From contig NZ_JABTCG010000002.1 in NCBI RefSeq assembly GCF_014610845.1, positions 124,001 to 188,000 of the forward strand: a DNA stretch of 64,000 bases, read 5' to 3'. The translations under genes and the position numbers were made by a program. The stretch is from Maribacter arenosus (GTDB taxonomy: Bacteria > Bacteroidota > Bacteroidia > Flavobacteriales > Flavobacteriaceae). The notes beneath the pieces are model-generated. The model worked only from the letters and a program-made list of their open reading frames with translations. It had not been told where the DNA came from and did no database searches. How positions within the stretch are numbered: the first letter of the stretch is position 1; each line of letters begins with the position of its first letter. Positions 1-64,000 of the stretch are shown piece by piece.

Positions 1-680
1 TCGAGGATGGTGCAACATTGCAATTGGGAATCGGCAATATCCCAAATGCCGTTTTGAACAATCTTCATAACCATAAAAGGTTAGGAGTACATACCGAAAT
101 GTTTTCAGACGGGCTCTTACCACTTGTTGAAAAAGGCATAGTAACTGGAGAGGAAAAAGTAGTAGACGAGTGGAAAATAGTCACCTGTTTCGCAGCCGGT
201 TCAAAAAAACTCTATGACTTTATCGATGACAACCCGATGGTGTTGTTCAAAGAAGCAGCTTATACGAATGATACAGCGATAATACGAAGAAACCCAAAAG
301 TGACCGCGATAAACAGTGCGATTGAGATTGATCTTACCGGACAAATATGTGCGGATAGTATTGGGTATCTACATTTTTCAGGGGTAGGTGGTCAAATGGA
401 TTTTATAAGGGGTGCCCGACTATCCAATGGCGGTAAACCCATTTTTGCCTTAACTTCCCAAACAGCCAAAGGAGTCTCTAAAATTACTTCCCACTTAAGG
501 GAAGGTGCTGGTGTTACCACTACACGGGCACACGTTAATTATGTGGTCACCGAATATGGTGTGGTCAGTCTCTTTGGGAAGAACCTGCACCAACGGGCAA
601 AAGCCCTGATTTCAATTGCCCATCCCGACCACAGGGAGGCGTTGAGCAAAGCAGCTTATGAACGTTTTGAACGGGACTAG
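1..680 (+). CDS. acetyl-CoA hydrolase/transferase family protein, 3' part
   Basis: The frame is open from the left edge (it reads EDGATLQLGIGNIPNAVL from base 3), so the start lies outside the window. The visible ~225 residues match the C-terminal half of the acetyl-CoA hydrolase / 4-hydroxybutyrate CoA-transferase family. Features are the glycine-rich LQLGIGNIPNAV segment, the SGVGGQMDFIRGA stretch and the HVNYVVTEYGVV motif near the end. Such enzymes move CoA between acyl-CoA and a carboxylate in the cytoplasm. The exact substrate cannot be read from this fragment. It ends about 110 bases before the tetR gene and appears unrelated to the efflux unit that follows. Confidence 0.85.
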   Translation, partial: EDGATLQLGIGNIPNAVLNNLHNHKRLGVHTEMFSDGLLPLVEKGIVTGEEKVVDEWKIVTCFAAGSKKLYDFIDDNPMVLFKEAAYTNDTAIIRRNPKVTAINSAIEIDLTGQICADSIGYLHFSGVGGQMDFIRGARLSNGGKPIFALTSQTAKGVSKITSHLREGAGVTTTRAHVNYVVTEYGVVSLFGKNLHQRAKALISIAHPDHREALSKAAYERFERD

Positions 681-764
681 CCGTAACTTAAACGTCCTTG
701 ACTTTATCTCTTTCAACATTTAAATAGAAGGAATTTTTCCTATTGAAAACTTTTTTATATATTT

Positions 765-792
765 ACTAACCATTTAGTTAAACCATATAGTT
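765..792. promoter_or_regulatory. probable TetR operator
   Basis: The inverted repeat ACTAA-CCAT-TTAGT (765-778) is followed by a 12-base direct copy: AACCATTTAGTT at 768 and AACCATATAGTT at 781, a 13-base period. The pair ends just before the tetR start codon. TetR-family repressors usually bind such palindromes at their own promoter, so autoregulation of the efflux unit is inferred. Confidence 0.5.
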
Positions 793-793
793 A

Positions 794-1396
794 ATGAAAG
801 ATTCAAGTACAGAAGAAACTATTTTAAATGCCGCGATAACCATATTCCAAAAAAAAGGTATGGCAGGAGCAAGAATGCAGGAAATTGCCGATGAAGCCAA
901 CATAAACAAGGCCATGCTGCATTATTATTTTAGGAACAAACAACAGTTGTTTGAAGCCGTTTTTATGCAAGCCTTTCAAAAATTGGCTCCCCAATTGAAC
1001 CTGATTTTTGCTTCAGGGATAGGCGTTAATGAAAAAATTAGGCAATTCACTGCCAGTTATATAGATTTTATACTTGATAACCCCTACTTACCCAATTTTA
1101 TAGTTCAAGAGCTCAACAATAATCCAGAATTCGTCTTGAAATTTATGTCTCACAAAGGAAAACCCGACCCCACCCCCTTCTTAAGGCAAATAGAACAAGA
1201 AATCAATGCTGGGAACATCAAAAAAATACCTCCTAAACAATTGTTGCTCAATCTATTGTCCCTCACGATTTTTCCATTTGTGGGGGAAATAATGATCAAG
1301 GTATTAATGGGTATTTCGGACCTTGAATTTAAGAGGATGATGGAAGAACGAAAAACCTTGATCGCAGAACAGTTCATCAATAGTATAAGTATGTAA
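794..1396 (+). CDS. TetR/AcrR family transcriptional regulator
   Basis: A 200-residue protein with the N-terminal TetR helix-turn-helix (about residues 7-52: EETILNAAITIFQKKG, then MQEIADEANINKAMLHYYF) and an all-helical ligand-binding C-terminal domain. It is the first gene of a same-strand run with TolC, HlyD and ABC components. This resembles the CecR-ybhGFSR arrangement of enterobacteria, so it probably represses the efflux genes until a toxic ligand binds. Repeats that could be its operator lie directly upstream. The inducing compound is unknown. Confidence 0.9.
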   Translation: MKDSSTEETILNAAITIFQKKGMAGARMQEIADEANINKAMLHYYFRNKQQLFEAVFMQAFQKLAPQLNLIFASGIGVNEKIRQFTASYIDFILDNPYLPNFIVQELNNNPEFVLKFMSHKGKPDPTPFLRQIEQEINAGNIKKIPPKQLLLNLLSLTIFPFVGEIMIKVLMGISDLEFKRMMEERKTLIAEQFINSISM

Positions 1397-1418
1397 ATGG
1401 CCAATAAAGCATTGCAGA

Positions 1419-2708
1419 ATGAAAAAATTCAAATTCATCGGACTTTTTAAAAGTACTTTCTTGTTCCTTTTGTTTTTGCCTATGACCCTTATGGCACAAC
1501 AATCGATCACTCTAGACGAATGTTTTGATCTCGTTTCTAAAAACTATCCGTTGGCAAGGCAATCCGATTTACTTCAAAATCAATTACAACTTGATATGGA
1601 AGCCCTTGAAAAAGGCAAATTGCCCCAGTTGGATGTCAATGCACAGGCTTCGTATCAATCGGATGTGACCAGTTTGCCCATTCAACTTCCTAATGTTACT
1701 ATTGATCCGCCCAACAAAGATCAGTACCGTGCAACTTTGGATGTAAACCAATTGATCTACAACGGCGGGCAGATAAACGCCTTGGCAAAAGTTACGGAGG
1801 CAAAGGGTAAGGTAGGCCAACAAGAAGTTGTAGTAAATCTCTACCAACTTAAGAACCAAGTCAACCAACTCTATTTGTCCGTGTTGCTCTTGCAGGAAAA
1901 CCGTACCCTTTTGAATGCCAAAGAAAAACAATTGATGACGCGCCTAGATGAAGTTAATTCAGGTGTTAAATTCGGAATGCTGCTGCCATCCTCTGCCGAC
2001 GCCCTTGAAGTGGAACTTCTTAAAATAAAACAAAATTATGCGGAACTAGATCATTCTAAAGCAGGTTTGCTTGATAGACTGTCTTTATTAATTGGAAAGG
2101 ATCTCAATAATAATGTGGCCTTGCAACGGCCCGAAGTTGTTATGGATATCGACACCGACCCTAACAGGCCAGAACTAACCCTATTTGAACTTCAAAAAGA
2201 ACAGGTTCAGTTTTCAACGGAACTATTGTCTAAATCCAAATTGCCCAAGTTAAGCGCCTTCGCCCTAGGAGGCTATGGCAATCCCGGGCTGAATATGCTG
2301 GATAATTCGTTCAATACTTTTTATATGACAGGATTACGATTGAACTGGAACGTTTTCGATTGGAACAAGAACAAAACCGAAAAGCAATCGCTACAGATCA
2401 ACAAGGAAATTATCAATACCCAAAAAGAAACCTTTGAACTGAACAACAATGTTGAACTTACTGCCCTACTATCCGAAATCAATAAAATCACCGAATTGAT
2501 TTCGTATGACGAAGCGATTATCCCTTTACGGGAAAAAATGGTAAAAACGGCTGAATCACAGTTAAAGAACGGGGTCATTACCTCATCGGCCTATATTACC
2601 GAGTTTACGAACCTATATGAAGCCAAGAACAATCTGGCCTTGCATAAAACCCAAATGCTATTGACACAGATACAATATCAGATTTCGAAAGGAACTTATG
2701 GACAATAG
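1419..2708 (+). CDS. TolC family outer-membrane efflux protein
   Basis: A 429-residue protein with an N-terminal signal peptide (hydrophobic residues 9-24, ending LMAQQ) and the two long coiled-coil repeats of the outer-membrane efflux protein family. It begins with SITLDECFDLVSKNYPLA, the usual start of the mature TolC fold in Bacteroidota. It would form the trimeric outer-membrane channel for the HlyD adaptor and ABC pump encoded next. It starts 22 bases after tetR, so co-transcription is likely. Confidence 0.9.
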   Translation: MKKFKFIGLFKSTFLFLLFLPMTLMAQQSITLDECFDLVSKNYPLARQSDLLQNQLQLDMEALEKGKLPQLDVNAQASYQSDVTSLPIQLPNVTIDPPNKDQYRATLDVNQLIYNGGQINALAKVTEAKGKVGQQEVVVNLYQLKNQVNQLYLSVLLLQENRTLLNAKEKQLMTRLDEVNSGVKFGMLLPSSADALEVELLKIKQNYAELDHSKAGLLDRLSLLIGKDLNNNVALQRPEVVMDIDTDPNRPELTLFELQKEQVQFSTELLSKSKLPKLSAFALGGYGNPGLNMLDNSFNTFYMTGLRLNWNVFDWNKNKTEKQSLQINKEIINTQKETFELNNNVELTALLSEINKITELISYDEAIIPLREKMVKTAESQLKNGVITSSAYITEFTNLYEAKNNLALHKTQMLLTQIQYQISKGTYGQ

Positions 2709-2824
2709 CAATAAGGAACTGGGGTAAAGAGGTCAGCGTTAAGTTAATATTTAAGAAAGAGCAGCAGGTAGCGCCTTCAAAAAGACAAAACAATAAGTAA
2801 CATTAATCCAATAAACATATTAAA

Positions 2825-3721
2825 GTGAAAGCAACATATAAAATCATCATCGCGATAACCCTTACAACCTTTTTATCCTGTAGTGGCAATGGCGACAAAG
2901 CAGACGGCTACGGTAATTTTGAGGCTACAGAAACTACGGTCTCTGCCGAGGCCAATGGCAAACTTCTGTTTTTTGACGTTGAGGAGGGTCATGTACTCGA
3001 AGAAAACACCGTGGTGGGTGTGATCGATACGATTCAATTGTCACTTCAACGAGACCAATTGCAGGCGACAAAAAACACCATCTTTTCAAAATCCCGCAAC
3101 GTGCTTTCACAACGGGAAGTGCTCAAGGAACAATTGAAAGTGGCACAAAATGACCAGCAAAGAATTGTGAATCTGATCAAGGAAAACGCGGCCACCCCCA
3201 AACAATTGGATGATATCAATGGCCAAATCGAGATACTCAAACAACAGATGAAAAGCGTTGAAACACAGAATGCACCCATCGTGAACGAGGTAAAAGGCAT
3301 CGAGATCCAGATACAACAGATTGAGGATAAGATTCAAAAAAGTATCATCCAAAACCCTATAAAGGGTACCGTACTTGCAAAATATGCCGAACCCAATGAG
3401 ATTACGGCCTTTGGAAAACCCTTATATAAAATTGCCGATTTGGATATTATGGAACTTCGGGTCTATATCAGCGAGACACAATTGGCGAACATAAAAATGG
3501 GTCAGAAAGTAGAAGTGAAGATAGATGATGCAAACAGCATGAAATCATACAAAGGAACCGTATCATGGATTTCCGATTCCGCAGAGTTTACCCCCAAGAT
3601 AATACAGACCAAAGAGGAACGTGTAAACCTGGTATATGCCGTAAAAATCAGGGTAAAAAATGATGGTAGCCTCAAAATAGGAATGCCCGCGGAAATGTGG
3701 ATTGATAATGGCAATGAATAG
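2825..3721 (+). CDS. HlyD-type membrane-fusion lipoprotein of the efflux pump
   Basis: The start is GTG at 2825; a lipobox follows (TFLSC, Cys19), so the protein is probably a lipoprotein anchored in the inner membrane. The order is: biotinyl-lipoyl-like half (about 28-65), a long coiled-coil hairpin (about 70-180, rich in Q, K and E), the second lipoyl half, then a beta-barrel with IADLDIMELRVYISETQL. This is the periplasmic adaptor that joins the ABC permeases to TolC, equivalent to YbhG. It lies between the tolC-like gene and the ABC genes. Confidence 0.88.
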   Translation: MKATYKIIIAITLTTFLSCSGNGDKADGYGNFEATETTVSAEANGKLLFFDVEEGHVLEENTVVGVIDTIQLSLQRDQLQATKNTIFSKSRNVLSQREVLKEQLKVAQNDQQRIVNLIKENAATPKQLDDINGQIEILKQQMKSVETQNAPIVNEVKGIEIQIQQIEDKIQKSIIQNPIKGTVLAKYAEPNEITAFGKPLYKIADLDIMELRVYISETQLANIKMGQKVEVKIDDANSMKSYKGTVSWISDSAEFTPKIIQTKEERVNLVYAVKIRVKNDGSLKIGMPAEMWIDNGNE

Positions 3722-3751
3722 TCGATCAAAAATCAATACAATATTAATAGT

Positions 3752-4135
3752 ATGAAAATAGCGCAAATCATCGCATTGGTACTTGCCGGAGCTTTAGGCA
3801 TCATGTCGATCATCTCCGGATCAATGGTGTTATTGGGACTTCGTGAAGTAGGATATAGGGTACTGATCGGCCTGGTAATTTATAACGTGGTCTTAGGGGC
3901 TCTTTCTGTTATTACCGCATTCTTGATATGGAAAAACTTTTTGCTTTCCAGAAAATTGATACCCCTGATTCTTATTTTCCATGCATTGGTGCTAGCCTAT
4001 CTCTACTTTTTTAGTGACACGGTTGCTATGGAAAGTTTAAAGGCAATGACCTTTCGAGTAGGCGTCTGGCTATTAATCTTCATTTTGACACTACCAGGAA
4101 AAAACAAATACCTTGAAATAAAACGTGAACAATGA
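3752..4135 (+). CDS. small four-helix membrane protein of the efflux operon
   Basis: A 127-residue protein with about four hydrophobic segments (roughly residues 5-28, 36-60, 70-88 and 98-115). No catalytic motif is visible and no named family is recognised. Its stop overlaps the next start (ATGA), so it is translated with the following lipoprotein. Position inside the HlyD-ABC operon suggests an accessory role, but that rests on context only. Confidence 0.7.
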   Translation: MKIAQIIALVLAGALGIMSIISGSMVLLGLREVGYRVLIGLVIYNVVLGALSVITAFLIWKNFLLSRKLIPLILIFHALVLAYLYFFSDTVAMESLKAMTFRVGVWLLIFILTLPGKNKYLEIKREQ

Positions 4136-4620
4136 AAAAAACAGCAGTAATAATGGCAGCAATACTTTCCTTGGTTATAAGTTGTAAGGAAACGAACAAG
4201 GAAAATCCCGCCGAAGAGAAAACCAAGGTCGAAACCATCGATTATGAAAGCCATTCAACGATGTTCCATGAACCCAACGAAACCTGGGTCAACGAAATTA
4301 TGCTGAACAACGGCCTCAAATGGTCTGCGAACACGGAAACTACGGATGGGGTTAGGGAAATGTTGATATTGATAGAGGATAACAAAACCACCACAACGGT
4401 TGACTATAAAAATCTGGGAGTTGCGTTAAATAATGTAAAGAATATGGTGGTCAAGGAATGCACTATGAAAGGGGCATCACACGACAACCTTCATGTTTGG
4501 TTGCATCCGCTAATCGATAAAATAGCGCTTCTACAAAAGGTTGAAAATCCAGAGGAAGGGTCACAATTAACTTCAAGTATACAGGAACACTTGGAAGCAT
4601 ATTACGATTATTTTGAGTAA
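4132..4620 (+). CDS. putative lipoprotein of the efflux operon
   Basis: A 162-residue protein with a lipobox at Cys18 (SLVISC) followed by a charged K/E-rich linker. The rest is mostly helical, with no recognised family motif. One histidine-containing segment (DNLHVWLHPLIDK) could be a ligand site, but this is speculative. It overlaps the upstream membrane protein by four bases and precedes the first ATPase by 26 bases. It is probably exported with the pump; its function is unknown. Confidence 0.65.
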   Translation: MKKTAVIMAAILSLVISCKETNKENPAEEKTKVETIDYESHSTMFHEPNETWVNEIMLNNGLKWSANTETTDGVREMLILIEDNKTTTTVDYKNLGVALNNVKNMVVKECTMKGASHDNLHVWLHPLIDKIALLQKVENPEEGSQLTSSIQEHLEAYYDYFE

Positions 4621-4646
4621 AACCTAATCCTTTCAATGAGCAGTCA

Positions 4647-5549
4647 ATGGGTATAAAAGTCATCAACATCAGCAAAACTTACGACAAGATAAAAGCCTTG
4701 GAAAACATTTCCTTTGAGGTGAAACCTGGGGAACTGTTCGGCTTGATAGGCCCTGACGGGGCAGGTAAGACCACCTTGTTCCGCATATTGACAACCTTAT
4801 TGATCGCCGATACAGGGGAAGCCACAGTAGCAGGATATGATGTCGTCCAAGAGTATAAGTCGATCAGAAATCATGTAGGTTATATGCCTGGACGGTTTTC
4901 CCTCTACCAAGATTTGACCGTGGAGGAAAACCTGAACTTTTTTGCCACCATTTTTGGAACTACGATTGAAGAGAACTACGACCTTATAAAAGATATTTAT
5001 GTGCAAATAGAACCCTTTAAAAATCGAAGGGCCGGCAAGCTTTCAGGAGGGATGAAACAAAAACTAGCCTTGTCCTGTGCGTTGATCCACAAACCAAAAG
5101 TGTTGTTCTTGGATGAACCTACAACCGGAGTGGATCCCGTTTCGCGAAAGGAGTTTTGGGAAATGCTCAAGCGTCTACAAAAGAAAAATATTACCATTCT
5201 GGTTTCTACACCCTATATGGACGAGGCCGAGCTCTGCGATAGGATTGCCCTTATCACAGACGGTAAAATATTAGAAATCGATACTCCGGAGGCCATAAAA
5301 TCATCCTTCCCAAAGAAAATCTATAGGGTTAAGTCCTCGGGGACCTTCCAATTGATTCAGGATCTAGGAGCTTATGATAAAACACATAGTGCCTATCCCT
5401 TTGGGGAGTACATACATTTTACAAGTACATCAACGGACTTTAAAGCCAAGGATCTGGTGGACTTTTTAAAAGAAAAAAATCATTCGAATATCGAGGTTAT
5501 GGAAACAGATCCAACGATTGAAGATACATTCATGGAACTGTCCAAATGA
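4647..5549 (+). CDS. ABC transporter ATP-binding protein (first of two)
   Basis: A 300-residue ATPase: Walker A GPDGAGKTT (35-43), signature LSGGMKQK, Walker B VLFLDEPTTGVD and a C-terminal extension of about 80 residues. The Walker A has Asp where most have Asn, and the usual switch histidine is replaced (VSTPYMDEAE); both also occur in the N-terminal half of YbhF. Its stop overlaps the second ATPase gene by four bases. The pair therefore looks like a split YbhF, and this half may be the degenerate nucleotide site. Confidence 0.88.
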   Translation: MGIKVINISKTYDKIKALENISFEVKPGELFGLIGPDGAGKTTLFRILTTLLIADTGEATVAGYDVVQEYKSIRNHVGYMPGRFSLYQDLTVEENLNFFATIFGTTIEENYDLIKDIYVQIEPFKNRRAGKLSGGMKQKLALSCALIHKPKVLFLDEPTTGVDPVSRKEFWEMLKRLQKKNITILVSTPYMDEAELCDRIALITDGKILEIDTPEAIKSSFPKKIYRVKSSGTFQLIQDLGAYDKTHSAYPFGEYIHFTSTSTDFKAKDLVDFLKEKNHSNIEVMETDPTIEDTFMELSK

Positions 5550-6280
5550 AAAAGGAAAACGCCATATATGTCGAAAACTTGACCAAAATGTTCGGTGATT
5601 TCACGGCGGTCAACAACATTTCATTCGAAGTGGGCAAAGGGGAGGTTTTTGGTTTTTTAGGTGCAAACGGCGCGGGGAAAACCACCGCCATGAAAATGCT
5701 TATAGGAATTTTGAAACCCACCTCGGGGCATGCCCAAGTGGCTAGTTTCGATGTTGCTTCACAGGCAGATGAGGTTAAGAAAAGCATTGGGTATATGAGT
5801 CAGCGGTTCTCATTGTACAATGACCTGACCATAAAAGAGAATATTACCTTTTTCGGAGGAATATACGGACTGAAGAAATCGGTTATCAAGGAAAAGACAC
5901 AGGAATTGATCGATGAGTTGGGCCTAAAGGACGAAGCCAACAAATTGGTGAAATCATTACCCCTTGGTTGGAAACAGAAAGTGGCTTTTTCGGTATCACT
6001 TCTGCATAACCCCAGGATTATTTTTTTGGATGAGCCCACAGGAGGCGTTGACCCAATTACGAGAAGGCAATTTTGGGAAATGATCTATAGGGAGGCACAT
6101 AAAGGGAAAACAATATTCGTCACCACCCATTATATGGATGAGGCCGAGTACTGTGATCGGGTTTCCATTATGGTAGAGGGTAAAATCGAGGCGTTGGATA
6201 CCCCAAAAAACTTAAAAACACAATATAAAGTGGACTCGATGAACCAAGTGTTCCTCAAGTTGGCAAGAAATATAGAATAA
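5546..6280 (+). CDS. ABC transporter ATP-binding protein (second of two)
   Basis: A 244-residue ATPase with Walker A GANGAGKTT, Q-loop YMSQRFSLY, Walker B IIFLDEPTGGVD and the switch histidine (VTTHYMDEAE). The signature is altered (LPLGWKQK instead of LSGGxxQ), as in the C-terminal half of YbhF. The two ATPases thus have complementary defects, as expected for an obligate heterodimer with one good catalytic site. Translation is coupled to the upstream ATPase by an ATGA overlap, and it is followed by the two permeases. Confidence 0.9.
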   Translation: MKKENAIYVENLTKMFGDFTAVNNISFEVGKGEVFGFLGANGAGKTTAMKMLIGILKPTSGHAQVASFDVASQADEVKKSIGYMSQRFSLYNDLTIKENITFFGGIYGLKKSVIKEKTQELIDELGLKDEANKLVKSLPLGWKQKVAFSVSLLHNPRIIFLDEPTGGVDPITRRQFWEMIYREAHKGKTIFVTTHYMDEAEYCDRVSIMVEGKIEALDTPKNLKTQYKVDSMNQVFLKLARNIE

Positions 6281-6289
6281 AAAGATGCC

Positions 6290-7396
6290 ATGAAACGATT
6301 TATAGGATTCATAGAAAAGGAGTTTTATCATATCCTTCGCGATAGACGATCCTTGTTTATCCTTTTTGGCATGCCCATTGTTCAGGTTTTGTTATTTGGC
6401 TTTGCCATTACCAATGAAATAAACAATGTGGATATTGCCATTTTGGACCATTCCAAGGATGCGACCACTAAGGTAATCATCGACAAAATTGCCGCCTCTG
6501 AATATTTCAGTATAAAACAGTTTATAGATTATGAAGCGGCCATAGAACCCGCATTTAAAAAAGGCCAAATTAAGGCTGTATTGAATTTCGAAAAAGATTT
6601 CAGCAATAAGTTGATATCCGAGAAAAAGGCGACCATACAAATCCTTACGGACGCCACCGACCCGAATACAGCCAATACCATCAGTAATTATATGGCATCG
6701 ATATTACAGAATTACCAAGAGGAACTCAATAAAGGTATCGCCTTGTCGTATCAAATAGTCCCTAAAACAAGATTGGCTTACAATCCAGAACTTAAAAGTG
6801 TTTTTATGTTCGTCCCAGGTGTTATGACCGTTATACTTATGCTTGTCTCCGCCATGATGACCTCGATATCTATTACAAGGGAAAAAGAACTAGGGACTAT
6901 GGAAATCTTGTTGGTCTCGCCGTTAAAGCCACTTCAAGTCATAATCGGGAAAGTGGTACCCTATATACTTCTTGCGGTCATAAATGCCATAATCATCATT
7001 TTGCTAAGCATTTTTGTCTTTAGAATGCCTGTACAGGGCAGCCTTTTTCTTTTAGGGGCGGAAAGTCTATTGTTCATTATCAATGCACTTTCCTTGGGGA
7101 TTTTGATCTCAACCATTTCAGCATCCCAGCAGACTGCAATGATGGCCTCTTTGATGGGATTGATGTTGCCGGTAATCCTCTTGTCAGGTTTTATATTTCC
7201 CATAAGCAGTATGCCAATCCCCTTGCAGATTATTAGTAATATAATTCCTGCCAAATGGTTTATCATCATTTTAAAGGGAATCATGTTAAAAGGCGTGGGC
7301 TTGGCTTATATATGGAAAGAAACCTTGGTATTATTAGGAATGACTTTATTGTTCATTGGCATAAGCACCAAAAAATATAAAATTAGATTAGAATGA
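6290..7396 (+). CDS. ABC-2 type permease (YbhS/YhiI-like)
   Basis: A 368-residue ABC-2 membrane protein: one N-terminal helix (about 22-42), a periplasmic domain of about 130 residues, then five or more C-terminal helices with the cytoplasmic loop ITREKELGTMEILLVSPL. This layout is typical of YbhS/YbhR drug-export permeases. It starts ten bases after the second ATPase and pairs with the next permease. Confidence 0.9.
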   Translation: MKRFIGFIEKEFYHILRDRRSLFILFGMPIVQVLLFGFAITNEINNVDIAILDHSKDATTKVIIDKIAASEYFSIKQFIDYEAAIEPAFKKGQIKAVLNFEKDFSNKLISEKKATIQILTDATDPNTANTISNYMASILQNYQEELNKGIALSYQIVPKTRLAYNPELKSVFMFVPGVMTVILMLVSAMMTSISITREKELGTMEILLVSPLKPLQVIIGKVVPYILLAVINAIIIILLSIFVFRMPVQGSLFLLGAESLLFIINALSLGILISTISASQQTAMMASLMGLMLPVILLSGFIFPISSMPIPLQIISNIIPAKWFIIILKGIMLKGVGLAYIWKETLVLLGMTLLFIGISTKKYKIRLE

Positions 7397-7445
7397 AAAG
7401 TATGCCCATGAGTGTCCCAAGCAATTAAATCGATTAAGAGAAACA

Positions 7446-8567
7446 ATGAACATCATTCGTTATATCATACAAAAGGAATTTAGGCAAATCTTTAGGAATA
7501 AGGCGATGTTGCCCATCATATTTGTGATGCCCTTAATTCAATTGATCATCTTATCGAACGCGGCCACTTTTGAGGTTAAAAACATTAAGTTCGGGTATAT
7601 TGATAATGACAAGACCTCCTTTTCACGTGAGTTGATCGAAAAATTCAATGCTTCGACCTATTTTAATGTACTTACCGATTATCCTACGGCTAAAATGGCA
7701 AGTTCAGCCATGTTAAATGGAAATGTGGATGTCGTACTCGAAATCCCCCCCTATTTTGAACGAAACCTTCTAAAGGATAAAAAAACAGATTTGTCACTAA
7801 CGATTAATGCGATTGATGGTGCGGCTGCCGGGGTTGAAAATGTATATGCAAGTCAAATCGTTCAACAATTCAACAAAAAAGCGCAAATCGACTTTAGGTT
7901 ACAGGGCGTTGCGATTGACCAACAGCAACTCATCGAGACCATTCCCCTATTTTGGTATAATGAGACCTTAAATTATAAAACCTTTATGGTTCCGGGAATA
8001 TTGGTATTATTGGTAACCATGATTACTCTTTTTCTTTCTGGAATGAACGTTGTTCGGGAGAAGGAAATAGGGACATTGGAACAAATCAATGTAACGCCTA
8101 TTAAAAAATACCATTTCATTATAGGCAAGCTTTTCCCCTTTTTGGTTTTAGGGCTGGTGTTATTGACTGTAGGATTGATCATTGCCAAACTTTTGTTCAA
8201 TATTCCCATCATAGGAAGTATAACCCTTATGTATGGGTATACCATTATCTATATCCTTGTTATTTTAGGAATTGGTTTATTCATTTCAAACTATACGGAA
8301 ACCCAACAACAGGCCATGTTCATTGCCTGGTTCTTTATGGTTATTTTTATTTTGATGAGTGGGTTATTCACCCCAATTGAGAGTATGCCAAAGTGGGCCC
8401 AGATCCTGACCGAATTCAATCCCATAAAATATTTTGTGCAAGTAATGCGTATGGTCATGCTCAAAGGAGCAGGATTTACGGATATTATACCACAGTTATT
8501 AAAGACCCTGTTATATGCAATTGTTATGAACGGCCTAGCCGTATGGAGTTATAAGAAAGTCAGTTGA
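7446..8567 (+). CDS. ABC-2 type permease (YbhR-like)
   Basis: A 373-residue paralogue of the previous gene with the same layout: an N-terminal helix, a large periplasmic domain and a C-terminal five-helix bundle. The coupling loop is VVREKEIGTLEQINVTPI, and a GLFTPIESMPKWAQ loop precedes the last helices. With the upstream permease it would form the heterodimeric channel of the efflux pump. It is the last gene of the operon. Confidence 0.9.
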   Translation: MNIIRYIIQKEFRQIFRNKAMLPIIFVMPLIQLIILSNAATFEVKNIKFGYIDNDKTSFSRELIEKFNASTYFNVLTDYPTAKMASSAMLNGNVDVVLEIPPYFERNLLKDKKTDLSLTINAIDGAAAGVENVYASQIVQQFNKKAQIDFRLQGVAIDQQQLIETIPLFWYNETLNYKTFMVPGILVLLVTMITLFLSGMNVVREKEIGTLEQINVTPIKKYHFIIGKLFPFLVLGLVLLTVGLIIAKLLFNIPIIGSITLMYGYTIIYILVILGIGLFISNYTETQQQAMFIAWFFMVIFILMSGLFTPIESMPKWAQILTEFNPIKYFVQVMRMVMLKGAGFTDIIPQLLKTLLYAIVMNGLAVWSYKKVS

Positions 8568-8655
8568 AAATGATTCAATGTTTCACAAGATCAATCAGAA
8601 GTATTGTAAGACCCTTAAGTTCTTCGAACTTGAAACCTAACACTCGAAATTTGAT

Positions 8656-9426
8656 ATGAAAAACAATACTAACAACAGGTTGCAGACCGAAGAATCCATA
8701 TTTCTTAAAGGGCCACTTTCCAGGTTCAAGGAACTGTTCTTCACGTTCAGGGTAATGTTCAGTTTTATCAAGGGTTTCCGAAAAATGCACTTTATTGGGC
8801 CCTGCGTCACCGTATTCGGGTCGGCACGGTTTGAAACTGACAATCTGTTTTATCAACAGGCGGAAAAAGTGGGGGCTGCTTTAGCAGATCTCGGCTTTAC
8901 GGTCATGACCGGTGGTGGCCCGGGAATTATGGAAGCAGCCAACAAAGGGGCTTACGAGTCAGGTGGCTATTCGGTAGGCTGTAACATTATCCTACCTTTT
9001 GAACAGAAACCTAATCCGTATTTGCATACATGGATCGATATCCGCTACTTTTTTGTTCGGAAGTTCCTTTTGATGAAATATTCCTACGCTTTTGTGGTCA
9101 TGCCTGGCGGAATGGGCACGCTCGATGAACTCTTCGAATCGATTACGCTCATACAGACCAAAATGATCCAGAATTTCCCCGTCGTCATTTTCGGTTCGGA
9201 ATATCATAAAGAACTCTGTCATCATATAGAAATAATGGCAAAAAACGAAAGTATAAGTCCTGAGGATATGGAACTCCTTTTTGTGACCGATTCCGTGGAA
9301 GAAATGGCAGAACATATCAAGACCCATGCCATCAAAAAATTCAAATTGGTCAAAAAGGAACAAAAGCCGAAGTGGTGGTTCGGGGAAAGTAGCCAAAAAG
9401 TATCCGTAATACATAGAACGAGATGA
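8656..9426 (+). CDS. LOG family protein (TIGR00730 Rossmann fold)
   Basis: A 256-residue protein with both LOG signatures: GGGPGIMEAANKGA and PGGMGTLDELFE. Members hydrolyse nucleoside 5'-monophosphates to free the base, for example cytokinin riboside monophosphate phosphoribohydrolases. Older annotation calls them lysine decarboxylases, which the motifs do not support. A long N-terminal extension (about 45 residues) and a basic C-terminal tail are present. It overlaps the DUF2141 gene by four bases, so the three genes to 10789 form an operon. Confidence 0.88.
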   Translation: MKNNTNNRLQTEESIFLKGPLSRFKELFFTFRVMFSFIKGFRKMHFIGPCVTVFGSARFETDNLFYQQAEKVGAALADLGFTVMTGGGPGIMEAANKGAYESGGYSVGCNIILPFEQKPNPYLHTWIDIRYFFVRKFLLMKYSYAFVVMPGGMGTLDELFESITLIQTKMIQNFPVVIFGSEYHKELCHHIEIMAKNESISPEDMELLFVTDSVEEMAEHIKTHAIKKFKLVKKEQKPKWWFGESSQKVSVIHRTR

Positions 9427-9893
9427 AAAAGGACAAAATTTTGGGATTCATTACCCAATTTATCTTAACGACATTGGTAATAGCGATGTTTACAGCATTC
9501 GACTCTCCTGCTCAAAATGAGCGATATACTTTAATCGTGAAGGTGGAAGAACTTCGTAATTCAAAAGGGGTAGTGCAGTTTGCGTTGTACAATACTGAAG
9601 GTTCCATACCCGATACCAAATTCAAGGCTTTTTACAAAATGGAAAAAGCCGAAATAACCAACGGGTCATCCACTATATCGTTTTCCGGTTTAACCAAGGG
9701 AAGATATGCCATCAACGTGCTGCACGATGAAAACGAAAACGGCAAAATAGACAAAGGACTAGTTTTGCCAACAGAGGGTATCGGATTTTCCAACTATACC
9801 AACATCGGGTTGTCGAACCGACCCAATTTTTCAAAGGCGAGTTTCGCGCTTGACGCCGATACCACAGTATCGGTAAAAATAATCTACAAATGA
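9423..9893 (+). CDS. DUF2141 domain protein, secreted
   Basis: A 156-residue protein with an N-terminal hydrophobic signal (about residues 8-25) and a DUF2141 beta-sandwich. Typical elements are GVVQFALYN and YAINVLHDENENGKID. The DENENGKID segment could bind a divalent ion. The family is common in Bacteroidota and its function is unknown. Overlaps with both neighbours indicate coupled translation with the LOG and OMPLA-like genes. Confidence 0.82.
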   Translation: MKKDKILGFITQFILTTLVIAMFTAFDSPAQNERYTLIVKVEELRNSKGVVQFALYNTEGSIPDTKFKAFYKMEKAEITNGSSTISFSGLTKGRYAINVLHDENENGKIDKGLVLPTEGIGFSNYTNIGLSNRPNFSKASFALDADTTVSVKIIYK

Positions 9894-10789
9894 AAAGGCA
9901 AGATTACCTACCGTTCATCATCCTTTTTTTGTTACAAACCGCCCATGCGCAACAACCGAACGATAGTCTACCCAATCTTGACCTTGCAAAAATAGCACAG
10001 GTCAACCAAACTGACAGTTATATCACGTTTCCTACAGATATCGGCAATCTGGAACCCTTGATGTTCGAGGCCAACGTTAACCCCAGTTTTATAATTCGAG
10101 AGCGGAAAGAATCGAATTTGATGGCGGTACTTGCGTCCCAGGTCACAATCAGAATGTATAATGAAGATTCGTATCCGGTAAAAACACCCAGCTATATACC
10201 CCAGATAACATTTTACTATTTGACAGGAGACAGGAATCCCGTGGGCCATTATACATTTTTCGGCAAATTCGCACACCATTCCAACGGGCAGGACGGTAAT
10301 TTTTATAATACCGATGGCAACATCAATTTACAGAACGGTAACTTCGCTACCAACTACTTTGAACTGGGTCTGATTAAAACATCGTTCAGCAAAACGTTGA
10401 ACGCCTCCAAGTTTTTCAAAAGTTCCGTTGAAGTGCATCCCCGAAGTTGGATGCTGGACGAAATGCATGGCAAGTATAGTGGCTTTCGTTGGCATAATGC
10501 CTTTTTCGCTTACAAACTCCCTGTTAAAATGGGGCATCGGGGATCGGTAAAAGCCGATTTCTCATTAAAGGCCGAAACCACCTGGATGATCGACAATATA
10601 AATGATTGGGACACCTTTAATTTTAAAAGGTTCAATATAGGATTGACGTTTTACTACCATCCCAAATTTTTGGAGGATATCGGCTTTTTCGTGCAATTGT
10701 ACCACGGAATGGATTATTATAATATCTATTTTCAACATCGGTTGGATGTCATTCGGTTTGGAATAATGACCGAATTGTTGCGATTTTAA
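9890..10789 (+). CDS. OMPLA-like outer-membrane protein, putative phospholipase A1
   Basis: A 299-residue protein with a signal peptide (cleavage after AHAQ) and alternating beta-barrel sequence. The segment HHSNG (His129, Ser131, Asn132, Gly133) matches the HxSNG catalytic motif of outer-membrane phospholipase A; a downstream PRSWMLDE resembles the conserved SRSWN-type segment. OMPLA hydrolyses acyl chains of outer-leaflet phospholipids when the membrane is disturbed. Overall similarity looks remote, so activity is an inference from the motif and barrel character. It ends the LOG-DUF2141 operon. Confidence 0.6.
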   Translation: MKRQDYLPFIILFLLQTAHAQQPNDSLPNLDLAKIAQVNQTDSYITFPTDIGNLEPLMFEANVNPSFIIRERKESNLMAVLASQVTIRMYNEDSYPVKTPSYIPQITFYYLTGDRNPVGHYTFFGKFAHHSNGQDGNFYNTDGNINLQNGNFATNYFELGLIKTSFSKTLNASKFFKSSVEVHPRSWMLDEMHGKYSGFRWHNAFFAYKLPVKMGHRGSVKADFSLKAETTWMIDNINDWDTFNFKRFNIGLTFYYHPKFLEDIGFFVQLYHGMDYYNIYFQHRLDVIRFGIMTELLRF

Positions 10790-10806
10790 TCTTAAATTGT
10801 CACGAT

Positions 10807-11199
10807 ATGCAAACAAAAGCAGACATAAAAAATCGGGAAGATGTTTCCTTACTGATAAACACCTTCTATAAAAAAATAAGAAAGGATGATGCACTCGGAC
10901 CCATTTTCAATGGTATCATCGATGATTGGGATGCCCATTTGGTTTTGTTGACCGATTTCTGGGAAACCCAATTGTTCCTTAAACGAAAATATTACGGTAA
11001 TCCGGTAACGGCCCACCAAGAGGTAGATGAAAAAATGAACTATACGATTACCACAGAACACTTCGGGCTTTGGTTAAACCTATGGTTTGAAACCTTGGAT
11101 GAACTTTTTGAAGGGGAAACCACATGGATTGCAAAAAATAGGGCACAGAAGATGAGTACCATGTTATTCATGCACATGTACCAACATCGACCCAAGTGA
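10807..11199 (+). CDS. group III truncated haemoglobin
   Basis: A 130-residue globin of the 2-on-2 group III (CtrHb) type. The proximal histidine is probably His85 (TEHFGLWL), and the FWETQLFLKRKYYG stretch lies on the B/E helices. Such globins bind O2 or NO with high affinity and often accompany NO stress genes. It lies directly upstream of an Rrf2 regulator, ric and hemerythrin genes, which supports a role in NO handling. Confidence 0.88.
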   Translation: MQTKADIKNREDVSLLINTFYKKIRKDDALGPIFNGIIDDWDAHLVLLTDFWETQLFLKRKYYGNPVTAHQEVDEKMNYTITTEHFGLWLNLWFETLDELFEGETTWIAKNRAQKMSTMLFMHMYQHRPK

Positions 11200-11271
11200 G
11201 CCAATTTCAGGAGTTAAAAAAAGATTGTCCATAACAATTATCACCTATAATTTTCCATATCAAAATTTAAC

Positions 11272-11311
11272 TCGGATATTTTTGTCCGATTTAAAAATAC
11301 GTTTATCTTTG
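11272..11311 (+). promoter_or_regulatory. autoregulated Rrf2 promoter with operator
   Basis: An 18-base near-palindrome, TCGGATA-TTTT-TGTCCGA (11272-11289), overlaps the -33 region (TTTG 11281-11284) of a promoter. Its -7 box is a perfect TATCTTTG (11304-11311), and the rrf2 start follows at 11335. An operator over the -33 box implies repression. A matching palindrome precedes ric, so the Rrf2 protein probably binds both. Confidence 0.65.
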
Positions 11312-11334
11312 TATTAAAATAATACAGAACCTGA

Positions 11335-11769
11335 ATGTTTTCAAAAGCATGTGAATATGGGATTAGGGCCACCACGTATATCGCCTTACAATCTCTTGAG
11401 GGCAAAAGGGCCAGCCTAAAGGATATTGCCAGGGAAACAAATTCCCCTGAAGCATTCACCGCGAAGATTCTGCAGCAATTATCCAAGAACAACATTATTG
11501 ATTCGGTTCAAGGAGCTACAGGAGGGTTCCAGATCGTAAGAAGTAAAATCGATCAACTAAAATTGAGCGAAATAGTTTATGCCATTGATGGTGACAATGT
11601 TTACACGGGATGCGGCCTCGGATTAGAAAAATGCAACGCCAACAAACCTTGCCCGGTCCACGATAAATTTGTGGCCATACGTAACGATCTTAGAAATATG
11701 TTGGAAAGCACTACCCTATTTGAAATGGCTTCAGGATTGGAAGTAGGCCTAACCTATTTAAAACGCTAA
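11335..11769 (+). CDS. Rrf2 family regulator, NsrR-like
   Basis: A 144-residue Rrf2 protein with an N-terminal winged helix (FSKACEYGIRATTYIA, then LKDIARETNSPEAFTAKIL). The three-cysteine Fe-S loop has the order CGLGLEKCNANKPCPVHD. Rrf2 proteins with this loop (NsrR, IscR) sense NO or cluster status. The genes around it (truncated haemoglobin, ric, hemerythrin) point to NO sensing. Palindromes upstream of itself and of ric are likely its targets. Confidence 0.88.
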   Translation: MFSKACEYGIRATTYIALQSLEGKRASLKDIARETNSPEAFTAKILQQLSKNNIIDSVQGATGGFQIVRSKIDQLKLSEIVYAIDGDNVYTGCGLGLEKCNANKPCPVHDKFVAIRNDLRNMLESTTLFEMASGLEVGLTYLKR

Positions 11770-11787
11770 AAAAATTTGATTCAAAAC

Positions 11788-11803
11788 AGGACATTTTTGT
11801 CCT
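11788..11803. promoter_or_regulatory. Rrf2/NsrR-type operator upstream of ric
   Basis: Perfect 16-base palindrome AGGACA-TTTT-TGTCCT in the gap between rrf2 and ric. It shares the spacer and the GGA-YA/TGTCC half-sites with the palindrome in front of rrf2. Inferred to be bound by the Rrf2 protein and relieved by NO. Confidence 0.62.
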
Positions 11804-11843
11804 ATTTAATTTAATAACATACAAGAACTTAATTTAATTGAAC

Positions 11844-12575
11844 ATGGAAAATACACTTAAAAAAAACATTGGTGAAATAGTGGCCGAGGACTACCGAACC
11901 GCGCAAATATTCAAAAATCATAAAATTGATTTTTGCTGTAAAGGCAATAGAAGTATTCAAGAAGTGGCAGACAAAAATAATTTGGACGCAGACCTTCTTT
12001 TAAAGGAAATTGAAGGTGTGCAGCTCCAAGGTGACGGCGGCAATACAGATTTTAAATCTTGGCCATTGGACCTGCTTGCCGATTATATCGAGAAAAAACA
12101 TCATCGTTATGTAGCTGAGCGAATTCCAGTTTTACAACAATACCTGAACAAGCTCTGCCAGGTTCATGGGGAGCGCCATCCTGAACTGTTTGAGATTACT
12201 GAGCATTTCAACGCCTCGGCAGGTGAACTGGCCATGCACATGAAAAAAGAGGAATTGATAGTTTTTCCTGCTGTTCGTAAAATGGTTCAGGCAAATCAGA
12301 CAGGAACCCAAATGCAACCCCTTCATTTTGGAACCATACAAAACCCAATTCAAGTTATGATGCAAGAACATGACAACGAAGGGGAACGGTTCAGGCACAT
12401 CGAGGCGCTAAGCAATGGTTACACTCCCCCAGCAGACGGTTGCACAACTTATAACGTAACCTATTCGTTGCTCAAAGAGTTCGAAGACGACTTACATAAC
12501 CATATTCATTTGGAAAATAACATCCTTTTTCCCAAAGCGGAAATATTGGAAAAACAGTTGGCAGATCCCAGTTAA
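11844..12575 (+). CDS. ric: iron-sulphur cluster repair di-iron protein Ric/ScdA
   Basis: The ATG at 11844 is preferred over an in-frame TTG two codons earlier, giving 243 residues. The N-terminal ScdA_N/DUF542 domain holds the paired cysteines FCCKGN (Cys31-Cys32). A hemerythrin-like domain follows with iron ligands in KKHHRY, ERHPEL, HMKKEE, QEHDNEG and HNHIHLENNILFPK. Ric proteins restore Fe-S clusters damaged by NO or peroxide. An Rrf2-type palindrome lies 41 bases upstream of the start. Confidence 0.92.
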   Translation: MENTLKKNIGEIVAEDYRTAQIFKNHKIDFCCKGNRSIQEVADKNNLDADLLLKEIEGVQLQGDGGNTDFKSWPLDLLADYIEKKHHRYVAERIPVLQQYLNKLCQVHGERHPELFEITEHFNASAGELAMHMKKEELIVFPAVRKMVQANQTGTQMQPLHFGTIQNPIQVMMQEHDNEGERFRHIEALSNGYTPPADGCTTYNVTYSLLKEFEDDLHNHIHLENNILFPKAEILEKQLADPS

Positions 12576-12587
12576 AAAGAAAAAAAA

Positions 12588-13049
12588 ATGAAAACCCCGC
12601 CCATAAAAAGGAGTAAAGCATTGATACAGGTAAGTCGTGACCATCATCACGGCTTACTTCTGTGTTGGAAAATACGCACCGGATTTTCCAAGGGTATAGC
12701 AGTTGAACGAATAAAGCGATACACAGATTGGTTTTTTGAAACACATTTGGTTCCCCATTTTAATATGGAGGAAAAATACATCTTTCCGATTCTAGGCAAT
12801 AAAAATGATATGGTACAAAAAGCCCTCTCGGAACATGACCAGTTGATTCGGCTTTTTACCGATGCCCAAGAAATCGAAAACTCACTGAATACTATCGAGG
12901 TCGCATTGGAACACCACATACGTTTCGAAGAGCGGGTACTCTTTAAGGAAATACAAAAAGTAGCTACCGAAAAACAACTAAAGACAATTTCAGAACTACA
13001 TAATAATGTGAAGTTTCATGATAATATAGATGATGAATTCTGGAAATGA
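12588..13049 (+). CDS. hemerythrin domain protein
   Basis: A 153-residue four-helix protein with a hemerythrin HHE-type ligand series: DHHHGLLLCW, HLVPHFNMEEKYIFP, SEHDQLIRLF and HIRFEERVLF. These di-iron bundles bind O2 or NO, or donate iron. It starts 12 bases after ric and is almost certainly co-transcribed, which suggests it supports Ric in cluster repair or NO scavenging. Confidence 0.88.
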   Translation: MKTPPIKRSKALIQVSRDHHHGLLLCWKIRTGFSKGIAVERIKRYTDWFFETHLVPHFNMEEKYIFPILGNKNDMVQKALSEHDQLIRLFTDAQEIENSLNTIEVALEHHIRFEERVLFKEIQKVATEKQLKTISELHNNVKFHDNIDDEFWK

Positions 13050-13085
13050 GACAATTTAAAGGAAACCGACATTAATACAAATGAC

Positions 13086-13370
13086 ATGAAACTTTATAAC
13101 ACTCTACTGGAGGAGTTCACTAAGGGACAAATGGGTTATTCGGCCATTGCTATCATCGGGCAAAGTTGTATCGTTTCTGCGGCTGCGATGATGATTTTAA
13201 TGAGCGATTTATCCAAAATTCCATTATTGGTACTTCTTTTTTTTGTGACTATTCTTTGCATGGCTTTTAATGCAGCCATTTTAGCCCAATTGAAACCAAA
13301 GCGCACTTTTAACCTGCTTATCATAAGTGTTTTGTTTAGTAGCCTAGTGATCACCATGTTTTTGATTTGA
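13086..13370 (+). CDS. small membrane protein of the NO-stress operon
   Basis: A 94-residue protein with three hydrophobic segments (about residues 20-38, 44-62 and 72-93). No family is recognised with certainty. It follows the hemerythrin gene by 36 bases on the same strand and is probably in the same transcript. Similar small proteins sit next to NO-respiration genes in other Bacteroidota, but the role is unknown. Confidence 0.65.
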   Translation: MKLYNTLLEEFTKGQMGYSAIAIIGQSCIVSAAAMMILMSDLSKIPLLVLLFFVTILCMAFNAAILAQLKPKRTFNLLIISVLFSSLVITMFLI

Positions 13371-13410
13371 CTTAATTCCTTTACATCTTTATACTACAGT
13401 GCCAACCCAT

Positions 13411-13728
13411 ATGAATTACAGCTTTACCTATTTCAATGAATTTGGCGATTTATGTAAAGCTGATTTTAAAGTCAATGAATATCATAGCCTTATGGAACTC
13501 CTTTTTGACAAGTATGTCGAAGAATGGGGTGATTGTAAAGGTAGGGCATGGTGCGGGACTTGCCACATAGAGATCCTGGAAGGCCACCTAACACAAACTA
13601 TCGACAAAGATGAAAGGCAAACCCTTTTGGTAATCGATGGCACCTCGTCTAAAAGTCGATTAGCCTGTCAGATTCCGGTCAATGAAAAATTGAACAATAT
13701 GGTTTTCAAGATAAAACCCAGATCTTAG
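13411..13728 (+). CDS. 2Fe-2S ferredoxin
   Basis: The ATG at 13411 gives 105 residues; an in-frame GTG four codons upstream is less likely. The ligand pattern of [2Fe-2S] ferredoxins is present: Cys42, Cys48, Cys51 (GDCKGRAWCGTCHIEI) and Cys86 (RLACQIPV). It probably donates electrons in the cytoplasm to the NO or O2 enzymes encoded upstream. The neighbouring gene in the same direction is unrelated. Confidence 0.85.
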   Translation: MNYSFTYFNEFGDLCKADFKVNEYHSLMELLFDKYVEEWGDCKGRAWCGTCHIEILEGHLTQTIDKDERQTLLVIDGTSSKSRLACQIPVNEKLNNMVFKIKPRS

Positions 13729-13909
13729 TTGCTACTTTTGCGTAACTTTCATTAATCAAAGCCTTAAACTTCTGTTCTTATACGCATCCCATAAGGGTGT
13801 TGACAAACCACCCATTAGTGCCACCTTAACAGAAGCATTCGATTATGGGAATACCCGTGTCAAAACCCAAATATCGGAACGGGAGGAAAGATACTATAAA
13901 AGGAATATT

Positions 13910-15367
13910 TTGATTAAAAGCAAAATAGAAATACACGATAAATTTTCGGTCATCATAGATGTAACCTATGATACGATTTCCAAAAGGAAGAAATCAAGAT
14001 ATACCACACTTACCTATCTGTTTCTTCCCGATAGTCTGAACGTTAATGGGAAAACATACCCCGCTACAAAGTTTTATAACGATGTAAGGCTTTTTTTAAA
14101 GTATGATACGCCAAATTATACGTTAAGTGAATTAAGTCATGGGGAGGGTAATTTGCTTACTAACCTAACTAAGAATGCCAAAATAGTTCTTAAAACTAAA
14201 TCTGATCAAAACCTTTCCCGTTTTAAGAACCAGGTTAAAATGTTTGCAGCTACGTTTAGTAGTTTGCTTCGGGAGGAAACTGATTCCTTGATTAAAAGAA
14301 AAGAAATTTCCAATAATGATGTCATAGATTTTTTAGGAAAAATAAAACTGATTTTGTCTGAATTCAGAGCCATTGCTTCGGTAATTAAAGAATCATCCTT
14401 TAAAGACATTCATAAGAATGTCGTGTTTTATGCAGATGAGCATATGAGCAATGTAATCGAGTTAGAACTCATGCAACTGTTCAATAGTTTTAAAAATAGG
14501 AAAATCGGGGCAAATTCCCTCGAATTGATCGTTGCCCTTATTGAATCTGAGCAAAAATATAAAAAGCAGAAAAATTACGTTTCCCCCAAAGATAAAAATG
14601 TAAATCCTGAGGACTTGCTCTATAAAAGAAACAGGTTAAAAAAATATATTGAAAGCGTTTTCTTTTTGTACCAGGACATACGTAAAGATGGGGCTGCTTT
14701 CGAACAAACGGTTTTGGCATTGGCCGCGGGATTGGCCATGGTATTCTCAACCGCCGTTGCGTTCTATTATCAACAGGTTTATGGTAATTTTACCATGCCT
14801 TTCTTTATTGCTTTGGTGGTTGGCTATATGCTTAAAGATCGTATAAAAGGATCAGTAAGTCAACTATTCGTGAGTAAATCAAATAGCTTTTTTTACGATT
14901 ACAAAATAAAGGTCACTAATGCGTTAAATAATAAGATTGGGGTGATAAAAGAGAAGTTTTCATTTGTATCCTTAAAAAATCTAGGCCCAAAAGTTAAGAA
15001 GCACCGACAAAAAGATATGGTCATAGGAATTTCCGAAAGATCTTTGAATGAGCAAATAATAGAATATAAAAAGAAAGTCACCATCTACCCTAAAAAATTC
15101 GGTAATGACCTTTCCGATGAAAATATTTTGGGCCTAACCGATATTACCCGCCTTAATTTCCACCGATTCATTCAATATATGGACGACCCAAAAAAAGACT
15201 ACATTTTAGTGAAAAAGGGTGAGGTTTATATGAAGGCAGCCAATAAGGTCTATAATATTAACATTATTCAAAAATACTATACCGAAGAAGGGATTGAGTT
15301 CAGCCGTTACCGTGTTATTATGAATAGGAACGGGATTAAAAGAATTGAGAAGGTGGTGCTGGATTAA
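13910..15367 (+). CDS. uncharacterised membrane protein, start uncertain or 5' end damaged
   Basis: From a TTG at 13910 the frame gives 485 residues, with two adjacent hydrophobic helices at about residues 265-305 and long charged helical flanks. No named family is recognised. The same frame stays open upstream to 13715 and reads like protein (for example TLTEAFDYGNTRVKTQ and EREERYYKRN), but contains no ATG, GTG or TTG before 13910. Either translation begins at TTG inside the domain, at a rare codon such as CTG or ATT, or the original start has been lost. Confidence 0.6.
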   Translation: MIKSKIEIHDKFSVIIDVTYDTISKRKKSRYTTLTYLFLPDSLNVNGKTYPATKFYNDVRLFLKYDTPNYTLSELSHGEGNLLTNLTKNAKIVLKTKSDQNLSRFKNQVKMFAATFSSLLREETDSLIKRKEISNNDVIDFLGKIKLILSEFRAIASVIKESSFKDIHKNVVFYADEHMSNVIELELMQLFNSFKNRKIGANSLELIVALIESEQKYKKQKNYVSPKDKNVNPEDLLYKRNRLKKYIESVFFLYQDIRKDGAAFEQTVLALAAGLAMVFSTAVAFYYQQVYGNFTMPFFIALVVGYMLKDRIKGSVSQLFVSKSNSFFYDYKIKVTNALNNKIGVIKEKFSFVSLKNLGPKVKKHRQKDMVIGISERSLNEQIIEYKKKVTIYPKKFGNDLSDENILGLTDITRLNFHRFIQYMDDPKKDYILVKKGEVYMKAANKVYNINIIQKYYTEEGIEFSRYRVIMNRNGIKRIEKVVLD

Positions 15368-15548
15368 GAAATCCATTTATCTATCCACAAAATATACCGT
15401 GTTATCCAAAAGTCAAGCCGCATTAATATAGTTGAGCCCTTTGCAACTACTATGGCCTTATGCAAAATAATTATGTTAATTAATTTGTATTGTTAGGATT
15501 CCTTACTATATTTATATCGCACTATTGCAAAACTTAAAAACAAGGCAA

Positions 15549-15782
15549 ATGAAAAAATCTATCTTTTATCACGCAGGGTGTCCAGTATGCGTAAGCGCAG
15601 AGCACGATATCGTTAATTTGGTCGGTTCTAAAAATGTGGAAGTGGTTAATATCGGAGAAAACAGATCAAGAATCCCCGAAGCGGAAAAGGCAGGGGTAAA
15701 ATCGGTTCCCGCCTTAGTGACCCCGAACGGCAATACCCTTCATATTAATTTCGGTGCCTCTATGGTCGACGTAAAAGGGTAA
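15549..15782 (+). CDS. small thioredoxin-fold protein
   Basis: The ATG at 15549 gives 77 residues; a TTG start eight codons upstream is less likely. The N-terminal CPVC (Cys11, Cys14) after a beta strand, the central cis-proline segment KSVPALVTP and the length fit a mini-thioredoxin or glutaredoxin-like protein. It probably reduces disulphides or carries electrons in the cytoplasm. It precedes the DUF2024 gene by three bases. Confidence 0.75.
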   Translation: MKKSIFYHAGCPVCVSAEHDIVNLVGSKNVEVVNIGENRSRIPEAEKAGVKSVPALVTPNGNTLHINFGASMVDVKG

Positions 15783-15785
15783 TTA

Positions 15786-16049
15786 ATGAAAGTTTCGTTT
15801 TGGGATACTTATGTACAAAGAAAAGATGGGCGCAGAATGCATTTCGATATTCTCGTGCCGATCAATTTGAAAGAACCGAAGATCGTGTTCGGTTTCGGCA
15901 ATGAATATTTGAAAAACAAATCCATTGAAAATCATGCGTTGACTACGAAAGAATGTCGCTTTTGCCATATTGAGGATACTTCCGAAGAACTTACGGAAGC
16001 AATTGACAAAAAAGGCTACGCTATTATCGAGATGGAAAACTGTGACTAA
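15786..16049 (+). CDS. DUF2024 family protein
   Basis: An 87-residue protein matching DUF2024: start KVSFWDTYVQRKDGRRMHFDI, and CRFCHIE in the second half. It has a CxxCH pair (RFCHIE preceded by EC) that could bind metal. Function is unknown. It is in tight tandem with the thioredoxin-fold gene, which hints at a redox role. The operon ends at the terminator that follows. Confidence 0.8.
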   Translation: MKVSFWDTYVQRKDGRRMHFDILVPINLKEPKIVFGFGNEYLKNKSIENHALTTKECRFCHIEDTSEELTEAIDKKGYAIIEMENCD

Positions 16050-16072
16050 ATTAATAAGGATGACTAACTTTA

Positions 16073-16102
16073 CCTGTCGGACAAATACCGGCAGGTTTTT
16101 TT
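16073..16102 (+). terminator. intrinsic terminator abutting the marR start codon
   Basis: Stem CCTGTCGG (16073-16080) with CCGGCAGG (16088-16095), loop ACAAATA, then seven T (16096-16102). The ATG of the MarR gene begins at the next base, so the hairpin occupies the place of its ribosome binding site. Confidence 0.8.
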
Positions 16103-16723
16103 ATGACGAAAAAAAGTATATTCAATCCAGAACAACAAGAACGGGATATTTCCTCTAAAATCGTTGCAGGTTTAGAACGGATTTCGGAAGTATTCAAAAC
16201 GTTACTTTGGGATAAAGCAAAGGTGGTAGGGTTAAGCCCTATTCAGATCCAACTACTGATTTTTATTGCTTTTCACAAGCAAGAGTTGTGCAATGTAAGC
16301 CATCTGGCCAAAGAATTCAACGTCACAAAACCAACTGTAAGCGATGCCGTCAAGGTTTTAGACAAGAAGGGAATGATTGTAAAAGACTTCTCCTCTTCCG
16401 ACAGTCGGAGTTACTCCATTGGATTGTCCCCTCTGGGTCATAAAATGATATCAGAAACCGACGACTTTGCCGATCCCTTAAAAAATCACCTAGACAGTTT
16501 TGGGACCACCGACCTGGAAAGTGTATTCAAAACCTTGAGCGAATTGATCTATAAACTGAACCGAAACGGTATACTGACAGTACAACGTAACTGCTATGGA
16601 TGTAAGTTTCATGAAAAAACCGCCACCGCGGATTACTGTAACCTACTGGAAAAGGAATTATTGAATCGGGATATCCGATTGGATTGTCCGGAATTTATAG
16701 AAAAAAGCAATAATCAACCTTAA
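16103..16723 (+). CDS. MarR family regulator with C-terminal cysteine cluster
   Basis: A 206-residue protein. The winged helix spans about residues 40-110 (SPIQIQLLIFIAFHKQ; NVSHLAKEFNVTKPTVSDAV for the recognition helix). After the dimer helices comes C-x2-C-x11-C-x15-C with a nearby His (CYGCKFH). This is unlike ordinary MarR and could hold zinc or an Fe-S cluster. The start codon directly follows a terminator, so expression may depend on read-through or an unusual initiation. Target genes are unknown. Confidence 0.8.
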   Translation: MTKKSIFNPEQQERDISSKIVAGLERISEVFKTLLWDKAKVVGLSPIQIQLLIFIAFHKQELCNVSHLAKEFNVTKPTVSDAVKVLDKKGMIVKDFSSSDSRSYSIGLSPLGHKMISETDDFADPLKNHLDSFGTTDLESVFKTLSELIYKLNRNGILTVQRNCYGCKFHEKTATADYCNLLEKELLNRDIRLDCPEFIEKSNNQP

Positions 16724-16795
16724 CATCCGGGAGGCAAAAAATGAATAGCCATAACTTAGAAGAGTCTTTCCATAGGAACTTATAAGCTTTTACAT

Positions 16796-17542
16796 ATGAT
16801 ATTGGCAAAACATTTGGAAGAATTAAATAAATGGTACAATAATATACCTATCGATCACGAGAGTGAGCCTTTACAAATCCTTAAAAGAATTCAAGACTTA
16901 GGTTTGACCTTTATGCGCGATAATGATTATAAAGGCAATGTATGCATGGTCAACAGTCCTGAAGTTCGAGATGACTATAAAGTAAGCTTCATACCGTTAG
17001 ACTTGCTCGACTACATCTATGCAACCTTACATTCGCCATGCCACACAGAAACATATAAGGAGTTTCCGAGCTTTGATTTTTCCAAAGTCCCCTACCCCAA
17101 AAACCCAAATCATTTTTGGAACCATGTAGGGCTTGGTAGCGAACTACGACAATTGCACCTTTTGGAATCGCCAAAAGTGAAGGAATATAACACCAACTAC
17201 CCCATTGAAGGGGATAATAGGATTATCCGAAAGCTGACCAAGACCAGTCCTGGTTTTGAACCCAATGTCGGGTCGAGCCTTTCGTCAGCGCTCAAGACAA
17301 GCTCCGTCGAGACCTCAATTCTTGGCAAAGTCTGGATCAACAAGACCCAGTATTTCGACAATGTACCCCAAACGGCTTGGGAATTCTATATGGGGGGCTG
17401 CCAACCTGCACAAAAATGGCTAAAGGACCGTAAGGGCAGAACCTTAGATAATGACGACATACCTTACTATCAAAAAATCATTATGGCCCTGACCGAAACC
17501 CATCGTCTGATGCAAGAAATCGATACCCAGAAGATTAATTAG
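16796..17542 (+). CDS. orphan type ISP restriction-enzyme C-terminal domain
   Basis: A 248-residue protein that matches only the C-terminal target-recognition part of type ISP restriction-modification enzymes. Evidence: LLDYIYATLHSP, then a YxEF..DFSKVPYP stretch, VWINKTQYFDNVPQ, AWEFYMGGCQPAQKWL and DIPYYQKIIMALTET. The helicase, nuclease and methylase domains are absent here and nothing similar lies upstream. It may be a relic or a stand-alone specificity module. Assignment to the family is fairly secure, function is not. Confidence 0.7.
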   Translation: MILAKHLEELNKWYNNIPIDHESEPLQILKRIQDLGLTFMRDNDYKGNVCMVNSPEVRDDYKVSFIPLDLLDYIYATLHSPCHTETYKEFPSFDFSKVPYPKNPNHFWNHVGLGSELRQLHLLESPKVKEYNTNYPIEGDNRIIRKLTKTSPGFEPNVGSSLSSALKTSSVETSILGKVWINKTQYFDNVPQTAWEFYMGGCQPAQKWLKDRKGRTLDNDDIPYYQKIIMALTETHRLMQEIDTQKIN

Positions 17543-17607
17543 CGAAAAATAAAGGATACGTTTTATCCAGAATTTCGAATTTTACATTGGTGCTGCGGTT
17601 GATGCCC

Positions 17608-18795
17608 CTATCCCGATTTCGGTTTAAACATGGAGACCAAACTTACCAAAATCAGTAAACTACCAAGCGCCAAGCCTTCGAAATAACCCTCAAAAATACC
17701 GAAATGCCACCAAGCCGCCAGACCCCTATAAAAAATCATGGCCTCAGTAAAAACAAAACCTATGAGGTAAAGGATAAACGATGTTTTAGATATTTTAAGT
17801 AATTCAAAATAATCGAGAAACAAGAACAGGCCCAAGGTGACCACACCTAAAAAGGTCAAGTGCAAATACCCTATGGTAAAATCTAAAATTGTCGAGGCTA
17901 ACTTCGCAAAATAGGGCAAACTGGTCAATAATTGCAATCCCATTTTAACGAACAGTAACAAGGTAACTATTTTAAGTATTTGGAGTTGGAATCCAGAAAA
18001 CCCAGAATCATTTATGTGGCGTTTAACGAATTTCATAAGAACAATCAAAGCAAATAGTTGTAGCAGTGCCCCAACACCTCCTAAAAAGTTAAGAAACAAT
18101 GAAGGTCGTATCCATAAGGTAGACAGAAAAAAAGTCATTATAATGCCCCCATTAATACTCAAGAAGAAAAGCTTAAAAATCCTTTTTGGTATGTTGATAT
18201 GATGTTTTTCAAGTACATATAAAAATAGCCCCAGTAGCGCCATAATCATCCAGCCATTATATTGAAAATGCAGGTAGAAATAAATAGCCAATCTATACCA
18301 GATCGATTCCGGACCGAGCATTTTCATTATTGCCCCCAAAACCCAAGGGCCCAGACTTGAAATTACCATATACCACAATGCAGCATTGATGCATTTGTAG
18401 GCATAACTTTTCATGACCCCTGGTTTCGTATATTTTTTGAAAAACCAAAAAAACCAATAGGAGGCAAAAAGGAACAGTGTAGAAAAAATAATAGAAAACA
18501 AGGCATACCCTTGAAAAGGAAATGTCACTAACATGCCTACCAATGATACTTGGGTGAACCAGAATATGCGACGATATTTTAATTCGAGATCCTCTTTCGC
18601 TAAAAACAACTTGTACAATAAAGTGGTCAATCCCATATAGACCCAACCCAATAAGGCTATATGGGAATGCCCATGCACGATGAATTTGTAGTTAATGGGG
18701 ATTTCAAGGGAATGGAAAGACCGCAATAGCACTCCAAGAAATGCGGCCACCACAAAGTAACCTAGTGCTATATTTATATGGGTTTTCAGATTCAT
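17608..18795 (-). CDS. polytopic membrane protein of the nos operon, oxidase subunit I-like
   Basis: A 395-residue protein with about ten to twelve transmembrane helices. Helix 2 carries IVHGHSHIALLGWVYMG and a later helix carries YFYLHFQYNGWMIMALLG. Histidines so placed recall the haem ligands of NorB/CcoN-type haem-copper oxidase subunits, but a complete ligand set was not established. It is the last gene of the nos operon, 35 bases after nosY. It could move electrons or NO/N2O-related ligands; this is inference. Confidence 0.6.
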   Translation of the reverse strand: MNLKTHINIALGYFVVAAFLGVLLRSFHSLEIPINYKFIVHGHSHIALLGWVYMGLTTLLYKLFLAKEDLELKYRRIFWFTQVSLVGMLVTFPFQGYALFSIIFSTLFLFASYWFFWFFKKYTKPGVMKSYAYKCINAALWYMVISSLGPWVLGAIMKMLGPESIWYRLAIYFYLHFQYNGWMIMALLGLFLYVLEKHHINIPKRIFKLFFLSINGGIIMTFFLSTLWIRPSLFLNFLGGVGALLQLFALIVLMKFVKRHINDSGFSGFQLQILKIVTLLLFVKMGLQLLTSLPYFAKLASTILDFTIGYLHLTFLGVVTLGLFLFLDYFELLKISKTSFILYLIGFVFTEAMIFYRGLAAWWHFGIFEGYFEGLALGSLLILVSLVSMFKPKSG

Positions 18796-18830
18796 TTAGC
18801 GCAATAGCTTCCCATTGAAGCGAATTTATT

Positions 18831-19613
18831 CTAAAAATCCTTTCTTTTAGACATATAGGCCAATCGCCATATTGGGAGTATTGTCCATAGCAGCAGCATT
18901 CCAATCGAGATGAACAATCCCATTCTTGTCCCAAAATAGGATTTAAACACAGCACCTGTATATCCCAATAACGCCGATATATCCAATTTTAGTAAAATCA
19001 ATGTACGCGATAGATCAATAGGATTCAAGGTGATAGCCACTAATGAATAGTTATCCAAGGGATACTCTTCAAATAATATTAATGACAATAAAAACAATCC
19101 ATCATAAATGACCGCCAGAAACAACCACAATAAAACGGCATAGCCAAAACCTTTGATTCTATTTTCATTGGCTAAGGCAATGATAAAAGCCAATACCGTG
19201 AAAATCAAGGTTAAAAATGCCCCCGTAATCAGTAGTAATGAAAAATCCCAAATGGCCTCGCTGCGAAAAAGTCCGTAAAGGACAAAGGGAATCCCTAAGC
19301 CCAAGATCAAACTGAGGGTCAAAGAACTTGCCACACCAAAATATTGTCCCAAGAATATTGATGTACGTTTTAAAGGCTGTGCCAAAAGCAATTCAGTAAA
19401 TTCTCTGGAATTGTAAAAATACATGACTCCGAAAATCGTGCTAATCAAGGGTACCAACACAATAATAACATTCATCAGCGTAATTACCGCTTTTGAAAGG
19501 TCGTTGTTCAAGAAGAGGAGCACAAAACCCAATGCCAGGTAAAACAGGAAGTACACGTAACTCCAGCGACTTCGCATTAAATCATAAAAACTGTATTTTA
19601 GTATCTTAAGCAT
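18831..19613 (-). CDS. nosY: nitrous-oxide reductase accessory ABC permease NosY
   Basis: The start ATG at 19613 overlaps the nosF stop by eight bases and gives 260 residues; longer in-frame starts run into nosF. About six hydrophobic helices fill the sequence, with a basic N-terminus (KILKYSFYDLMRSRW) and the conserved FYNSREFTELLLAQPL loop of NosY/ABC-2 permeases. With NosF and NosD it supplies sulphur or copper for assembling the CuZ site of NosZ. Confidence 0.9.
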   Translation of the reverse strand: MLKILKYSFYDLMRSRWSYVYFLFYLALGFVLLFLNNDLSKAVITLMNVIIVLVPLISTIFGVMYFYNSREFTELLLAQPLKRTSIFLGQYFGVASSLTLSLILGLGIPFVLYGLFRSEAIWDFSLLLITGAFLTLIFTVLAFIIALANENRIKGFGYAVLLWLFLAVIYDGLFLLSLILFEEYPLDNYSLVAITLNPIDLSRTLILLKLDISALLGYTGAVFKSYFGTRMGLFISIGMLLLWTILPIWRLAYMSKRKDF

Positions 19614-20316
19614 CCGTCGTATAGGTAGATATCGCCGCAATGGCGTGTTCAAAATCGTTTTGTTCGGTCTTGGCCATTAATTCTTTTATCGTGCCTTTAA
19701 AATATATTTTTCCTTCTAAAAGGTATACGATCCCATCCGCCATTTCTTCAACAAACTGCATAATATGGGTTGTAATCAATATCGTTTTACCGTTGTTCTT
19801 TTCTTTTAAAAGCAACTCCTTTAGTTTAATCAAGGATGCAGGATCCAATCCGGTTGTAGGTTCGTCGAGAATGATCAAGGGGCTATCGAACATAAATGTC
19901 AAAACGATATTGACCTTCTGTTTGGTGCCTCCTGAAAGTGTTCCAAGTTTTTTGTCCAAAAATGGTTCAAGCATAAAAAGTCTGATCAATTCATGCTCGT
20001 TACTAGCCTTTTGGCGAAGGTCTTTAATCATACGTATTAATTCCTTCACTTTTAGATTGCCCGGAAAGTTCGCAATTTGGGGTAAATAATCGATTTCCTG
20101 ACGGTATTTCCAATTGTTCCTTATCGATTTTCCAAGGACCGAAATACTCCCCTTATTGGGCACGACCATTCCCAAAATACTTTTGATCAGTGTTGTTTTT
20201 CCCGAACCATTGGGGCCCAGCACGGCAAAAATACCCCCAGCTTCGATACGAAGATCGAGTTGGGACAGCACTTGGTTCTTGCCAAATTTCTTATGTAGGT
20301 TATCTACTTCTATCAT
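19606..20316 (-). CDS. nosF: nitrous-oxide reductase accessory ATPase NosF
   Basis: A 236-residue ABC ATPase: Walker A GPNGSGKTTLIKSIL, signature LSGGTKQKVNI, Walker B LIILDEPTTGLD and switch ITTHIMQFVEE. Flanked by nosD (4-base overlap) and nosY (8-base overlap), so it energises the NosFY exporter needed for CuZ assembly. The overlaps indicate tight translational coupling. Confidence 0.93.
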   Translation of the reverse strand: MIEVDNLHKKFGKNQVLSQLDLRIEAGGIFAVLGPNGSGKTTLIKSILGMVVPNKGSISVLGKSIRNNWKYRQEIDYLPQIANFPGNLKVKELIRMIKDLRQKASNEHELIRLFMLEPFLDKKLGTLSGGTKQKVNIVLTFMFDSPLIILDEPTTGLDPASLIKLKELLLKEKNNGKTILITTHIMQFVEEMADGIVYLLEGKIYFKGTIKELMAKTEQNDFEHAIAAISTYTTDA

Positions 20317-21563
20317 CTTGTTCTTTTCATTAAGGGCATATCATCCAACAGGTCGTCCGGAGTGAAAACCGGGGAAACCTTCTCGGAAAAATCAATGATA
20401 TCCATAAATAGACTTCTCAATAAAACAATGGTCTCAGGGGTTCGGTTCACTATGTACGAAAACAATTTAACCGGTCGGTAGGGCACATCCCCTATTCCAT
20501 CCTTATCCAAATCATATCCTGTATAATTGCTCCAATAATTCTTTTCGAATTTGTTGTCGTTCAACTTACTATTATATGAAATGTCGAAGGAGTTATAAAG
20601 AAAATTATTATTGATAAAAGAATTGGTATAACAAGCCCCTAAAACTTTTACCGCCCATCCATTGTTCACAAAATTATTGTTTTTATATACAATACGGTTA
20701 GATCCTTCGATATTGATCCCAATGGTGTTTTCCTCAAAGGTATTTCCCACAATCTCGGCATCGTTAATTTCTTTTAGCAACATCCCAAAGGCGGCCGTTC
20801 CCCAATTCTGCCTAAAGGTATTGCCCACCATTTTAATACGCTTTGAAAACATGACTGCAACTCCTGCACCATTGCGTTCGAAGGTATTATTAGTGTATAC
20901 ATCATCGTTTGAAAACATAAAATGCAGGCCATATCTCAGATTATTCGTACTCTCATTATTATTGATGGTAATATGGTCTGAAAACTCCAAATAAATACCA
21001 TCGCGTACGCCCTGTACTATATTATGGTCTACTTCAATATTATGGGAATACCATAATTGGATTCCGTTGCCCGAATTGTATTCGTCCACGGCATCGCCGA
21101 TAATCTTGTTGTGATACACTTTACCATGATTCGATTTTTCTAGATAAATACCGAAAAACAACTTTTCCAAAACCACATTCTGAATGAGGAAATTTTTGCT
21201 TCTAACCACCCGAATGGCTGCATAATCCGAGGTATAACTGGTGCCAACATTGATTATAAAAAGTCCGTCTAACGTAACGTTGTCGGAAACAATACGTATG
21301 ATCTCGCCTTGTTCTTCCCCATCGATTATGGGATAATTTTCGCCCAATAAGGTCAAGGGTTTATCAATAAGAATATTGAATTCCTTGTAGGTTCCTTTTT
21401 TAATGAGCAAGGTATCGTAGTCCGCGGCAAGGACTACGCCCTTGGTTATGGACTTTACCTCGCACGAAGCGCAAACCTCAATGGTTTTGCCCCAAAGTGA
21501 GGTACCCACGAATAACAGTAAAACCCACAATAGCTGAAATCTACCCATTAGCGTATGATCCAA
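20313..21563 (-). CDS. nosD: periplasmic copper/sulphur delivery protein NosD
   Basis: A 416-residue protein with a signal peptide (hydrophobic 9-22) and a right-handed beta-helix of repeated short strands (for example GIYLEKSNHGKVYHNKIIG, GVRDGIYLEFSDHITINNN, NDVYTNNTFERNGAGV). This is the CASH/NosD fold. NosD works with NosFY in maturing the CuZ centre in the periplasm. A gap of 185 bases separates it from nosL, which might hold a secondary promoter. Confidence 0.92.
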   Translation of the reverse strand: MDHTLMGRFQLLWVLLLFVGTSLWGKTIEVCASCEVKSITKGVVLAADYDTLLIKKGTYKEFNILIDKPLTLLGENYPIIDGEEQGEIIRIVSDNVTLDGLFIINVGTSYTSDYAAIRVVRSKNFLIQNVVLEKLFFGIYLEKSNHGKVYHNKIIGDAVDEYNSGNGIQLWYSHNIEVDHNIVQGVRDGIYLEFSDHITINNNESTNNLRYGLHFMFSNDDVYTNNTFERNGAGVAVMFSKRIKMVGNTFRQNWGTAAFGMLLKEINDAEIVGNTFEENTIGINIEGSNRIVYKNNNFVNNGWAVKVLGACYTNSFINNNFLYNSFDISYNSKLNDNKFEKNYWSNYTGYDLDKDGIGDVPYRPVKLFSYIVNRTPETIVLLRSLFMDIIDFSEKVSPVFTPDDLLDDMPLMKRTR

Positions 21564-21748
21564 AATATTAAATTTTCATTCTCAAAGATAAAGTGCTCCT
21601 GCGCTTTCGGAAAACTGAAATTCCGATCTGTAATCTGATTGTTTATCCGACACATTTCCATACTATGGCTTTAATCAATAAAAAATGGTTAACAGAATTA
21701 CGGGGGCATTGAAAGGCCCTATACTATTAACCATTAAAACGATTCCAA

Positions 21749-22186
21749 TTATTGCACTTTGAATCTTGTGAGCAACTCGTCCCAAGAATACAATTCCCCT
21801 TTATTTTCAGCTTCAATCTGCTCCGCCACATCCCTTGAACGAAAAGCCGATAGGTATTCACCCATAGGACTAGGGATTGCCTTGCTAATTAAGAAGGTTG
21901 ATTCTTTGGCATCGATCAATTCACCCGGTGTTAAATAATCATTGACCAAAAAAAGTCCGACGGTGTTAATATCGATATCCTTTAGGTGATTCATCATACA
22001 TTCTACCGCATCAAATTTATAGGCCTTGCCTTTTTTTGTTACTATTTCCGCTGCATGCTGCCGATCAACAATGGTCATGGAGCAAAAATGACAGCCATCA
22101 GAGCCATAATCAATCGGTTTTGGACTAACCTCACAGGAAACCAACAGCAAAATAGCTAAGGTCACAAAAATGAATCTATTTATCAT
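21749..22186 (-). CDS. nosL: copper chaperone lipoprotein NosL
   Basis: A 145-residue lipoprotein (lipobox LLVSC, Cys18). The copper-binding region has CHFCSM (Cys32, Cys35, Met37) and the later DAVECMMNHL. NosL delivers Cu(I) to apo-NosZ at the outer face of the inner membrane. It lies five bases after the upstream membrane-protein gene and is part of the nos operon. Confidence 0.93.
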   Translation of the reverse strand: MINRFIFVTLAILLLVSCEVSPKPIDYGSDGCHFCSMTIVDRQHAAEIVTKKGKAYKFDAVECMMNHLKDIDINTVGLFLVNDYLTPGELIDAKESTFLISKAIPSPMGEYLSAFRSRDVAEQIEAENKGELYSWDELLTRFKVQ

Positions 22187-22191
22187 TTGAC

Positions 22192-22809
22192 TTAATTTAT
22201 AGCTTGCGAAGCTTTTTTGCCCACAAAAAACGCAACGACCGTCAACATCATACCTACGAACATCAAGTAACCACCAGTGTGCGGAAGGGATGTGACATCA
22301 AAATTAAGCATTTTCGCATGACCAAAAAGCGGAGGCTTATAGGACATGGGTGATCCATCCGGATTGGTGAGTTTCATTATGGCATTTGGATCTAGGTTGG
22401 TACCATAATCTACCATCCATGCATTAAAATCGTACATACCCAAGACGCCCAAAACACTCATGAGAACAAACCATCCCAAAAACCATTTGTAACTGACTTT
22501 TCCAAAAAATCCCAAAAGACCGATCAATACGCCCAAGGCTACCATTCCACCTATGACCAACGGAAAGGTGCTAAACTCCCACATATCCTCCGGTTTTGGT
22601 AAATGGCGCATCCCGATATAGTGGTTAAGCCCATCGATATTCTGTATATCGAACTCACTGACTCCCTGGATACCATCGATATGGATATTCATACCCAGTG
22701 GTTCTGGATATTGAGGTGCACCTAACATGATATTCCATAAAGGGAACATATACAATCCTAACAGGAATAATGGGCCAATAATCATTAAAATACTTGCTTT
22801 TTTCATCAT
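22192..22809 (-). CDS. nos-cluster membrane protein of unknown function
   Basis: A 205-residue protein: an N-terminal helix (about 5-27), a periplasmic loop with conserved-looking segments (HIDGIQGVSEFDIQNIDGLN, HYIGMRHLPKP), then three C-terminal helices. His and Met residues in the loop could bind copper. It stands between nosZ and nosL in the same transcript. Proteins like it are typical of clade II nos clusters in Bacteroidota, but no function is known. An alternative start one codon later (22806) is equally possible. Confidence 0.75.
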   Translation of the reverse strand: MMKKASILMIIGPLFLLGLYMFPLWNIMLGAPQYPEPLGMNIHIDGIQGVSEFDIQNIDGLNHYIGMRHLPKPEDMWEFSTFPLVIGGMVALGVLIGLLGFFGKVSYKWFLGWFVLMSVLGVLGMYDFNAWMVDYGTNLDPNAIMKLTNPDGSPMSYKPPLFGHAKMLNFDVTSLPHTGGYLMFVGMMLTVVAFFVGKKASQAIN

Positions 22810-22942
22810 TTATACTTTTTGATGGTTTACAAATCGTGTTTGGCTGTTGAAAGGTTGCTGGGATTTTTGAAAAAAGCGGGCCGGTCAAAGACTCAGCCCG
22901 CTATAATGTGAATTGAAATAAAATAATATATCCAGGTGTAAA

Positions 22943-24901
22943 TTAATCGCCCAAAGACCACGAAAGTTCAATGTTCGAATTTGCAGGTGACACCCTAACA
23001 TAACCCTGCATTTCTTGATGTAAAGCCGAGCAGAAGTCAGTACAATAGAACGGCCATACTCCAGGAGTTTTTGGCTCCCATACCGATGTTTTGGTCTGTC
23101 CTGGCATTATTAATAATTCTGAGGTATTCTGACCTATCATCGCGAACCCGTGGGGTACATCAAAATCTTGCTCATGGTTGGTGATATGGAAATACACCTT
23201 ATCACCCACTTTTACACCTTCAATGTTATCAGGGGTAAAGTGACTCCGTATCATCGACATATAAACATGTACTTCATTTCCTTTTCGCTCTACACGTGTA
23301 TCGTTAGTGCCTAAAGCAGCATATGGGTGCTTATTTTCATCCAATCGGTAGATTTTCTGTGATTTTGGTGCCAACAATTCGGCAGGACAACCCGCCGCAT
23401 AGTGTGGTTCCCCGTGTGTTGGGAAATCGTATAATAGCTCCATTTTTTCACCGGAAATATCATATAATTGTGCCGAGTGTTCCATTTCAGGACCTGTTGG
23501 CAGATACCTGTCTTTGGTAATCTTATTCATGGCTACCACATATTTTCCGAAAGGTTTTCTCGAGTTACCACCAGGGATCATCAAATGACCAACAGAGTAA
23601 TAGGTTGGTTTTCTGTCGATAACTTCCCAGGTACCTACTTTCCATTTAACGACTTCCGAAGAAATAAAGAAGGTTGTATAGGCATTTCCCTTATCATCGA
23701 ATTCTGTATGCAGTGGTCCAAGGCCACCACTCTTGACCTGACCGGCCAAAACATCTTCGAACTTTAAAATTGGGATACCATAGGCTTCACCATCAAACTT
23801 CTCCCCTTCGATTGCGGCCAACATCTTGTCAAAAGAGTGTACGGTAAGATCCGCGGATAGTTTTCCGTTCCCAACGATATACTGCCCTGTGGGATCCACA
23901 TCACAACCATGTGGTGATTTAGGCGTTGGCAAGAAATAAACTGCGCCTGGCACCTGGGTTGGATCTACGGTCAACACCTCTTTTTTCATGGTAGACGTAG
24001 CTGTATGGGTATGCTCGTCATATACATTATGCGCGTAATTGGCAGGCATTTTAGTGCCACCACCATTGTTTACGTATTCCTCTATTTTTTTCCAATTAAT
24101 GGCAGCGATAAAATCCTTATCGTTCTGTGAGGCATTCACCTCTAACAAGGAATTGGCCTCTTCGGTATTATAGGTGGTGAAGAAAAACCATCCGTGCGAT
24201 TTTCCCCTACCGGGATGCGAAAGATCATAATTGAATCCAGGCATCAACAATTGGAATTTAAGATCCATTCGGCCATCTTCAGGATTTACGCTGATAAATG
24301 ACAAAGCGCCCTTGAAATTTCCCTTGTACTCTTTAATAGACATATCCCTTTGTGGAACAGGAACCGCAAAACGGGTACCTGCGACTACGTACTCGGTGTT
24401 TTCAGTGATGAAAGAAGAACTATGGTTACCCGCACTATTGGGCACTTCAATGATTTCTTCAGTCTCAAAAGAAGTAAGGCTTATTCTGGCAATACGCGGG
24501 GTATTGTTTCCGTTTATAAATATCCACCTTCCATCGAGTTCACCACTTGTCTGTGAAATATCGGGGTGGTGGGAATCATCCCAAGGAACAAATCCGAACG
24601 ATGTGTTCAACATAGGCTTGGTTTCTTCCGAATACCCGTATCCCGATGTTGGGAACTGTGAGAATACAGGAATTTCCTTGAACATTCGCCCTGAGGGCAA
24701 TCCGTATACCGTTAAGTTGCCGCTATATCCCCCTGATAGGAAGGCATAGTAGTCATCTTGTTCGCCTGGTGCTACATAAACTTTTTCGGCTGCACTTGAA
24801 GACAACGCCCCATTTGATGAGCTCTTGCCTTGATCGCCACAACTTGCGAAGACCAATGCCAGACCCAATAGGGTTAACATAGAATATTTGATTTTTTTCA
24901 T
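22943..24901 (-). CDS. nosZ: nitrous-oxide reductase, clade II, lipoprotein type
   Basis: A 652-residue enzyme reducing N2O to N2 outside the cytoplasm. Export is by Sec with a lipobox (VFASC, Cys21), not a Tat signal, as in clade II enzymes. The seven-bladed propeller contains CuZ motifs DSHHPDIS, SPHGCDVDPTG, LGPLHTEFDD and GEPHYAAGCP. The C-terminal cupredoxin domain has the CuA set YCTDFCSALHQEM (Cys620, Cys624, His628, Met631). It follows the cytochrome c and FAS1 genes of the same operon, which probably supply electrons and an accessory function. Confidence 0.97.
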   Translation of the reverse strand: MKKIKYSMLTLLGLALVFASCGDQGKSSSNGALSSSAAEKVYVAPGEQDDYYAFLSGGYSGNLTVYGLPSGRMFKEIPVFSQFPTSGYGYSEETKPMLNTSFGFVPWDDSHHPDISQTSGELDGRWIFINGNNTPRIARISLTSFETEEIIEVPNSAGNHSSSFITENTEYVVAGTRFAVPVPQRDMSIKEYKGNFKGALSFISVNPEDGRMDLKFQLLMPGFNYDLSHPGRGKSHGWFFFTTYNTEEANSLLEVNASQNDKDFIAAINWKKIEEYVNNGGGTKMPANYAHNVYDEHTHTATSTMKKEVLTVDPTQVPGAVYFLPTPKSPHGCDVDPTGQYIVGNGKLSADLTVHSFDKMLAAIEGEKFDGEAYGIPILKFEDVLAGQVKSGGLGPLHTEFDDKGNAYTTFFISSEVVKWKVGTWEVIDRKPTYYSVGHLMIPGGNSRKPFGKYVVAMNKITKDRYLPTGPEMEHSAQLYDISGEKMELLYDFPTHGEPHYAAGCPAELLAPKSQKIYRLDENKHPYAALGTNDTRVERKGNEVHVYMSMIRSHFTPDNIEGVKVGDKVYFHITNHEQDFDVPHGFAMIGQNTSELLIMPGQTKTSVWEPKTPGVWPFYCTDFCSALHQEMQGYVRVSPANSNIELSWSLGD

Positions 24902-24932
24902 TGTATGTGTTTTATTATTTATTTGAGTTGAA

Positions 24933-25517
24933 TTATTCTTCCGATGGGGGTAGCATTACCTTATCTACCACATGTACGATACCATTACCTGCTTTTACAC
25001 TTCCAATAATTTTAGCGCCACCGACATAGACATCATCGCCTTTTACTTCAATCATGACATTTTGGTCATTGGCCTGTCCCAATTTCTTGAACTTCATCAA
25101 GAAATCCTTGCTATAATTACCGGCTGTCACATGATACTTGAGAATATTGGCCAATGCGTCCTTATTTTCTGGTTTCAATAAATTCTCCACAGTCCCTTCG
25201 GGTAATGCATCAAAAGCAGCATTTGTAGGGGCGAAAACCATTAATGGACCTGCATTTACCAAGGCGTTCTCCAAATCGGCTGCCTGAACTGCTGCCACCA
25301 ATGTGGTGTGGTCTGGAGAACCTATTGCAATCTGTAGTACATTGGGTGTTGACCCATCATCCTCGATAAAGGCCTGTCCTTGTTCTTTTGCTTCGTCGGT
25401 GGTAGCCTCTGAAGTAGATGAAGTTGTTTCGGTTTTGGCTTCGTTCTTACAACCGATAAAAATCATCAGCATTAAAAACGAACCAAGAAGTAATCTAAAT
25501 TTGGCTGTTGTTTTCAT
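24933..25517 (-). CDS. fasciclin (FAS1) domain lipoprotein
   Basis: A 194-residue protein with a lipobox (FIGC, Cys23), a Thr/Ser/Glu-rich linker and one FAS1 domain: TTLVAAVQAADLENAL, VFAPTNAAFDALP, LKYHVTAGNY and the final GIVHVVDKVMLPP. FAS1 proteins mediate adhesion or protein contacts. This one lies between cytochrome c and nosZ, as in other Bacteroidota nos clusters, so it may scaffold the reductase at the membrane. That role is inferred. Confidence 0.88.
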   Translation of the reverse strand: MKTTAKFRLLLGSFLMLMIFIGCKNEAKTETTSSTSEATTDEAKEQGQAFIEDDGSTPNVLQIAIGSPDHTTLVAAVQAADLENALVNAGPLMVFAPTNAAFDALPEGTVENLLKPENKDALANILKYHVTAGNYSKDFLMKFKKLGQANDQNVMIEVKGDDVYVGGAKIIGSVKAGNGIVHVVDKVMLPPSEE

Positions 25518-25528
25518 ATAAATTAGGT

Positions 25529-26035
25529 TTATAATGTTCTAAAGTATTCAAGAACCGCACGTGCCTGTTCTTCTGTCAAGCCTTGATTGGCCATAGGTGA
25601 ACCATTGAATTCAATTAACAACTCCTTGGCTAGTGGATCTTCCTTAACCATTTGTTCCGGGTTGAGGATCATATTCATCACCCATTCAGGTGTTCTTCTT
25701 TCCAATACACCGTTTGGAGCTGGTCCAATGAATTTCTTTCCAATTCTATGGCATGCCAAACACATTTGGTCATATACCTCCTTGCCTTTGGCCGCCATGG
25801 CATCATCAATTGCTTCATCTAAGGTCAAGGATTTTATAGGGCCTACACCTTTGGTGGTCAAATCGACACGTTCAGAAGCTTTGTCACCTGAAACCGCTGG
25901 GGTTTCAACTGCCTTTTCTGTAGTTGTCTTTTGTTGCTTTACACTAAAACCTTCTTTCTTCTTTTCTTCTTTGCCGCCACAACTAAGCATTAGTAATGAT
26001 AAAAGAAGGATTGTACTTTTAAATGGTATTTTCAT
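25529..26035 (-). CDS. class I cytochrome c lipoprotein, probable NosZ electron donor
   Basis: A 168-residue lipoprotein (lipobox MLSC, Cys19), a long charged linker, then a c-type haem domain: CLACH (Cys92, Cys95, His96) and a distal Met148 in GSPMANQG. It is first in the nos operon and probably passes electrons to CuA of NosZ. Transcription likely starts from the Crp/Fnr-type promoter just upstream. Confidence 0.9.
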   Translation of the reverse strand: MKIPFKSTILLLSLLMLSCGGKEEKKKEGFSVKQQKTTTEKAVETPAVSGDKASERVDLTTKGVGPIKSLTLDEAIDDAMAAKGKEVYDQMCLACHRIGKKFIGPAPNGVLERRTPEWVMNMILNPEQMVKEDPLAKELLIEFNGSPMANQGLTEEQARAVLEYFRTL

Positions 26036-26061
26036 TGTTTTCGATTTGTTAAATTAAACGG

Positions 26062-26104
26062 TAAAAATATATAGTCAAAGATACCCAAAAAATGACATTT
26101 GTCA
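26062..26104 (-). promoter_or_regulatory. Crp/Fnr-type promoter of the nos operon
   Basis: Palindrome TGAC-ATTT-GTCA (26093-26104), then, 23 bases further on the minus strand, a -7 box TATTTTTA (26062-26069). The predicted start is about 20 bases before the cytochrome c gene. On the plus strand the same spacing lands on AATATTTG (26128-26135), so the site may also serve the divergent rrf2 gene. Confidence 0.7.
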
Positions 26105-26109
26105 TATTT

Positions 26110-26125
26110 CGGATAAAAATATCTT
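26110..26125. promoter_or_regulatory. Rrf2-type operator between nos operon and rrf2
   Basis: CGGATA-AAAA-TATCTT (26110-26125): a half-palindrome with the same CGGATA half-site and 4-base spacer as the operator in front of the first rrf2 gene (11272-11289). It lies six bases from the Crp/Fnr-type palindrome, so two NO/O2-linked regulators may act together here. Confidence 0.45.
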
Positions 26126-26159
26126 TTAATATTTGTCAACATAAAATACGACATGCTTA

Positions 26160-26591
26160 ATGTTTTCCAATTCATCTAAATATGCACTAAAGGCAGTACT
26201 TTATTTGGCCGTAAATGCCAGTGAATCAAACAAGATTATGGCCAAGAATATCAGTGAACCGATAAATGTTCCCCAAGCCTATATCTCCAAATTGCTTCAA
26301 GATCTTTCGAGGCATGATATCGTATCTTCCGTTCGTGGGCCTAATGGTGGTTTTTATTTGAATGAACAAAATCTGAAAACGCCACTCATCACTATTGTGA
26401 ATGTCATCGATGGTGAAAATAGATTGAACTCTTGTTTACTCAGTATTCAAAACTGTAATAACGATAAACCATGTCCATTACATCATTTTGCAGCCTCTTA
26501 TAGGACCCATCTTCTTGAAAATCTGGAAAACAACACCATAAATGATATGGTAAAGGGGATAAAGGCCAAAACATCATTTTTACCCCTTTAA
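26160..26591 (+). CDS. Rrf2 family regulator (second copy)
   Basis: A 143-residue protein: the winged helix begins FSNSSKYALKAVLYLAV, the recognition part is VPQAYISKLLQDLSRHD, and the cysteine loop is SCLLSIQNCNNDKPCPLHH. It is a paralogue of the 11.3-kb gene. It is divergent from the nos operon and shares a 124-base control region that holds one Crp/Fnr-type and one Rrf2-type palindrome. It therefore probably regulates itself and nos genes in response to NO or Fe-S status. Confidence 0.85.
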   Translation: MFSNSSKYALKAVLYLAVNASESNKIMAKNISEPINVPQAYISKLLQDLSRHDIVSSVRGPNGGFYLNEQNLKTPLITIVNVIDGENRLNSCLLSIQNCNNDKPCPLHHFAASYRTHLLENLENNTINDMVKGIKAKTSFLPL

Positions 26592-26670
26592 GTTAAGCAT
26601 TTATTCTTGCTCGAGAAAAGCAAAAGGTGTAACTTTCTATTCATTTAATACACCAAAAAACTTCAAAATC

Positions 26671-28062
26671 ATGGGCAAGGACAATACCAGAAGATCATTC
26701 CTTAAAAAAGCAACATTAGGTTCAGCCGCATTTACCTCAGCACCTTATATATTGGCTTCTTCTTACCAGCAAAAAATATCACTTACACGTGATTATACCT
26801 TTGAAGACTATTCCAAAAACGACCAGATAAATTTAGGTTTAATCGGTTGCGGTATTCAAGGAATCTATGATACTACCTCGGCCCTGCAAGTCAATGGAGT
26901 AAAGCTGGTGGCCGTTTGCGATTTGTATACGGGCCGGTTAGATCGCGCCAAGGAATTATGGGGAAAGGATATTTTCGTAACTAGGGATTATAGGCAATTG
27001 CTGGATAGAAACGATATTGATGCCGTCATCGTTGCCACACCGGATCATTGGCATAAAAAAATAACCATAGAGGCTATGAACGCCGGAAAGGCGGTCTATT
27101 GTGAAAAACCAATGGTTCAACATTGGGAGGAAGGCCATGAGATAATCTCCGCACAAAAATCTACAGGGAAAATTTGTCAAGTTGGTAGTCAGGGAATGTC
27201 CTCGCTCGGAAATGAAAAAGCAAAACAATTGTATGAGGATGGTGCTATAGGTGAAATAGTGATGCTCGATTTTTTCAACGATCGCTATTCGGCAGAAGGG
27301 GCATGGCAGTATCCAATTCCACCCGATGCAAATCCTGATACTGTGGATTTTGATACTTTTTTAGGAAGAGCACCAAAAGTACCCTTCGAGTTAAAGCGCT
27401 TTTTCAGATGGAGAAATTACCGAGACTATGGAACCGGCGTTGCAGGCGACCTTTTTGTACATGCCTTTTCTACCCTAAACCACATCATAAGCTCAAATGG
27501 ACCAAACAAGGCAATGGCAACTGGCGGACTTCGATACTGGAAAGATGGCAGGGATGTGCCAGATGTCAGTATAACACTATACGATTATCCCAAAACGGAT
27601 ACACATGCAGCGTTCAATGCAGCATTCCGCATCAATTTTATTGCAGGAAGCGGTGGGGGTGGAGGCTTTAAATTGATCGGCACAGAGGGTGAAATGGAGG
27701 TTGGCCAAAATTCAGTGAAATTGAAACGCTCAAAACTAGGTATGATACCAGGAGGATATTCAATGATTGCCTATACTGAGGCTACCCAAGAAAAAATACG
27801 ACAGGGTTATACCGCTCAAAACTTGGAAACCAGGGAATCCAACCTTTCTACAGGGGAAACAATCTGGGAAGCTCCTGAGGAATATAAAGGAGGTCATTAC
27901 GACCATTTTTATAATTTTTTCCAGAGTATACGCAATGATAAAAAGGTAATCGAGGATCCAACATTTGGACTGAGGGCTGCTGGCGCCGCATTGTTGGCCA
28001 ATGAAAGTTACTATCAAAAAAAACCAGTTCTATGGAATCCTGATACCATGAGAAAAATCTAA
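26671..28062 (+). CDS. Gfo/Idh/MocA family oxidoreductase, Tat-exported
   Basis: A 463-residue protein. It has a Tat signal (RRSFLKKATLGS, then a hydrophobic run), a Rossmann NAD(P) domain (LGLIGCGIQGIYD, VAVCDLYTGRL, DAVIVATPDHWH) and the EKPM motif (YCEKPMVQHW) with the C-terminal alpha/beta domain. Such exported members usually act on sugars or sugar acids in the periplasm, with a tightly bound cofactor. The substrate is unknown. It ends in a perfect bidirectional terminator. Confidence 0.88.
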   Translation: MGKDNTRRSFLKKATLGSAAFTSAPYILASSYQQKISLTRDYTFEDYSKNDQINLGLIGCGIQGIYDTTSALQVNGVKLVAVCDLYTGRLDRAKELWGKDIFVTRDYRQLLDRNDIDAVIVATPDHWHKKITIEAMNAGKAVYCEKPMVQHWEEGHEIISAQKSTGKICQVGSQGMSSLGNEKAKQLYEDGAIGEIVMLDFFNDRYSAEGAWQYPIPPDANPDTVDFDTFLGRAPKVPFELKRFFRWRNYRDYGTGVAGDLFVHAFSTLNHIISSNGPNKAMATGGLRYWKDGRDVPDVSITLYDYPKTDTHAAFNAAFRINFIAGSGGGGGFKLIGTEGEMEVGQNSVKLKRSKLGMIPGGYSMIAYTEATQEKIRQGYTAQNLETRESNLSTGETIWEAPEEYKGGHYDHFYNFFQSIRNDKKVIEDPTFGLRAAGAALLANESYYQKKPVLWNPDTMRKI

Positions 28063-28096
28063 AAAAGGGGAACCGAAAACTCGGTTCCCCTTTTTT
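28061..28096. terminator. bidirectional intrinsic terminator
   Basis: Perfect inverted repeat: six A, GGGGAACCGA, loop AAAC, TCGGTTCCCC, six T. It serves the oxidoreductase gene on the plus strand and the uspA/hemN transcript on the minus strand. Confidence 0.9.
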
Positions 28097-28124
28097 AAAG
28101 ATCAATTTAATATAAAAATATCGA

Positions 28125-28946
28125 CTATATCCTAAAGGTCACTACTGGTACATTGGAATGATTGGCAATATCCTCGCCGATACTTCCCATGAAGAAGTGC
28201 GATAAGCCTTTTCTTCCGTGTGTGGAAATGCCTATGATATCCGCACCAATCTTATCCCCATAATTCAGAATACCTTTTTCCACGCTATAATCATTGTAAA
28301 TATTGACTTTGGTATCAACACCCGCTTTTTTCAAAAACTTGGAAATCCTTTCTTGGATATCACTTGTGCTAAGAAAATCATCACCAGGTGTATTGATATA
28401 AACGAGCTTCAATTCCGCTGAAAGCATGGCTGCAAATTGTTTCGCTTTTCGAAAGGCTTCAATGCTCTCTTCCTTAAAGCCGCTTGCAAACAAAAATTTC
28501 TCTACCTTAAAGTCTGTATGCTCTTTTTTGATAACAAGTACGGGTATATCTGCATTACGCACCACACGTTCTGCGTTGGACCCTACAAATATCTCTTTTA
28601 ATCCATCGGTGCCATGCGAACCCATGACGATCATATCGGCATTGTTTTTCTTCGCCACGTCATTAACTTCACTGAACACTTTAAAATGTTTAATTATAGG
28701 TGTGATTTCAACTCCATTGAGATAAGGCTTATTCAAAAATTCCTTAAACCTTTTCTCAGCCAATTTTATCAAGAATACGGTCTGTTCTGGATGAAAACCT
28801 TCAGATGAAGTGGCCATCGCCTGGTTTAGCTCTAACATATGAAGGACCAAAATTTCCGATTTGTGTTTTTTCGCAAGAGAAGCAGCCACTTTCAGTGCAA
28901 ATTCCGATTGTTCCGAAAAATCTACGGGTACTACTATTTTTTTCAT
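28125..28946 (-). CDS. universal stress protein UspA family, tandem domain
   Basis: A 273-residue protein with two Usp domains. The first has the ATP-binding loop MGSHGTDGLKEIFVGS (G-x2-G-x9-GS), the second a STHGRKGLSHFFMGS version. It starts VVPVDFSEQSEFALKVA, the usual beginning of the family. It follows hemN by 29 bases on the same strand and probably shares its Crp/Fnr-type promoter, linking it to low oxygen. Confidence 0.9.
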   Translation of the reverse strand: MKKIVVPVDFSEQSEFALKVAASLAKKHKSEILVLHMLELNQAMATSSEGFHPEQTVFLIKLAEKRFKEFLNKPYLNGVEITPIIKHFKVFSEVNDVAKKNNADMIVMGSHGTDGLKEIFVGSNAERVVRNADIPVLVIKKEHTDFKVEKFLFASGFKEESIEAFRKAKQFAAMLSAELKLVYINTPGDDFLSTSDIQERISKFLKKAGVDTKVNIYNDYSVEKGILNYGDKIGADIIGISTHGRKGLSHFFMGSIGEDIANHSNVPVVTFRI

Positions 28947-28975
28947 AATGTAGGTTTTAAAACTAAGTTCAAAAA

Positions 28976-30337
28976 TTAAATCGTCATCGAAAACAACCTA
29001 GTCTCTGGCTCTTTTCTATGTAATAGAACGTCAAAGGCCATACAAATATTACGAATAAAGGGTTGGCCTTCTTCCGTAACCCTTAATTCATCTATTCCAA
29101 ACGCCACCAAACCGTCCTGTTCCATCTCTCTGAGTCTTTCGACCACTGAAGGAATCTCAGGGAAGTAGGTTTCCTTTGTGTCCCAATTTGTTTTAAAGCG
29201 GCACATTAAATTCAAGATATGTTTTCTAATGATCCGATCTTCCTGTGTTAAGATATGCCCTCTATAAATTGGGATGATATTGTTTTCGACTAAATGTTTA
29301 TATTCTTCCAAGCCTTTTACATTTTGGGCAAAACTGTACCAACTATCACTGATACTCGAAGCCCCCAACCCGACCATAACCTGAGTTTTTGAGGCTGTAT
29401 ACCCCATAAAATTACGATGTAGTTTGCCGGAAATCATGGATTGATAAAGACTATCGCTTTTTAAAGCAAAGTGATCCATTCCTATTTCTTCATAACCGAC
29501 TTTCGACAATAGTTTTTTCCCCTCTTCATATTGTGCCCTCTTTGCTTTGGCACTAGGCAGGTCTTCATCTAAAAAACCACGTTGGCCGTTACCCTTTAAC
29601 CAAGGCACATGGGCATAACTGTAAAAAGCCAACCTATCGGGCCTCAAGGACTTGGTCTTTAGAATGGTTTCTTTAACATGTTCCAGGGTTTGGTGGGGCA
29701 AACCAAAAATTAAATCATGACCAACAGAAGTATAACCTATTTCCCTGGCAGCTTCGGTTACCGTTTTTACATTTTCGTAAGGCTGTACCCTATGAATCGC
29801 CTTTTGAACCTTTTCATTATAATCCTGAACGCCATAACTCACCCTTCTAAAACCAACATCATATAAAGCCTGTAAATGTTCCTTTGTGGTATTATTGGGG
29901 TGACCTTCAAAACTAAACTCATATTCTGGGGCTTTTTCAGCCCATCTAAATATCCCGTTAATTAGCCTCGTCAAGTTCTGGGGCGAGAAAAAAGTAGGGG
30001 TACCCCCACCCAAATGCATTTCTTTTATGATGGGCTTAGAACCAAAAAGGTCACAATACAACCGCCATTCCTTTAGAACGGAACTGATATACGGGGTTTC
30101 CACATCATGTTGTTTCGTTATGCGTTTATGACATCCGCAAAACGTACACATGCTTTCACAATAGGGCAAATGAATGTATAGACTTATGCCCTCTTTGGCA
30201 TTGCTTTCATCGAAACTTTTCTTCAGGGTATTCTTCCATTCTTGACCAGAAAACGTATCCATATTCCAATAAGGCACCGTCGGGTAACTTGTATATCTTG
30301 GCCCCGGAATATTATATTTCTGTATAAGCTGGCTCAT
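28976..30337 (-). CDS. hemN: oxygen-independent coproporphyrinogen III dehydrogenase
   Basis: The start at 30337 (MSQLIQKYNIPGPRYTSYPT) is chosen because this is the conserved N-terminus; longer in-frame starts would remove the promoter. It has 453 residues. The radical-SAM cluster motif is Cys60-x3-Cys64-x2-Cys67 (YCESMCTFCGCHK), followed by LGGGTPTF and the HemN C-terminal domain. It converts coproporphyrinogen III to protoporphyrinogen IX without O2, for haem synthesis under anoxia. A Crp/Fnr-type palindrome precedes it. Confidence 0.95.
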   Translation of the reverse strand: MSQLIQKYNIPGPRYTSYPTVPYWNMDTFSGQEWKNTLKKSFDESNAKEGISLYIHLPYCESMCTFCGCHKRITKQHDVETPYISSVLKEWRLYCDLFGSKPIIKEMHLGGGTPTFFSPQNLTRLINGIFRWAEKAPEYEFSFEGHPNNTTKEHLQALYDVGFRRVSYGVQDYNEKVQKAIHRVQPYENVKTVTEAAREIGYTSVGHDLIFGLPHQTLEHVKETILKTKSLRPDRLAFYSYAHVPWLKGNGQRGFLDEDLPSAKAKRAQYEEGKKLLSKVGYEEIGMDHFALKSDSLYQSMISGKLHRNFMGYTASKTQVMVGLGASSISDSWYSFAQNVKGLEEYKHLVENNIIPIYRGHILTQEDRIIRKHILNLMCRFKTNWDTKETYFPEIPSVVERLREMEQDGLVAFGIDELRVTEEGQPFIRNICMAFDVLLHRKEPETRLFSMTI

Positions 30338-30356
30338 GCAAATAATTTGAGAATTA

Positions 30357-30399
30357 CAAATATACAATGCAAAGATCTAAATTAACATGACAATTATCA
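30357..30399 (-). promoter_or_regulatory. Crp/Fnr-type promoter of hemN-uspA
   Basis: TGAC-AATT-ATCA (30388-30399) with a perfect -7 box TATATTTG (30357-30364) in the standard register. The start codon follows about 20 bases later. hemN is a classical Fnr target in other bacteria. Confidence 0.72.
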
Positions 30400-30627
30400 C
30401 ATTGCCCAAAGGGGTTAAAACCAGTGTTCTTCGGATTGGTCCATATTGCCTTTCGAAGATTTTCGACTTAGGTTATTGGTAAGCACTCCCAACACTTTGA
30501 TCCGGAATATCTATTTTTTCAGCATATGGGATTTCATTATCACACTGAGGTTCTCAATTTATAATAACGTCAAAACCTTTCGGGGTTAAATCCAAATAAT
30601 CGGGGATACATCGAAAAACGAACCATT

Positions 30628-30652
30628 TTTGGACGTAAAAGACTTATTTTTG
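30628..30652 (+). promoter_or_regulatory. promoter of the nucleotidyltransferase gene
   Basis: TTTG at 30628-30631 and TATTTTTG at 30645-30652, a Bacteroidota-type -33/-7 pair, 21 bases before the start codon. The 30400-30627 stretch upstream holds no gene and no other signal I can name. Confidence 0.5.
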
Positions 30653-30673
30653 CCCCTTTAAAAGACAAAACAC

Positions 30674-31561
30674 ATGACATTACTATTAATGGCCGCTGGA
30701 AGCGGAAGCCGATATGGGAAATTAAAACAGTTTGATGGCTTAGGTCCAAACGAGGAATTTTTAATGGAATTCAGCATATTTGATGCCTTGGAAAATGATT
30801 TTGACCATGTTGTTGCTATTACTAAGAAGGATAATGTTACTTTTTTAAGAGATCACTTATCGGCGAGATTACCTAAAAAAATCAAGCTCGATGTTATTGC
30901 CCAGGAATTAATGGACATTCCTGAAGGATGTAGCTATACTGGGGAACGTCAAAAGCCTTGGGGAACGGCACATGCCGTTTGGACAGCACGAAATTTAATA
31001 AACAATCCTTTTGTGGTCATCAATGCGGATGATTATTATGGTAAAGGTGCCTTCAAGAATGCCGCCAACTTCATAAAAGACAAAAAATATAAAGATGCTT
31101 ACGGACTTGTTGGATATACCTTAAAAGATACACTTTCAGAACATGGATCCGTTTCCCGAGGGGTCTGCGAAGCCAATGATAAAAACACTTTGATATCCGT
31201 TGTTGAACGTACTAAGCTTATACAAAAGGGCAATGTTGTTGTGGATCAGGATTCTGGCGTCGAATTTACAGGTGATGAATTGGTTAGTATGAACTATTGG
31301 ATTTGCCGACCTACCATTTTCAAGGCAATAGAAAAGGATTTAAGATCATTCCTTCAAAAAGGTGAGAATTTAGAAAAAGGAGAGATTTATATTCCGTTTG
31401 TAATTCAGGAAATGGTACAGCGCAATGAAGTGATGGTAAAAGTGGTTCCATCTGGCGGCAAATGGTTTGGTGTCACCTATGCCAGCGATCGGGAAATGGC
31501 GGTATCACAATTACAGGAAACCACGGATAAGGGAGGATATCCTTCCCCGTTGTGGAAATAG
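30674..31561 (+). CDS. nucleotidyltransferase family protein
   Basis: A 295-residue protein with the N-terminal nucleotide-binding signature of sugar nucleotidylyltransferases (LLLMAAGSGSRYGKLKQFDGLG) and the metal site NADDYYGKGAF. WGTAHAVW lies between them. It probably joins a nucleotide to a sugar phosphate or related alcohol. It stands alone, so the pathway is not evident. Confidence 0.82.
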   Translation: MTLLLMAAGSGSRYGKLKQFDGLGPNEEFLMEFSIFDALENDFDHVVAITKKDNVTFLRDHLSARLPKKIKLDVIAQELMDIPEGCSYTGERQKPWGTAHAVWTARNLINNPFVVINADDYYGKGAFKNAANFIKDKKYKDAYGLVGYTLKDTLSEHGSVSRGVCEANDKNTLISVVERTKLIQKGNVVVDQDSGVEFTGDELVSMNYWICRPTIFKAIEKDLRSFLQKGENLEKGEIYIPFVIQEMVQRNEVMVKVVPSGGKWFGVTYASDREMAVSQLQETTDKGGYPSPLWK

Positions 31562-31836
31562 CACAATTGTTTCAAAGGGAACATGGATATCAAGGCTACA
31601 ACGCATTGGTAATACAGAATAAACAGCTTTATTAACATCCAGTTGCTTCTTGACGAGGAGAATCTTGATTGTGTTTTTCAGGGAATCAAGCTTATTTTTA
31701 ACGATGATATCAAGTTGATATCGAACATTTCTTGTGCACTCCAGAATTTGAATTGTTGTTAAGGACTATTTGATTGTAAGCAGAAAGCCCAGATTGAAAC
31801 GGATTCTATGCAAGGTGTGGTTCAGGAAAAATTGGG
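31562..31836. other. 275-base stretch without intact gene, possible gene remnant
   Basis: No ORF of useful length. On the plus strand the segment after about 31655 reads protein-like in one frame (ENLDCVFQGIKLIFNDDIK, then after one stop AQIETDSMQGVVQEKLG), interrupted by stop codons. This could be a decayed gene between the nucleotidyltransferase and lacI. The identity is not recognised. Confidence 0.3.
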
Positions 31837-32868
31837 TTAGACCATTGGCAATTTCCTAGTAGATTCCCTAACGATAAGACTGGTTTTTACAACTTTGGTC
31901 TCAAAATTCCCCGGAGAACTGATATTTTCAATACGATCGATCAATCGATTGGCGCATGTTTCACCAATATAAGAGCCATGCTGACTAACCATGGTCAACG
32001 CTGGAGTAACATATTTTGACAATCGGCCATTTGTAAATCCGATTATTGCAATATCATTCGGCACATGGTATCCTCTGGCCATAATAATACCCATGGCCTT
32101 TACTGTGGTTATTTCATCCAGTGCCATAATACCATCAATATTCTTGTCATTCAGGATAAATGATAAAATAAACTCCAAATCGTCCTTGGGTTCTATCGGG
32201 GTTATCAATTTATCATCAAAGGCGAATCCCTTTTCGCTTAAAGCCTGCTTATAACCATCTACACGTAACCGACCTATCTTAGTACTATGGATTGGGGAAA
32301 TTATAGCAATGTTCGTACAACCGGTATCCAGCAAATACTTGGTAGCCTTGTATCCGGCCTGAAAATCATCAACGATCACCTTATCACATTCAATGGCATC
32401 CAATACCCGATCGAACATGACCAAAGGAATTTGATTATCTACAGTTTCCAAAATTTTCCCTATATGCTTATTTGTTTGCATTTCCGAGGCAACAGTAGAA
32501 AGTATTAGTCCGTCAACAGCCCCACTACTCAACAAGTCCAAGGTCATTGCCTCTTTTTTAAGCGAATGGTCACTGATGCAACTAATAATACTGTATCCCC
32601 TTTCATTGGCCACCTTTTCGATACCATAAAGCACTTGTACAAAAAAATAATTCAGGATGTTGGGAATTATGACCCCAATGGTCTTTGTACTCCTATTCAC
32701 TAAATTCTGGGCAATCTTGTTTGGTTTATAGTGGTTCGCTTTGGCATACTTTCGAATCTTCGATTTTAAACCATCACTAATCTCATGACTATCATGCAAG
32801 GACTTTGATACCGTGGAAACTGAAACCGAAAAATGTTTGGCGATATCTTTCAGGGTTAGTTTTGTCAT
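31837..32868 (-). CDS. LacI family transcriptional regulator of xylose genes
   Basis: A 343-residue protein: the LacI headpiece (TLKDIAKHFSVSVSTVSKSL, hinge YKPNKIAQNL) and a periplasmic-binding-like sensor domain (TIGVIIPNILNYFFVQVLYG). It is the last gene of the xylB-xylA-transporter transcript, so it most likely represses that operon and responds to xylose or a derivative. A LacI-type palindrome lies in the xylB upstream region. Confidence 0.88.
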   Translation of the reverse strand: MTKLTLKDIAKHFSVSVSTVSKSLHDSHEISDGLKSKIRKYAKANHYKPNKIAQNLVNRSTKTIGVIIPNILNYFFVQVLYGIEKVANERGYSIISCISDHSLKKEAMTLDLLSSGAVDGLILSTVASEMQTNKHIGKILETVDNQIPLVMFDRVLDAIECDKVIVDDFQAGYKATKYLLDTGCTNIAIISPIHSTKIGRLRVDGYKQALSEKGFAFDDKLITPIEPKDDLEFILSFILNDKNIDGIMALDEITTVKAMGIIMARGYHVPNDIAIIGFTNGRLSKYVTPALTMVSQHGSYIGETCANRLIDRIENISSPGNFETKVVKTSLIVRESTRKLPMV

Positions 32869-32899
32869 GGTCCTTGATTTTTGAATAGTTCAATATCAA

Positions 32900-34318
32900 T
32901 TAATGCTTCTTCCACATCCTTTCCATTTCCTCCAATGTTTTCCCTTTTGTTTCGGGAACAAATTTCCAGACCAAGAATGCGGCCAGTAAGCCCATGATGC
33001 CATAGATCCAATACGAGAAACCATGATTGAATTGCTCCAACAAGTAGCTGTTTTTATCCATTAAAGGAAACGTCCAAGACACTAGGTAATTTGATATCCA
33101 TTGGGCGGCTACAGCAATGGCCATAGCCTTTCCCCTAATTTTGTTTGGGAATATTTCTGATAACAATACCCAGGTTACCGGTCCCCAACTCATGGCAAAA
33201 CTAGCCACATAACACAGCATGAAAACCAGTGCCCCTATACCTATGGCTTCCATAAAGAAAGAGGTTCCCAAGGCGAACATGGATAAAGCCATCCCCATAG
33301 CCCCGATGATCATCAGGGGCTTTCTTCCAAATTTATCCACTGTCATTATGGCCAATACCGTGAAAATCAGGTTTACCGAACCAACGATAATAGTCTGCAA
33401 TAGCGCCACATCGGTTCCGGCCCCCATGCTCTTAAATATTTCAGGGGCATAATACAATACCACATTAATACCCACAAATTGTTGGAATACGGAAAGCAGC
33501 ACCCCAATTACTACAACGCCAATACCGAACGAGAATAGCTTACCCGAATGACTTGTCACAGTACTCTGAATCTCTAGCAAGATCTTCTTTGCATTTTCAG
33601 GGTTGTTGACCCTGGTTAAAACGGCTAGGGCCTTTTCCGGTTTCGATTTTAATACCAAGGACCTTGGGGTATCAGGTACAAATAGCAACATTACCAAAAA
33701 CAAGAATGCGGGTATAACTTCCGAGGCGAACATCCATCGCCATCCGACCAAATTCAACCATGTATCATCGCCTTGCAAAGAAATATAATAATTCACGAAA
33801 TAGACCACCAGCATACCAAAAATGATGGCGAACTGGTTCATAGACACCAACTTGCCCCTAATCTTTGCCGGTGATATTTCGGCAATATACAAAGGGGATA
33901 ACATTGATGCCAACCCTACCCCAATACCACCAATAATCCTATAAACAATAAAGATGTAGATAAAGGTATGGTCGGCTTCGCCGATTGGTTTTAAAAAGAT
34001 TTCCGGCATTGCCGATCCCATTGCGGATAGCAGGAACAAAATAGCCGCCAAAATCAGTCCGTTTCTACGTCCTAGTTTTTTGCTTACGATACCTCCTAAA
34101 ATACCCCCAATCACACAACCGATCAAAGCACTGGAAACAACTAATCCTAATCGGGCATTTGCGCTCATTTCATCCAACCCAAATGGCATTACGAAAAAAC
34201 TATCCAAAGAACTGACTGTTCCTGAAATTACGGCCGTGTCATAGCCAAAAAGCAGCCCCCCAAGTGTGGCCACCACTGTTAATCGCAATAAATAAAGGGA
34301 ATTGGTCGATTTTTGCAT
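32900..34318 (-). CDS. xylE: MFS sugar porter, probable xylose:H+ symporter
   Basis: A 472-residue twelve-helix transporter with sugar-porter signatures: GGLLFGYDTAVISG in helix 1, KLGRRNG loop, PDTPRSLVLKSKPEKA after helix 6, and PETKGKTLEEMERMW at the C-terminus. Its position directly after xylA makes D-xylose the likely substrate. The symbol rests on context; XylE-type and other sugar porters are alike in sequence. Confidence 0.82.
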   Translation of the reverse strand: MQKSTNSLYLLRLTVVATLGGLLFGYDTAVISGTVSSLDSFFVMPFGLDEMSANARLGLVVSSALIGCVIGGILGGIVSKKLGRRNGLILAAILFLLSAMGSAMPEIFLKPIGEADHTFIYIFIVYRIIGGIGVGLASMLSPLYIAEISPAKIRGKLVSMNQFAIIFGMLVVYFVNYYISLQGDDTWLNLVGWRWMFASEVIPAFLFLVMLLFVPDTPRSLVLKSKPEKALAVLTRVNNPENAKKILLEIQSTVTSHSGKLFSFGIGVVVIGVLLSVFQQFVGINVVLYYAPEIFKSMGAGTDVALLQTIIVGSVNLIFTVLAIMTVDKFGRKPLMIIGAMGMALSMFALGTSFFMEAIGIGALVFMLCYVASFAMSWGPVTWVLLSEIFPNKIRGKAMAIAVAAQWISNYLVSWTFPLMDKNSYLLEQFNHGFSYWIYGIMGLLAAFLVWKFVPETKGKTLEEMERMWKKH

Positions 34319-34335
34319 TGAATTGGTTTTACGAA

Positions 34336-35661
34336 CTATATATATTGATTGATGATATTCTCGAACAATTCCTGCTTCCCACTTTTAAGTTCAAGTTCCC
34401 CATTGTTCTTCGCTAAATTATAGAGGTCGGATAAGGTCAATTTACCTTTTTCAAAGTCTTTTCCCTTACCGGAATCAAAAGAACTATACCTTTTTTGTCT
34501 CAAGGCTTCATAATCAGAAGATGATATGATTCTATCTGCTGCGATCAATGCCCTTGCAAAGGTATCTGCCCCTCCGATATGTGCATGGAAAACATCATCC
34601 TGATCGGTAGAGTTCCTTCTGATCTTTGCATCAAAATTAATTCCACCTCCTTGCAATCCACCCGCTTTTAGGAATACCAACATGGCTTCAGTTGTTTCCA
34701 GAACATTGTTAGGAAACTGATCGGTATCCCATCCGTTTTGATAATCACCACGGTTTGCATCCAAGCTACCTAACATTCCTGCTTTTGCCGCAACTGCCAG
34801 TTCATGTTGGAACGTGTGTTGGGCCAACGTTGCATGGTTTACTTCAATATTGATCTTGAAATCTTTTTCCAAGCCATATTGATGTAAGAATCCTATTGCT
34901 GTGGCTGTATCAAAGTCGTACTGATGTTTCATAGGTTCCATAGGCTTGGGCTCAATAAAGAAATTGCCTTTAAACCCTTGACCACGGGCATAATCGCGCG
35001 CCATCGCCAAAAACTGGCCCATATGATCTAATTCGCGTCCCATATCGGTATTTAGTAGGGACATATAGCCTTCACGACCGCCCCAAAAAACATAATTCTC
35101 ACCCCCAAGGGCAATGGTCGTATCCAACGCCAATTTAATCTGTCCACCTGCCCGGGCTACTACATCGAAATCCGGATTGGTGGTAGCACCGTTCATATAC
35201 CGTGGATTGGAAAAACAATTGGCTGTTCCCCAAAGAAGTTTTACGCCTGAAGCCGCTTTCTTTTCTTTTAGGTAATCCGTTATTGTAGCCAAACTTTTTT
35301 CGGATTCGGAAAAAGTCGCCCCTTCTTGGATTAAATCAAAATCATGGAAACAGAAATAATCAAAGCCCATTTTGGTGATAAACTCAAAAGCGGCGTCCGC
35401 TTTATCCTTTGCCGCCTGCAAAGGTTCCGAAGCCTGATCCCATCCAAAATTCTGGGTACCTGGCCCAAAAGGATCCGAGCCTTGTCCGCAGAAGGTGTGC
35501 CAGTAAGCAATGGCAAACTTAAAGTGCTCGCGCATGGTTTTACCTGCAACAATCTGTTCCGGATTATAATATTTAAAAGCCAATGGATTGTCTGAATCCT
35601 TACCTTCAAATTTAATTTCCCCGATTCCCTTAAAGTATTCTTTATTTCCTATCAGTGCCAT
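34336..35661 (-). CDS. xylA: xylose isomerase
   Basis: A 441-residue protein of the usual xylose isomerase length. It shows [20 protein letters not shown], the catalytic CFHDFD segment and the metal-ligand region [20 protein letters not shown]. It interconverts D-xylose and D-xylulose in the cytoplasm. xylB lies ten bases upstream on the same strand, so the two are translated from one message. Confidence 0.96.
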
Positions 35662-35670
35662 GATGATGTT

Positions 35671-37155
35671 TTATATATTACTAATTAGTTTCAATTCTTT
35701 TTTCCAAATTGCATAGGCCTCGTCAAAGGGTTTTTTGTCTTTGGCAGGTTTAAATGTCTTTACATAGTCGTTCTCCATGATGTACGATCCGAATTTTTCA
35801 AAATCGCCATCATGCAATCCTGCCGCCCTAGCGGCACCGATTGCTCCGGTAGTATTGTATATCTCAATGCCATGCCCGATCAAGGTTGCGACGGTATTCG
35901 AGAAAATCCCAGATCGAAATAAATTATCATTTCCAACACGCAATACGTTGACCTCTATTCCATCCGATTTAAGAATCTCCATTCCATAAACAAATGAAAA
36001 TGCAATACCTTCCAATGCTGCCCTACAAATATGGGCCTTGCCATGATTGTTCAGGTTAATATTGAGAAGTCTGGAACCTACCTCCCTATTGTTCAACATA
36101 CGTTCTGCACCATTGCCGAAAGGGATCATACAAACCCCATCCGATCCGACAGGAATTTCCGATGCCAAGGTGTTCATTTCTTCATAAGACGAAACGTCCA
36201 AATTATTCAATAGCCATCGATATTGAATTCCGGCACCATTGATACAAAGCAATTTTCCTATTCGTGGATGCTGCCCTTTTTTATAATTCACATGGGCAAA
36301 GTTATTCACACGGGAACTTTCCTTGACAGAGAGGCTATCGGTGATGGCATAAAACACTCCGGATGTCCCACCCGTACCAGCCACTTCACCCGGCTTGAAT
36401 ACATTGAGGGAAAGTGCATTGTTGGGTTGGTCCCCGGCCCTATAATAAATTGGCGTCCCGACCGCCAAGCCACTTTCAAGTCCTCCTTTTTCAGACACCT
36501 TGGATTGTATCCCAAAAGTTTCAATAATATCGGGCACCATGGATTTTTCAATATCGTAATGGTCCAATAGGAAATCGGCGATTTCATCTTTTTTAAAATC
36601 CCATAGGACACCTTCGGAAAGACCCGAAATCGTGGTATTCATCGTATTCGATAACTTGAAAGCGATATAGTCGCCAGGGAGCATGAATTTATATATCTTA
36701 TTAAAAATCTCGGGCTCATTTTCCTTAACCCATTTTAGTTTAGAGGCCGTAAAGTTACCGGGGGAGTTCAAAAGATGGGTAGTGCATTTGTCCTCTCCAA
36801 TTTCCTCAAAGGCCCTATTGCCTATTTCAACGGCTCGACTATCGCACCAAATAATCGAAGGTCGCAAGGGTTTCCCAGCCTTATCCACCACTACAAGTCC
36901 ATGCATTTGATAGGAGATACCTATGCCTTTGATCTGTGTTTGGGTAATTGTATGGGCAGCCTTAAGTCTTGAGATCGCAGCACATATATAGTTCCACCAA
37001 TCATCGGGTTGTTGCTCGGCCCAACCATTCTTAATGGCCAACATTCCCATTTCGGATTCAGGCTCTTGTACTAGCCCGATACTCTTACCGGTAGCCATAT
37101 CGACCAGTGCTGCTTTAATGGAAGAACTTCCTATATCCAATCCTAGATAAAACAT
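35671..37155 (-). CDS. xylB: xylulokinase
   Basis: A 494-residue FGGY-family kinase: N-terminal LGLDIGSSSIKAALVD, the substrate loop YQMHGLVVVD, SIIWCDSRA, and the C-terminal ATP-site region LRVGNDNLFRSGIFSNTVA. It phosphorylates D-xylulose to feed the pentose phosphate pathway. It is the first gene of the xylose operon. Confidence 0.92.
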   Translation of the reverse strand: MFYLGLDIGSSSIKAALVDMATGKSIGLVQEPESEMGMLAIKNGWAEQQPDDWWNYICAAISRLKAAHTITQTQIKGIGISYQMHGLVVVDKAGKPLRPSIIWCDSRAVEIGNRAFEEIGEDKCTTHLLNSPGNFTASKLKWVKENEPEIFNKIYKFMLPGDYIAFKLSNTMNTTISGLSEGVLWDFKKDEIADFLLDHYDIEKSMVPDIIETFGIQSKVSEKGGLESGLAVGTPIYYRAGDQPNNALSLNVFKPGEVAGTGGTSGVFYAITDSLSVKESSRVNNFAHVNYKKGQHPRIGKLLCINGAGIQYRWLLNNLDVSSYEEMNTLASEIPVGSDGVCMIPFGNGAERMLNNREVGSRLLNINLNNHGKAHICRAALEGIAFSFVYGMEILKSDGIEVNVLRVGNDNLFRSGIFSNTVATLIGHGIEIYNTTGAIGAARAAGLHDGDFEKFGSYIMENDYVKTFKPAKDKKPFDEAYAIWKKELKLISNI

Positions 37156-37510
37156 ATGTGTCAGTGTTATTTAAAATTCGATTTTTAAAGGTGTTGAAAG
37201 AGTCACACCTTTATCAAATGTATTATAAAGTTCCCTTGAAATAAAACCTAATTGCCCTTGAAGTGAATAACGCCTTTTGACCGAAAACCGAATCTACCCT
37301 CCCTAATGCTCAAATAGCACGAGTTTATAGGGCTTTTATCCCAAGACTAACATTACTAAAATTTTCGAAAGCGATTTCGTAAAGAATTTTGGTATTTTGA
37401 TTATATTCTAAAATTGAGAGGGATATTCTGAGGTTATTGTCAAAAAATATTACGTATACACTAAATCACATAAAGGTGATTGTGAAAGTTATAGTGATTT
37501 GTGTTCTATT
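37156..37510. promoter_or_regulatory. xylose operon control region with LacI-type operator
   Basis: A 355-base gap. It contains a palindrome CGAAA-GCGA-TTTCG (37366-37379), extended by matching flanks, of the type bound by LacI-family proteins. A short hairpin in the xylB leader pairs AAAGGTGT (37187-37194) with ACACCTTT (37205-37212); no T-run follows on the minus strand. I see no clear -7 box and no gene. Confidence 0.5.
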
Positions 37511-37912
37511 TTAATCCTGCCTAACACGTTCATTTCCGAGGGAAACGATACATTTTTCAATTTCCTTTTTCGCGTCTTCCGAAGAAAAACCAAGCCCTAT
37601 GGCATATTTGTAAATCATGGTGCGTTCTTCCGCATCGATCTCATGATCAGCATTTATAATTTTGAAAAAATCATGTAGTCGCTCTAAACGTTCTTCTAAC
37701 CCGTAAGGGGGTATCAAAGGATATTTTCTTGGGTTTTTCAATATGACCTTAACCTCTTCGTCGGAAACATCCAGTTTAAAAGCCAAACGTTTTAAAACCT
37801 TTTGCTCTTCCAGATTAATAGGCCCATCTATACCCGCCAAAGTCACCATGGCAGCGAAGTGTGATATTTTGCTTTCATGTTCCCCAGATTCGTATGCTTC
37901 TAAAATCGTCAT
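37511..37912 (-). CDS. TerB-like tellurite-resistance/acidic helical protein
   Basis: The ATG at 37912 (MTILEAYESGEHESKISHF) gives 133 residues; earlier in-frame starts fall in the promoter. Two acidic helical repeats (AAMVTLAGIDGPINLEEQKV and IINADHEIDAEERTMIYKYA) match the TerB metal-binding fold. TerB-like proteins are linked to stress responses. It is preceded by a Crp/Fnr-type promoter and forms the edge of the stress region. Confidence 0.72.
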   Translation of the reverse strand: MTILEAYESGEHESKISHFAAMVTLAGIDGPINLEEQKVLKRLAFKLDVSDEEVKVILKNPRKYPLIPPYGLEERLERLHDFFKIINADHEIDAEERTMIYKYAIGLGFSSEDAKKEIEKCIVSLGNERVRQD

Positions 37913-37945
37913 TCTCCAAGATTTTTGGATTGTACATATGATTAA

Positions 37946-37988
37946 GGAAGTTACAACCAAAAAATCCTTTTATCAATGATGTAAATCA
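37946..37988 (-). promoter_or_regulatory. Crp/Fnr-type promoter of the TerB-like gene
   Basis: TGAT-GTAA-ATCA (37977-37988) and a weak -7 box TAACTTCC (37946-37953) at the standard distance. A degenerate second copy (CGATGTAAATCA, 38058-38069) lies 81 bases further upstream. Confidence 0.58.
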
Positions 37989-38183
37989 TTAGGAAGCAGT
38001 TTTTATGGGGACTCAAAAAAAACGAAATCACTAAAATAGGATCTACGGTTTACTTTTCGATGTAAATCACATTCAGACCTGTTAAATCGATATTTTAGAC
38101 CAGACAAAGAACCATTGGAACTAACCTACCCGAAACAGGAATGCACAAAACCAAAGGAATTTTGGACCCTGTTCGTTTTATCT

Positions 38184-38549
38184 TTAAATTTTGATGACAT
38201 CTGAAGGGGTTTCTACCAAAATAGTAATGTTCCCTCTCAAGGCAATGGGTTGCTTCATGATTTCAGGGTTATGCTTTATCATCTTTATCCAATCCTCGGA
38301 CGAAAAATCATGCCGTTCGAATTTTGATAAATAGGTCGGATGTTCCTGATTCACCAAATCCTTGACTTCTATACCCAATCTATCGGCCAATTCAATAATT
38401 TGTGTCCCTGTCAATCCGGTCTTCAAAATATCCACAGGTAAGATGGGCAACCCCTCAGCTTTGGCAAGTGCCAAGGTTTGTTTGGCCCTGTTTGAATTGG
38501 AATTATAAAACAAGGTAATCTGTCTTTCCGATGTAGCAATTTCTCCCAT
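38184..38549 (-). CDS. ArsC/Spx-like thioredoxin-fold protein lacking the catalytic Cys
   Basis: A 121-residue protein with the ArsC/YffB fold order: ITLFYNSNSNRAKQTLALAK at the N-terminus, LPVDILK, then a C-terminal IALRGNITILVETP resembling the RPI..G segment of arsenate reductases. The place of the redox Cys is taken by Asn/Ser, so arsenate reduction is unlikely. It is the last gene of a three-gene unit with the two small genes upstream, under one Crp/Fnr-type promoter. Confidence 0.7.
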   Translation of the reverse strand: MGEIATSERQITLFYNSNSNRAKQTLALAKAEGLPILPVDILKTGLTGTQIIELADRLGIEVKDLVNQEHPTYLSKFERHDFSSEDWIKMIKHNPEIMKQPIALRGNITILVETPSDVIKI

Positions 38550-38553
38550 ACGC

Positions 38554-38778
38554 TCAATTTAAGCCATTAGCCTTTTTATAGGTTCTTAAATGTTTCCCCA
38601 ATAACTGTTCTAAACTTTCCAAATAGTCTTGCAATTCTTTTTTTTGAACTTTAGGATGCGCCTTGCCCGGCAATGTTATAGGGTCCTCCTCCAAAAAACG
38701 ATACAATTCAGGATAATCTGTTTCGATTTCGGACGTTAATCTAGTAATTCGCTTGAGTAAGTTATCAGGATCGTTCAT
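38554..38778 (-). CDS. small conserved-type protein of the stress region
   Basis: A 74-residue mostly helical protein with two charged helices around a DPITLPGKAHPKV loop. No family name is recognised. It is four bases from the ArsC-like gene and ten from the upstream 149-residue gene, so all three share one message. Confidence 0.65.
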   Translation of the reverse strand: MNDPDNLLKRITRLTSEIETDYPELYRFLEEDPITLPGKAHPKVQKKELQDYLESLEQLLGKHLRTYKKANGLN

Positions 38779-38788
38779 GGTATTCTTT

Positions 38789-39238
38789 TTAGGTTTTCAA
38801 TATATTGGCGAGTTCCTCACTATCTATAATATGCTCGGTTATCGCAAAAACCTCTTTTCGGTTCTTCCTAAAAGATATTAAGAAACTCGCCATTTCCTCC
38901 TCAAGATGTTCATGTTCAGTTACTATGACTCCGGCATCCTCTCTATTTGGATCTTCGACCAAATATCCCAATTGAATTAAATGTTTGTCAACTTTTAGAA
39001 GCAAGTCTTTGCTTTTTTCAGTTAGTCTGAACAATCCATCCTTTAAATCCTTCACCAATTGAAGACTATCTGGTTTTGTCAACCATATAAAATATTTTTC
39101 AGTCAGATGTTTCAAGAAGCGCAGGTCATCTTTATAAAATTGAAGATCGGACTTCCAGTATTTGGTCAAAACATAAAGCTCATCCCATGGCCCATCTTTT
39201 AAAAAATCGAGCTCATGTCCTCTTTTGTCCTTTTTCAT
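38789..39238 (-). CDS. helical protein related to the 61.6-kb protein
   Basis: The ATG at 39238 (MKKDKRGHELDFLKDG) gives 149 residues. The longer frame upstream would cover the promoter. It is all-helical with regular heptad-like pattern (YWKSDLQFYKDDLRFLKHL). The protein at 61592-61984 shows a similar layout (W..ELDFWESELKSF, then a His-Glu-rich final helix), so the two may be paralogues. Function is unknown. Confidence 0.65.
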   Translation of the reverse strand: MKKDKRGHELDFLKDGPWDELYVLTKYWKSDLQFYKDDLRFLKHLTEKYFIWLTKPDSLQLVKDLKDGLFRLTEKSKDLLLKVDKHLIQLGYLVEDPNREDAGVIVTEHEHLEEEMASFLISFRKNRKEVFAITEHIIDSEELANILKT

Positions 39239-39265
39239 CCTTATTGAGTTTTGCAATCGGATAAA

Positions 39266-39308
39266 CAAAAATAATAGGCCACTCTGAAAAACTAAATGAC
39301 CTATATCA
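39266..39308 (-). promoter_or_regulatory. Crp/Fnr-type promoter of the 39.2-38.2 kb operon
   Basis: TGAC-CTAT-ATCA (39297-39308) followed, 23 bases on, by a perfect -7 box TATTTTTG (39266-39273). It is back to back with the uspA promoter. Confidence 0.75.
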
Positions 39309-39329
39309 TATCCATTTATATAGGCTGAC

Positions 39330-39372
39330 TGATACACATCATTTCATTGGCCTATTGGTTATCTTACATTTA
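39330..39372 (+). promoter_or_regulatory. Crp/Fnr-type promoter of uspA (39393)
   Basis: TGAT-ACAC-ATCA (39330-39341) with -7 box TACATTTA (39365-39372) in the standard register. The start codon lies about 20 bases further on. The two divergent palindromes are centred 33 bases apart. Confidence 0.72.
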
Positions 39373-39392
39373 AGGGAATAAAAAAAATAGAG

Positions 39393-40244
39393 ATGAAGAC
39401 GTTTTTATATGCCACGGATTATTCCAAGAATTCTGTGGCAGCACTCCAATTTGCGTATGCACTTAGCCGGGAACTCCAAGCTAAACTTGTTGCCCTGCAC
39501 GTATTTGAATTGTCCCTGACCTTGGCCAGTACGGTTTCACATACCTATTCGCGCAAGGAAGTAAGGGCCTTTGCCGATCATCGTGAGCGATTGAGGGATT
39601 TCTGTTCGGAACATTTGAAAAACAAGCCAGGGGCTGAGAAAATCACTTATAAGATAGACGAGGGAAATCCAGTCCACGAGAAAATCATCAATAATGCCAA
39701 GGAACATAAGGCCGATTTGATCATTGTCGGCACCAAGGGGGGTAATCCTATTCGGGAAGCCTTGCTAGGCAGCACTACCACATCACTGATCGACAAGGCT
39801 CCCTGTCCTGTACTGGCAGTGCCAGATGATGTGGATTTCTACGGCATCAAAAAAATGGTTTACGCCACTGACTTTGAAGGGGCGGATATTTTTACCATTG
39901 AAAAATTGACCGATTTGGCCAAACCTTTACAATTGGATCTACACCTCGTACATGTTTCAACACTGGATACCCGCACAAGCAAAGATCAAATGGAATGGTT
40001 CAAAGGCATGTTAAAACACAAGGTTGACGATGAAAACATCCATTTTGATTTACGTTATGGGGAAGACGTCTTTACGACACTTCAGGAATACATCGATGAA
40101 ATAGAACCCGATTTGGTAGCCATGTTAGAACGTGAGGGGCATAGCCTTATCAAAGATCTTACGCACAGGGATTTGGTAAAACGGATGAAATCTGAAGGTC
40201 ATTTGCCACTACTTAGTTACCATAAAAAGAATATTCAGGATTGA
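39393..40244 (+). CDS. universal stress protein UspA family
   Basis: A 283-residue two-domain Usp protein. It begins FLYATDYSKNSVAALQFAYA and has the ATP loop GTKGGNPIREALLGS (G-x2-G-x9-GS) in the first domain. The second domain lacks the full glycine loop (VAMLEREGHSLIKDLTHRDL). It is closely related in layout to the proteins at 55.8 and 58.0 kb. Confidence 0.9.
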   Translation: MKTFLYATDYSKNSVAALQFAYALSRELQAKLVALHVFELSLTLASTVSHTYSRKEVRAFADHRERLRDFCSEHLKNKPGAEKITYKIDEGNPVHEKIINNAKEHKADLIIVGTKGGNPIREALLGSTTTSLIDKAPCPVLAVPDDVDFYGIKKMVYATDFEGADIFTIEKLTDLAKPLQLDLHLVHVSTLDTRTSKDQMEWFKGMLKHKVDDENIHFDLRYGEDVFTTLQEYIDEIEPDLVAMLEREGHSLIKDLTHRDLVKRMKSEGHLPLLSYHKKNIQD

Positions 40245-40278
40245 CATACCGCGATTTAAGGCATAATTATAAGAATTC

Positions 40279-40321
40279 TGACCTGTATCATTTTCAGTAC
40301 GAATGATAATGGATTCCTTTG
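40279..40321 (+). promoter_or_regulatory. Crp/Fnr-type promoter of the hydrolase operon
   Basis: TGAC-CTGT-ATCA (40279-40290) with -7 box TTCCTTTG (40314-40321) at the standard distance, 27 bases before the start codon. Confidence 0.7.
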
Positions 40322-40347
40322 TAGTGAACGCCTTAAAATCTTAAGTT

Positions 40348-41019
40348 ATGTCAAACACGATCAATATAAACAAATCGATCACCATTCCTTTGAAGGATGT
40401 CATTTTAAGGGGAAAACTGATAATTCCCGAAAACGCTATTGGATTGGTGATTTTTTCACATGGTAGTGGAAGTAGCCATCTTAGCCCAAGAAATAACTTC
40501 GTGGCCGTTTTATTACAGCAAAAAGGATTGGCCACCTTGCTCTTTGATCTTTTAACCGAGGAAGAAGATCGTATTTATGAAAACCGGTTCAATATCGATT
40601 TGCTCACAAAGCGTCTCATTGCCGTAACTCAATGGGTACAACAACAAGAAGAGACCAAGGACTTACCCATTGGTTATTTTGGGGCAAGTACGGGGGCAGC
40701 CTCTGCACTAAGGGCAGCCGCCTTTTTTAACCAGGAAATTAAAGCTGTAGTATCCCGAGGGGGCCGTCCCGATATGGCGTTGCAGGATATAAACAAGGTT
40801 ACCGCACCTACCCTTTTGATTGTGGGTGGTTTGGACGAGGTGGTCATAGGACTTAATGAAAAAGCGTATCAAAAATTGCAATGCGAAAGGAAATTGGAAA
40901 TCATACCCCGTGCCTCCCATTTATTCGAGGAAACCGGTAAGTTGCAAGAAGTTGCCGATACATCGGCTAACTGGTTCGTTGAAAACCTAGTGCCTGAAAA
41001 AATTGGAAATCATGTTTGA
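40348..41019 (+). CDS. alpha/beta hydrolase, dienelactone-hydrolase-like
   Basis: A 223-residue protein with the alpha/beta hydrolase order: LVIFSHGSGSSHLSPRNNF (oxyanion region), nucleophile elbow GYFGASTGAAS, acid ILIVGGLDEVV-type segment and final histidine ASHLFEE. The Ser-Asp-His triad is therefore complete. The substrate is unknown. It overlaps the phosphoribosyltransferase gene by eight bases; the same pair occurs in other bacterial stress islands. Confidence 0.85.
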   Translation: MSNTININKSITIPLKDVILRGKLIIPENAIGLVIFSHGSGSSHLSPRNNFVAVLLQQKGLATLLFDLLTEEEDRIYENRFNIDLLTKRLIAVTQWVQQQEETKDLPIGYFGASTGAASALRAAAFFNQEIKAVVSRGGRPDMALQDINKVTAPTLLIVGGLDEVVIGLNEKAYQKLQCERKLEIIPRASHLFEETGKLQEVADTSANWFVENLVPEKIGNHV

Positions 41020-41653
41020 AAATAGAACGGACGCGGCAACCCAATTGGCCGATAAATTATCGTCGATAAAAAGTGAGGAATTGGTGGTATTGGCCATACC
41101 CCGTGGTGGGCTGCCGATCGGATCAGTATTGGCCAAAACCTTAGGTGCGCCTTTAGATGTTGTTTTGACCAAAAAATTAGGTCATCCTTACCAAAAGGAA
41201 TATGCCATAGGAGCAGTGAGTCTTGATGGTTTGATCCTTTCCGATGCCATAGGTATTCCCAAGGAATATATCGAAGAAGAAACGGCACGTATTCGCGAAG
41301 TCTTAAAACAGAGACATCGGCAATATTACAAAAATAGATCCCCTGAAAACCTTCGTGATAAAACAATTATCGTAGTCGATGATGGCGTAGCTACCGGAAA
41401 TACACTCTTGGTAACGATAGGGTTGGTAAAAAAACAAGAACCCAAGAAAATAATCGTGGCCATACCGGTTGCCCCACCTTCGGCTATTAAACTATTGGAA
41501 TCTACCCCTAATATAGATGAAGTGGTTTGCTTACAAGTACCCCATAATTTTCATGCTGTGGGCCAATTTTACGAGGAGTTTCGCCAAGTTTCAGATCAAG
41601 AGGCTATTCGAATTTTGGAAGAAGCAAACGCTCAACGTAAACCTACCCTTTAA
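41012..41653 (+). CDS. phosphoribosyltransferase family protein
   Basis: The ATG at 41012 gives 213 residues; an in-frame TTG three codons upstream is less likely. The PRPP-binding motif is IIVVDDGVATGNTLL, and the N-terminus has VVLAIPRGGLPIG. No hood domain typical of a defined purine or pyrimidine enzyme is visible, so the substrate is uncertain. It overlaps the hydrolase gene upstream and the convergent rtcB gene by 11 bases downstream. Confidence 0.85.
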   Translation: MFENRTDAATQLADKLSSIKSEELVVLAIPRGGLPIGSVLAKTLGAPLDVVLTKKLGHPYQKEYAIGAVSLDGLILSDAIGIPKEYIEEETARIREVLKQRHRQYYKNRSPENLRDKTIIVVDDGVATGNTLLVTIGLVKKQEPKKIIVAIPVAPPSAIKLLESTPNIDEVVCLQVPHNFHAVGQFYEEFRQVSDQEAIRILEEANAQRKPTL

Positions 41654-43091
41654 CCACAGCAACCGGTCGTAGTTTTACCACTTTCTTGGCAATACCTGAA
41701 TCGCTTACCGTTTCAACCACCCTATTCACATCTTTATAGGCAATAGGTGCTTCTTCTGCAATGCCCTTAAATGAGCCAGCCTCTACAAATATTCCTTTTT
41801 CTTTAAGCTGTTCTTTGAGGACAGGGGCATTTACCTGCTTCTTGGCCGCTGTACGGGATAATCGGCGACCAGCCCCATGGCAACATGAACCAAATGTCAA
41901 TTGCATACTTTTATCGGTACCGGCCAATACGTAAGAACATGTACCCATACTACCAGGAATGATTACAGGTTGGCCAACATTTCTATACTTTTCCGGTAAT
42001 TCCCCAAACCCTGGTCCAAAAGCCCTAGTCGCCCCTTTACGATGAACTATCACCTTTATTCTTTTTCCTTCAATGGAGTGTTCTTCAATCTTGGCGATAT
42101 TATGGGCTACATCGTACATTAGTTTCAAAGGCTCGATTGTTGGTCCAAAAATGTTTTTCCACGCCCTTCGCACCTCCCATGAGATAATCTCCCTATTACA
42201 CCAGGCATAATTTGCAGCTGCACCCATGGCCTTAAAATAGTTTTGTCCTTCTTGAGAATTAAAGGGCACACAAGCAAGTTCCCGATCCGGAACCTCAATG
42301 TCGTATGTGGGCATCGCCGCCATGATTTGGCGTATATAGTCCGTAGCAACTTGATGCCCCAATCCCCTGGATCCGGTATGGATCAAGACGACCACCTGGT
42401 TTTTCGAAAGGCCATAAGACTTGGCAATAGTTTCGTCAAAAACTTCCTCGACATAATCTACCTCCACAAAATGGTTTCCGGAACCTATTGTGCCCAACTG
42501 ATCAGCACCTCTTTTCTTCGCCATTTCAGAGACCATAGAGGCATCCGCATTATGCAAACGGCCATTACTTTCCATAAATGCCAGGTCATCATTTACCCCA
42601 TATCCTTTTTGAACTGCCCATTCCGCCCCATTATGGAGCACTTCGTCAATTTCCTGGAGCGATAGTTTTATTTGACCGCCTTTACCCATCCCAGAAGGAA
42701 TCTGGGCATACAACTCCTTGGATAAGGATTCTAACCTATCCCTTATATCTGTTATTTTTTGTTGGGAGGTAAGCAATCGTACCCCGCAATTTATATCATA
42801 ACCAATACCCCCTGGGGAAATGGCTCCTTCGGGATATACAGTGGCCGCCACACCGCCTATTGGAAAACCATAACCTTCATGAACATCGGGCATCACCAAG
42901 GAAGCTCCCTGAATACCCGGTAAAGATGCCACGTTCACCAATTGAACCAAAGATCGATCTTCCATAATGTTATCGAGCAAGGTTTCAGAAGCCAAAATCC
43001 TTGCAGGAACCCGCATTTTAGGACTGAACGATTTGGGTATCTCCCATAAATAGGCTTCAATCCTTGTAATATCCGATTTGCTGATTATCAT
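41643..43091 (-). CDS. rtcB: RNA-splicing ligase RtcB
   Basis: A 482-residue protein with RtcB signatures: GIGYDINCGVRLL (metal Cys), GTIGSGNHFVEV, HTGSRGLGHQV, VAHNIAKIEEH and the CCHGAGRRLSRT guanylation region. RtcB joins 2',3'-cyclic phosphate and 5'-OH RNA ends using GTP and Mn2+. It follows archease by three bases, its known activator, so an RNA repair unit is clear. The unit has a Crp/Fnr-type promoter. Confidence 0.95.
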   Translation of the reverse strand: MIISKSDITRIEAYLWEIPKSFSPKMRVPARILASETLLDNIMEDRSLVQLVNVASLPGIQGASLVMPDVHEGYGFPIGGVAATVYPEGAISPGGIGYDINCGVRLLTSQQKITDIRDRLESLSKELYAQIPSGMGKGGQIKLSLQEIDEVLHNGAEWAVQKGYGVNDDLAFMESNGRLHNADASMVSEMAKKRGADQLGTIGSGNHFVEVDYVEEVFDETIAKSYGLSKNQVVVLIHTGSRGLGHQVATDYIRQIMAAMPTYDIEVPDRELACVPFNSQEGQNYFKAMGAAANYAWCNREIISWEVRRAWKNIFGPTIEPLKLMYDVAHNIAKIEEHSIEGKRIKVIVHRKGATRAFGPGFGELPEKYRNVGQPVIIPGSMGTCSYVLAGTDKSMQLTFGSCCHGAGRRLSRTAAKKQVNAPVLKEQLKEKGIFVEAGSFKGIAEEAPIAYKDVNRVVETVSDSGIAKKVVKLRPVAVVKG

Positions 43092-43094
43092 AAC

Positions 43095-43508
43095 TCAAAT
43101 ATCAAAAATGACCATTGTTTCCCAATGCCCGTTATCGGTTCTATGAACGTCTGCTTCGTGGTAGGTCACTGCCTTGATTTCCTCATCAAATTCTTCGACC
43201 TGTACTCCTTGGATTTCGGCTATTGCGGTTTCATGGGTCAACTTTAAAAATTTCACTTTGCAAAAAACAGCTTTTTCCACATAGGAAGTAGAAAGGATTT
43301 CCGATAAGAAATCAATCAGCAAACAAGTGGGGTCCACTGCCTTTATTTCGATTTTATACTTGATGGGGCCACGTGCTTTTTTCTCGCAAATGCCCTCCTT
43401 TAGAATATTACCCATTCCTATCGCCCCTGCTTGAAACAACTCCATTAAATCTGATCCTTGGATACCCATCCGAATATCAGCCGTGTGGGGAAGGTATACA
43501 ATGTTCAT
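43095..43508 (-). CDS. archease, RtcB activator
   Basis: A 137-residue archease: N-terminal YLPHTADIRMGIQG, central LLIDFLSEILST and the C-terminal KAVTYHEADVHRTDNGHWE. Archease promotes multiple turnover of RtcB by speeding its guanylation. Its stop lies just before rtcB and its start overlaps the methyltransferase gene by four bases. Confidence 0.92.
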   Translation of the reverse strand: MNIVYLPHTADIRMGIQGSDLMELFQAGAIGMGNILKEGICEKKARGPIKYKIEIKAVDPTCLLIDFLSEILSTSYVEKAVFCKVKFLKLTHETAIAEIQGVQVEEFDEEIKAVTYHEADVHRTDNGHWETMVIFDI

Positions 43509-44143
43509 TTTTTAATAGCTTTCACCACTACAAAAGAGCCTTCCCCATAACCGATTTTCGGCAGTTGTACTTCCTTGATTTCGTCTAAATCACCAAACAG
43601 GGTCTGGTTGAATTCCAAGTCTTTGAATCCGGCTTCTTTCAATAAAGTTACAATACGCTCTACGGTATAGAAATTGGCCTTAGCGAAGAAAGTACTGCGA
43701 TGACGTTTAGCGATATATTCTTTTGCTATATTTTGGTCCTTGTCCAAAAATCCGATCAGGATACTGCCTTTATGCTTCAAGACCCTATTCGCTTCCTTCA
43801 ATGCAAATTTCATTTCATCTAAATGACAAACGGTCACAAAAAGCACAAAATCGAATTGAAGGTCACCATATGGAAGCTGGGCCGCAAATCCTTTGATTAC
43901 CTCAATACCTCTATTAATGGCCTTCTCGGCCATTGCACTCGATGGTTCCACGCCTTCCTTGATGCCTAATTCAGAAGCGAATCTGCCCGTTCCAAGGCCT
44001 ACTTCAATTCCCCTTATATTTTCCGGTAGTTTTGCCAATTGTTCCCTGATGGCCAAAAGTTCGGATTGGTAGACTTCGCGATAATCTTCGTACCATTTTT
44101 CATATGTTGCGACATGTTTGTCAAATATTGCTATCTGTCCCAT
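43505..44143 (-). CDS. class I SAM-dependent methyltransferase
   Basis: A 212-residue protein with the SAM-binding motif I IRGIEVGLGTGRFASELG and the acidic VEPSSAMAEKA, then FDFVLFVTVCHLDE (motif II/III). The substrate is unknown. First gene of the methyltransferase-archease-rtcB operon, so an RNA-linked role is conceivable but not shown by sequence. Confidence 0.85.
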   Translation of the reverse strand: MGQIAIFDKHVATYEKWYEDYREVYQSELLAIREQLAKLPENIRGIEVGLGTGRFASELGIKEGVEPSSAMAEKAINRGIEVIKGFAAQLPYGDLQFDFVLFVTVCHLDEMKFALKEANRVLKHKGSILIGFLDKDQNIAKEYIAKRHRSTFFAKANFYTVERIVTLLKEAGFKDLEFNQTLFGDLDEIKEVQLPKIGYGEGSFVVVKAIKK

Positions 44144-44166
44144 TGAATTTCAATTTAAGATTCTTA

Positions 44167-44209
44167 TAAAAGTGGAAAAAAGGGTACACTACCACAATGA
44201 TATAGATCA
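44167..44209 (-). promoter_or_regulatory. Crp/Fnr-type promoter of the methyltransferase-archease-rtcB operon
   Basis: TGAT-ATAG-ATCA (44198-44209) and -7-like CACTTTTA (44167-44174) in the standard register, 24 bases before the start codon. Confidence 0.65.
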
Positions 44210-44331
44210 ATCTTGTAGGTAAACAATAATTATTCTTATACGTTTGGTAGAATGGAAATTTATGGAAAAAGGCATGCCTAAATTGAGAGACATGCCCTAG
44301 ATCATTTTAGTACCGAAGTAAATGGAAACAA

Positions 44332-44538
44332 TCAATCTTGCATTATGCCAAAACTGACTTTGGTATTTACCCTATAATCCTCTATCTGATTATTCTTTAC
44401 GGTAACTTGCATATCTTGCACATACACCGATTTAATGTCCTTGACGGTTTTTGAAGCTTCTTTGATTACATTTTTCACAGCATCTTCAAAACTGACCTTG
44501 GAATTACCCATTATTTCAATAACTTTTACAACTGACAT
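44332..44538 (-). CDS. dodecin family flavin-binding protein
   Basis: The ATG at 44538 (MSVVKVIEIMGNSKVSFEDA) gives 68 residues, the length of dodecins; the longer frame covers the promoter. It also has IKEASKTVKDIKSVYVQDMQ and a final beta strand. Dodecins form 12-subunit cages that bind and store flavins. It has its own Crp/Fnr-type promoter. Confidence 0.88.
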   Translation of the reverse strand: MSVVKVIEIMGNSKVSFEDAVKNVIKEASKTVKDIKSVYVQDMQVTVKNNQIEDYRVNTKVSFGIMQD

Positions 44539-44567
44539 GATATTGTGTTTTAAGATTAATACAGTGG

Positions 44568-44610
44568 CCAAATTACCCAGTAGCCAGTTCATATGAAATG
44601 ATCTGTATCA
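44568..44610 (-). promoter_or_regulatory. Crp/Fnr-type promoter of the dodecin gene
   Basis: TGAT-CTGT-ATCA (44599-44610) with -7-like TAATTTGG (44568-44575) at the standard distance. Confidence 0.65.
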
Positions 44611-44673
44611 TCCTATTCCCTTAATCTTAACTCTTGGTCCTTTTTATGATCGCTCGGACCTTTGGATCTTCGA

Positions 44674-45765
44674 TCAATAGTCTAACTTGGATTGAAGTAG
44701 GATGAATTCATTGATGTTCGTCATATCTATGGCGCCAACGAGTAACCCTTTTCTATTCAGCACAGGGAAAAAGTATTCCTTTTGAACCTCAACAGACCTG
44801 AGCACATCCCTAAGTCGGGCGTGCATATCGATTTCCGTAAATGAGGTCTTCATTATCTCGCGCACTGGTTTATTTCTGTTTTTTGAATTTTTGATGATAT
44901 CGGCATTGGTTAAAATTCCCACAGGTTTACCATCCTCCTCCACAATAAAATCCTTTTCGGTTCCCGAAAGAATGAGCTCGACAACTCTCTCCATGGTATC
45001 ATTGGGTTTCAAAAGGGTTATTTTGGTCAACATGGCCTCGTTCACCACATGTCCTTTCAAAAGTGCGATTTGCTGTACCATCTTATTTTCGCCATAAGCC
45101 CCCAAAAAAACGAATAGGGCTATCAATATTAAAAATGGATTGAACAACATGCCCAACAATAGGAAGACTACGGCAATCGATTGGCCAATACTTGCGGCAA
45201 TCTGGGTCGCCTTTACCCGGTCCGTCCCCATAGTGAGCAAAGCCCTTAAAACACGTCCGCCATCCATAGGAAAAGCAGGAATGAGATTGAAAATCACAAG
45301 GCCCAAATTGGCCACAAAAAGATAAAAGAGGAAATTATCCAAGGTAAATCCACTTAGTTTTTCGAGCAGCTCTGTCATATGTAATTTTAAGAAACCTTGC
45401 ACCGGTATTGCAAAATACAAAACCATAGCGATCACTAAATTTACTACGGGACCTGCAAGAGCGACCAAAAGCTCATGTTTAGGATTTTCGGGGATCCCTT
45501 CCAAACTGGCAACCCCACCAATGGGCAACAACGTTATTTTCGTGGTCTTAATCCCAAAACGTTTTGCCATGAGACCATGACCCAACTCGTGTAGCACCAC
45601 GCATAGAAAAATAACCAATACAAAAGCGAGATTAAACAGAATGGATTCGAAATTGCCACCCTTTTGAATTTCCAAAAACACGACCCAAACCAGGATGAAC
45701 AAAAATGTCCAATGCACCATAATGCGTATGTTGGATACTTTACCAAGTTGCAAGGCCCCTTTCAT
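44674..45765 (-). CDS. M50 family site-2-type metalloprotease with CBS domains
   Basis: A 363-residue protein: membrane helices around HELGH (His59-Glu60-His63), the second metal motif region NLIPAFPMDGGRVLRALL, then two CBS domains (about residues 240-355). CBS domains bind adenine nucleotides, so activity may follow energy charge. It cleaves membrane-embedded substrates. It follows the baeRF-like gene by 31 bases and may be in the same message. Confidence 0.88.
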   Translation of the reverse strand: MKGALQLGKVSNIRIMVHWTFLFILVWVVFLEIQKGGNFESILFNLAFVLVIFLCVVLHELGHGLMAKRFGIKTTKITLLPIGGVASLEGIPENPKHELLVALAGPVVNLVIAMVLYFAIPVQGFLKLHMTELLEKLSGFTLDNFLFYLFVANLGLVIFNLIPAFPMDGGRVLRALLTMGTDRVKATQIAASIGQSIAVVFLLLGMLFNPFLILIALFVFLGAYGENKMVQQIALLKGHVVNEAMLTKITLLKPNDTMERVVELILSGTEKDFIVEEDGKPVGILTNADIIKNSKNRNKPVREIMKTSFTEIDMHARLRDVLRSVEVQKEYFFPVLNRKGLLVGAIDMTNINEFILLQSKLDY

Positions 45766-45796
45766 AACGCTTTAATTAGTTATACCCTTTAATTGT

Positions 45797-46966
45797 TCAA
45801 TACCGAAAAATAGCGTTCATTGGGCTTTCCTTTACAGGCATTTCCTCTGAGGATAGGATATATACCTGACCCCCTTGATCAAAAGTTCGAATGGCGGTCA
45901 AATTCATCAGCGATGCATTGAAAATTTCGTGTTTTCCGTTTAAGGTTACTTTTCTGTCTTCCTTATTATAAATACCGAACACATCGCTACCCTTTTCCAA
46001 AAAGAGGGTATCTACTTTACCATTAAGCGCAGCTTGAATTATGGTATTCAGTTCATAAGAAGTCTTTTGCGTATGGTAAAATTCATTGAACTTTTTCATC
46101 TTATCAAACTGGGACTTTTTAAAATATCCCTCAACGAGTTGCCAGGAGTTTTGATGTTTTTTATAATCCTTAGTAAACTCGGGATCTCCGGTCAAATACT
46201 TTTTATGTAAATTGTTATGGGTGTTTACCTCAGCATAGAGGGCGTATAGCCTTTGGGCACATGAAAGTACCAAGGGAGCTTTTGGGTCGGAAATGAGTTT
46301 CTGCACGCCTTTATCCAACATCCTAAAATATTCCAACATTTCAACCTTAAAATCCTCCTTGCCAGCACCTTGTCCATGAAAAGTAGCCCCATGGGCCGAT
46401 TGCCCACTTCTAAACTGTAGATTATTTTGTTCAAAATCGAAGCCAACGGCCTCTTCCAATTGTCTAGGGGCGACATCTTCAAGATGCATATCTTTAAAAT
46501 GGTATCTTGACGCTTCATACAATTTCACATGATCTTGACTTAGTTCCAATAGATAATAAAGGCCATCATTATGATAAAGTGGCAATAAGGGCAAGAGATA
46601 ATAATGACCCATGACATAGGCCCGTTCTTCAAAGGAAATCGGAATTTTGTAATAGCGAAGACCATCTTCCCGATCTAGGAATATGGCAAGGCCGTCAGAA
46701 GGATTTCGCCAAAGACCGGTTGCATCTACCAATTGTTCTATCGGTTGCAGAAAATCGGCTATTTCCTTTTTATTGATTTGTCGATCCAGCAACTGCTCCC
46801 GAATTTGTCGGATACATTTTTTTAAACGTGCCTGGGCCAGATGCTTGTTCTGTTCTTTCCCTTTCTTATCCATGGGAAGATATATGGAAATACAATGGTG
46901 GTCCCTATCTATAATAAGATTTTCTAACTCCTTTCTGGGTAGTGGGTTTTTTTCGTAAGTGGTCAT
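45797..46966 (-). CDS. eRF1-like (baeRF-type) protein
   Basis: The ATG at 46966 (MTTYEKNPLPRKELENLI) gives 389 residues; longer frames overlap the promoter. The order (N-terminal domain with a SIYLPMDKKGKEQNK loop, middle RNase-H-like part, C-terminal L7Ae-like part with VDTLFLEKGSDVFGIYN) resembles the bacterial archaeo-eukaryotic release-factor families. Such proteins may act on stalled ribosomes. The assignment rests on recalled family pattern and is moderate. Confidence 0.55.
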   Translation of the reverse strand: MTTYEKNPLPRKELENLIIDRDHHCISIYLPMDKKGKEQNKHLAQARLKKCIRQIREQLLDRQINKKEIADFLQPIEQLVDATGLWRNPSDGLAIFLDREDGLRYYKIPISFEERAYVMGHYYLLPLLPLYHNDGLYYLLELSQDHVKLYEASRYHFKDMHLEDVAPRQLEEAVGFDFEQNNLQFRSGQSAHGATFHGQGAGKEDFKVEMLEYFRMLDKGVQKLISDPKAPLVLSCAQRLYALYAEVNTHNNLHKKYLTGDPEFTKDYKKHQNSWQLVEGYFKKSQFDKMKKFNEFYHTQKTSYELNTIIQAALNGKVDTLFLEKGSDVFGIYNKEDRKVTLNGKHEIFNASLMNLTAIRTFDQGGQVYILSSEEMPVKESPMNAIFRY

Positions 46967-46986
46967 AACTGATAATTTGTTTCGTA

Positions 46987-47029
46987 TTAAGATATTCATA
47001 TCAATCAAAATTCGAAATGATTTGAATCA
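46987..47029 (-). promoter_or_regulatory. Crp/Fnr-type promoter of the baeRF-like gene and protease
   Basis: TGAT-TTGA-ATCA (47018-47029) with -7 box TATCTTAA (46987-46994) at the standard distance, 20 bases before the chosen start. Confidence 0.68.
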
Positions 47030-47095
47030 GTACAACTCACATTACGTAAGCAATCGCAATTTTAAACAAAACAGTATTGGCTATCCAAGGTGTAG

Positions 47096-47473
47096 TTAGG
47101 AAGGTTGATTCTTATGTAAACACTTTTCGATCGAGGCTAAAAGATCATTTAGCTCAAAAGGTTTGGTAAGGTAATCATCGGCGCCGGCATCTAAACCGGC
47201 CTTAATATCTATTTTTTCAGATTTGGCACTAAAAAAGATAAAAGGTATTCGCTTTAGTTTTGAAAATTGCCCTATATGGCCAAGCAAGGTAAAGCCATCC
47301 ATCTCAGGCATTCGAAGGTCGCAAAGTATCAGGTCAGGGGGATTTTGTTTAATTCTTTGCAAACCTGTTCTTCCGTTCGTAGCCGTAGTTACCTCATAGC
47401 CTTCCAATTCTAGAAGTTCGGCTGTATTTCCGCGAAGGGTCAAATCATCTTCAATAACAAGTATGCGTTTCAT
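47096..47473 (-). CDS. single-domain response regulator
   Basis: A 125-residue receiver domain only: acidic pocket EDD (8-10), phospho-acceptor Asp52 in LCDLRMPEMDGF, switch Ser/Thr near FFSAKSEK and Lys104 in DDYLTKPF. No output domain follows. It would pass a phosphoryl signal to another protein. No histidine kinase is next to it. Confidence 0.9.
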   Translation of the reverse strand: MKRILVIEDDLTLRGNTAELLELEGYEVTTATNGRTGLQRIKQNPPDLILCDLRMPEMDGFTLLGHIGQFSKLKRIPFIFFSAKSEKIDIKAGLDAGADDYLTKPFELNDLLASIEKCLHKNQPS

Positions 47474-47630
47474 CGGTAAATGTTTGGGGTTTCCTTTATC
47501 CGAATATTATGTATCTTAAATATACGTTAATTTGAAAGAAAAATCCTTAATTAAATGTGAATTCCCAATTAAGAATTTCAATTGTCCTAAGGTTTTGATC
47601 CCGATGGGGTTAAATCCTTTAAAATATAAC

Positions 47631-47673
47631 TGATCGGTGTCATACGTAATGTGATACTTTTACTCTAAATTTA
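47631..47673 (+). promoter_or_regulatory. Crp/Fnr-type promoter of the flavin-binding protein gene
   Basis: TGAT-CGGT-GTCA (47631-47642) with a perfect -7 box TAAATTTA (47666-47673). The leader to the start codon at 47748 is about 70 bases, longer than at the other sites. Confidence 0.65.
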
Positions 47674-47747
47674 GGCTGACAATAATAGAAAAAGGTATTG
47701 ATACCATTCATGGTAGAAGTAGTTTTTACATAATAGAGACATCGAAA

Positions 47748-48206
47748 ATGATTAGAGATTTAACATCTGAAACTTGTATAGAATTATTACGAACTACTTG
47801 TATCGGTCGTTTGGCCTATATAGCCCATGATGTTCCATATGCAATTCCCATTACATATTATTATTACCAGCCAAATAACAGTATTATCAGTTATTCCTTG
47901 GAAGGCCATAAAATAATTTCCATGCGTAATAAAAATACTGTATCCCTTCAGGTAGATGACATTGAGACGGTCAATCGATGGAAATCCGTGTTGGTTCATG
48001 GTGAATTTGAAGAACTTACTGGTAGCAATGCAAAAAAGCTATTGAACGAATTTTCAAAAGGCGTAAAGGAAATTATTAATAGCAAGGAAGAAAAAAAGGT
48101 TCAATTCATTCATGAATTTTCAAGAAAATTAGGCGTAAAAGATGCTTCTCCCATCGTTTATCAAATAAAAATACTGGAGATTACAGGGAAGGAAAGGCTA
48201 GGCTGA
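47748..48206 (+). CDS. pyridoxamine 5'-phosphate oxidase family (flavin-binding) protein
   Basis: A 152-residue split-barrel protein: CIGRLAYIAHDVPYAIPITY and SLEGHKIISMRNKNTVSLQV match the PNPOx-like nucleotide-binding fold. Members bind FMN or F420 and reduce small substrates or sense flavin. The true substrate is unknown. It stands alone behind its own promoter. Confidence 0.82.
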   Translation: MIRDLTSETCIELLRTTCIGRLAYIAHDVPYAIPITYYYYQPNNSIISYSLEGHKIISMRNKNTVSLQVDDIETVNRWKSVLVHGEFEELTGSNAKKLLNEFSKGVKEIINSKEEKKVQFIHEFSRKLGVKDASPIVYQIKILEITGKERLG

Positions 48207-48360
48207 TTTTCAGTAAATACTACCTTTCCTTATGTCCTAAAAACATTACTGCGTAATACTTAAAATAACCTATGTATTGATTTCAATCGATTTACATGGG
48301 TTGTTCGAAAAACCTAAAATTTGCTTTAATCAGAATTAGACGGTCCAATCTATTTTCAAC

Positions 48361-48403
48361 TGACCTGCATCATTGTAAAACAGGTGAAATCCAAAGACCT
48401 TTA
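48361..48403 (+). promoter_or_regulatory. Crp/Fnr-type promoter of ppsA-pfkB
   Basis: TGAC-CTGC-ATCA (48361-48372) with -7-like GACCTTTA (48396-48403) at the standard distance. A degenerate TGATTTCAATCG (48278-48289) lies further upstream. Confidence 0.66.
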
Positions 48404-48421
48404 AAGCTAAACCTGTGAGCA

Positions 48422-50824
48422 ATGAACACCTATATCAAAACATTTAGCCATATAAGAATTACGGATGTTCCATACGTAGGTGGCAAGAATGCCTCTTTGG
48501 GGGAAATGTACAATCAATTGATTTCAAAAGGGGTACAAGTACCCAATGGATTTGCAACAACGGCTGAAGCTTTCTGGGCCTATTTGGATGAAAATTCACT
48601 TCGGGCTCCGTTAATTAAAATTTTATCCGAATTGGATATTAACCGGTATTCAAATTTGGACACTATTGGGAAAAAGGCCCGAAATCTGATTCTTGGTGGA
48701 GAACTCTCCGAGCAACTTTCCAAAGAAATCATCGAGGCCTATCATGCCTTGTGTGGTGAGGAATCCTGCGCGGTCGCTGTGCGAAGTAGTGCCACAGCCG
48801 AGGACCTTCCCGATGCCAGTTTTGCAGGCCAACATGACACGTTTCTGAACATCGAAGGTAAGGATGCCGTACTTAACGCTATAAAAAAATGTTTTGCTTC
48901 ACTCTATACCAATCGCGCAATCAAATACCGAGATGATCATGGTTTTAAGCATAGCGAAGTAGCTCTTTCCGTTGGCATACAGAAAATGGTTAGAGCCGAC
49001 AAAGGCTGTTCAGGTGTAGGGTTTACTATTGAACCAGAATCAGGGTTCGAGAATGCCATTTTACTTTCTGGGGTATGGGGCCTCGGTGAAAATATCGTAC
49101 AGGGCACCATTAATCCTGATGAGTTTTATGTCTTTAAGCCATCCTTGGAAAAGGGTAACTACCCTATCATCCAAAAGAAAATGGGCGATAAGAAACTCAC
49201 CATGATCTATTCAAAAGCTAAAAAAGGCGGGGCAACAGTAAACATCCATACCCCTAAACCCAGACAGCAGCAATTTATATTGTCTGATCAAGAAGTAATC
49301 GATTTAGCGAAATGGGCCTTGGTAATTGAAAAACATTATGGTAAACCCATGGACATTGAATGGGCCAAAGATGGTAATACCAATGAACTTTACATTATTC
49401 AGGCCCGGCCTGAAACCGTACACCGTGCCAAGGAAAAAAATATCCACATCATCTATAAACTAATGGAAAAAGGAAAGGTGCTGGCTACAGGAAACGCGGT
49501 TGGTTCAAAAATAAAGATAGGAAGCCCGATCATTCTTTATTCCCCAAAAGAGGCAAAAAACCTGACCCATGACCATATTATCGTTACAGATACCATTACC
49601 CCTGACTGGGATCCCCTGCTAAAGCAAGTAGGTGGTATTATAACCAATAAGGGTGGCCGAACCAGCCATGCGGCCATTGTGGCCCGGGAACTCGGGGTTC
49701 CGGCCATTGTAGGGTGCGGAAATGCAACTAAGTGCCTCACTGACAAAGAACTAATAACCCTGTCATGCGCCCAAGGGAAAACAGGATATATCTATGAAGG
49801 CAAACTTTCTTTCAATGAGGAAAAAATCGATTTTTCAAATATAAAGATGCCAAAAACCGAAGCCAAAATGATTTTGGCCGATCCAGAAAACGCATTTCGA
49901 ATGTCGTTCTATCCAAACCATGGTGTTGGGCTGTTACGAATGGAATTCATCATTACGCATTCCGTAAAGATACATCCTATGGCATTGGTCAAGTTCAACG
50001 AACTTAAAAATGCCGGTGTTATACGTAAAATCAATAAAATCACCCATAATTACGCGAACAAAACCGATTATTTTATCGATCAACTTTCACAAGGAATCGC
50101 TACCATTGCGGCCGCCTTTTATCCCAAAGAGGTCATTGTCCGGTTAAGTGATTTCAAGACCAATGAATATGCCAATCTAATCGGTGGTACCGATTTTGAA
50201 CCTCTTGAAGAAAACCCGATGTTGGGTTTCAGGGGAGCCTCGAGATACTATAGCGATCTATATAAAGAAGGATTTGCGCTTGAATGTGCCGCCATTAAGA
50301 AAGTACGGGAACATATGGGTCTCAATAACCTGAAAGTTATGGTTCCTTTCTGTAGAACATTGGAAGAGGGTAAAAAAGTAATGGAAATTATGCGGAAATA
50401 CGGACTTAAACGTGGTGAAAAAGGATTGGAAATATATACCATGGTCGAAATTCCCAGCAATGTGATCCTTGGAAAAGAATTTGCTGAAATTTTCGATGGG
50501 TTCTCCATCGGTTCAAATGATTTGACCCAATTGACCTTGGGAATAGACCGTGATTCCGAAATCATGGGTAATTTATTCGATGAAAACGATCCTGCGGCCA
50601 AGCGTATGATTTCAATGGCTATAGATTCAGCACGGGAAACCAATACCAAAATCGGCCTATGCGGACAAGCACCCAGCGATTTTCCCGAATTTGCCAAGTT
50701 TTTGGTAGAAGAGGGTATCGATAGTATTTCCTTTAATCCTGATGCTCTTTTACAAGGGATTGAAAATATTAATAAAGCTGAAGAAAGTTTTGTAGGTCAA
50801 CATATGGCCTTAAACAACCATTAA
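48422..50824 (+). CDS. ppsA: phosphoenolpyruvate synthase
   Basis: An 800-residue protein of PEP synthase layout: ATP-grasp domain (GGKNASLGEMYNQL, VRSSATAEDLPDASFAGQHD), phosphohistidine domain (GGRTSHAAIVARELG, His416) and C-terminal TIM barrel (GLLRMEFI, VMVPFCRT, GSNDLTQLTLGIDRDS). It makes PEP from pyruvate and ATP, or runs in reverse. It is followed by pfkB with overlapping frames, so glycolytic flux control under low oxygen is likely. Confidence 0.95.
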   Translation: MNTYIKTFSHIRITDVPYVGGKNASLGEMYNQLISKGVQVPNGFATTAEAFWAYLDENSLRAPLIKILSELDINRYSNLDTIGKKARNLILGGELSEQLSKEIIEAYHALCGEESCAVAVRSSATAEDLPDASFAGQHDTFLNIEGKDAVLNAIKKCFASLYTNRAIKYRDDHGFKHSEVALSVGIQKMVRADKGCSGVGFTIEPESGFENAILLSGVWGLGENIVQGTINPDEFYVFKPSLEKGNYPIIQKKMGDKKLTMIYSKAKKGGATVNIHTPKPRQQQFILSDQEVIDLAKWALVIEKHYGKPMDIEWAKDGNTNELYIIQARPETVHRAKEKNIHIIYKLMEKGKVLATGNAVGSKIKIGSPIILYSPKEAKNLTHDHIIVTDTITPDWDPLLKQVGGIITNKGGRTSHAAIVARELGVPAIVGCGNATKCLTDKELITLSCAQGKTGYIYEGKLSFNEEKIDFSNIKMPKTEAKMILADPENAFRMSFYPNHGVGLLRMEFIITHSVKIHPMALVKFNELKNAGVIRKINKITHNYANKTDYFIDQLSQGIATIAAAFYPKEVIVRLSDFKTNEYANLIGGTDFEPLEENPMLGFRGASRYYSDLYKEGFALECAAIKKVREHMGLNNLKVMVPFCRTLEEGKKVMEIMRKYGLKRGEKGLEIYTMVEIPSNVILGKEFAEIFDGFSIGSNDLTQLTLGIDRDSEIMGNLFDENDPAAKRMISMAIDSARETNTKIGLCGQAPSDFPEFAKFLVEEGIDSISFNPDALLQGIENINKAEESFVGQHMALNNH

Positions 50825-50862
50825 TGCTTTTTACAAAGCGTGGACTTCTAAAATTCGCCAAA

Positions 50863-51831
50863 ATGCCAAAAATAGTCACACTCACGATGAATCCCGTAAT
50901 TGATAAGGATACCCATGTAGCAGGTATTGTTCCCAATAAAAAGTTACGCTGTGCCTCGCCCGAATACTTTGCCGGAGGTGGCGGCATCAATGTGTCTCGA
51001 GCCCTAAAAAAGCTAGGTGGTGAATCGCTTTGCGTGTATCTTGCCGGCGGACCCACAGGAGACCACTTGCAACAATTGATTACTAAGGAAAATATAGGAC
51101 AAGAGGTTATTTCCATTGAAGGATGGACACGCGAAAATCTATCGGTGACCGATACGAACACACAGCTTCAATATAGGTTTGGGGTGCCAGGTCCCAACGT
51201 TAAACAGAAGGAATGGAAACGTATTTTAACTTTTTTGGAAGCTAATTTAGAGCAAGATGATTTTTTGGTCGCTAGTGGCAAATTGCCTCCGGGGGTTCCA
51301 ACTGATTTTTATGTACTGGTTTCGAAAATCACGGATAGGAATAAATCAAAATTGGTATTGGATACTTCAGGCGATGCCTTGATCCCGAGTATGAAGGCCA
51401 ATATATATCTCATGAAACCCAACTTAGGGGAGCTAAGTATAATCATGGGGGCAACCTCTATCTCGGCTTTTGATCTGGAACCACTGGCCAAAAAGTTTCT
51501 GGATAAATATAGTTGTGAAATACTTGTGGTATCCTTAGGTGCAAAAGGGGCATTATGGGGCCAAGGGGATGAATTGGAACATATACCTGCCCCAACGGTT
51601 CACCAAAAAAGCGTTATTGGTGCGGGTGATAGTATGGTAGCAGGAATGGTCCATAGCCTTATCACCGGCAAAAGTCTAGGGGAGGCCATAAAGTATGGAG
51701 TAGCCTGTGGTACGGCAGCAACACTGCATCCCGGGACACAACTTTGTAATAAAGAGGATGCAGATCAACTGTATGGGTGGGTCATGAACAACACAGTTAA
51801 AAAAGAGAAAATAAGTGCCAAACTGACCTAG
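50863..51831 (+). CDS. PfkB family hexose/phosphofructokinase
   Basis: The start ATG at 50863 (MPKIVTLTMNPVIDKDTHV) matches the usual PfkB start; an ATG at 50824 overlapping the ppsA stop would add 13 residues. It has 322 residues: FAGGGGINVSRAL, the LMKPNLGELS segment and the catalytic GAGDSMVAGMVH. Most like 6-phosphofructokinase 2 or 1-phosphofructokinase. The stop codon lies inside the TGACCTAGGTCA palindrome that starts the next transcription unit. Confidence 0.9.
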   Translation: MPKIVTLTMNPVIDKDTHVAGIVPNKKLRCASPEYFAGGGGINVSRALKKLGGESLCVYLAGGPTGDHLQQLITKENIGQEVISIEGWTRENLSVTDTNTQLQYRFGVPGPNVKQKEWKRILTFLEANLEQDDFLVASGKLPPGVPTDFYVLVSKITDRNKSKLVLDTSGDALIPSMKANIYLMKPNLGELSIIMGATSISAFDLEPLAKKFLDKYSCEILVVSLGAKGALWGQGDELEHIPAPTVHQKSVIGAGDSMVAGMVHSLITGKSLGEAIKYGVACGTAATLHPGTQLCNKEDADQLYGWVMNNTVKKEKISAKLT

Positions 51832-51866
51832 GTCATTTTGCTACCCAATCTGCCCTTCTATCTTTA
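51824..51866 (+). promoter_or_regulatory. Crp/Fnr-type promoter of the first short transcript
   Basis: Perfect palindrome TGACCTAGGTCA (51824-51835), with the pfkB stop codon inside it, and -7 box TATCTTTA (51859-51866) at the standard distance. A strong terminator follows at 52049, giving a transcript of about 210 bases. Confidence 0.72.
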
Positions 51867-51893
51867 CGATCAAATTATAAATCAATTGGTTCA

Positions 51894-51989
51894 TTGAAAA
51901 GTATTTTGGCCTTCTTCGGGGAATTGAAGGCCGATGAAAAAGAAGAAGCTAGAAAATCTGAAAGCCTTTTGAATCCCGATAAAGTTTAG
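51894..51989 (+). CDS. putative 31-residue micropeptide 1
   Basis: TTG-started frame reading LKSILAFFGELKADEKEE then ARKSESLLNPDKV. It begins about 23 bases after the expected transcript start and has a hydrophobic start followed by a charged helix. The second unit has a similar frame: LKNKFLGFW aligns with LKSILAFFG in the same phase, and the bases around it also align. An ATT codon at 51885 aligns with the ATG of the second frame. Translation is unproven. Confidence 0.4.
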   Translation: MKSILAFFGELKADEKEEARKSESLLNPDKV

Positions 51990-52048
51990 CGATAAATTTT
52001 GGTAAGGGTCAGTGTAAGCGCACATCGGAAAGGAAAGCATCTTCTAGG

Positions 52049-52083
52049 GAACCGGGACATTTCGGTGTTCCGGTTCTTTTTTT
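52049..52083 (+). terminator. intrinsic terminator 1 of the array
   Basis: Stem GAACCGGGACA (52049-52059) with TGTTCCGGTTC (52066-52076), 11 pairs with one G-T, loop TTTCGG, then seven T. Very strong. Confidence 0.88.
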
Positions 52084-52100
52084 ATAAAGGTCCGCCAAAC

Positions 52101-52143
52101 TGACCTAGGTCATTGTGGGCGAAGAGGTAGTTCCTTACCTTGT
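52101..52143 (+). promoter_or_regulatory. Crp/Fnr-type promoter of the second short transcript
   Basis: A second perfect TGACCTAGGTCA (52101-52112), identical to that at 51824, with -7-like TACCTTGT (52136-52143). It begins 18 bases after terminator 1. Confidence 0.68.
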
Positions 52144-52159
52144 GGTCTATAACTTGTAA

Positions 52160-52267
52160 ATGAGTTCTTTGAAAAATAAATTCTTGGGTTTTTGGGTCGT
52201 GGGGATACAAAAATCCAACAAATGGAAGAAGTTTCAGATTGCAGATTATACCCTTTGGACCTTATAG
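52160..52267 (+). CDS. putative 35-residue micropeptide 2
   Basis: ATG-started frame MSSLKNKFLGFWVVGIQKSN then KWKKFQIADYTLWTL. Short hydrophobic start and a basic middle, suggesting membrane contact. It is related to micropeptide 1 at its start. No ribosome site is evident, as often in Bacteroidota. Real translation needs proof. Confidence 0.42.
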   Translation: MSSLKNKFLGFWVVGIQKSNKWKKFQIADYTLWTL

Positions 52268-52331
52268 GTATTTGGGGAAAAATTCATAAAAGGTTCAATA
52301 TAAGAGGAGATTGATCTGAAAAACATCTTCA

Positions 52332-52367
52332 AAGAATCCGGAATATTGGGGTATTTCGGATTCTTTT
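52332..52367 (+). terminator. intrinsic terminator 2 of the array
   Basis: 14-pair stem AAGAATCCGGAATA (52332-52345) with TATTTCGGATTCTT (52352-52365), loop TTGGGG, short T run. Like terminator 1 it carries a CCGG/CCGA core, and the stem contains one G-T pair. Confidence 0.85.
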
Positions 52368-52519
52368 AAAGCAATGGTTATCAAAGTCCCAAGAGACGAT
52401 GATGACCCTAGTAAAGAGACGGATACTGTTGATATGTAGGTCAATTGCTTAGGTCATTTTAGCGATAAAATGATTCAAATGGTTGAAAAACAGAATTGAT
52501 GAATTCCATTTCTTTATGG

Positions 52520-52552
52520 AAAACAGGGACGCTGTAAGCGGACCTGTTTTTT
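52520..52552 (+). terminator. intrinsic terminator 3 of the array
   Basis: Outer stem AAAACAGG (52520-52527) with CCTGTTTT (52543-52550), tandem GA mismatch, inner CGC/GCG stem, loop TGTAA, six T in all. Upstream, a degenerate palindrome TTGC-TTAG-GTCA (52445-52456) may be its promoter. Confidence 0.8.
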
Positions 52553-52555
52553 CTT

Positions 52556-52567
52556 TGACATCAATCA
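52556..52567. promoter_or_regulatory. Crp/Fnr-type palindrome directly after terminator 3
   Basis: TGAC-ATCA-ATCA fits the common pattern, but the standard-register octamer is not a -7 box. A TAGTTTTG box lies at 52627-52634, too far to be paired in the same way. Weak evidence for a promoter. Confidence 0.35.
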
Positions 52568-52708
52568 TTCAGACTTCTAAGCAGTAATGCCTTGGCGGTC
52601 ATATAATGGTATCACAATGTCTTATATAGTTTTGACATCTTGGTAATTGTGCAGCTAGTTCGTCTGAGCTTGGCTCCTACCCAAAATGTAAGCATAGGAT
52701 ACCACTAA

Positions 52709-52746
52709 AAGGACAGGAATAAATCGATATCCCTGTCCTTTTTTTT
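52709..52746 (+). terminator. intrinsic terminator 4 of the array
   Basis: AAGGACAGG (52709-52717) with CCTGTCCTT (52732-52740), loop of 14 bases, eight T. From a -7 box at 52627 the transcript would be about 108 bases, too short for a meaningful ORF. Confidence 0.85.
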
Positions 52747-52792
52747 AACATACAAATGTAAGATACGAGCAACCGTAGGGTGATATGGACTA

Positions 52793-52893
52793 AAAAAGTT
52801 CGCAATGTTTATCACCGGAGTTACCCTTTGAACAGTTTGGCAATTAGGTAACCCAAAGGATAGATTGTACATGTAGCACAGTACGAACTTTTT
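52793..52893 (+). ncRNA. putative structured RNA of the array
   Basis: A 10-base perfect inverted repeat encloses about 80 bases: AAAAAGTTCG (52793-52802) and CGAACTTTTT (52884-52893). Inside, GTTACC (52820-52825) can pair with GGTAAC (52847-52852), or CCTTTG (52825-52830) with CAAAGG (52854-52859). The two inner helices share base 52825. No long ORF is present. Terminator 5 follows at once. Confidence 0.45.
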
Positions 52894-52898
52894 AAAGG

Positions 52899-52926
52899 AA
52901 ACAGGAGACCATGGTCTCCTGTTTTT
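52899..52926 (+). terminator. intrinsic terminator 5 of the array
   Basis: Perfect stem AAACAGGAGAC (52899-52909) with GTCTCCTGTTT (52914-52924), loop CATG, then T run. The spacing of terminators 2 to 5 is 188, 189 and 190 bases. Confidence 0.88.
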
Positions 52927-52952
52927 GTTTATTCATGTAGGCAGATCAGTCC

Positions 52953-52995
52953 TGATTACTATCATTGTGGCCAGATCTTGATTTTGATATCTTCA
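52953..52995 (+). promoter_or_regulatory. Crp/Fnr-type promoter of the 53.1-kb membrane protein
   Basis: TGAT-TACT-ATCA (52953-52964) with -7 box TATCTTCA (52988-52995) at the standard distance. The leader to the start codon at 53108 is about 108 bases. Confidence 0.66.
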
Positions 52996-53107
52996 CTAAT
53001 ATTATAATCAGCATTTCGGTTTTGTTGGGATGACCTAGATAGAATTAGGTCTGGCTTTTACCAAAGAACTGCGTTCCCATTTACAGAAGAACATGCAACA
53101 TAAGAAC

Positions 53108-53797
53108 ATGAAGAAGCAATCCAATGTCCGCTTTGGTATTTTTTCATTACTAATGCCATTGATCGGTATCGGATTATTCGTTCTTTTTTATATCCTATCC
53201 GCTTTGAATTATCCCGGTGGTTCTTGGTATTCACCAAATCAGGAAGGTTTTAGTTTTTGGCATAATTATCTATGTGATCTTTTGGATGTTTATGCAATCA
53301 ATGGTGATATCAATACAGCACGGGTTTATGCCATAATTGCACTGGGCTTCCTATGTTCAGGTTTATTCTGGTTATGGATGTATTTACCTAGGGCATTCAT
53401 AACGAATGGTCTAAATCAAAAAATTATGTGGGTATCCGGATTGCTATCCATATTAACAATCCCATTCCTTGCTTTGGGCGAACATGATCTTATTGTACGT
53501 ATCGCCGGGTTATTTGGAATCATAGCATTTATAAGTTGTTCAATAGAACTACTCAAAGCGGGCCATAAATTCCTTTTCGCCTTAGGAATATTATGTATAC
53601 TAATCTTCCTGGCGAATTATTATACCTACGAAACCGGAATCTTCATTGGTTCACTTCCCGTAATCCAAAAGATTACCTTCTTACTATTTATCGTCTGGTT
53701 CATTTATCTGGATGTCCTATTGGTCCGAAAAGTCATAGCCCGGAAAAGACTTTCCCAAGATGACCTTCTCGACAAAGGCCTTCATACTGACCAATAA
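53108..53797 (+). CDS. six-helix membrane protein of the stress region
   Basis: The ATG at 53108 (MKKQSNVRFGIFSLLMPLIG) gives 229 residues; an ATG five codons upstream is possible. Six to seven hydrophobic helices, an exposed loop with GSWYSPNQEGFSFWHNYLCD, which resembles DUF998-type membrane proteins. Function unknown. Confidence 0.72.
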   Translation: MKKQSNVRFGIFSLLMPLIGIGLFVLFYILSALNYPGGSWYSPNQEGFSFWHNYLCDLLDVYAINGDINTARVYAIIALGFLCSGLFWLWMYLPRAFITNGLNQKIMWVSGLLSILTIPFLALGEHDLIVRIAGLFGIIAFISCSIELLKAGHKFLFALGILCILIFLANYYTYETGIFIGSLPVIQKITFLLFIVWFIYLDVLLVRKVIARKRLSQDDLLDKGLHTDQ

Positions 53798-53817
53798 AGG
53801 CTCCTAGATAGTGGTAC

Positions 53818-53860
53818 TGACCTTGGTCATTCCACAACCTATATAGGTTCATTATCTTTT
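53818..53860 (+). promoter_or_regulatory. Crp/Fnr-type promoter of the zinc-ribbon gene
   Basis: TGAC-CTTG-GTCA (53818-53829) with -7 box TATCTTTT (53853-53860). The start site near 53866 argues against a start codon at 53871 and for one near 53904. Confidence 0.72.
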
Positions 53861-53903
53861 CTTTGTTAAAATGAATCATATAAAAGTTATTATTAAAACA
53901 ACA

Positions 53904-54188
53904 ATGATGAAATCTATGCATAATTCCATTTGTCAAAGTTGTGTAATGCCAATGTACCATTTGGCCGATTTCGGAACTAACAAAGACGGTACGGTAAACC
54001 GCGAATATTGCCATCATTGCTATCTCAATGGAAATTTCAACGACCAAGGGATTACCTTGGAGCAGAAAATTGAAAAAAACATCTCTTTAGCAGAGAAAAT
54101 GGGAATGCCTAGAGAAGAAGCTACCATTTTGGCCCATAGTACCCTGCCTACTTTAAAAAGATGGAAAGGTCTGAAACCCATTGAATGA
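53904..54188 (+). CDS. putative zinc-ribbon domain protein
   Basis: The start at 53904 or 53907 is chosen because the expected transcript begins near 53866; about 94 residues. Four cysteines in SICQSCVMPM and NREYCHHCYLNG fit the zinc-ribbon family of Bacteroidota/Clostridia, followed by a helix with MGMPREEATILAHSTLPTLKRW. Function unknown, perhaps metal or protein binding. Confidence 0.78.
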   Translation: MMKSMHNSICQSCVMPMYHLADFGTNKDGTVNREYCHHCYLNGNFNDQGITLEQKIEKNISLAEKMGMPREEATILAHSTLPTLKRWKGLKPIE

Positions 54189-54214
54189 TGGAGTTTATCA
54201 AACGAAATAAAAAC

Positions 54215-54232
54215 AAGGCATCAGCCTTTTTT
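54215..54232 (+). terminator. intrinsic terminator after the zinc-ribbon gene
   Basis: AAGGC (54215-54219), loop ATCA, GCCTT (54224-54228), T run to 54232. It ends the zinc-ribbon transcript just before the next Crp/Fnr-type site. Confidence 0.78.
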
Positions 54233-54235
54233 AAC

Positions 54236-54278
54236 TGACCAACATCATGGTATTTTAAAATCTCACGATTTACTTTTA
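54236..54278 (+). promoter_or_regulatory. Crp/Fnr-type promoter of uspA (54303)
   Basis: TGAC-CAAC-ATCA (54236-54247) with perfect -7 box TACTTTTA (54271-54278), 24 bases before the start codon. Confidence 0.72.
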
Positions 54279-54302
54279 AGCAACGGATTAAACAATAAAA
54301 TA

Positions 54303-55112
54303 ATGTTAAAAATACTACTCCCTACCGATTTTTCGGAGAATGCCCGAAAGGCAATTGACTACGCCGTGAGACTCTTTCAAAAAGAAGAATGCATATTTTA
54401 TCTATTGCATGCCTATCATGACGCCCCGTCCGCTTCCAAAGCTAGGGCCGATTTGGAAAACGATTTGAAGCATCTGGCCGAAACCATACATAAAGAACGA
54501 CAATATCCTGAACACCGCTTTGAATCTGTATTTATGATAGATTCATTGGTGAATGCCTTGAATGTTACCATGATAGACAAGGCTATAGACTATATTTTCA
54601 TGGGTACCAAAGGTATATCTTCCCTATTCAATGTTTTTATGGGCAGCAATACGGTCAGGGTCATCAGCCAGCTTGACACTTGCCCCATTGTTGCCGTTCC
54701 GGCAGAATATGATTACGCCCAACCCGAAGAAATCCTCTTTGCCAACGATTTCAAACATCGTTTTATAGCTCCTGAATTGGAACCACTTATCAAATTGACC
54801 AGATTGTGGGACTCTACATTATGGACCATTAATCTTTACTCAGGTAAAGCTTTGGACAGTGCCCAAAAACAAAACAAAGAAGCATTAAAGCACGCTCTAA
54901 AAGGAGTGAAATCAAGATTTTCCGAGGTTCAAATGGAAGTTTCCATTACTTCTACTTTGTACAAATTGGAAAAGGAAAATAAGAAAATAGGCATGGTCGC
55001 ACTACTAAAAACCAAACACGGATTATTTGAAGGTTTATTCCATGAACCCGTGCTGCGTAAAATGACCTTCAATACCGAAGTGCCTTTGTTGATTCTTCCA
55101 GAAATAGTCTAG
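54303..55112 (+). CDS. universal stress protein UspA family
   Basis: A 269-residue two-domain Usp protein: start ILLPTDFSENARKAIDYAVR, ATP loop FMGTKGISSLFNVFMGSNTV (G-x2-G-x9-GS). The second half has no glycine loop. It is more diverged from the other Usp proteins here (39.4, 55.8, 58.0 kb) than they are from each other. It is converging on the HMA-like gene. Confidence 0.88.
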   Translation: MLKILLPTDFSENARKAIDYAVRLFQKEECIFYLLHAYHDAPSASKARADLENDLKHLAETIHKERQYPEHRFESVFMIDSLVNALNVTMIDKAIDYIFMGTKGISSLFNVFMGSNTVRVISQLDTCPIVAVPAEYDYAQPEEILFANDFKHRFIAPELEPLIKLTRLWDSTLWTINLYSGKALDSAQKQNKEALKHALKGVKSRFSEVQMEVSITSTLYKLEKENKKIGMVALLKTKHGLFEGLFHEPVLRKMTFNTEVPLLILPEIV

Positions 55113-55117
55113 ACCTT

Positions 55118-55387
55118 TTAGATCATTGCGGAAGTCATGGCATCTGAACCATGTAAAAGAGAAGGACGCGAAGGACGTATATTTAAAGGTTCTATAGGGA
55201 AGCCAATTCGAGTCAGTTCTTGCTTTACTCTTTGTAATCCAATGGGGTTGATATATAGAAAATGCAATATGCCATTTTGAATATCTATATCAATAACCCG
55301 AATATCCAATATTCTACTCAGATTCCTTAAAATCACTTTCTTACCCTCCTCACATTGAAGGTTTTTAACGTTTACCAGAGCTTTCAT
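55118..55387 (-). CDS. HMA-like small protein with single cysteine
   Basis: An 89-residue protein with a ferredoxin-like beta-alpha-beta pattern (ALVNVKNLQCEEGKKVILRN, IRVIDIDIQNGILHF, VKQELTRIGFPIE) like heavy-metal-associated domains. The usual CxxC loop is reduced to one Cys (QCEEGK), so copper transfer is doubtful. It is served by its own Crp/Fnr-type promoter. Confidence 0.6.
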   Translation of the reverse strand: MKALVNVKNLQCEEGKKVILRNLSRILDIRVIDIDIQNGILHFLYINPIGLQRVKQELTRIGFPIEPLNIRPSRPSLLHGSDAMTSAMI

Positions 55388-55411
55388 CCTATAAAATTTT
55401 CGAATTAGCTC

Positions 55412-55454
55412 GCAAGATAATGTAAGCCGATTACGATAGAAATGATGTAAATCA
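55412..55454 (-). promoter_or_regulatory. Crp/Fnr-type promoter of the HMA-like gene
   Basis: TGAT-GTAA-ATCA (55443-55454, identical to the site at 37977) with -7 box TATCTTGC (55412-55419) in the standard register. Confidence 0.68.
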
Positions 55455-55517
55455 GTCCAATGGAAATTAATTCTTCAAACCTATCAAAACCCTGGGTACT
55501 GACTATCCCTAAAACCA

Positions 55518-55811
55518 CTATTGTTGTATTAAGAAATCAGGACAAAAGATGGGTAAAATAAAAAACACGAACAAAAAGAACAGAAATGCCCAAAGCACAC
55601 CCATTAAAAGTGGATATAGAAGAATGCCACCCTTTGCTTTTGGATTCAACGAATGGGCGATTATTCCGTGAACGCCCATACTTAATACTGTAAAGATAAA
55701 ACCAGATGTAATGATCATAAAGACATTTGAATGCGATTCCCTCAATGTATAGATATAAAATCCCAAGCCCAACGCAATTACAATCAATATGCCATAAACT
55801 CTTCTAGCCAT
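55518..55811 (-). CDS. small three-helix membrane protein
   Basis: A 97-residue protein with three hydrophobic segments (about 5-22, 30-52 and 64-90). No family is recognised. It is ten bases after the uspA gene at 55.8 kb and probably the last gene of that operon. Confidence 0.62.
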   Translation of the reverse strand: MARRVYGILIVIALGLGFYIYTLRESHSNVFMIITSGFIFTVLSMGVHGIIAHSLNPKAKGGILLYPLLMGVLWAFLFFLFVFFILPIFCPDFLIQQ

Positions 55812-55821
55812 GGTATTTAGG

Positions 55822-56697
55822 TTAAAGTGCTTTTTTATAATAAAAGAGCTGATGATGGCTTCCCCTCATACTTAATAAGGGTACTTTACCATACGATTCC
55901 ATTTTTTTGACAAGGTCTTGGCGGAACCATTTATTGATAAAGCCGACTTTTTCCCTTTCCAACATTACTATTAAATCCGCATTGGTTTCACCGATATAAA
56001 TTCTGAGAGCCTCAAAAATGTTCTCGGAAAAAAGAATTTTAAATTCAATATGTTCGTAGCTTACCTTCTTGTGAAGCATTTCCTTGAACCATTCTAGCTG
56101 CACTTCCCCTTTGTATTCCTCTTTTGTTGAAATATGGACCACCTTTATTTGGGCATTGAATTGCGCTGCCATCTCGGCAACTTTTCGAATGGCATATACA
56201 TCTTCTTCCTCGAAAGCCGTAGCATAAACAATGGTTTTGGGCAACTTATAACTGGTTTCCATCGGAATAGACAAAACAGGGCAAGGCGCCTTTTCTATGA
56301 GTTGTTTCGTAGTACTCCCCATGAGTATTTCACGGATAACACTACCCCCTTTGATGCCCACCACGATTAAATAGGCATGCCATTCGTCGGCAACGGAAAT
56401 GATACCTTTAACTGAGGACTTGTTTTCTGCCGGCTGGAGCTGTATGTTCGGATTCATAAAATAACTGCCCAAATGCTCTTCACAGAAATCTTGTAATTTA
56501 AATCGGTTTATCTTAAATGCATTTTCTTCCAAATGTGGAAAGGGTTCATGCGAACCCTCTGTTCCCAAGACGGTAGGGTAATCGAATACATGGGTGATTA
56601 CCAAACGCATCTGCATATGCGTGGCCATGTTATAGGCATATTTCAAGGCAGCCACCGAATTCATCGAATAATCCGTACCACACAATATAGTTTTCAT
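55822..56697 (-). CDS. universal stress protein UspA family
   Basis: A 291-residue two-domain Usp protein: ILCGTDYSMNSVAALKYAYN, ATP loop VGIKGGSVIREILMGSTTKQ and a second domain lacking the loop (IVMLEREKVGFINKWFRQDL). Nearly the same layout as the 58.0-kb protein, from which an OmpA-family gene separates it on the same strand. Confidence 0.9.
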   Translation of the reverse strand: MKTILCGTDYSMNSVAALKYAYNMATHMQMRLVITHVFDYPTVLGTEGSHEPFPHLEENAFKINRFKLQDFCEEHLGSYFMNPNIQLQPAENKSSVKGIISVADEWHAYLIVVGIKGGSVIREILMGSTTKQLIEKAPCPVLSIPMETSYKLPKTIVYATAFEEEDVYAIRKVAEMAAQFNAQIKVVHISTKEEYKGEVQLEWFKEMLHKKVSYEHIEFKILFSENIFEALRIYIGETNADLIVMLEREKVGFINKWFRQDLVKKMESYGKVPLLSMRGSHHQLFYYKKAL

Positions 56698-56752
56698 TTC
56701 TTATTATTTATTATGACTAGGTTGTTTGCCAATGCCTTTCTAAATCTGCCAA

Positions 56753-57940
56753 TCACATCTTTACAAATTCAACCCTTCTGTTATTGGCTTTGCCTTCTTG
56801 GGTCTCGTTGGTATCTATTGGTTTGCCCTCACCAAAACCTTTGGCCACAAGGCGATTGTCCACAATACCCAAACTAATGATTTGTTTTACCACAGTTTTT
56901 GCTCGTTCTTCGGATAGCTTTTGGTTAAAATCGGATTCTCCATCACTATCCGTATGCCCTTCAACGCTGAATTTAATTTCTGGATGTTCCTTCATTAGTT
57001 TGACTATTTCATTAATAACCCCCATAGATTCAGGTTTCATTGTAGCCTTGTTTACGTCAAAGCGTATACCATTGGAGACGATTTTACCATCTTGTAAGAA
57101 CCTATCGTAATATTTTACACCACCTTCAGCAAGTCTGAAATTTTTAATATAGTACCGTCGAGTATCATTGGCAAAATAAGCATGTAGTGAAATACCTGTT
57201 GGGTTATAATCTAAATGAGGAATATTAATAAGTCTTGTTTCATCTATATATGCTTTCATCTTTCCATTAGTATAAGCTATTGCAATATGAGCCCATTTGT
57301 TCTGAATAGAACCCTTGTCGGGAATATTGCTTTTTGCCGGTCTAAGTTCCATGAACTCTGGATGGATATTTAAATTGGCCGTATAGGTTATTGGAGGTCT
57401 TTGATTTTTTCTGTCATAAAAATACACGGTAAAACCATTTCTATCGGAGTTATAAAGGTCGAATTCTATAGTAAATATATCGGGTAAGTAATCTTTTTCA
57501 GGATTCTTTAAATAGGGTATTATCATGGGTTGTCCCCCTCTGAACATGATAACTTTTTCACCTCCGAATTCGGCATTCTCTACTGTACCCTGTTTCAGGT
57601 CCCAACGTGAAGGAAATTCCCCATTCTCCTCATTCTCATGGTTATCTTCAAAAATAACCTTATCACCAGATACAAAATCATATTTTGCCCACACCAATTG
57701 AGGTTCTTGGGAGGCTACAGATTCTTTCGTTTGACCATGTGTTTCTTCTTGTGTATTTACTTCTTGCTCTTTTTTTTCTTCTTTTTGAACATCTTCACTT
57801 TCTTCGTCCAAGGTTTTATCAACCTCTTTCTCTATCTTTTTTTCAACCTTCTTTTTCAGTTTACCCAAAATTTGTGCATTGAGCATTGTAGGTCCTTGAA
57901 GAAACAAGCTTGCGATTAGGAAAATCAATAATTTTTTCAT
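56753..57940 (-). CDS. OmpA family protein with LamG-like domain
   Basis: A 395-residue protein: signal peptide (ends LNAQ), a Lys/Glu-rich coiled coil (about 28-75), a concanavalin-like central domain (IFTIEFDLYNSDRNGFTVYF) and a C-terminal OmpA peptidoglycan-binding domain (SVEGHTDSDGESDFNQKLSE, AKGFGEGKPI). It tethers the outer membrane to the wall. It lies between two uspA genes of the same strand. Confidence 0.88.
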   Translation of the reverse strand: MKKLLIFLIASLFLQGPTMLNAQILGKLKKKVEKKIEKEVDKTLDEESEDVQKEEKKEQEVNTQEETHGQTKESVASQEPQLVWAKYDFVSGDKVIFEDNHENEENGEFPSRWDLKQGTVENAEFGGEKVIMFRGGQPMIIPYLKNPEKDYLPDIFTIEFDLYNSDRNGFTVYFYDRKNQRPPITYTANLNIHPEFMELRPAKSNIPDKGSIQNKWAHIAIAYTNGKMKAYIDETRLINIPHLDYNPTGISLHAYFANDTRRYYIKNFRLAEGGVKYYDRFLQDGKIVSNGIRFDVNKATMKPESMGVINEIVKLMKEHPEIKFSVEGHTDSDGESDFNQKLSEERAKTVVKQIISLGIVDNRLVAKGFGEGKPIDTNETQEGKANNRRVEFVKM

Positions 57941-57964
57941 TTTTATATTTTTAACGATAACCTA

Positions 57965-58825
57965 TTAAATGACCATCATTTGATAATTGACTTCATTAAA
58001 ACTTAATACTGGAATGGTGCTATGCGATTCCATTTTTTTGACAAGATCCCAATGGAACCATCTCTTAAGGAAACCGCTCTTTTTTCGTGCAAGCATGCCC
58101 ACTAAGTCTGCCTTGACATCGGTCAGGTACTTTTCTAGACTCTTAAAGATATACTCTGAAAATATGAGTTCGAATTCCAGGTTTTTGTAAGCGACTTTTT
58201 CCTGCAACCGATTTTTAAACCACTCCATTTGGGTATCTCCCGAATATTCTTTTTTTGGTGAGATATGCACTATCTTTATTTTAGCTTGGTAAGACTCAGC
58301 CAGTTCAACCAGTTTTCCGATAGCATCAATATCTTCCTCTTCAAAATCGGTGGCATATACCATGGTTTTGGGTGTCACATATTTGATATTTGGTGGAATG
58401 GCCAATACGGGACAAGGTGATTTTTGGATCAAATGTTTGGTCGTGCTACCCAATAAGGCTTCGGTTAGGATACTTTCACCTTTGGTCCCTACAATGATGA
58501 ATTCGGCATGCCAATCTTTTGCGGCGGCAACAATGCCGTCTACCACGAATATATCCTCTACGGGAGCAATTTTAATATCTTCTTTGCTCCAGTTTTCTCC
58601 CAAATATTGCGCACAGAATTCTTCCAATCGGTAACGATTGGCTTTTAGCGCATTCTTCCGTAATTGGGGAAGCTCATCAACAACCATGGTTTCGGTTACG
58701 ATAGGGTATCCGTATACATGACAGTCGACCAAATGACAATCTAAATGTTCTGCCATTTTCTTCGCATATTTCAAGGCGGCTACCGAATTCGTCGAATAAT
58801 CAGTGCCATATAGGATTGTTCTCAC
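57965..58825 (-). CDS. universal stress protein UspA family
   Basis: A 286-residue two-domain Usp protein: ILYGTDYSTNSVAALKYAKK, ATP loop VGTKGESILTEALLGSTTKH, diverged second domain (VGMLARKKSGFLKRWFHWDL). First gene of a usp-ompA-usp-membrane protein group served by the promoter at 58850-58892. Confidence 0.9.
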   Translation of the reverse strand: MRTILYGTDYSTNSVAALKYAKKMAEHLDCHLVDCHVYGYPIVTETMVVDELPQLRKNALKANRYRLEEFCAQYLGENWSKEDIKIAPVEDIFVVDGIVAAAKDWHAEFIIVGTKGESILTEALLGSTTKHLIQKSPCPVLAIPPNIKYVTPKTMVYATDFEEEDIDAIGKLVELAESYQAKIKIVHISPKKEYSGDTQMEWFKNRLQEKVAYKNLEFELIFSEYIFKSLEKYLTDVKADLVGMLARKKSGFLKRWFHWDLVKKMESHSTIPVLSFNEVNYQMMVI

Positions 58826-58849
58826 TTTAATCTGTATTTAGTACTGTCC

Positions 58850-58892
58850 CAAAGCTATATCACACCTGTCATAATGCAAATGATCTGCATCA
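58850..58892 (-). promoter_or_regulatory. Crp/Fnr-type promoter of the usp-ompA-usp group
   Basis: TGAT-CTGC-ATCA (58881-58892) with a perfect -7 box TAGCTTTG (58850-58857). Start codon about 20 bases further. Confidence 0.76.
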
Positions 58893-58912
58893 TTAGTGGG
58901 CTTTTTAGTGCA

Positions 58913-58924
58913 TGACCTATATCA
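58913..58924. promoter_or_regulatory. second Crp/Fnr-type palindrome upstream of uspA
   Basis: TGAC-CTAT-ATCA, identical to the site at 39297, centred 32 bases (three helical turns) upstream of the first. It has no -7 box of its own in either direction, so it would be an upstream activator site near -73.5. Confidence 0.5.
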
Positions 58925-59136
58925 TTTCTTGATGGATATAGACTTTTAACCCAACAAATTGCCTATTGAAATTTTCGATACAACCATATTGGTAAAAGTC
59001 AAAACTTATCGCTTTGGGATGTTGATGTAGCGATGATGCCCAATAGGTACAGACCATTTATAAAGTTATGGGTATTTACCAGATAACGTCAGTACAGAAA
59101 ACCAGCCTTAGAATCCCATATATTATGGGTTTGACC

Positions 59137-59179
59137 TGACGTAAATCATTCGGATTCCCATTTAGGTCAATTAGCTTTG
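59137..59179 (+). promoter_or_regulatory. Crp/Fnr-type promoter of the AhpD-like/ftsH operon
   Basis: TGAC-GTAA-ATCA (59137-59148) with a perfect -7 box TAGCTTTG (59172-59179). Leader of about 52 bases. The remaining 58925-59136 stretch shows nothing else. Confidence 0.75.
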
Positions 59180-59236
59180 GAATAAAATCATAGGGTTTTA
59201 TCCTATGAAAGATGTCCAATTTAATAGCCCGGGGAA

Positions 59237-59605
59237 ATGTTACACGACCATTCCAGAAAATACAATGAGCTAACTGAAAAAATGAAAGAATTGGGCATGC
59301 ACCTACCTGATACGATGAATGGTTTTTCCGAACTCCATCGGGCCAGTATTTCAGAAGGTGCGCTTTCATCAAAAATCAAGGAATTAATTGCATTGGGTAT
59401 TGCAATAACGGTACGTTGTGATGGCTGTATTGCTTACCATGTACACGATTCTATAAAGGCTGGTGCCAGTGCCGAAGAAATTATGGAAACCATTGGTGTT
59501 GCCATTTTGATGGGAGGCGGACCCTCAGTGGTCTATGGATGCGAAGCCATGGAAGCCTTGTCACAATTCGCAAACTTAGAACAACATGAAACAGCCAAAA
59601 AATAA
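59237..59605 (+). CDS. carboxymuconolactone decarboxylase family (AhpD-like) protein
   Basis: A 122-residue helical protein with the AhpD-type motif CDGCIAYHVHDSIKAGAS (CxxC plus His) and SSKIKELIALGIAITVRC. This family includes alkylhydroperoxidases. It overlaps ftsH by 20 bases, an unusually long overlap that suggests coupled translation. Confidence 0.85.
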   Translation: MLHDHSRKYNELTEKMKELGMHLPDTMNGFSELHRASISEGALSSKIKELIALGIAITVRCDGCIAYHVHDSIKAGASAEEIMETIGVAILMGGGPSVVYGCEAMEALSQFANLEQHETAKK

Positions 59606-61565
59606 TACGGGTACACAAGATTCCAAAGATAAAAAGGACCAAAAACCGCCTTTTGGGGCAGATGGTTTCAATTGGTACTATTTTCTCCTATTTATCTTTT
59701 TAATTGTATTGACCTTTTTTTCCAACCCTATAAGTACAACAAGGGAAATAGGTTGGACATTTATGCAGGACTCCCTAATCGCCCAAAATAGGATCCAAAA
59801 AATCATTGTCGTCAACAAGGAATTCGCTGAGATATATATAGATAATGGCCAGCTCAACGGCCAAAATAATAAGGATGTGGGCGAAAGATGGTTCCAATCG
59901 GTACCAGTACCCAAATATCGCATAACCATAGGGTCGGTCGATACCTTTGAGGAAAAGTTACAACGGGCCCAACAAGATGTTGAACCGGGAAAAAAAATCG
60001 AGATTCAGTACCAGAACCGCACCAGTTGGGTCAGTATATTATCCTGGCTGTTACCCTTTGGACTCATCATTCTATTTTGGTTATATCTATTGGGGCGTTT
60101 GGGCAAAGGTGGTAAAGGAAGCAACTCTATTTTTAATTTTGGAAAATCAACGGCCGTACTTACTGAAAAAGGCGCTAAAAGCCAAGTGGATTTTAATGAC
60201 ATCGCCGGGCTTAAAGAGGCCAAGGCCGAGGTAATGGAAGTTGTTGATTTTTTAAAAAACCCTGAAAGATATACCAAATTAGGAGCCAAAATACCGAAAG
60301 GGGTCTTGCTTGTAGGCCCTCCGGGTACCGGAAAAACCTTAATGGCCAAAGCGGTCGCGGGGGAGGCACAAGTACCATTTTTTTCCATGTCGGGCTCAGA
60401 ATTCGTCGAGATGTTCGTTGGTGTGGGTGCATCACGGGTACGTGACCTATTTAAAAGGGCCAAGGAAAAATCGCCCAGTATCATATTTATTGACGAAATA
60501 GATGCTGTGGGCCGGTCTCGCGGCAAAATCAATGCTTTTCAGGCCAATGATGAAAGAGAAAGCACTTTGAACCAATTATTGACCGAGTTAGACGGTTTCG
60601 GTCCCAATACAGGGGTTATCGTATTGGCGGCTACCAACCGTCCCGACGTACTTGACAAAGCCCTACTTCGCCCCGGAAGGTTTGATCGCCATATTTATTT
60701 GGAATTGCCTACCAAAGAGGAACGTATAGAAATATTCGGAGTTCACCTACGTCCCTTAAAACTATCAAAAAATGTCGATGTGGAAGTATTGGCTAAATTA
60801 AGCCCAGGTTTTTCCGGGGCCGATATTGCCAATATCTGTAACGAAGCCGCCTTGATCGCTGCACGTAAGAAAAAGTCTAAGGTAGAGCACGAGGATTTTC
60901 TTGAAGCTCGGGATCGTGTCATCGGAGGATTAGAGCGTAAAAGCAAGATCATCTCCCCCAAGGAAAAAGAGATAGTGGCACACCATGAAGCTGGCCATGC
61001 CGTGGTCAGTTGGTATCTCAAAAATGTGGATGCCTTGGTAAAGGTATCCATTATCCCGAGGGGCAAATCTTTGGGATCTGCCTGGTACCTTCCCGAAGAA
61101 CGCCAAATTGTGACCAAATCACAATTTATGGATCAAATTTGCGCCTCCCTTGGCGGACGTGTTGCAGAAGATATCATCTTTGGGGAGCCTTCGTCAGGTG
61201 CCTTGGACGATTTGGAAAAAGTAACCAAACAGGCCTATACCATGGTCTCTTACTATGGATTGGACGAAGAAATCGGCCCAATTAGCTTTTACGACTCTTC
61301 AGGACAAAACGAACGCATGTTGGGTAAACCCTATAGCGAGGAGATGGCCAAGCTAATCGATAAGGAAGTCCAAAACTTGATCGCTACTGCCTATGAACGT
61401 ACTAAAAATCTGTTGTCCAAACATATTGACGAATTGAAAAAACTGGCACAACTACTTTTGAAACAGGAAGTAGTCGAAAAAGAGGAATTGGAAGCATTAT
61501 TGGGAAAAAGGGAGACAAATAATACAGAAGCACCATCAAAAGCTTTTGATAGTATTGATAACTGA
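59586..61565 (+). CDS. ftsH: ATP-dependent zinc metalloprotease FtsH
   Basis: A 659-residue membrane AAA+ protease. Two N-terminal helices (about 28-48 and 142-165) flank a periplasmic domain, then the AAA+ domain: Walker A GPPGTGKT (244-251), Walker [38 protein letters not shown], and the zinc protease motif HEAGH (467-471). It degrades membrane and regulatory proteins. Its place in the stress operon suggests a conditional copy besides a housekeeping FtsH elsewhere. Confidence 0.95.
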
Positions 61566-61591
61566 TTATTCAACAAATAAATATAATTCTC

Positions 61592-61984
61592 ATGAATAAG
61601 ATCAAAGAGGTTGTGTATGATGAACATCTGCATTTTGAGCATGAACACTGGATGTCGGAATTGGATTTTTGGGAAAGTGAATTAAAATCCTTTAACAACC
61701 GGTTAAGCGAGTTGGTCACACGTTGGACCAAGAAGGAAGTGCTAAAGCAATTGGAACATTTCCAAAATGAATTTATTTTGCATGGAAGTGTAATCGATGA
61801 TTTAAAGGAAACTATCGAGGAACATGAAGCAAGTATCGCAGGCCACAATCTGACGGGGAACAAATCATTAGATGTTGCCTTGGTCAAAAGACATTTCGAA
61901 TTTAGAGAGAAAATAGATAAACAAAGAAAGATCTATACCGACTTGAAAAAAGAATTCTTCCGATTTCTGTCTAAGTATATGTAA
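61592..61984 (+). CDS. helical protein related to the 38.8-kb protein
   Basis: A 130-residue all-helical charged protein (EHWMSELDFWESELKSFNNR, then IDDLKETIEEHEASIAG). Pattern resembles the 149-residue protein at 38789-39238. Function unknown. It follows ftsH by 26 bases and may be its co-factor or a separate stress protein. Confidence 0.65.
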   Translation: MNKIKEVVYDEHLHFEHEHWMSELDFWESELKSFNNRLSELVTRWTKKEVLKQLEHFQNEFILHGSVIDDLKETIEEHEASIAGHNLTGNKSLDVALVKRHFEFREKIDKQRKIYTDLKKEFFRFLSKYM

Positions 61985-62270
61985 TGATGTCCGATTCGTC
62001 ATTAAAGGCGTTTCAACTTTGTGGCCTTTGGCGTACATGCCTCCCCGACTAGGAGGAAGTAGGGGATTTATACCCTGTTAAGACTTTTGGGTTTCAGGGC
62101 GGCCTGCAGCGTTGCTTAAGCTTTTTCCATTTACTAACGAAATCGAAGGGTTTTGGAATAATTGGGGCCTTATACATATTGAGGTATAAACACTTTTAAA
62201 ATGGTCTCGTCCACCATAAAGAAATCCCGAATCCAAATCGTACTTTTATAAGATCGTGTAAAGAACCAAA
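61985..62270. other. 286-base intergenic stretch before the P-type ATPase
   Basis: No gene seen. It contains a short CCTCC/GGAGG inverted repeat near 62040-62056 and a good -7 box TACTTTTA (62241-62248) 22 bases before the ATPase start. The place where the Crp/Fnr-type palindrome would be (62206-62217) does not match. Confidence 0.4.
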
Positions 62271-64000
62271 ATGCCCATCGCCAATTTCGACATACAAGGA
62301 TTAACTTCTGAAGAAGTGCTACGATCGAGGGCTGCGAACGGGAAAAATATTTTGGAAGGCAAAAAAGACCTTTGGTTTTTTAAGGCACTTAAAAGTCTGG
62401 CCCAAGAACCGATGGTCATCTTATTACTTGTAGCATCGGTACTCTATTTTCTAACAGGAAATGTCGGGGATGGTATTTTTTTGGCCGCAGCCATTATAAT
62501 GGTATCCGCCATCTCCCTGTATCAAGATGGGCGCAGTCGTAATGCCCTTGAGAATTTAAAGGCATTCGTGCAACCCAATTGCAAAGTCATCCGTAATGGC
62601 AAAGTGGTTGAAATCAAAAGTGAGGAAGTGGTTATCGGTGATCATTTGATGGTCGAGGAAGGCACCACCATTGCCGCCGATGGGATCATTATCCACTCCA
62701 ATGATTTTTCCGTGAACGAATCAGTCCTTACCGGGGAATCACTTTCGGTCTATAAAGACTCCAACGAGAATAACAATAAAATATATAAGGGCACAACCGT
62801 TGCTAGCGGACTCTCCATTGCCATTATTACCGCTATCGGCAACAAGACCGAAATGGGGAAAATAGCAAAAAGCCTGGAAACCATAAAAGAGGAAAAGACC
62901 CCCTTAGAAAACCAAATCAACAATTTTGTAAAGAAAATGGTCATTGTTGGGTCTGTCGTTTTTTTGATCGTATGGGGGTTCAATTACTATAATTCATATG
63001 ACATCTTGGACAGCCTGCTCAAAGCCTTAACCTTGGCCATGTCGATTTTGCCAGAGGAAATTCCTGTGGCATTTACCACTTTTATGGCTTTGGGGTCGTA
63101 TCGGTTGATGAAATTGGGCGTCATTGTAAAACAGATGAAAACCGTTGAGACCTTGGGAGGGGCGACGGTTATCTGCACCGATAAAACGGGAACGATTACG
63201 GAAAATAAAATGACCTTGGCGAAACTCTACACCTTATCCTCCGAAAGGATATCGGATATAAAAGATCCCTTGGGAAAGTCAGAAAAAGAACTTATCCAGT
63301 CAGCGATGTGGGCTAGTGAACCCATTCCATTCGATGCAATGGAAATCGCCCTACATAAGACTTACCCAGCGACTACCGATAAGGACGAGCGCCCTGATTA
63401 TAAAATGGTACATGAATATCCATTAGGGGGTGAACCACCCATGATGACCCATCTTTTTGAAGATAAAGAGGGCAATCGTATCGTGGCTGCGAAAGGAGCC
63501 CCAGAGGCATTGATGCAGGTTTCCAAGCTTTCTGAAACCGAAATACAGCATATCAATAATGCTATCGGTGAACTGGCTAAGGAAGGGTATCGCGTCCTCG
63601 GCGTGGGTGTATCAAAATTCAAAGGCACGTCATATCCTCAAAAACAACAAGATCTTACTTTTGAATTCAAGGGAATCATCGCTTTTTACGACCCTCCAAA
63701 AAAGAATATCCAGCATGTACTAAAAGGCTTCGATCAGGCGGGGATAAAAGTAAAAATCGTAACAGGGGATAATCCGCAAACAACAGCCGCCATTGCTAAA
63801 GAAATAGGGTTTAATGGCTATGGATCTAGTATTTCCGGGGATGCATTAATGCAATTATCGCCAGCCCTACTACAAGAACAGGTATCTATAAAAAAAATAT
63901 TTACAAGAATGTTCCCTGAAGCGAAATTGAAAATCATAAATGCCCTTAAAGCTAATCAAGAAATAGTGGCAATGACCGGAGATGGGGTAAATGATGCTCC
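62271..64000 (+). CDS. cation-transporting P-type ATPase, 5' part
   Basis: From the ATG at 62271 the frame is open to the right edge (576 residues seen). It has the actuator TGES (Thr154 on), phosphorylation site DKTGT (Asp304; CTDKTGTITENK), nucleotide domain KGAPEALM and the hinge MTGDGVNDAP at the edge. The intramembrane PEEIP (ILPEEIPVAF) places it with type II Ca2+/cation ATPases rather than P1B metal pumps. The ion is likely Ca2+ or another small cation. The 3' end is outside the window. Confidence 0.93.
   Translation, partial: MPIANFDIQGLTSEEVLRSRAANGKNILEGKKDLWFFKALKSLAQEPMVILLLVASVLYFLTGNVGDGIFLAAAIIMVSAISLYQDGRSRNALENLKAFVQPNCKVIRNGKVVEIKSEEVVIGDHLMVEEGTTIAADGIIIHSNDFSVNESVLTGESLSVYKDSNENNNKIYKGTTVASGLSIAIITAIGNKTEMGKIAKSLETIKEEKTPLENQINNFVKKMVIVGSVVFLIVWGFNYYNSYDILDSLLKALTLAMSILPEEIPVAFTTFMALGSYRLMKLGVIVKQMKTVETLGGATVICTDKTGTITENKMTLAKLYTLSSERISDIKDPLGKSEKELIQSAMWASEPIPFDAMEIALHKTYPATTDKDERPDYKMVHEYPLGGEPPMMTHLFEDKEGNRIVAAKGAPEALMQVSKLSETEIQHINNAIGELAKEGYRVLGVGVSKFKGTSYPQKQQDLTFEFKGIIAFYDPPKKNIQHVLKGFDQAGIKVKIVTGDNPQTTAAIAKEIGFNGYGSSISGDALMQLSPALLQEQVSIKKIFTRMFPEAKLKIINALKANQEIVAMTGDGVNDA

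Follow-up and report, generated by a model that had tools for sequence, protein, structure and literature searches.

The window analysed here is a 64,000-nucleotide stretch of the genome of Maribacter arenosus (genus Maribacter, family Flavobacteriaceae), and the genes of the neighbourhood under study include ppsA, pfkB and one for a universal stress protein. The pfkB-type sugar kinase gene stops at 51831, and the next gene is a 234-amino-acid open reading frame (ORF) at 53093 with no Pfam match. The gap of about 1.26 kb between them holds five hairpin-plus-T-run intrinsic terminators, all pointing in one direction on the + strand (Table 1). No ORF of at least 60 amino acids lies inside this array; the longest one wholly within it has 55 amino acids and is on the minus strand, and 16 ORFs of at least 25 amino acids overlap the region. 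We considered small proteins as its products and disfavour them on the grounds of covarying helices and irregular indels, a judgement made on the region as a whole rather than ORF by ORF. A search for tRNA and tmRNA genes across the window returned none.

Table 1. Features of the pfkB-linked array (positions in the window).
Feature	Position	Strand	Remarks
pfkB-type sugar kinase gene	50824..51831	+	Directly 5' of the array, outside it; Pfam PfkB 168 bits; NCBIfam hexose kinase 1-PFK above cut-off
FNR/CRP-type palindrome 1, TGACCTAGGTCA	51824-51835		Overlaps pfkB end; conserved in relatives
-7 promoter element of unit 1, TATCTTTA	51859..51866	+	23 nt past palindrome 1
Unit 1 RNA	51870..52086 (predicted start)	+	Structured core from 51939; terminator stem T1; R1 match 51939-52082, 138 bits; covariation
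boxA-like element of unit 1, GGTTCATTGAAAA	51888..51900	+	Resembles rRNA leaders of relatives
FNR/CRP-type palindrome 2, TGACCTAGGTCA	52101-52112		Sequence
-7-like element of unit 2, TACCTTGT	52136..52143	+	23 nt spacing as in unit 1; read by eye
Unit 2 RNA	52148..52371 (predicted start)	+	Unit 1 paralogue; R1 match 52222-52368, 88.9 bits; terminator stem T2
boxA-like element of unit 2, AGTTCTTTGAAAA	52163..52175	+	Sequence
Unit 3 RNA	52380..52556	+	No promoter recognised; terminator stem T3; R1 33.8 bits; RNAalifold
Unit 4 RNA	52571..52746	+	Very conserved 5' hairpin; terminator stem T4
Unit 5 RNA	52785..52930	+	Terminator stem T5; six-sequence alignment
Terminator stems T1-T5	52046-52079, 52331-52366, 52519-52551, 52707-52742, 52897-52926	+	Hairpin plus T run

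A fold-based scan of positions 51832-53092 identified exactly five terminators, whereas 200 dinucleotide shuffles of the region gave a mean of 0.09 and a maximum of one, none of them reaching five. The sequence-only reading of this DNA, which had described five strong intrinsic terminators behind pfkB in a region with no ordinary ORF, is borne out on both points. A simpler scan reported eight hits in 4 kb, including only two of the five, against 3.6 (s.d. 2.0) in shuffles. Terminator counts across the 36 array loci considered below used a looser rule, under which the window scores six rather than five.

Each terminator closes a unit of roughly 150-220 nt. Unit 1 is predicted to fold into a 5' hairpin, a closing helix, an inner helix, a hairpin mostly with a GNRA loop, and the terminator. 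In its 11 training rows 94.5% of the cells pair and 15 of the 43 pairs show two-sided change; four of five measures beat all 500 shuffles, and the fifth, the number of further pair types, was reached by 62 of the 500. A covariance model of the unit 1 core (R1) yielded 25 matches, two of them training rows, in which 39 of the 43 base pairs show two-sided change and the covariation score is 0.591 as against 0.272 for shuffles and 0.097-0.152 for slid partners, in an alignment fitted to the structure and biased in its favour. Judged from these comparisons, the unit 1 fold is real. For unit 3, RNAalifold applied to 13 relatives gave two-sided change in 21 of 51 pairs. Covariation is slight in unit 4 (5 of 25 pairs in 11 sequences) and unit 5 (5 of 47 pairs in six sequences).

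The same model was used to gauge kinship among the units. R1 scores unit 3 at up to 52.4 bits among relatives (locus L037), unit 5 at 27.0 bits in the window and up to 38.1 bits (L034), and unit 4 at 26.9 bits in the window. Scores near 30 bits prove little, since R1 also gives up to 30.4 bits on the antisense strand, where nothing but the terminator palindrome can account for a match. Units 1 and 2 are clearly homologous, unit 3 is a likely paralogue, and unit 5 is probably a paralogue of units 1-3. Unit 4 is best regarded as a separate, very conserved module, whose kinship to units 1-3 we leave undecided. Its 5' hairpin is almost invariant across several genera, and the exact 19-nt pattern of this hairpin occurs in 29 of 195 fetched loci, which are partly redundant. 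A unit 4 motif was found in none of the viral contigs searched. A short motif, WAGHGGYHAT, recurs in unit types 1, 3 and 4, with 29 occurrences on the + strand of 34 arrays, three on the other strand and a shuffled mean of 1.1; the count is inflated by homology, and the window's own array has none.

Units 1 and 2 are each headed by a perfect palindrome of the TGA-N6-TCA form, which we take to be that of FNR/CRP sites, and only these two units have a conserved FNR-type promoter. Perfect TGACCNNGGTCA sites number three in the window and 11 in the whole genome. The sequence-only reading had placed both palindromes just before terminators; they are present, but stand about 210-220 nt ahead of the terminator stems. 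Its two 'weaker palindromes' did not hold up: that at 52445 is one arm of the predicted unit 3 hairpin, and that at 52556 (TGACATCAATCA) is not found in several relatives, and inspection by eye shows no -7 element at the expected distance from it. We analysed the promoters in 20 family-level loci read at length, in the region upstream of R1 and hence outside the covariance model; the set takes in a same-genus locus (L154) and a Eudoraea locus (L148, also held as L033). The pattern TGAYN4RTCA was found within 220 nt upstream of R1 in 19 of the 20 loci, compared with 8.5% at random positions in the same loci, and all 19 carry TAnnTT 14-34 nt past the site, at one offset in 17 and at another in two. 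A further 261 FNR-type sites, counted on both strands, occur in the 20 loci.

Units 3-5 have no FNR-type site with a -7 element at that spacing, and a crude motif scan, which also misses the -7 element of unit 2, found no promoter before them. The second unit of the Eudoraea locus L033 is without an FNR-type promoter too. In many relatives the conserved parts of units 3-5 start, by eye, about 15-30 nt beyond the U run that precedes them. From this spacing and from the promoterless second unit of L033 we infer that units 3-5 arise by partial read-through from the upstream promoters. T1 and T2 look strong (predicted -20.4 and -18.0 kcal/mol), which counts against easy read-through. The alternative that each of five small-RNA genes is driven separately, some of them by promoters of an unrecognised kind, draws on the promoters of units 1 and 2, on the crudeness of the scan, and on the ability of unit 4 to stand first, behind an FNR-type site and boxA-like element in L206 and behind an FNR-type site in L136. 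We nevertheless consider it unlikely, as units 3-5 follow so closely on the previous U run with neither an FNR-type site nor a consistent -7 element, and as the second unit of L033 has no promoter either. The earlier description of a series of independently ended small RNAs is supported for the endings and not supported for the independence of transcription.

Both promoters are followed by a boxA-like element, and the R1 match begins about 50 nt past it. We named the element for its similarity to sequences in the rRNA leaders of relatives: ahead of the 16S gene, five such leaders, taken from three relatives, contain AAGTTCATTGACATATTG or AAGTTCTTTAACATATTGG or a less strict form of the element. 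The 16S gene of M. arenosus itself was not found, and its rRNA leader thus stands outside the comparison. Among the 20 family-level loci, GTTCWTTGA was present upstream of R1 in 10 (0.2% in the control) and the shorter GTTCWTT in 15 (6.7% in the control). The boxA 12-mer GTTCTTTGAAAA alone is not enriched in the M. arenosus genome, with four hits against five for the reversed control. The composite of ACTGAYNNNNRTCA followed within 40-65 nt by GTTCWTTGA occurs nine times in 6 of 12 genus genomes, every time at an array. Across the family it has 15 occurrences in 12 of 397 genomes, as against two for the reversed pattern; 13 of the 15 are at R1 loci, and the other two (L203 and L206), which give no good sense match to R1, lead hairpin-plus-T arrays by eye, that of L206 starting with a unit 4 type. 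The strict composite misses arrays with a variant boxA, for example GTTCATTTGA.

We propose that the boxA-like element would load NusB/S10, which would shield the untranslated RNA against Rho and might also let polymerase pass the first terminators. A different view of the same features is that the array is transcribed into a single folded RNA some 1 kb long, or into a precursor that RNases process, in which the hairpin-U elements serve as structure or as 3'-end stabilisers and are not working terminators. The lack of promoters before units 3-5, the free variation in unit number, and a boxA-like element of the sort that suits long untranslated transcripts, as is familiar from rRNA, all agree with this view. 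On the other side, all five elements have the make-up of intrinsic terminators, a hairpin followed by a U run, and loci with a single unit occur (for example L035, L149 and L151), so that we judge the long-RNA explanation improbable and favour read-through of functional terminators.

To trace the distribution of the array we compared both its DNA and its predicted structure across relatives. Array DNA matches 9 of 12 genus genomes, M. arenosus included, and none of 28 other genomes compared; it lies behind pfkB in eight relatives. Among 74 pfkB loci, the array was also found in Eudoraea, further Maribacter and uncultured Flavobacteriaceae. Ten Arenibacter loci have no array directly behind the corresponding pfkB, the Arenibacter and Saonia pfkB loci show neither an adjoining array nor an R1 match, and 58 other pfkB loci (690734 bases) contain no R1 match at E<=1. 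Absence beside one pfkB does not equal absence from the genome; genome G133, for one, carries an array (L152) behind another ppsA-pfkB pair. In the nine-genome alignment units 1 and 3 are present in all nine, units 2 and 4 in five and unit 5 in two; unit 5 was found in further relatives outside this alignment.

R1 matches 10 of 12 genus genomes and 29 of 397 family genomes (M. arenosus included in each), the latter from 25 of 237 genera; three of the family matches look false. At the level of the order R1 matched 9 of 395 genomes, family members among them, and three of the nine lie outside the family: these matches are weak and short (62, 72 and 88 nt), probably terminators only, and we rejected them as a sign of wider spread. 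Besides M. arenosus and G006, 27 family genomes gave matches, of which 18 (the 20 loci above) were read at length and nine briefly. The latter include five loci with an FNR-type site upstream (L123, L133, L135, L136 and L139) and one (L137) that is array-like, with no FNR-type site in the stretch read; L138, L140 and L141 look false. Arrays recur beside ppsA-pfkB in relatives, and their promoters and terminators are conserved; a lack of such conservation was the result that the sequence-only reading had named as its own refutation. That reading missed the strong covariation, the paralogy of several units, the boxA-like element after the promoters and the family-wide spread.

The setting of the arrays bears on whether they act in cis. 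The next ORF is co-directional in the window and in 24 of 36 loci, some of them near-identical, and terminators and RNA structure ahead of a gene on the same strand are what one would expect of a cis-acting leader or attenuator cascade controlling that gene. However, the next ORF is on the opposite strand in 12 of the 36 loci and its kind varies among loci, with no constant co-directional downstream gene. Because of these 12 loci the array is not a plain leader; a cis role is unlikely in general, and a leader or attenuator cascade very unlikely. The plain view, that the pfkB operon just has a long 3' end in which terminators have accumulated, would fit an array that begins directly behind pfkB with a first palindrome overlapping the end of that gene, but is barely credible given the covariation, the array's own promoters, and arrays behind other genes such as ppsA.

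We compared the array with known RNAs. At gathering score, Rfam 15 has no match anywhere in the window; the sequence-only reading, too, knew of no described family with this layout in Bacteroidota. At E<=5 the array gives 10 weak matches, none credible, the best being a minus-strand match to MicX with E 0.0005 and 28.5 bits, against a threshold of 75. Our literature search, which covered open-licence papers, found no report of such an array. FnrS of Escherichia coli is a small RNA transcribed behind an FNR-type site and acting in the low-oxygen switch. The array RNAs resemble it in the form of the site and the fixed spacing of the -7 element, which suggest an FNR-type operator at an activating distance, and in their expected role; unlike FnrS, they comprise several structured units, follow a boxA-like element and match no Rfam family at gathering score. 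LhrC1-5 of Listeria are tandem small-RNA copies, each with its own promoter and terminator. The array likewise has several related RNAs in a row with a terminator on each, but only units 1 and 2 carry the conserved promoter, our scan for others being crude. BoxA leads untranslated transcripts in rRNA operons and CRISPR arrays; here too a boxA-like element lies shortly after the promoter, similar to that in the rRNA leaders of three relatives, but the transcript would be cut into short units by intrinsic terminators.

Closer to the host, Rfp RNAs such as Rfp18 are reported in Flavobacterium psychrophilum and a Flavo-1 motif is mentioned (PMC9723704). These are non-coding RNAs of the same bacterial family; the array differs in giving no Flavo-1 match in Rfam, even a weak one. 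The term 'fnr' does not appear in the main text of PMC9723704. The array matches no catalogued RNA family and looks like a new family-wide group, in which small folded RNAs stand in an unusual array that opens with boxA and has several terminators.

On sequence evidence, the locus is a set of promoters with an FNR/CRP-type site, -7 and boxA-like element, leading covarying terminated units, and the same plan recurs in many genera of the one family. We lean towards the interpretation, with moderate confidence, that it encodes an array of structured non-coding RNAs under FNR-type activation, whose units act in trans and whose later members depend on read-through helped by boxA. The two promoters would be activated by a regulator of the FNR type that probably senses low oxygen; low-oxygen control is suggested by the form of the site together with the neighbouring genes. 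The genome encodes six Crp/Fnr-type proteins, all candidates for the array's regulator; one lies about 10 kb before the window, its best NCBIfam name being Fnr at a score below the model cut-off. Each unit would yield a stable RNA that works in trans when carbon metabolism and stress defence are switched at low oxygen. A trans role is what we infer as the best remaining reading, and such action may proceed by protein binding through the fold rather than by a simple seed. The complement of WAGHGGYHAT is not enriched at the start codons of neighbouring genes (one seen against 0.76 expected), so that protein binding seems at least as likely as seed pairing.

More tentatively, the array may work as a metered polycistronic RNA ladder, in which an FNR-type promoter and boxA produce an antitermination-modified polymerase that drops off at successive terminators, giving a graded series of one to five RNAs with a shared fold and a common protein or RNA partner. 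We regard this version as possible rather than probable. We are aware of no described precedent for either this mode of small-RNA production or this family of folds.

To our knowledge, few regulatory RNAs have been characterised in Flavobacteriaceae. The array adds to this family a widely distributed group of structured RNAs with an apparent link to an oxygen-type regulon, and it connects a boxA-like element with short RNAs that end in terminators, opening the question of what boxA does outside rRNA and CRISPR transcripts. If the ladder holds true, one oxygen signal would be answered by a graded output of between one and five structured RNAs. The finding also raises the question of how Flavobacteriaceae use RNA when their carbon metabolism switches at low oxygen.

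The surroundings of the arrays in relatives are rich in FNR-type sites. Counting both strands over the whole of the 20 family-level loci read at length (L143-L162), we found 261 FNR-type sites apart from the array promoters; a TAnnTT element follows 115 of these, and a boxA-like GTTCWTT lies no more than 98 nt from eight, at least two of which are part of the L162 array itself. The window carries a third perfect FNR-type palindrome, upstream of a zinc-ribbon gene.

Positions in the window of the third FNR-type palindrome and the gene downstream of it
Feature	Position	Detail
Perfect FNR-type palindrome no. 3	53818-53829	TGACCTTGGTCA
Zinc-ribbon gene	53871	Pfam Zn_ribbon_2 match

Three separate loci in a single relative's genome (G313: L145, L146 and L147) match R1, the covariance model of the unit 1 core, and two of the three are not behind pfkB or ppsA, as judged by the labels used. 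Among 34 array loci a short motif, WAGHGGYHAT, is repeated across differing unit types within a single array (L031, L034 and L044, for example, have three copies apiece); the window's own array has none.

Modules seem to have been shuffled from array to array, because the unit-4 type can stand first after the FNR-type site, as it does in two relatives' loci, L206 and L136, with a boxA also present ahead of it in L206.
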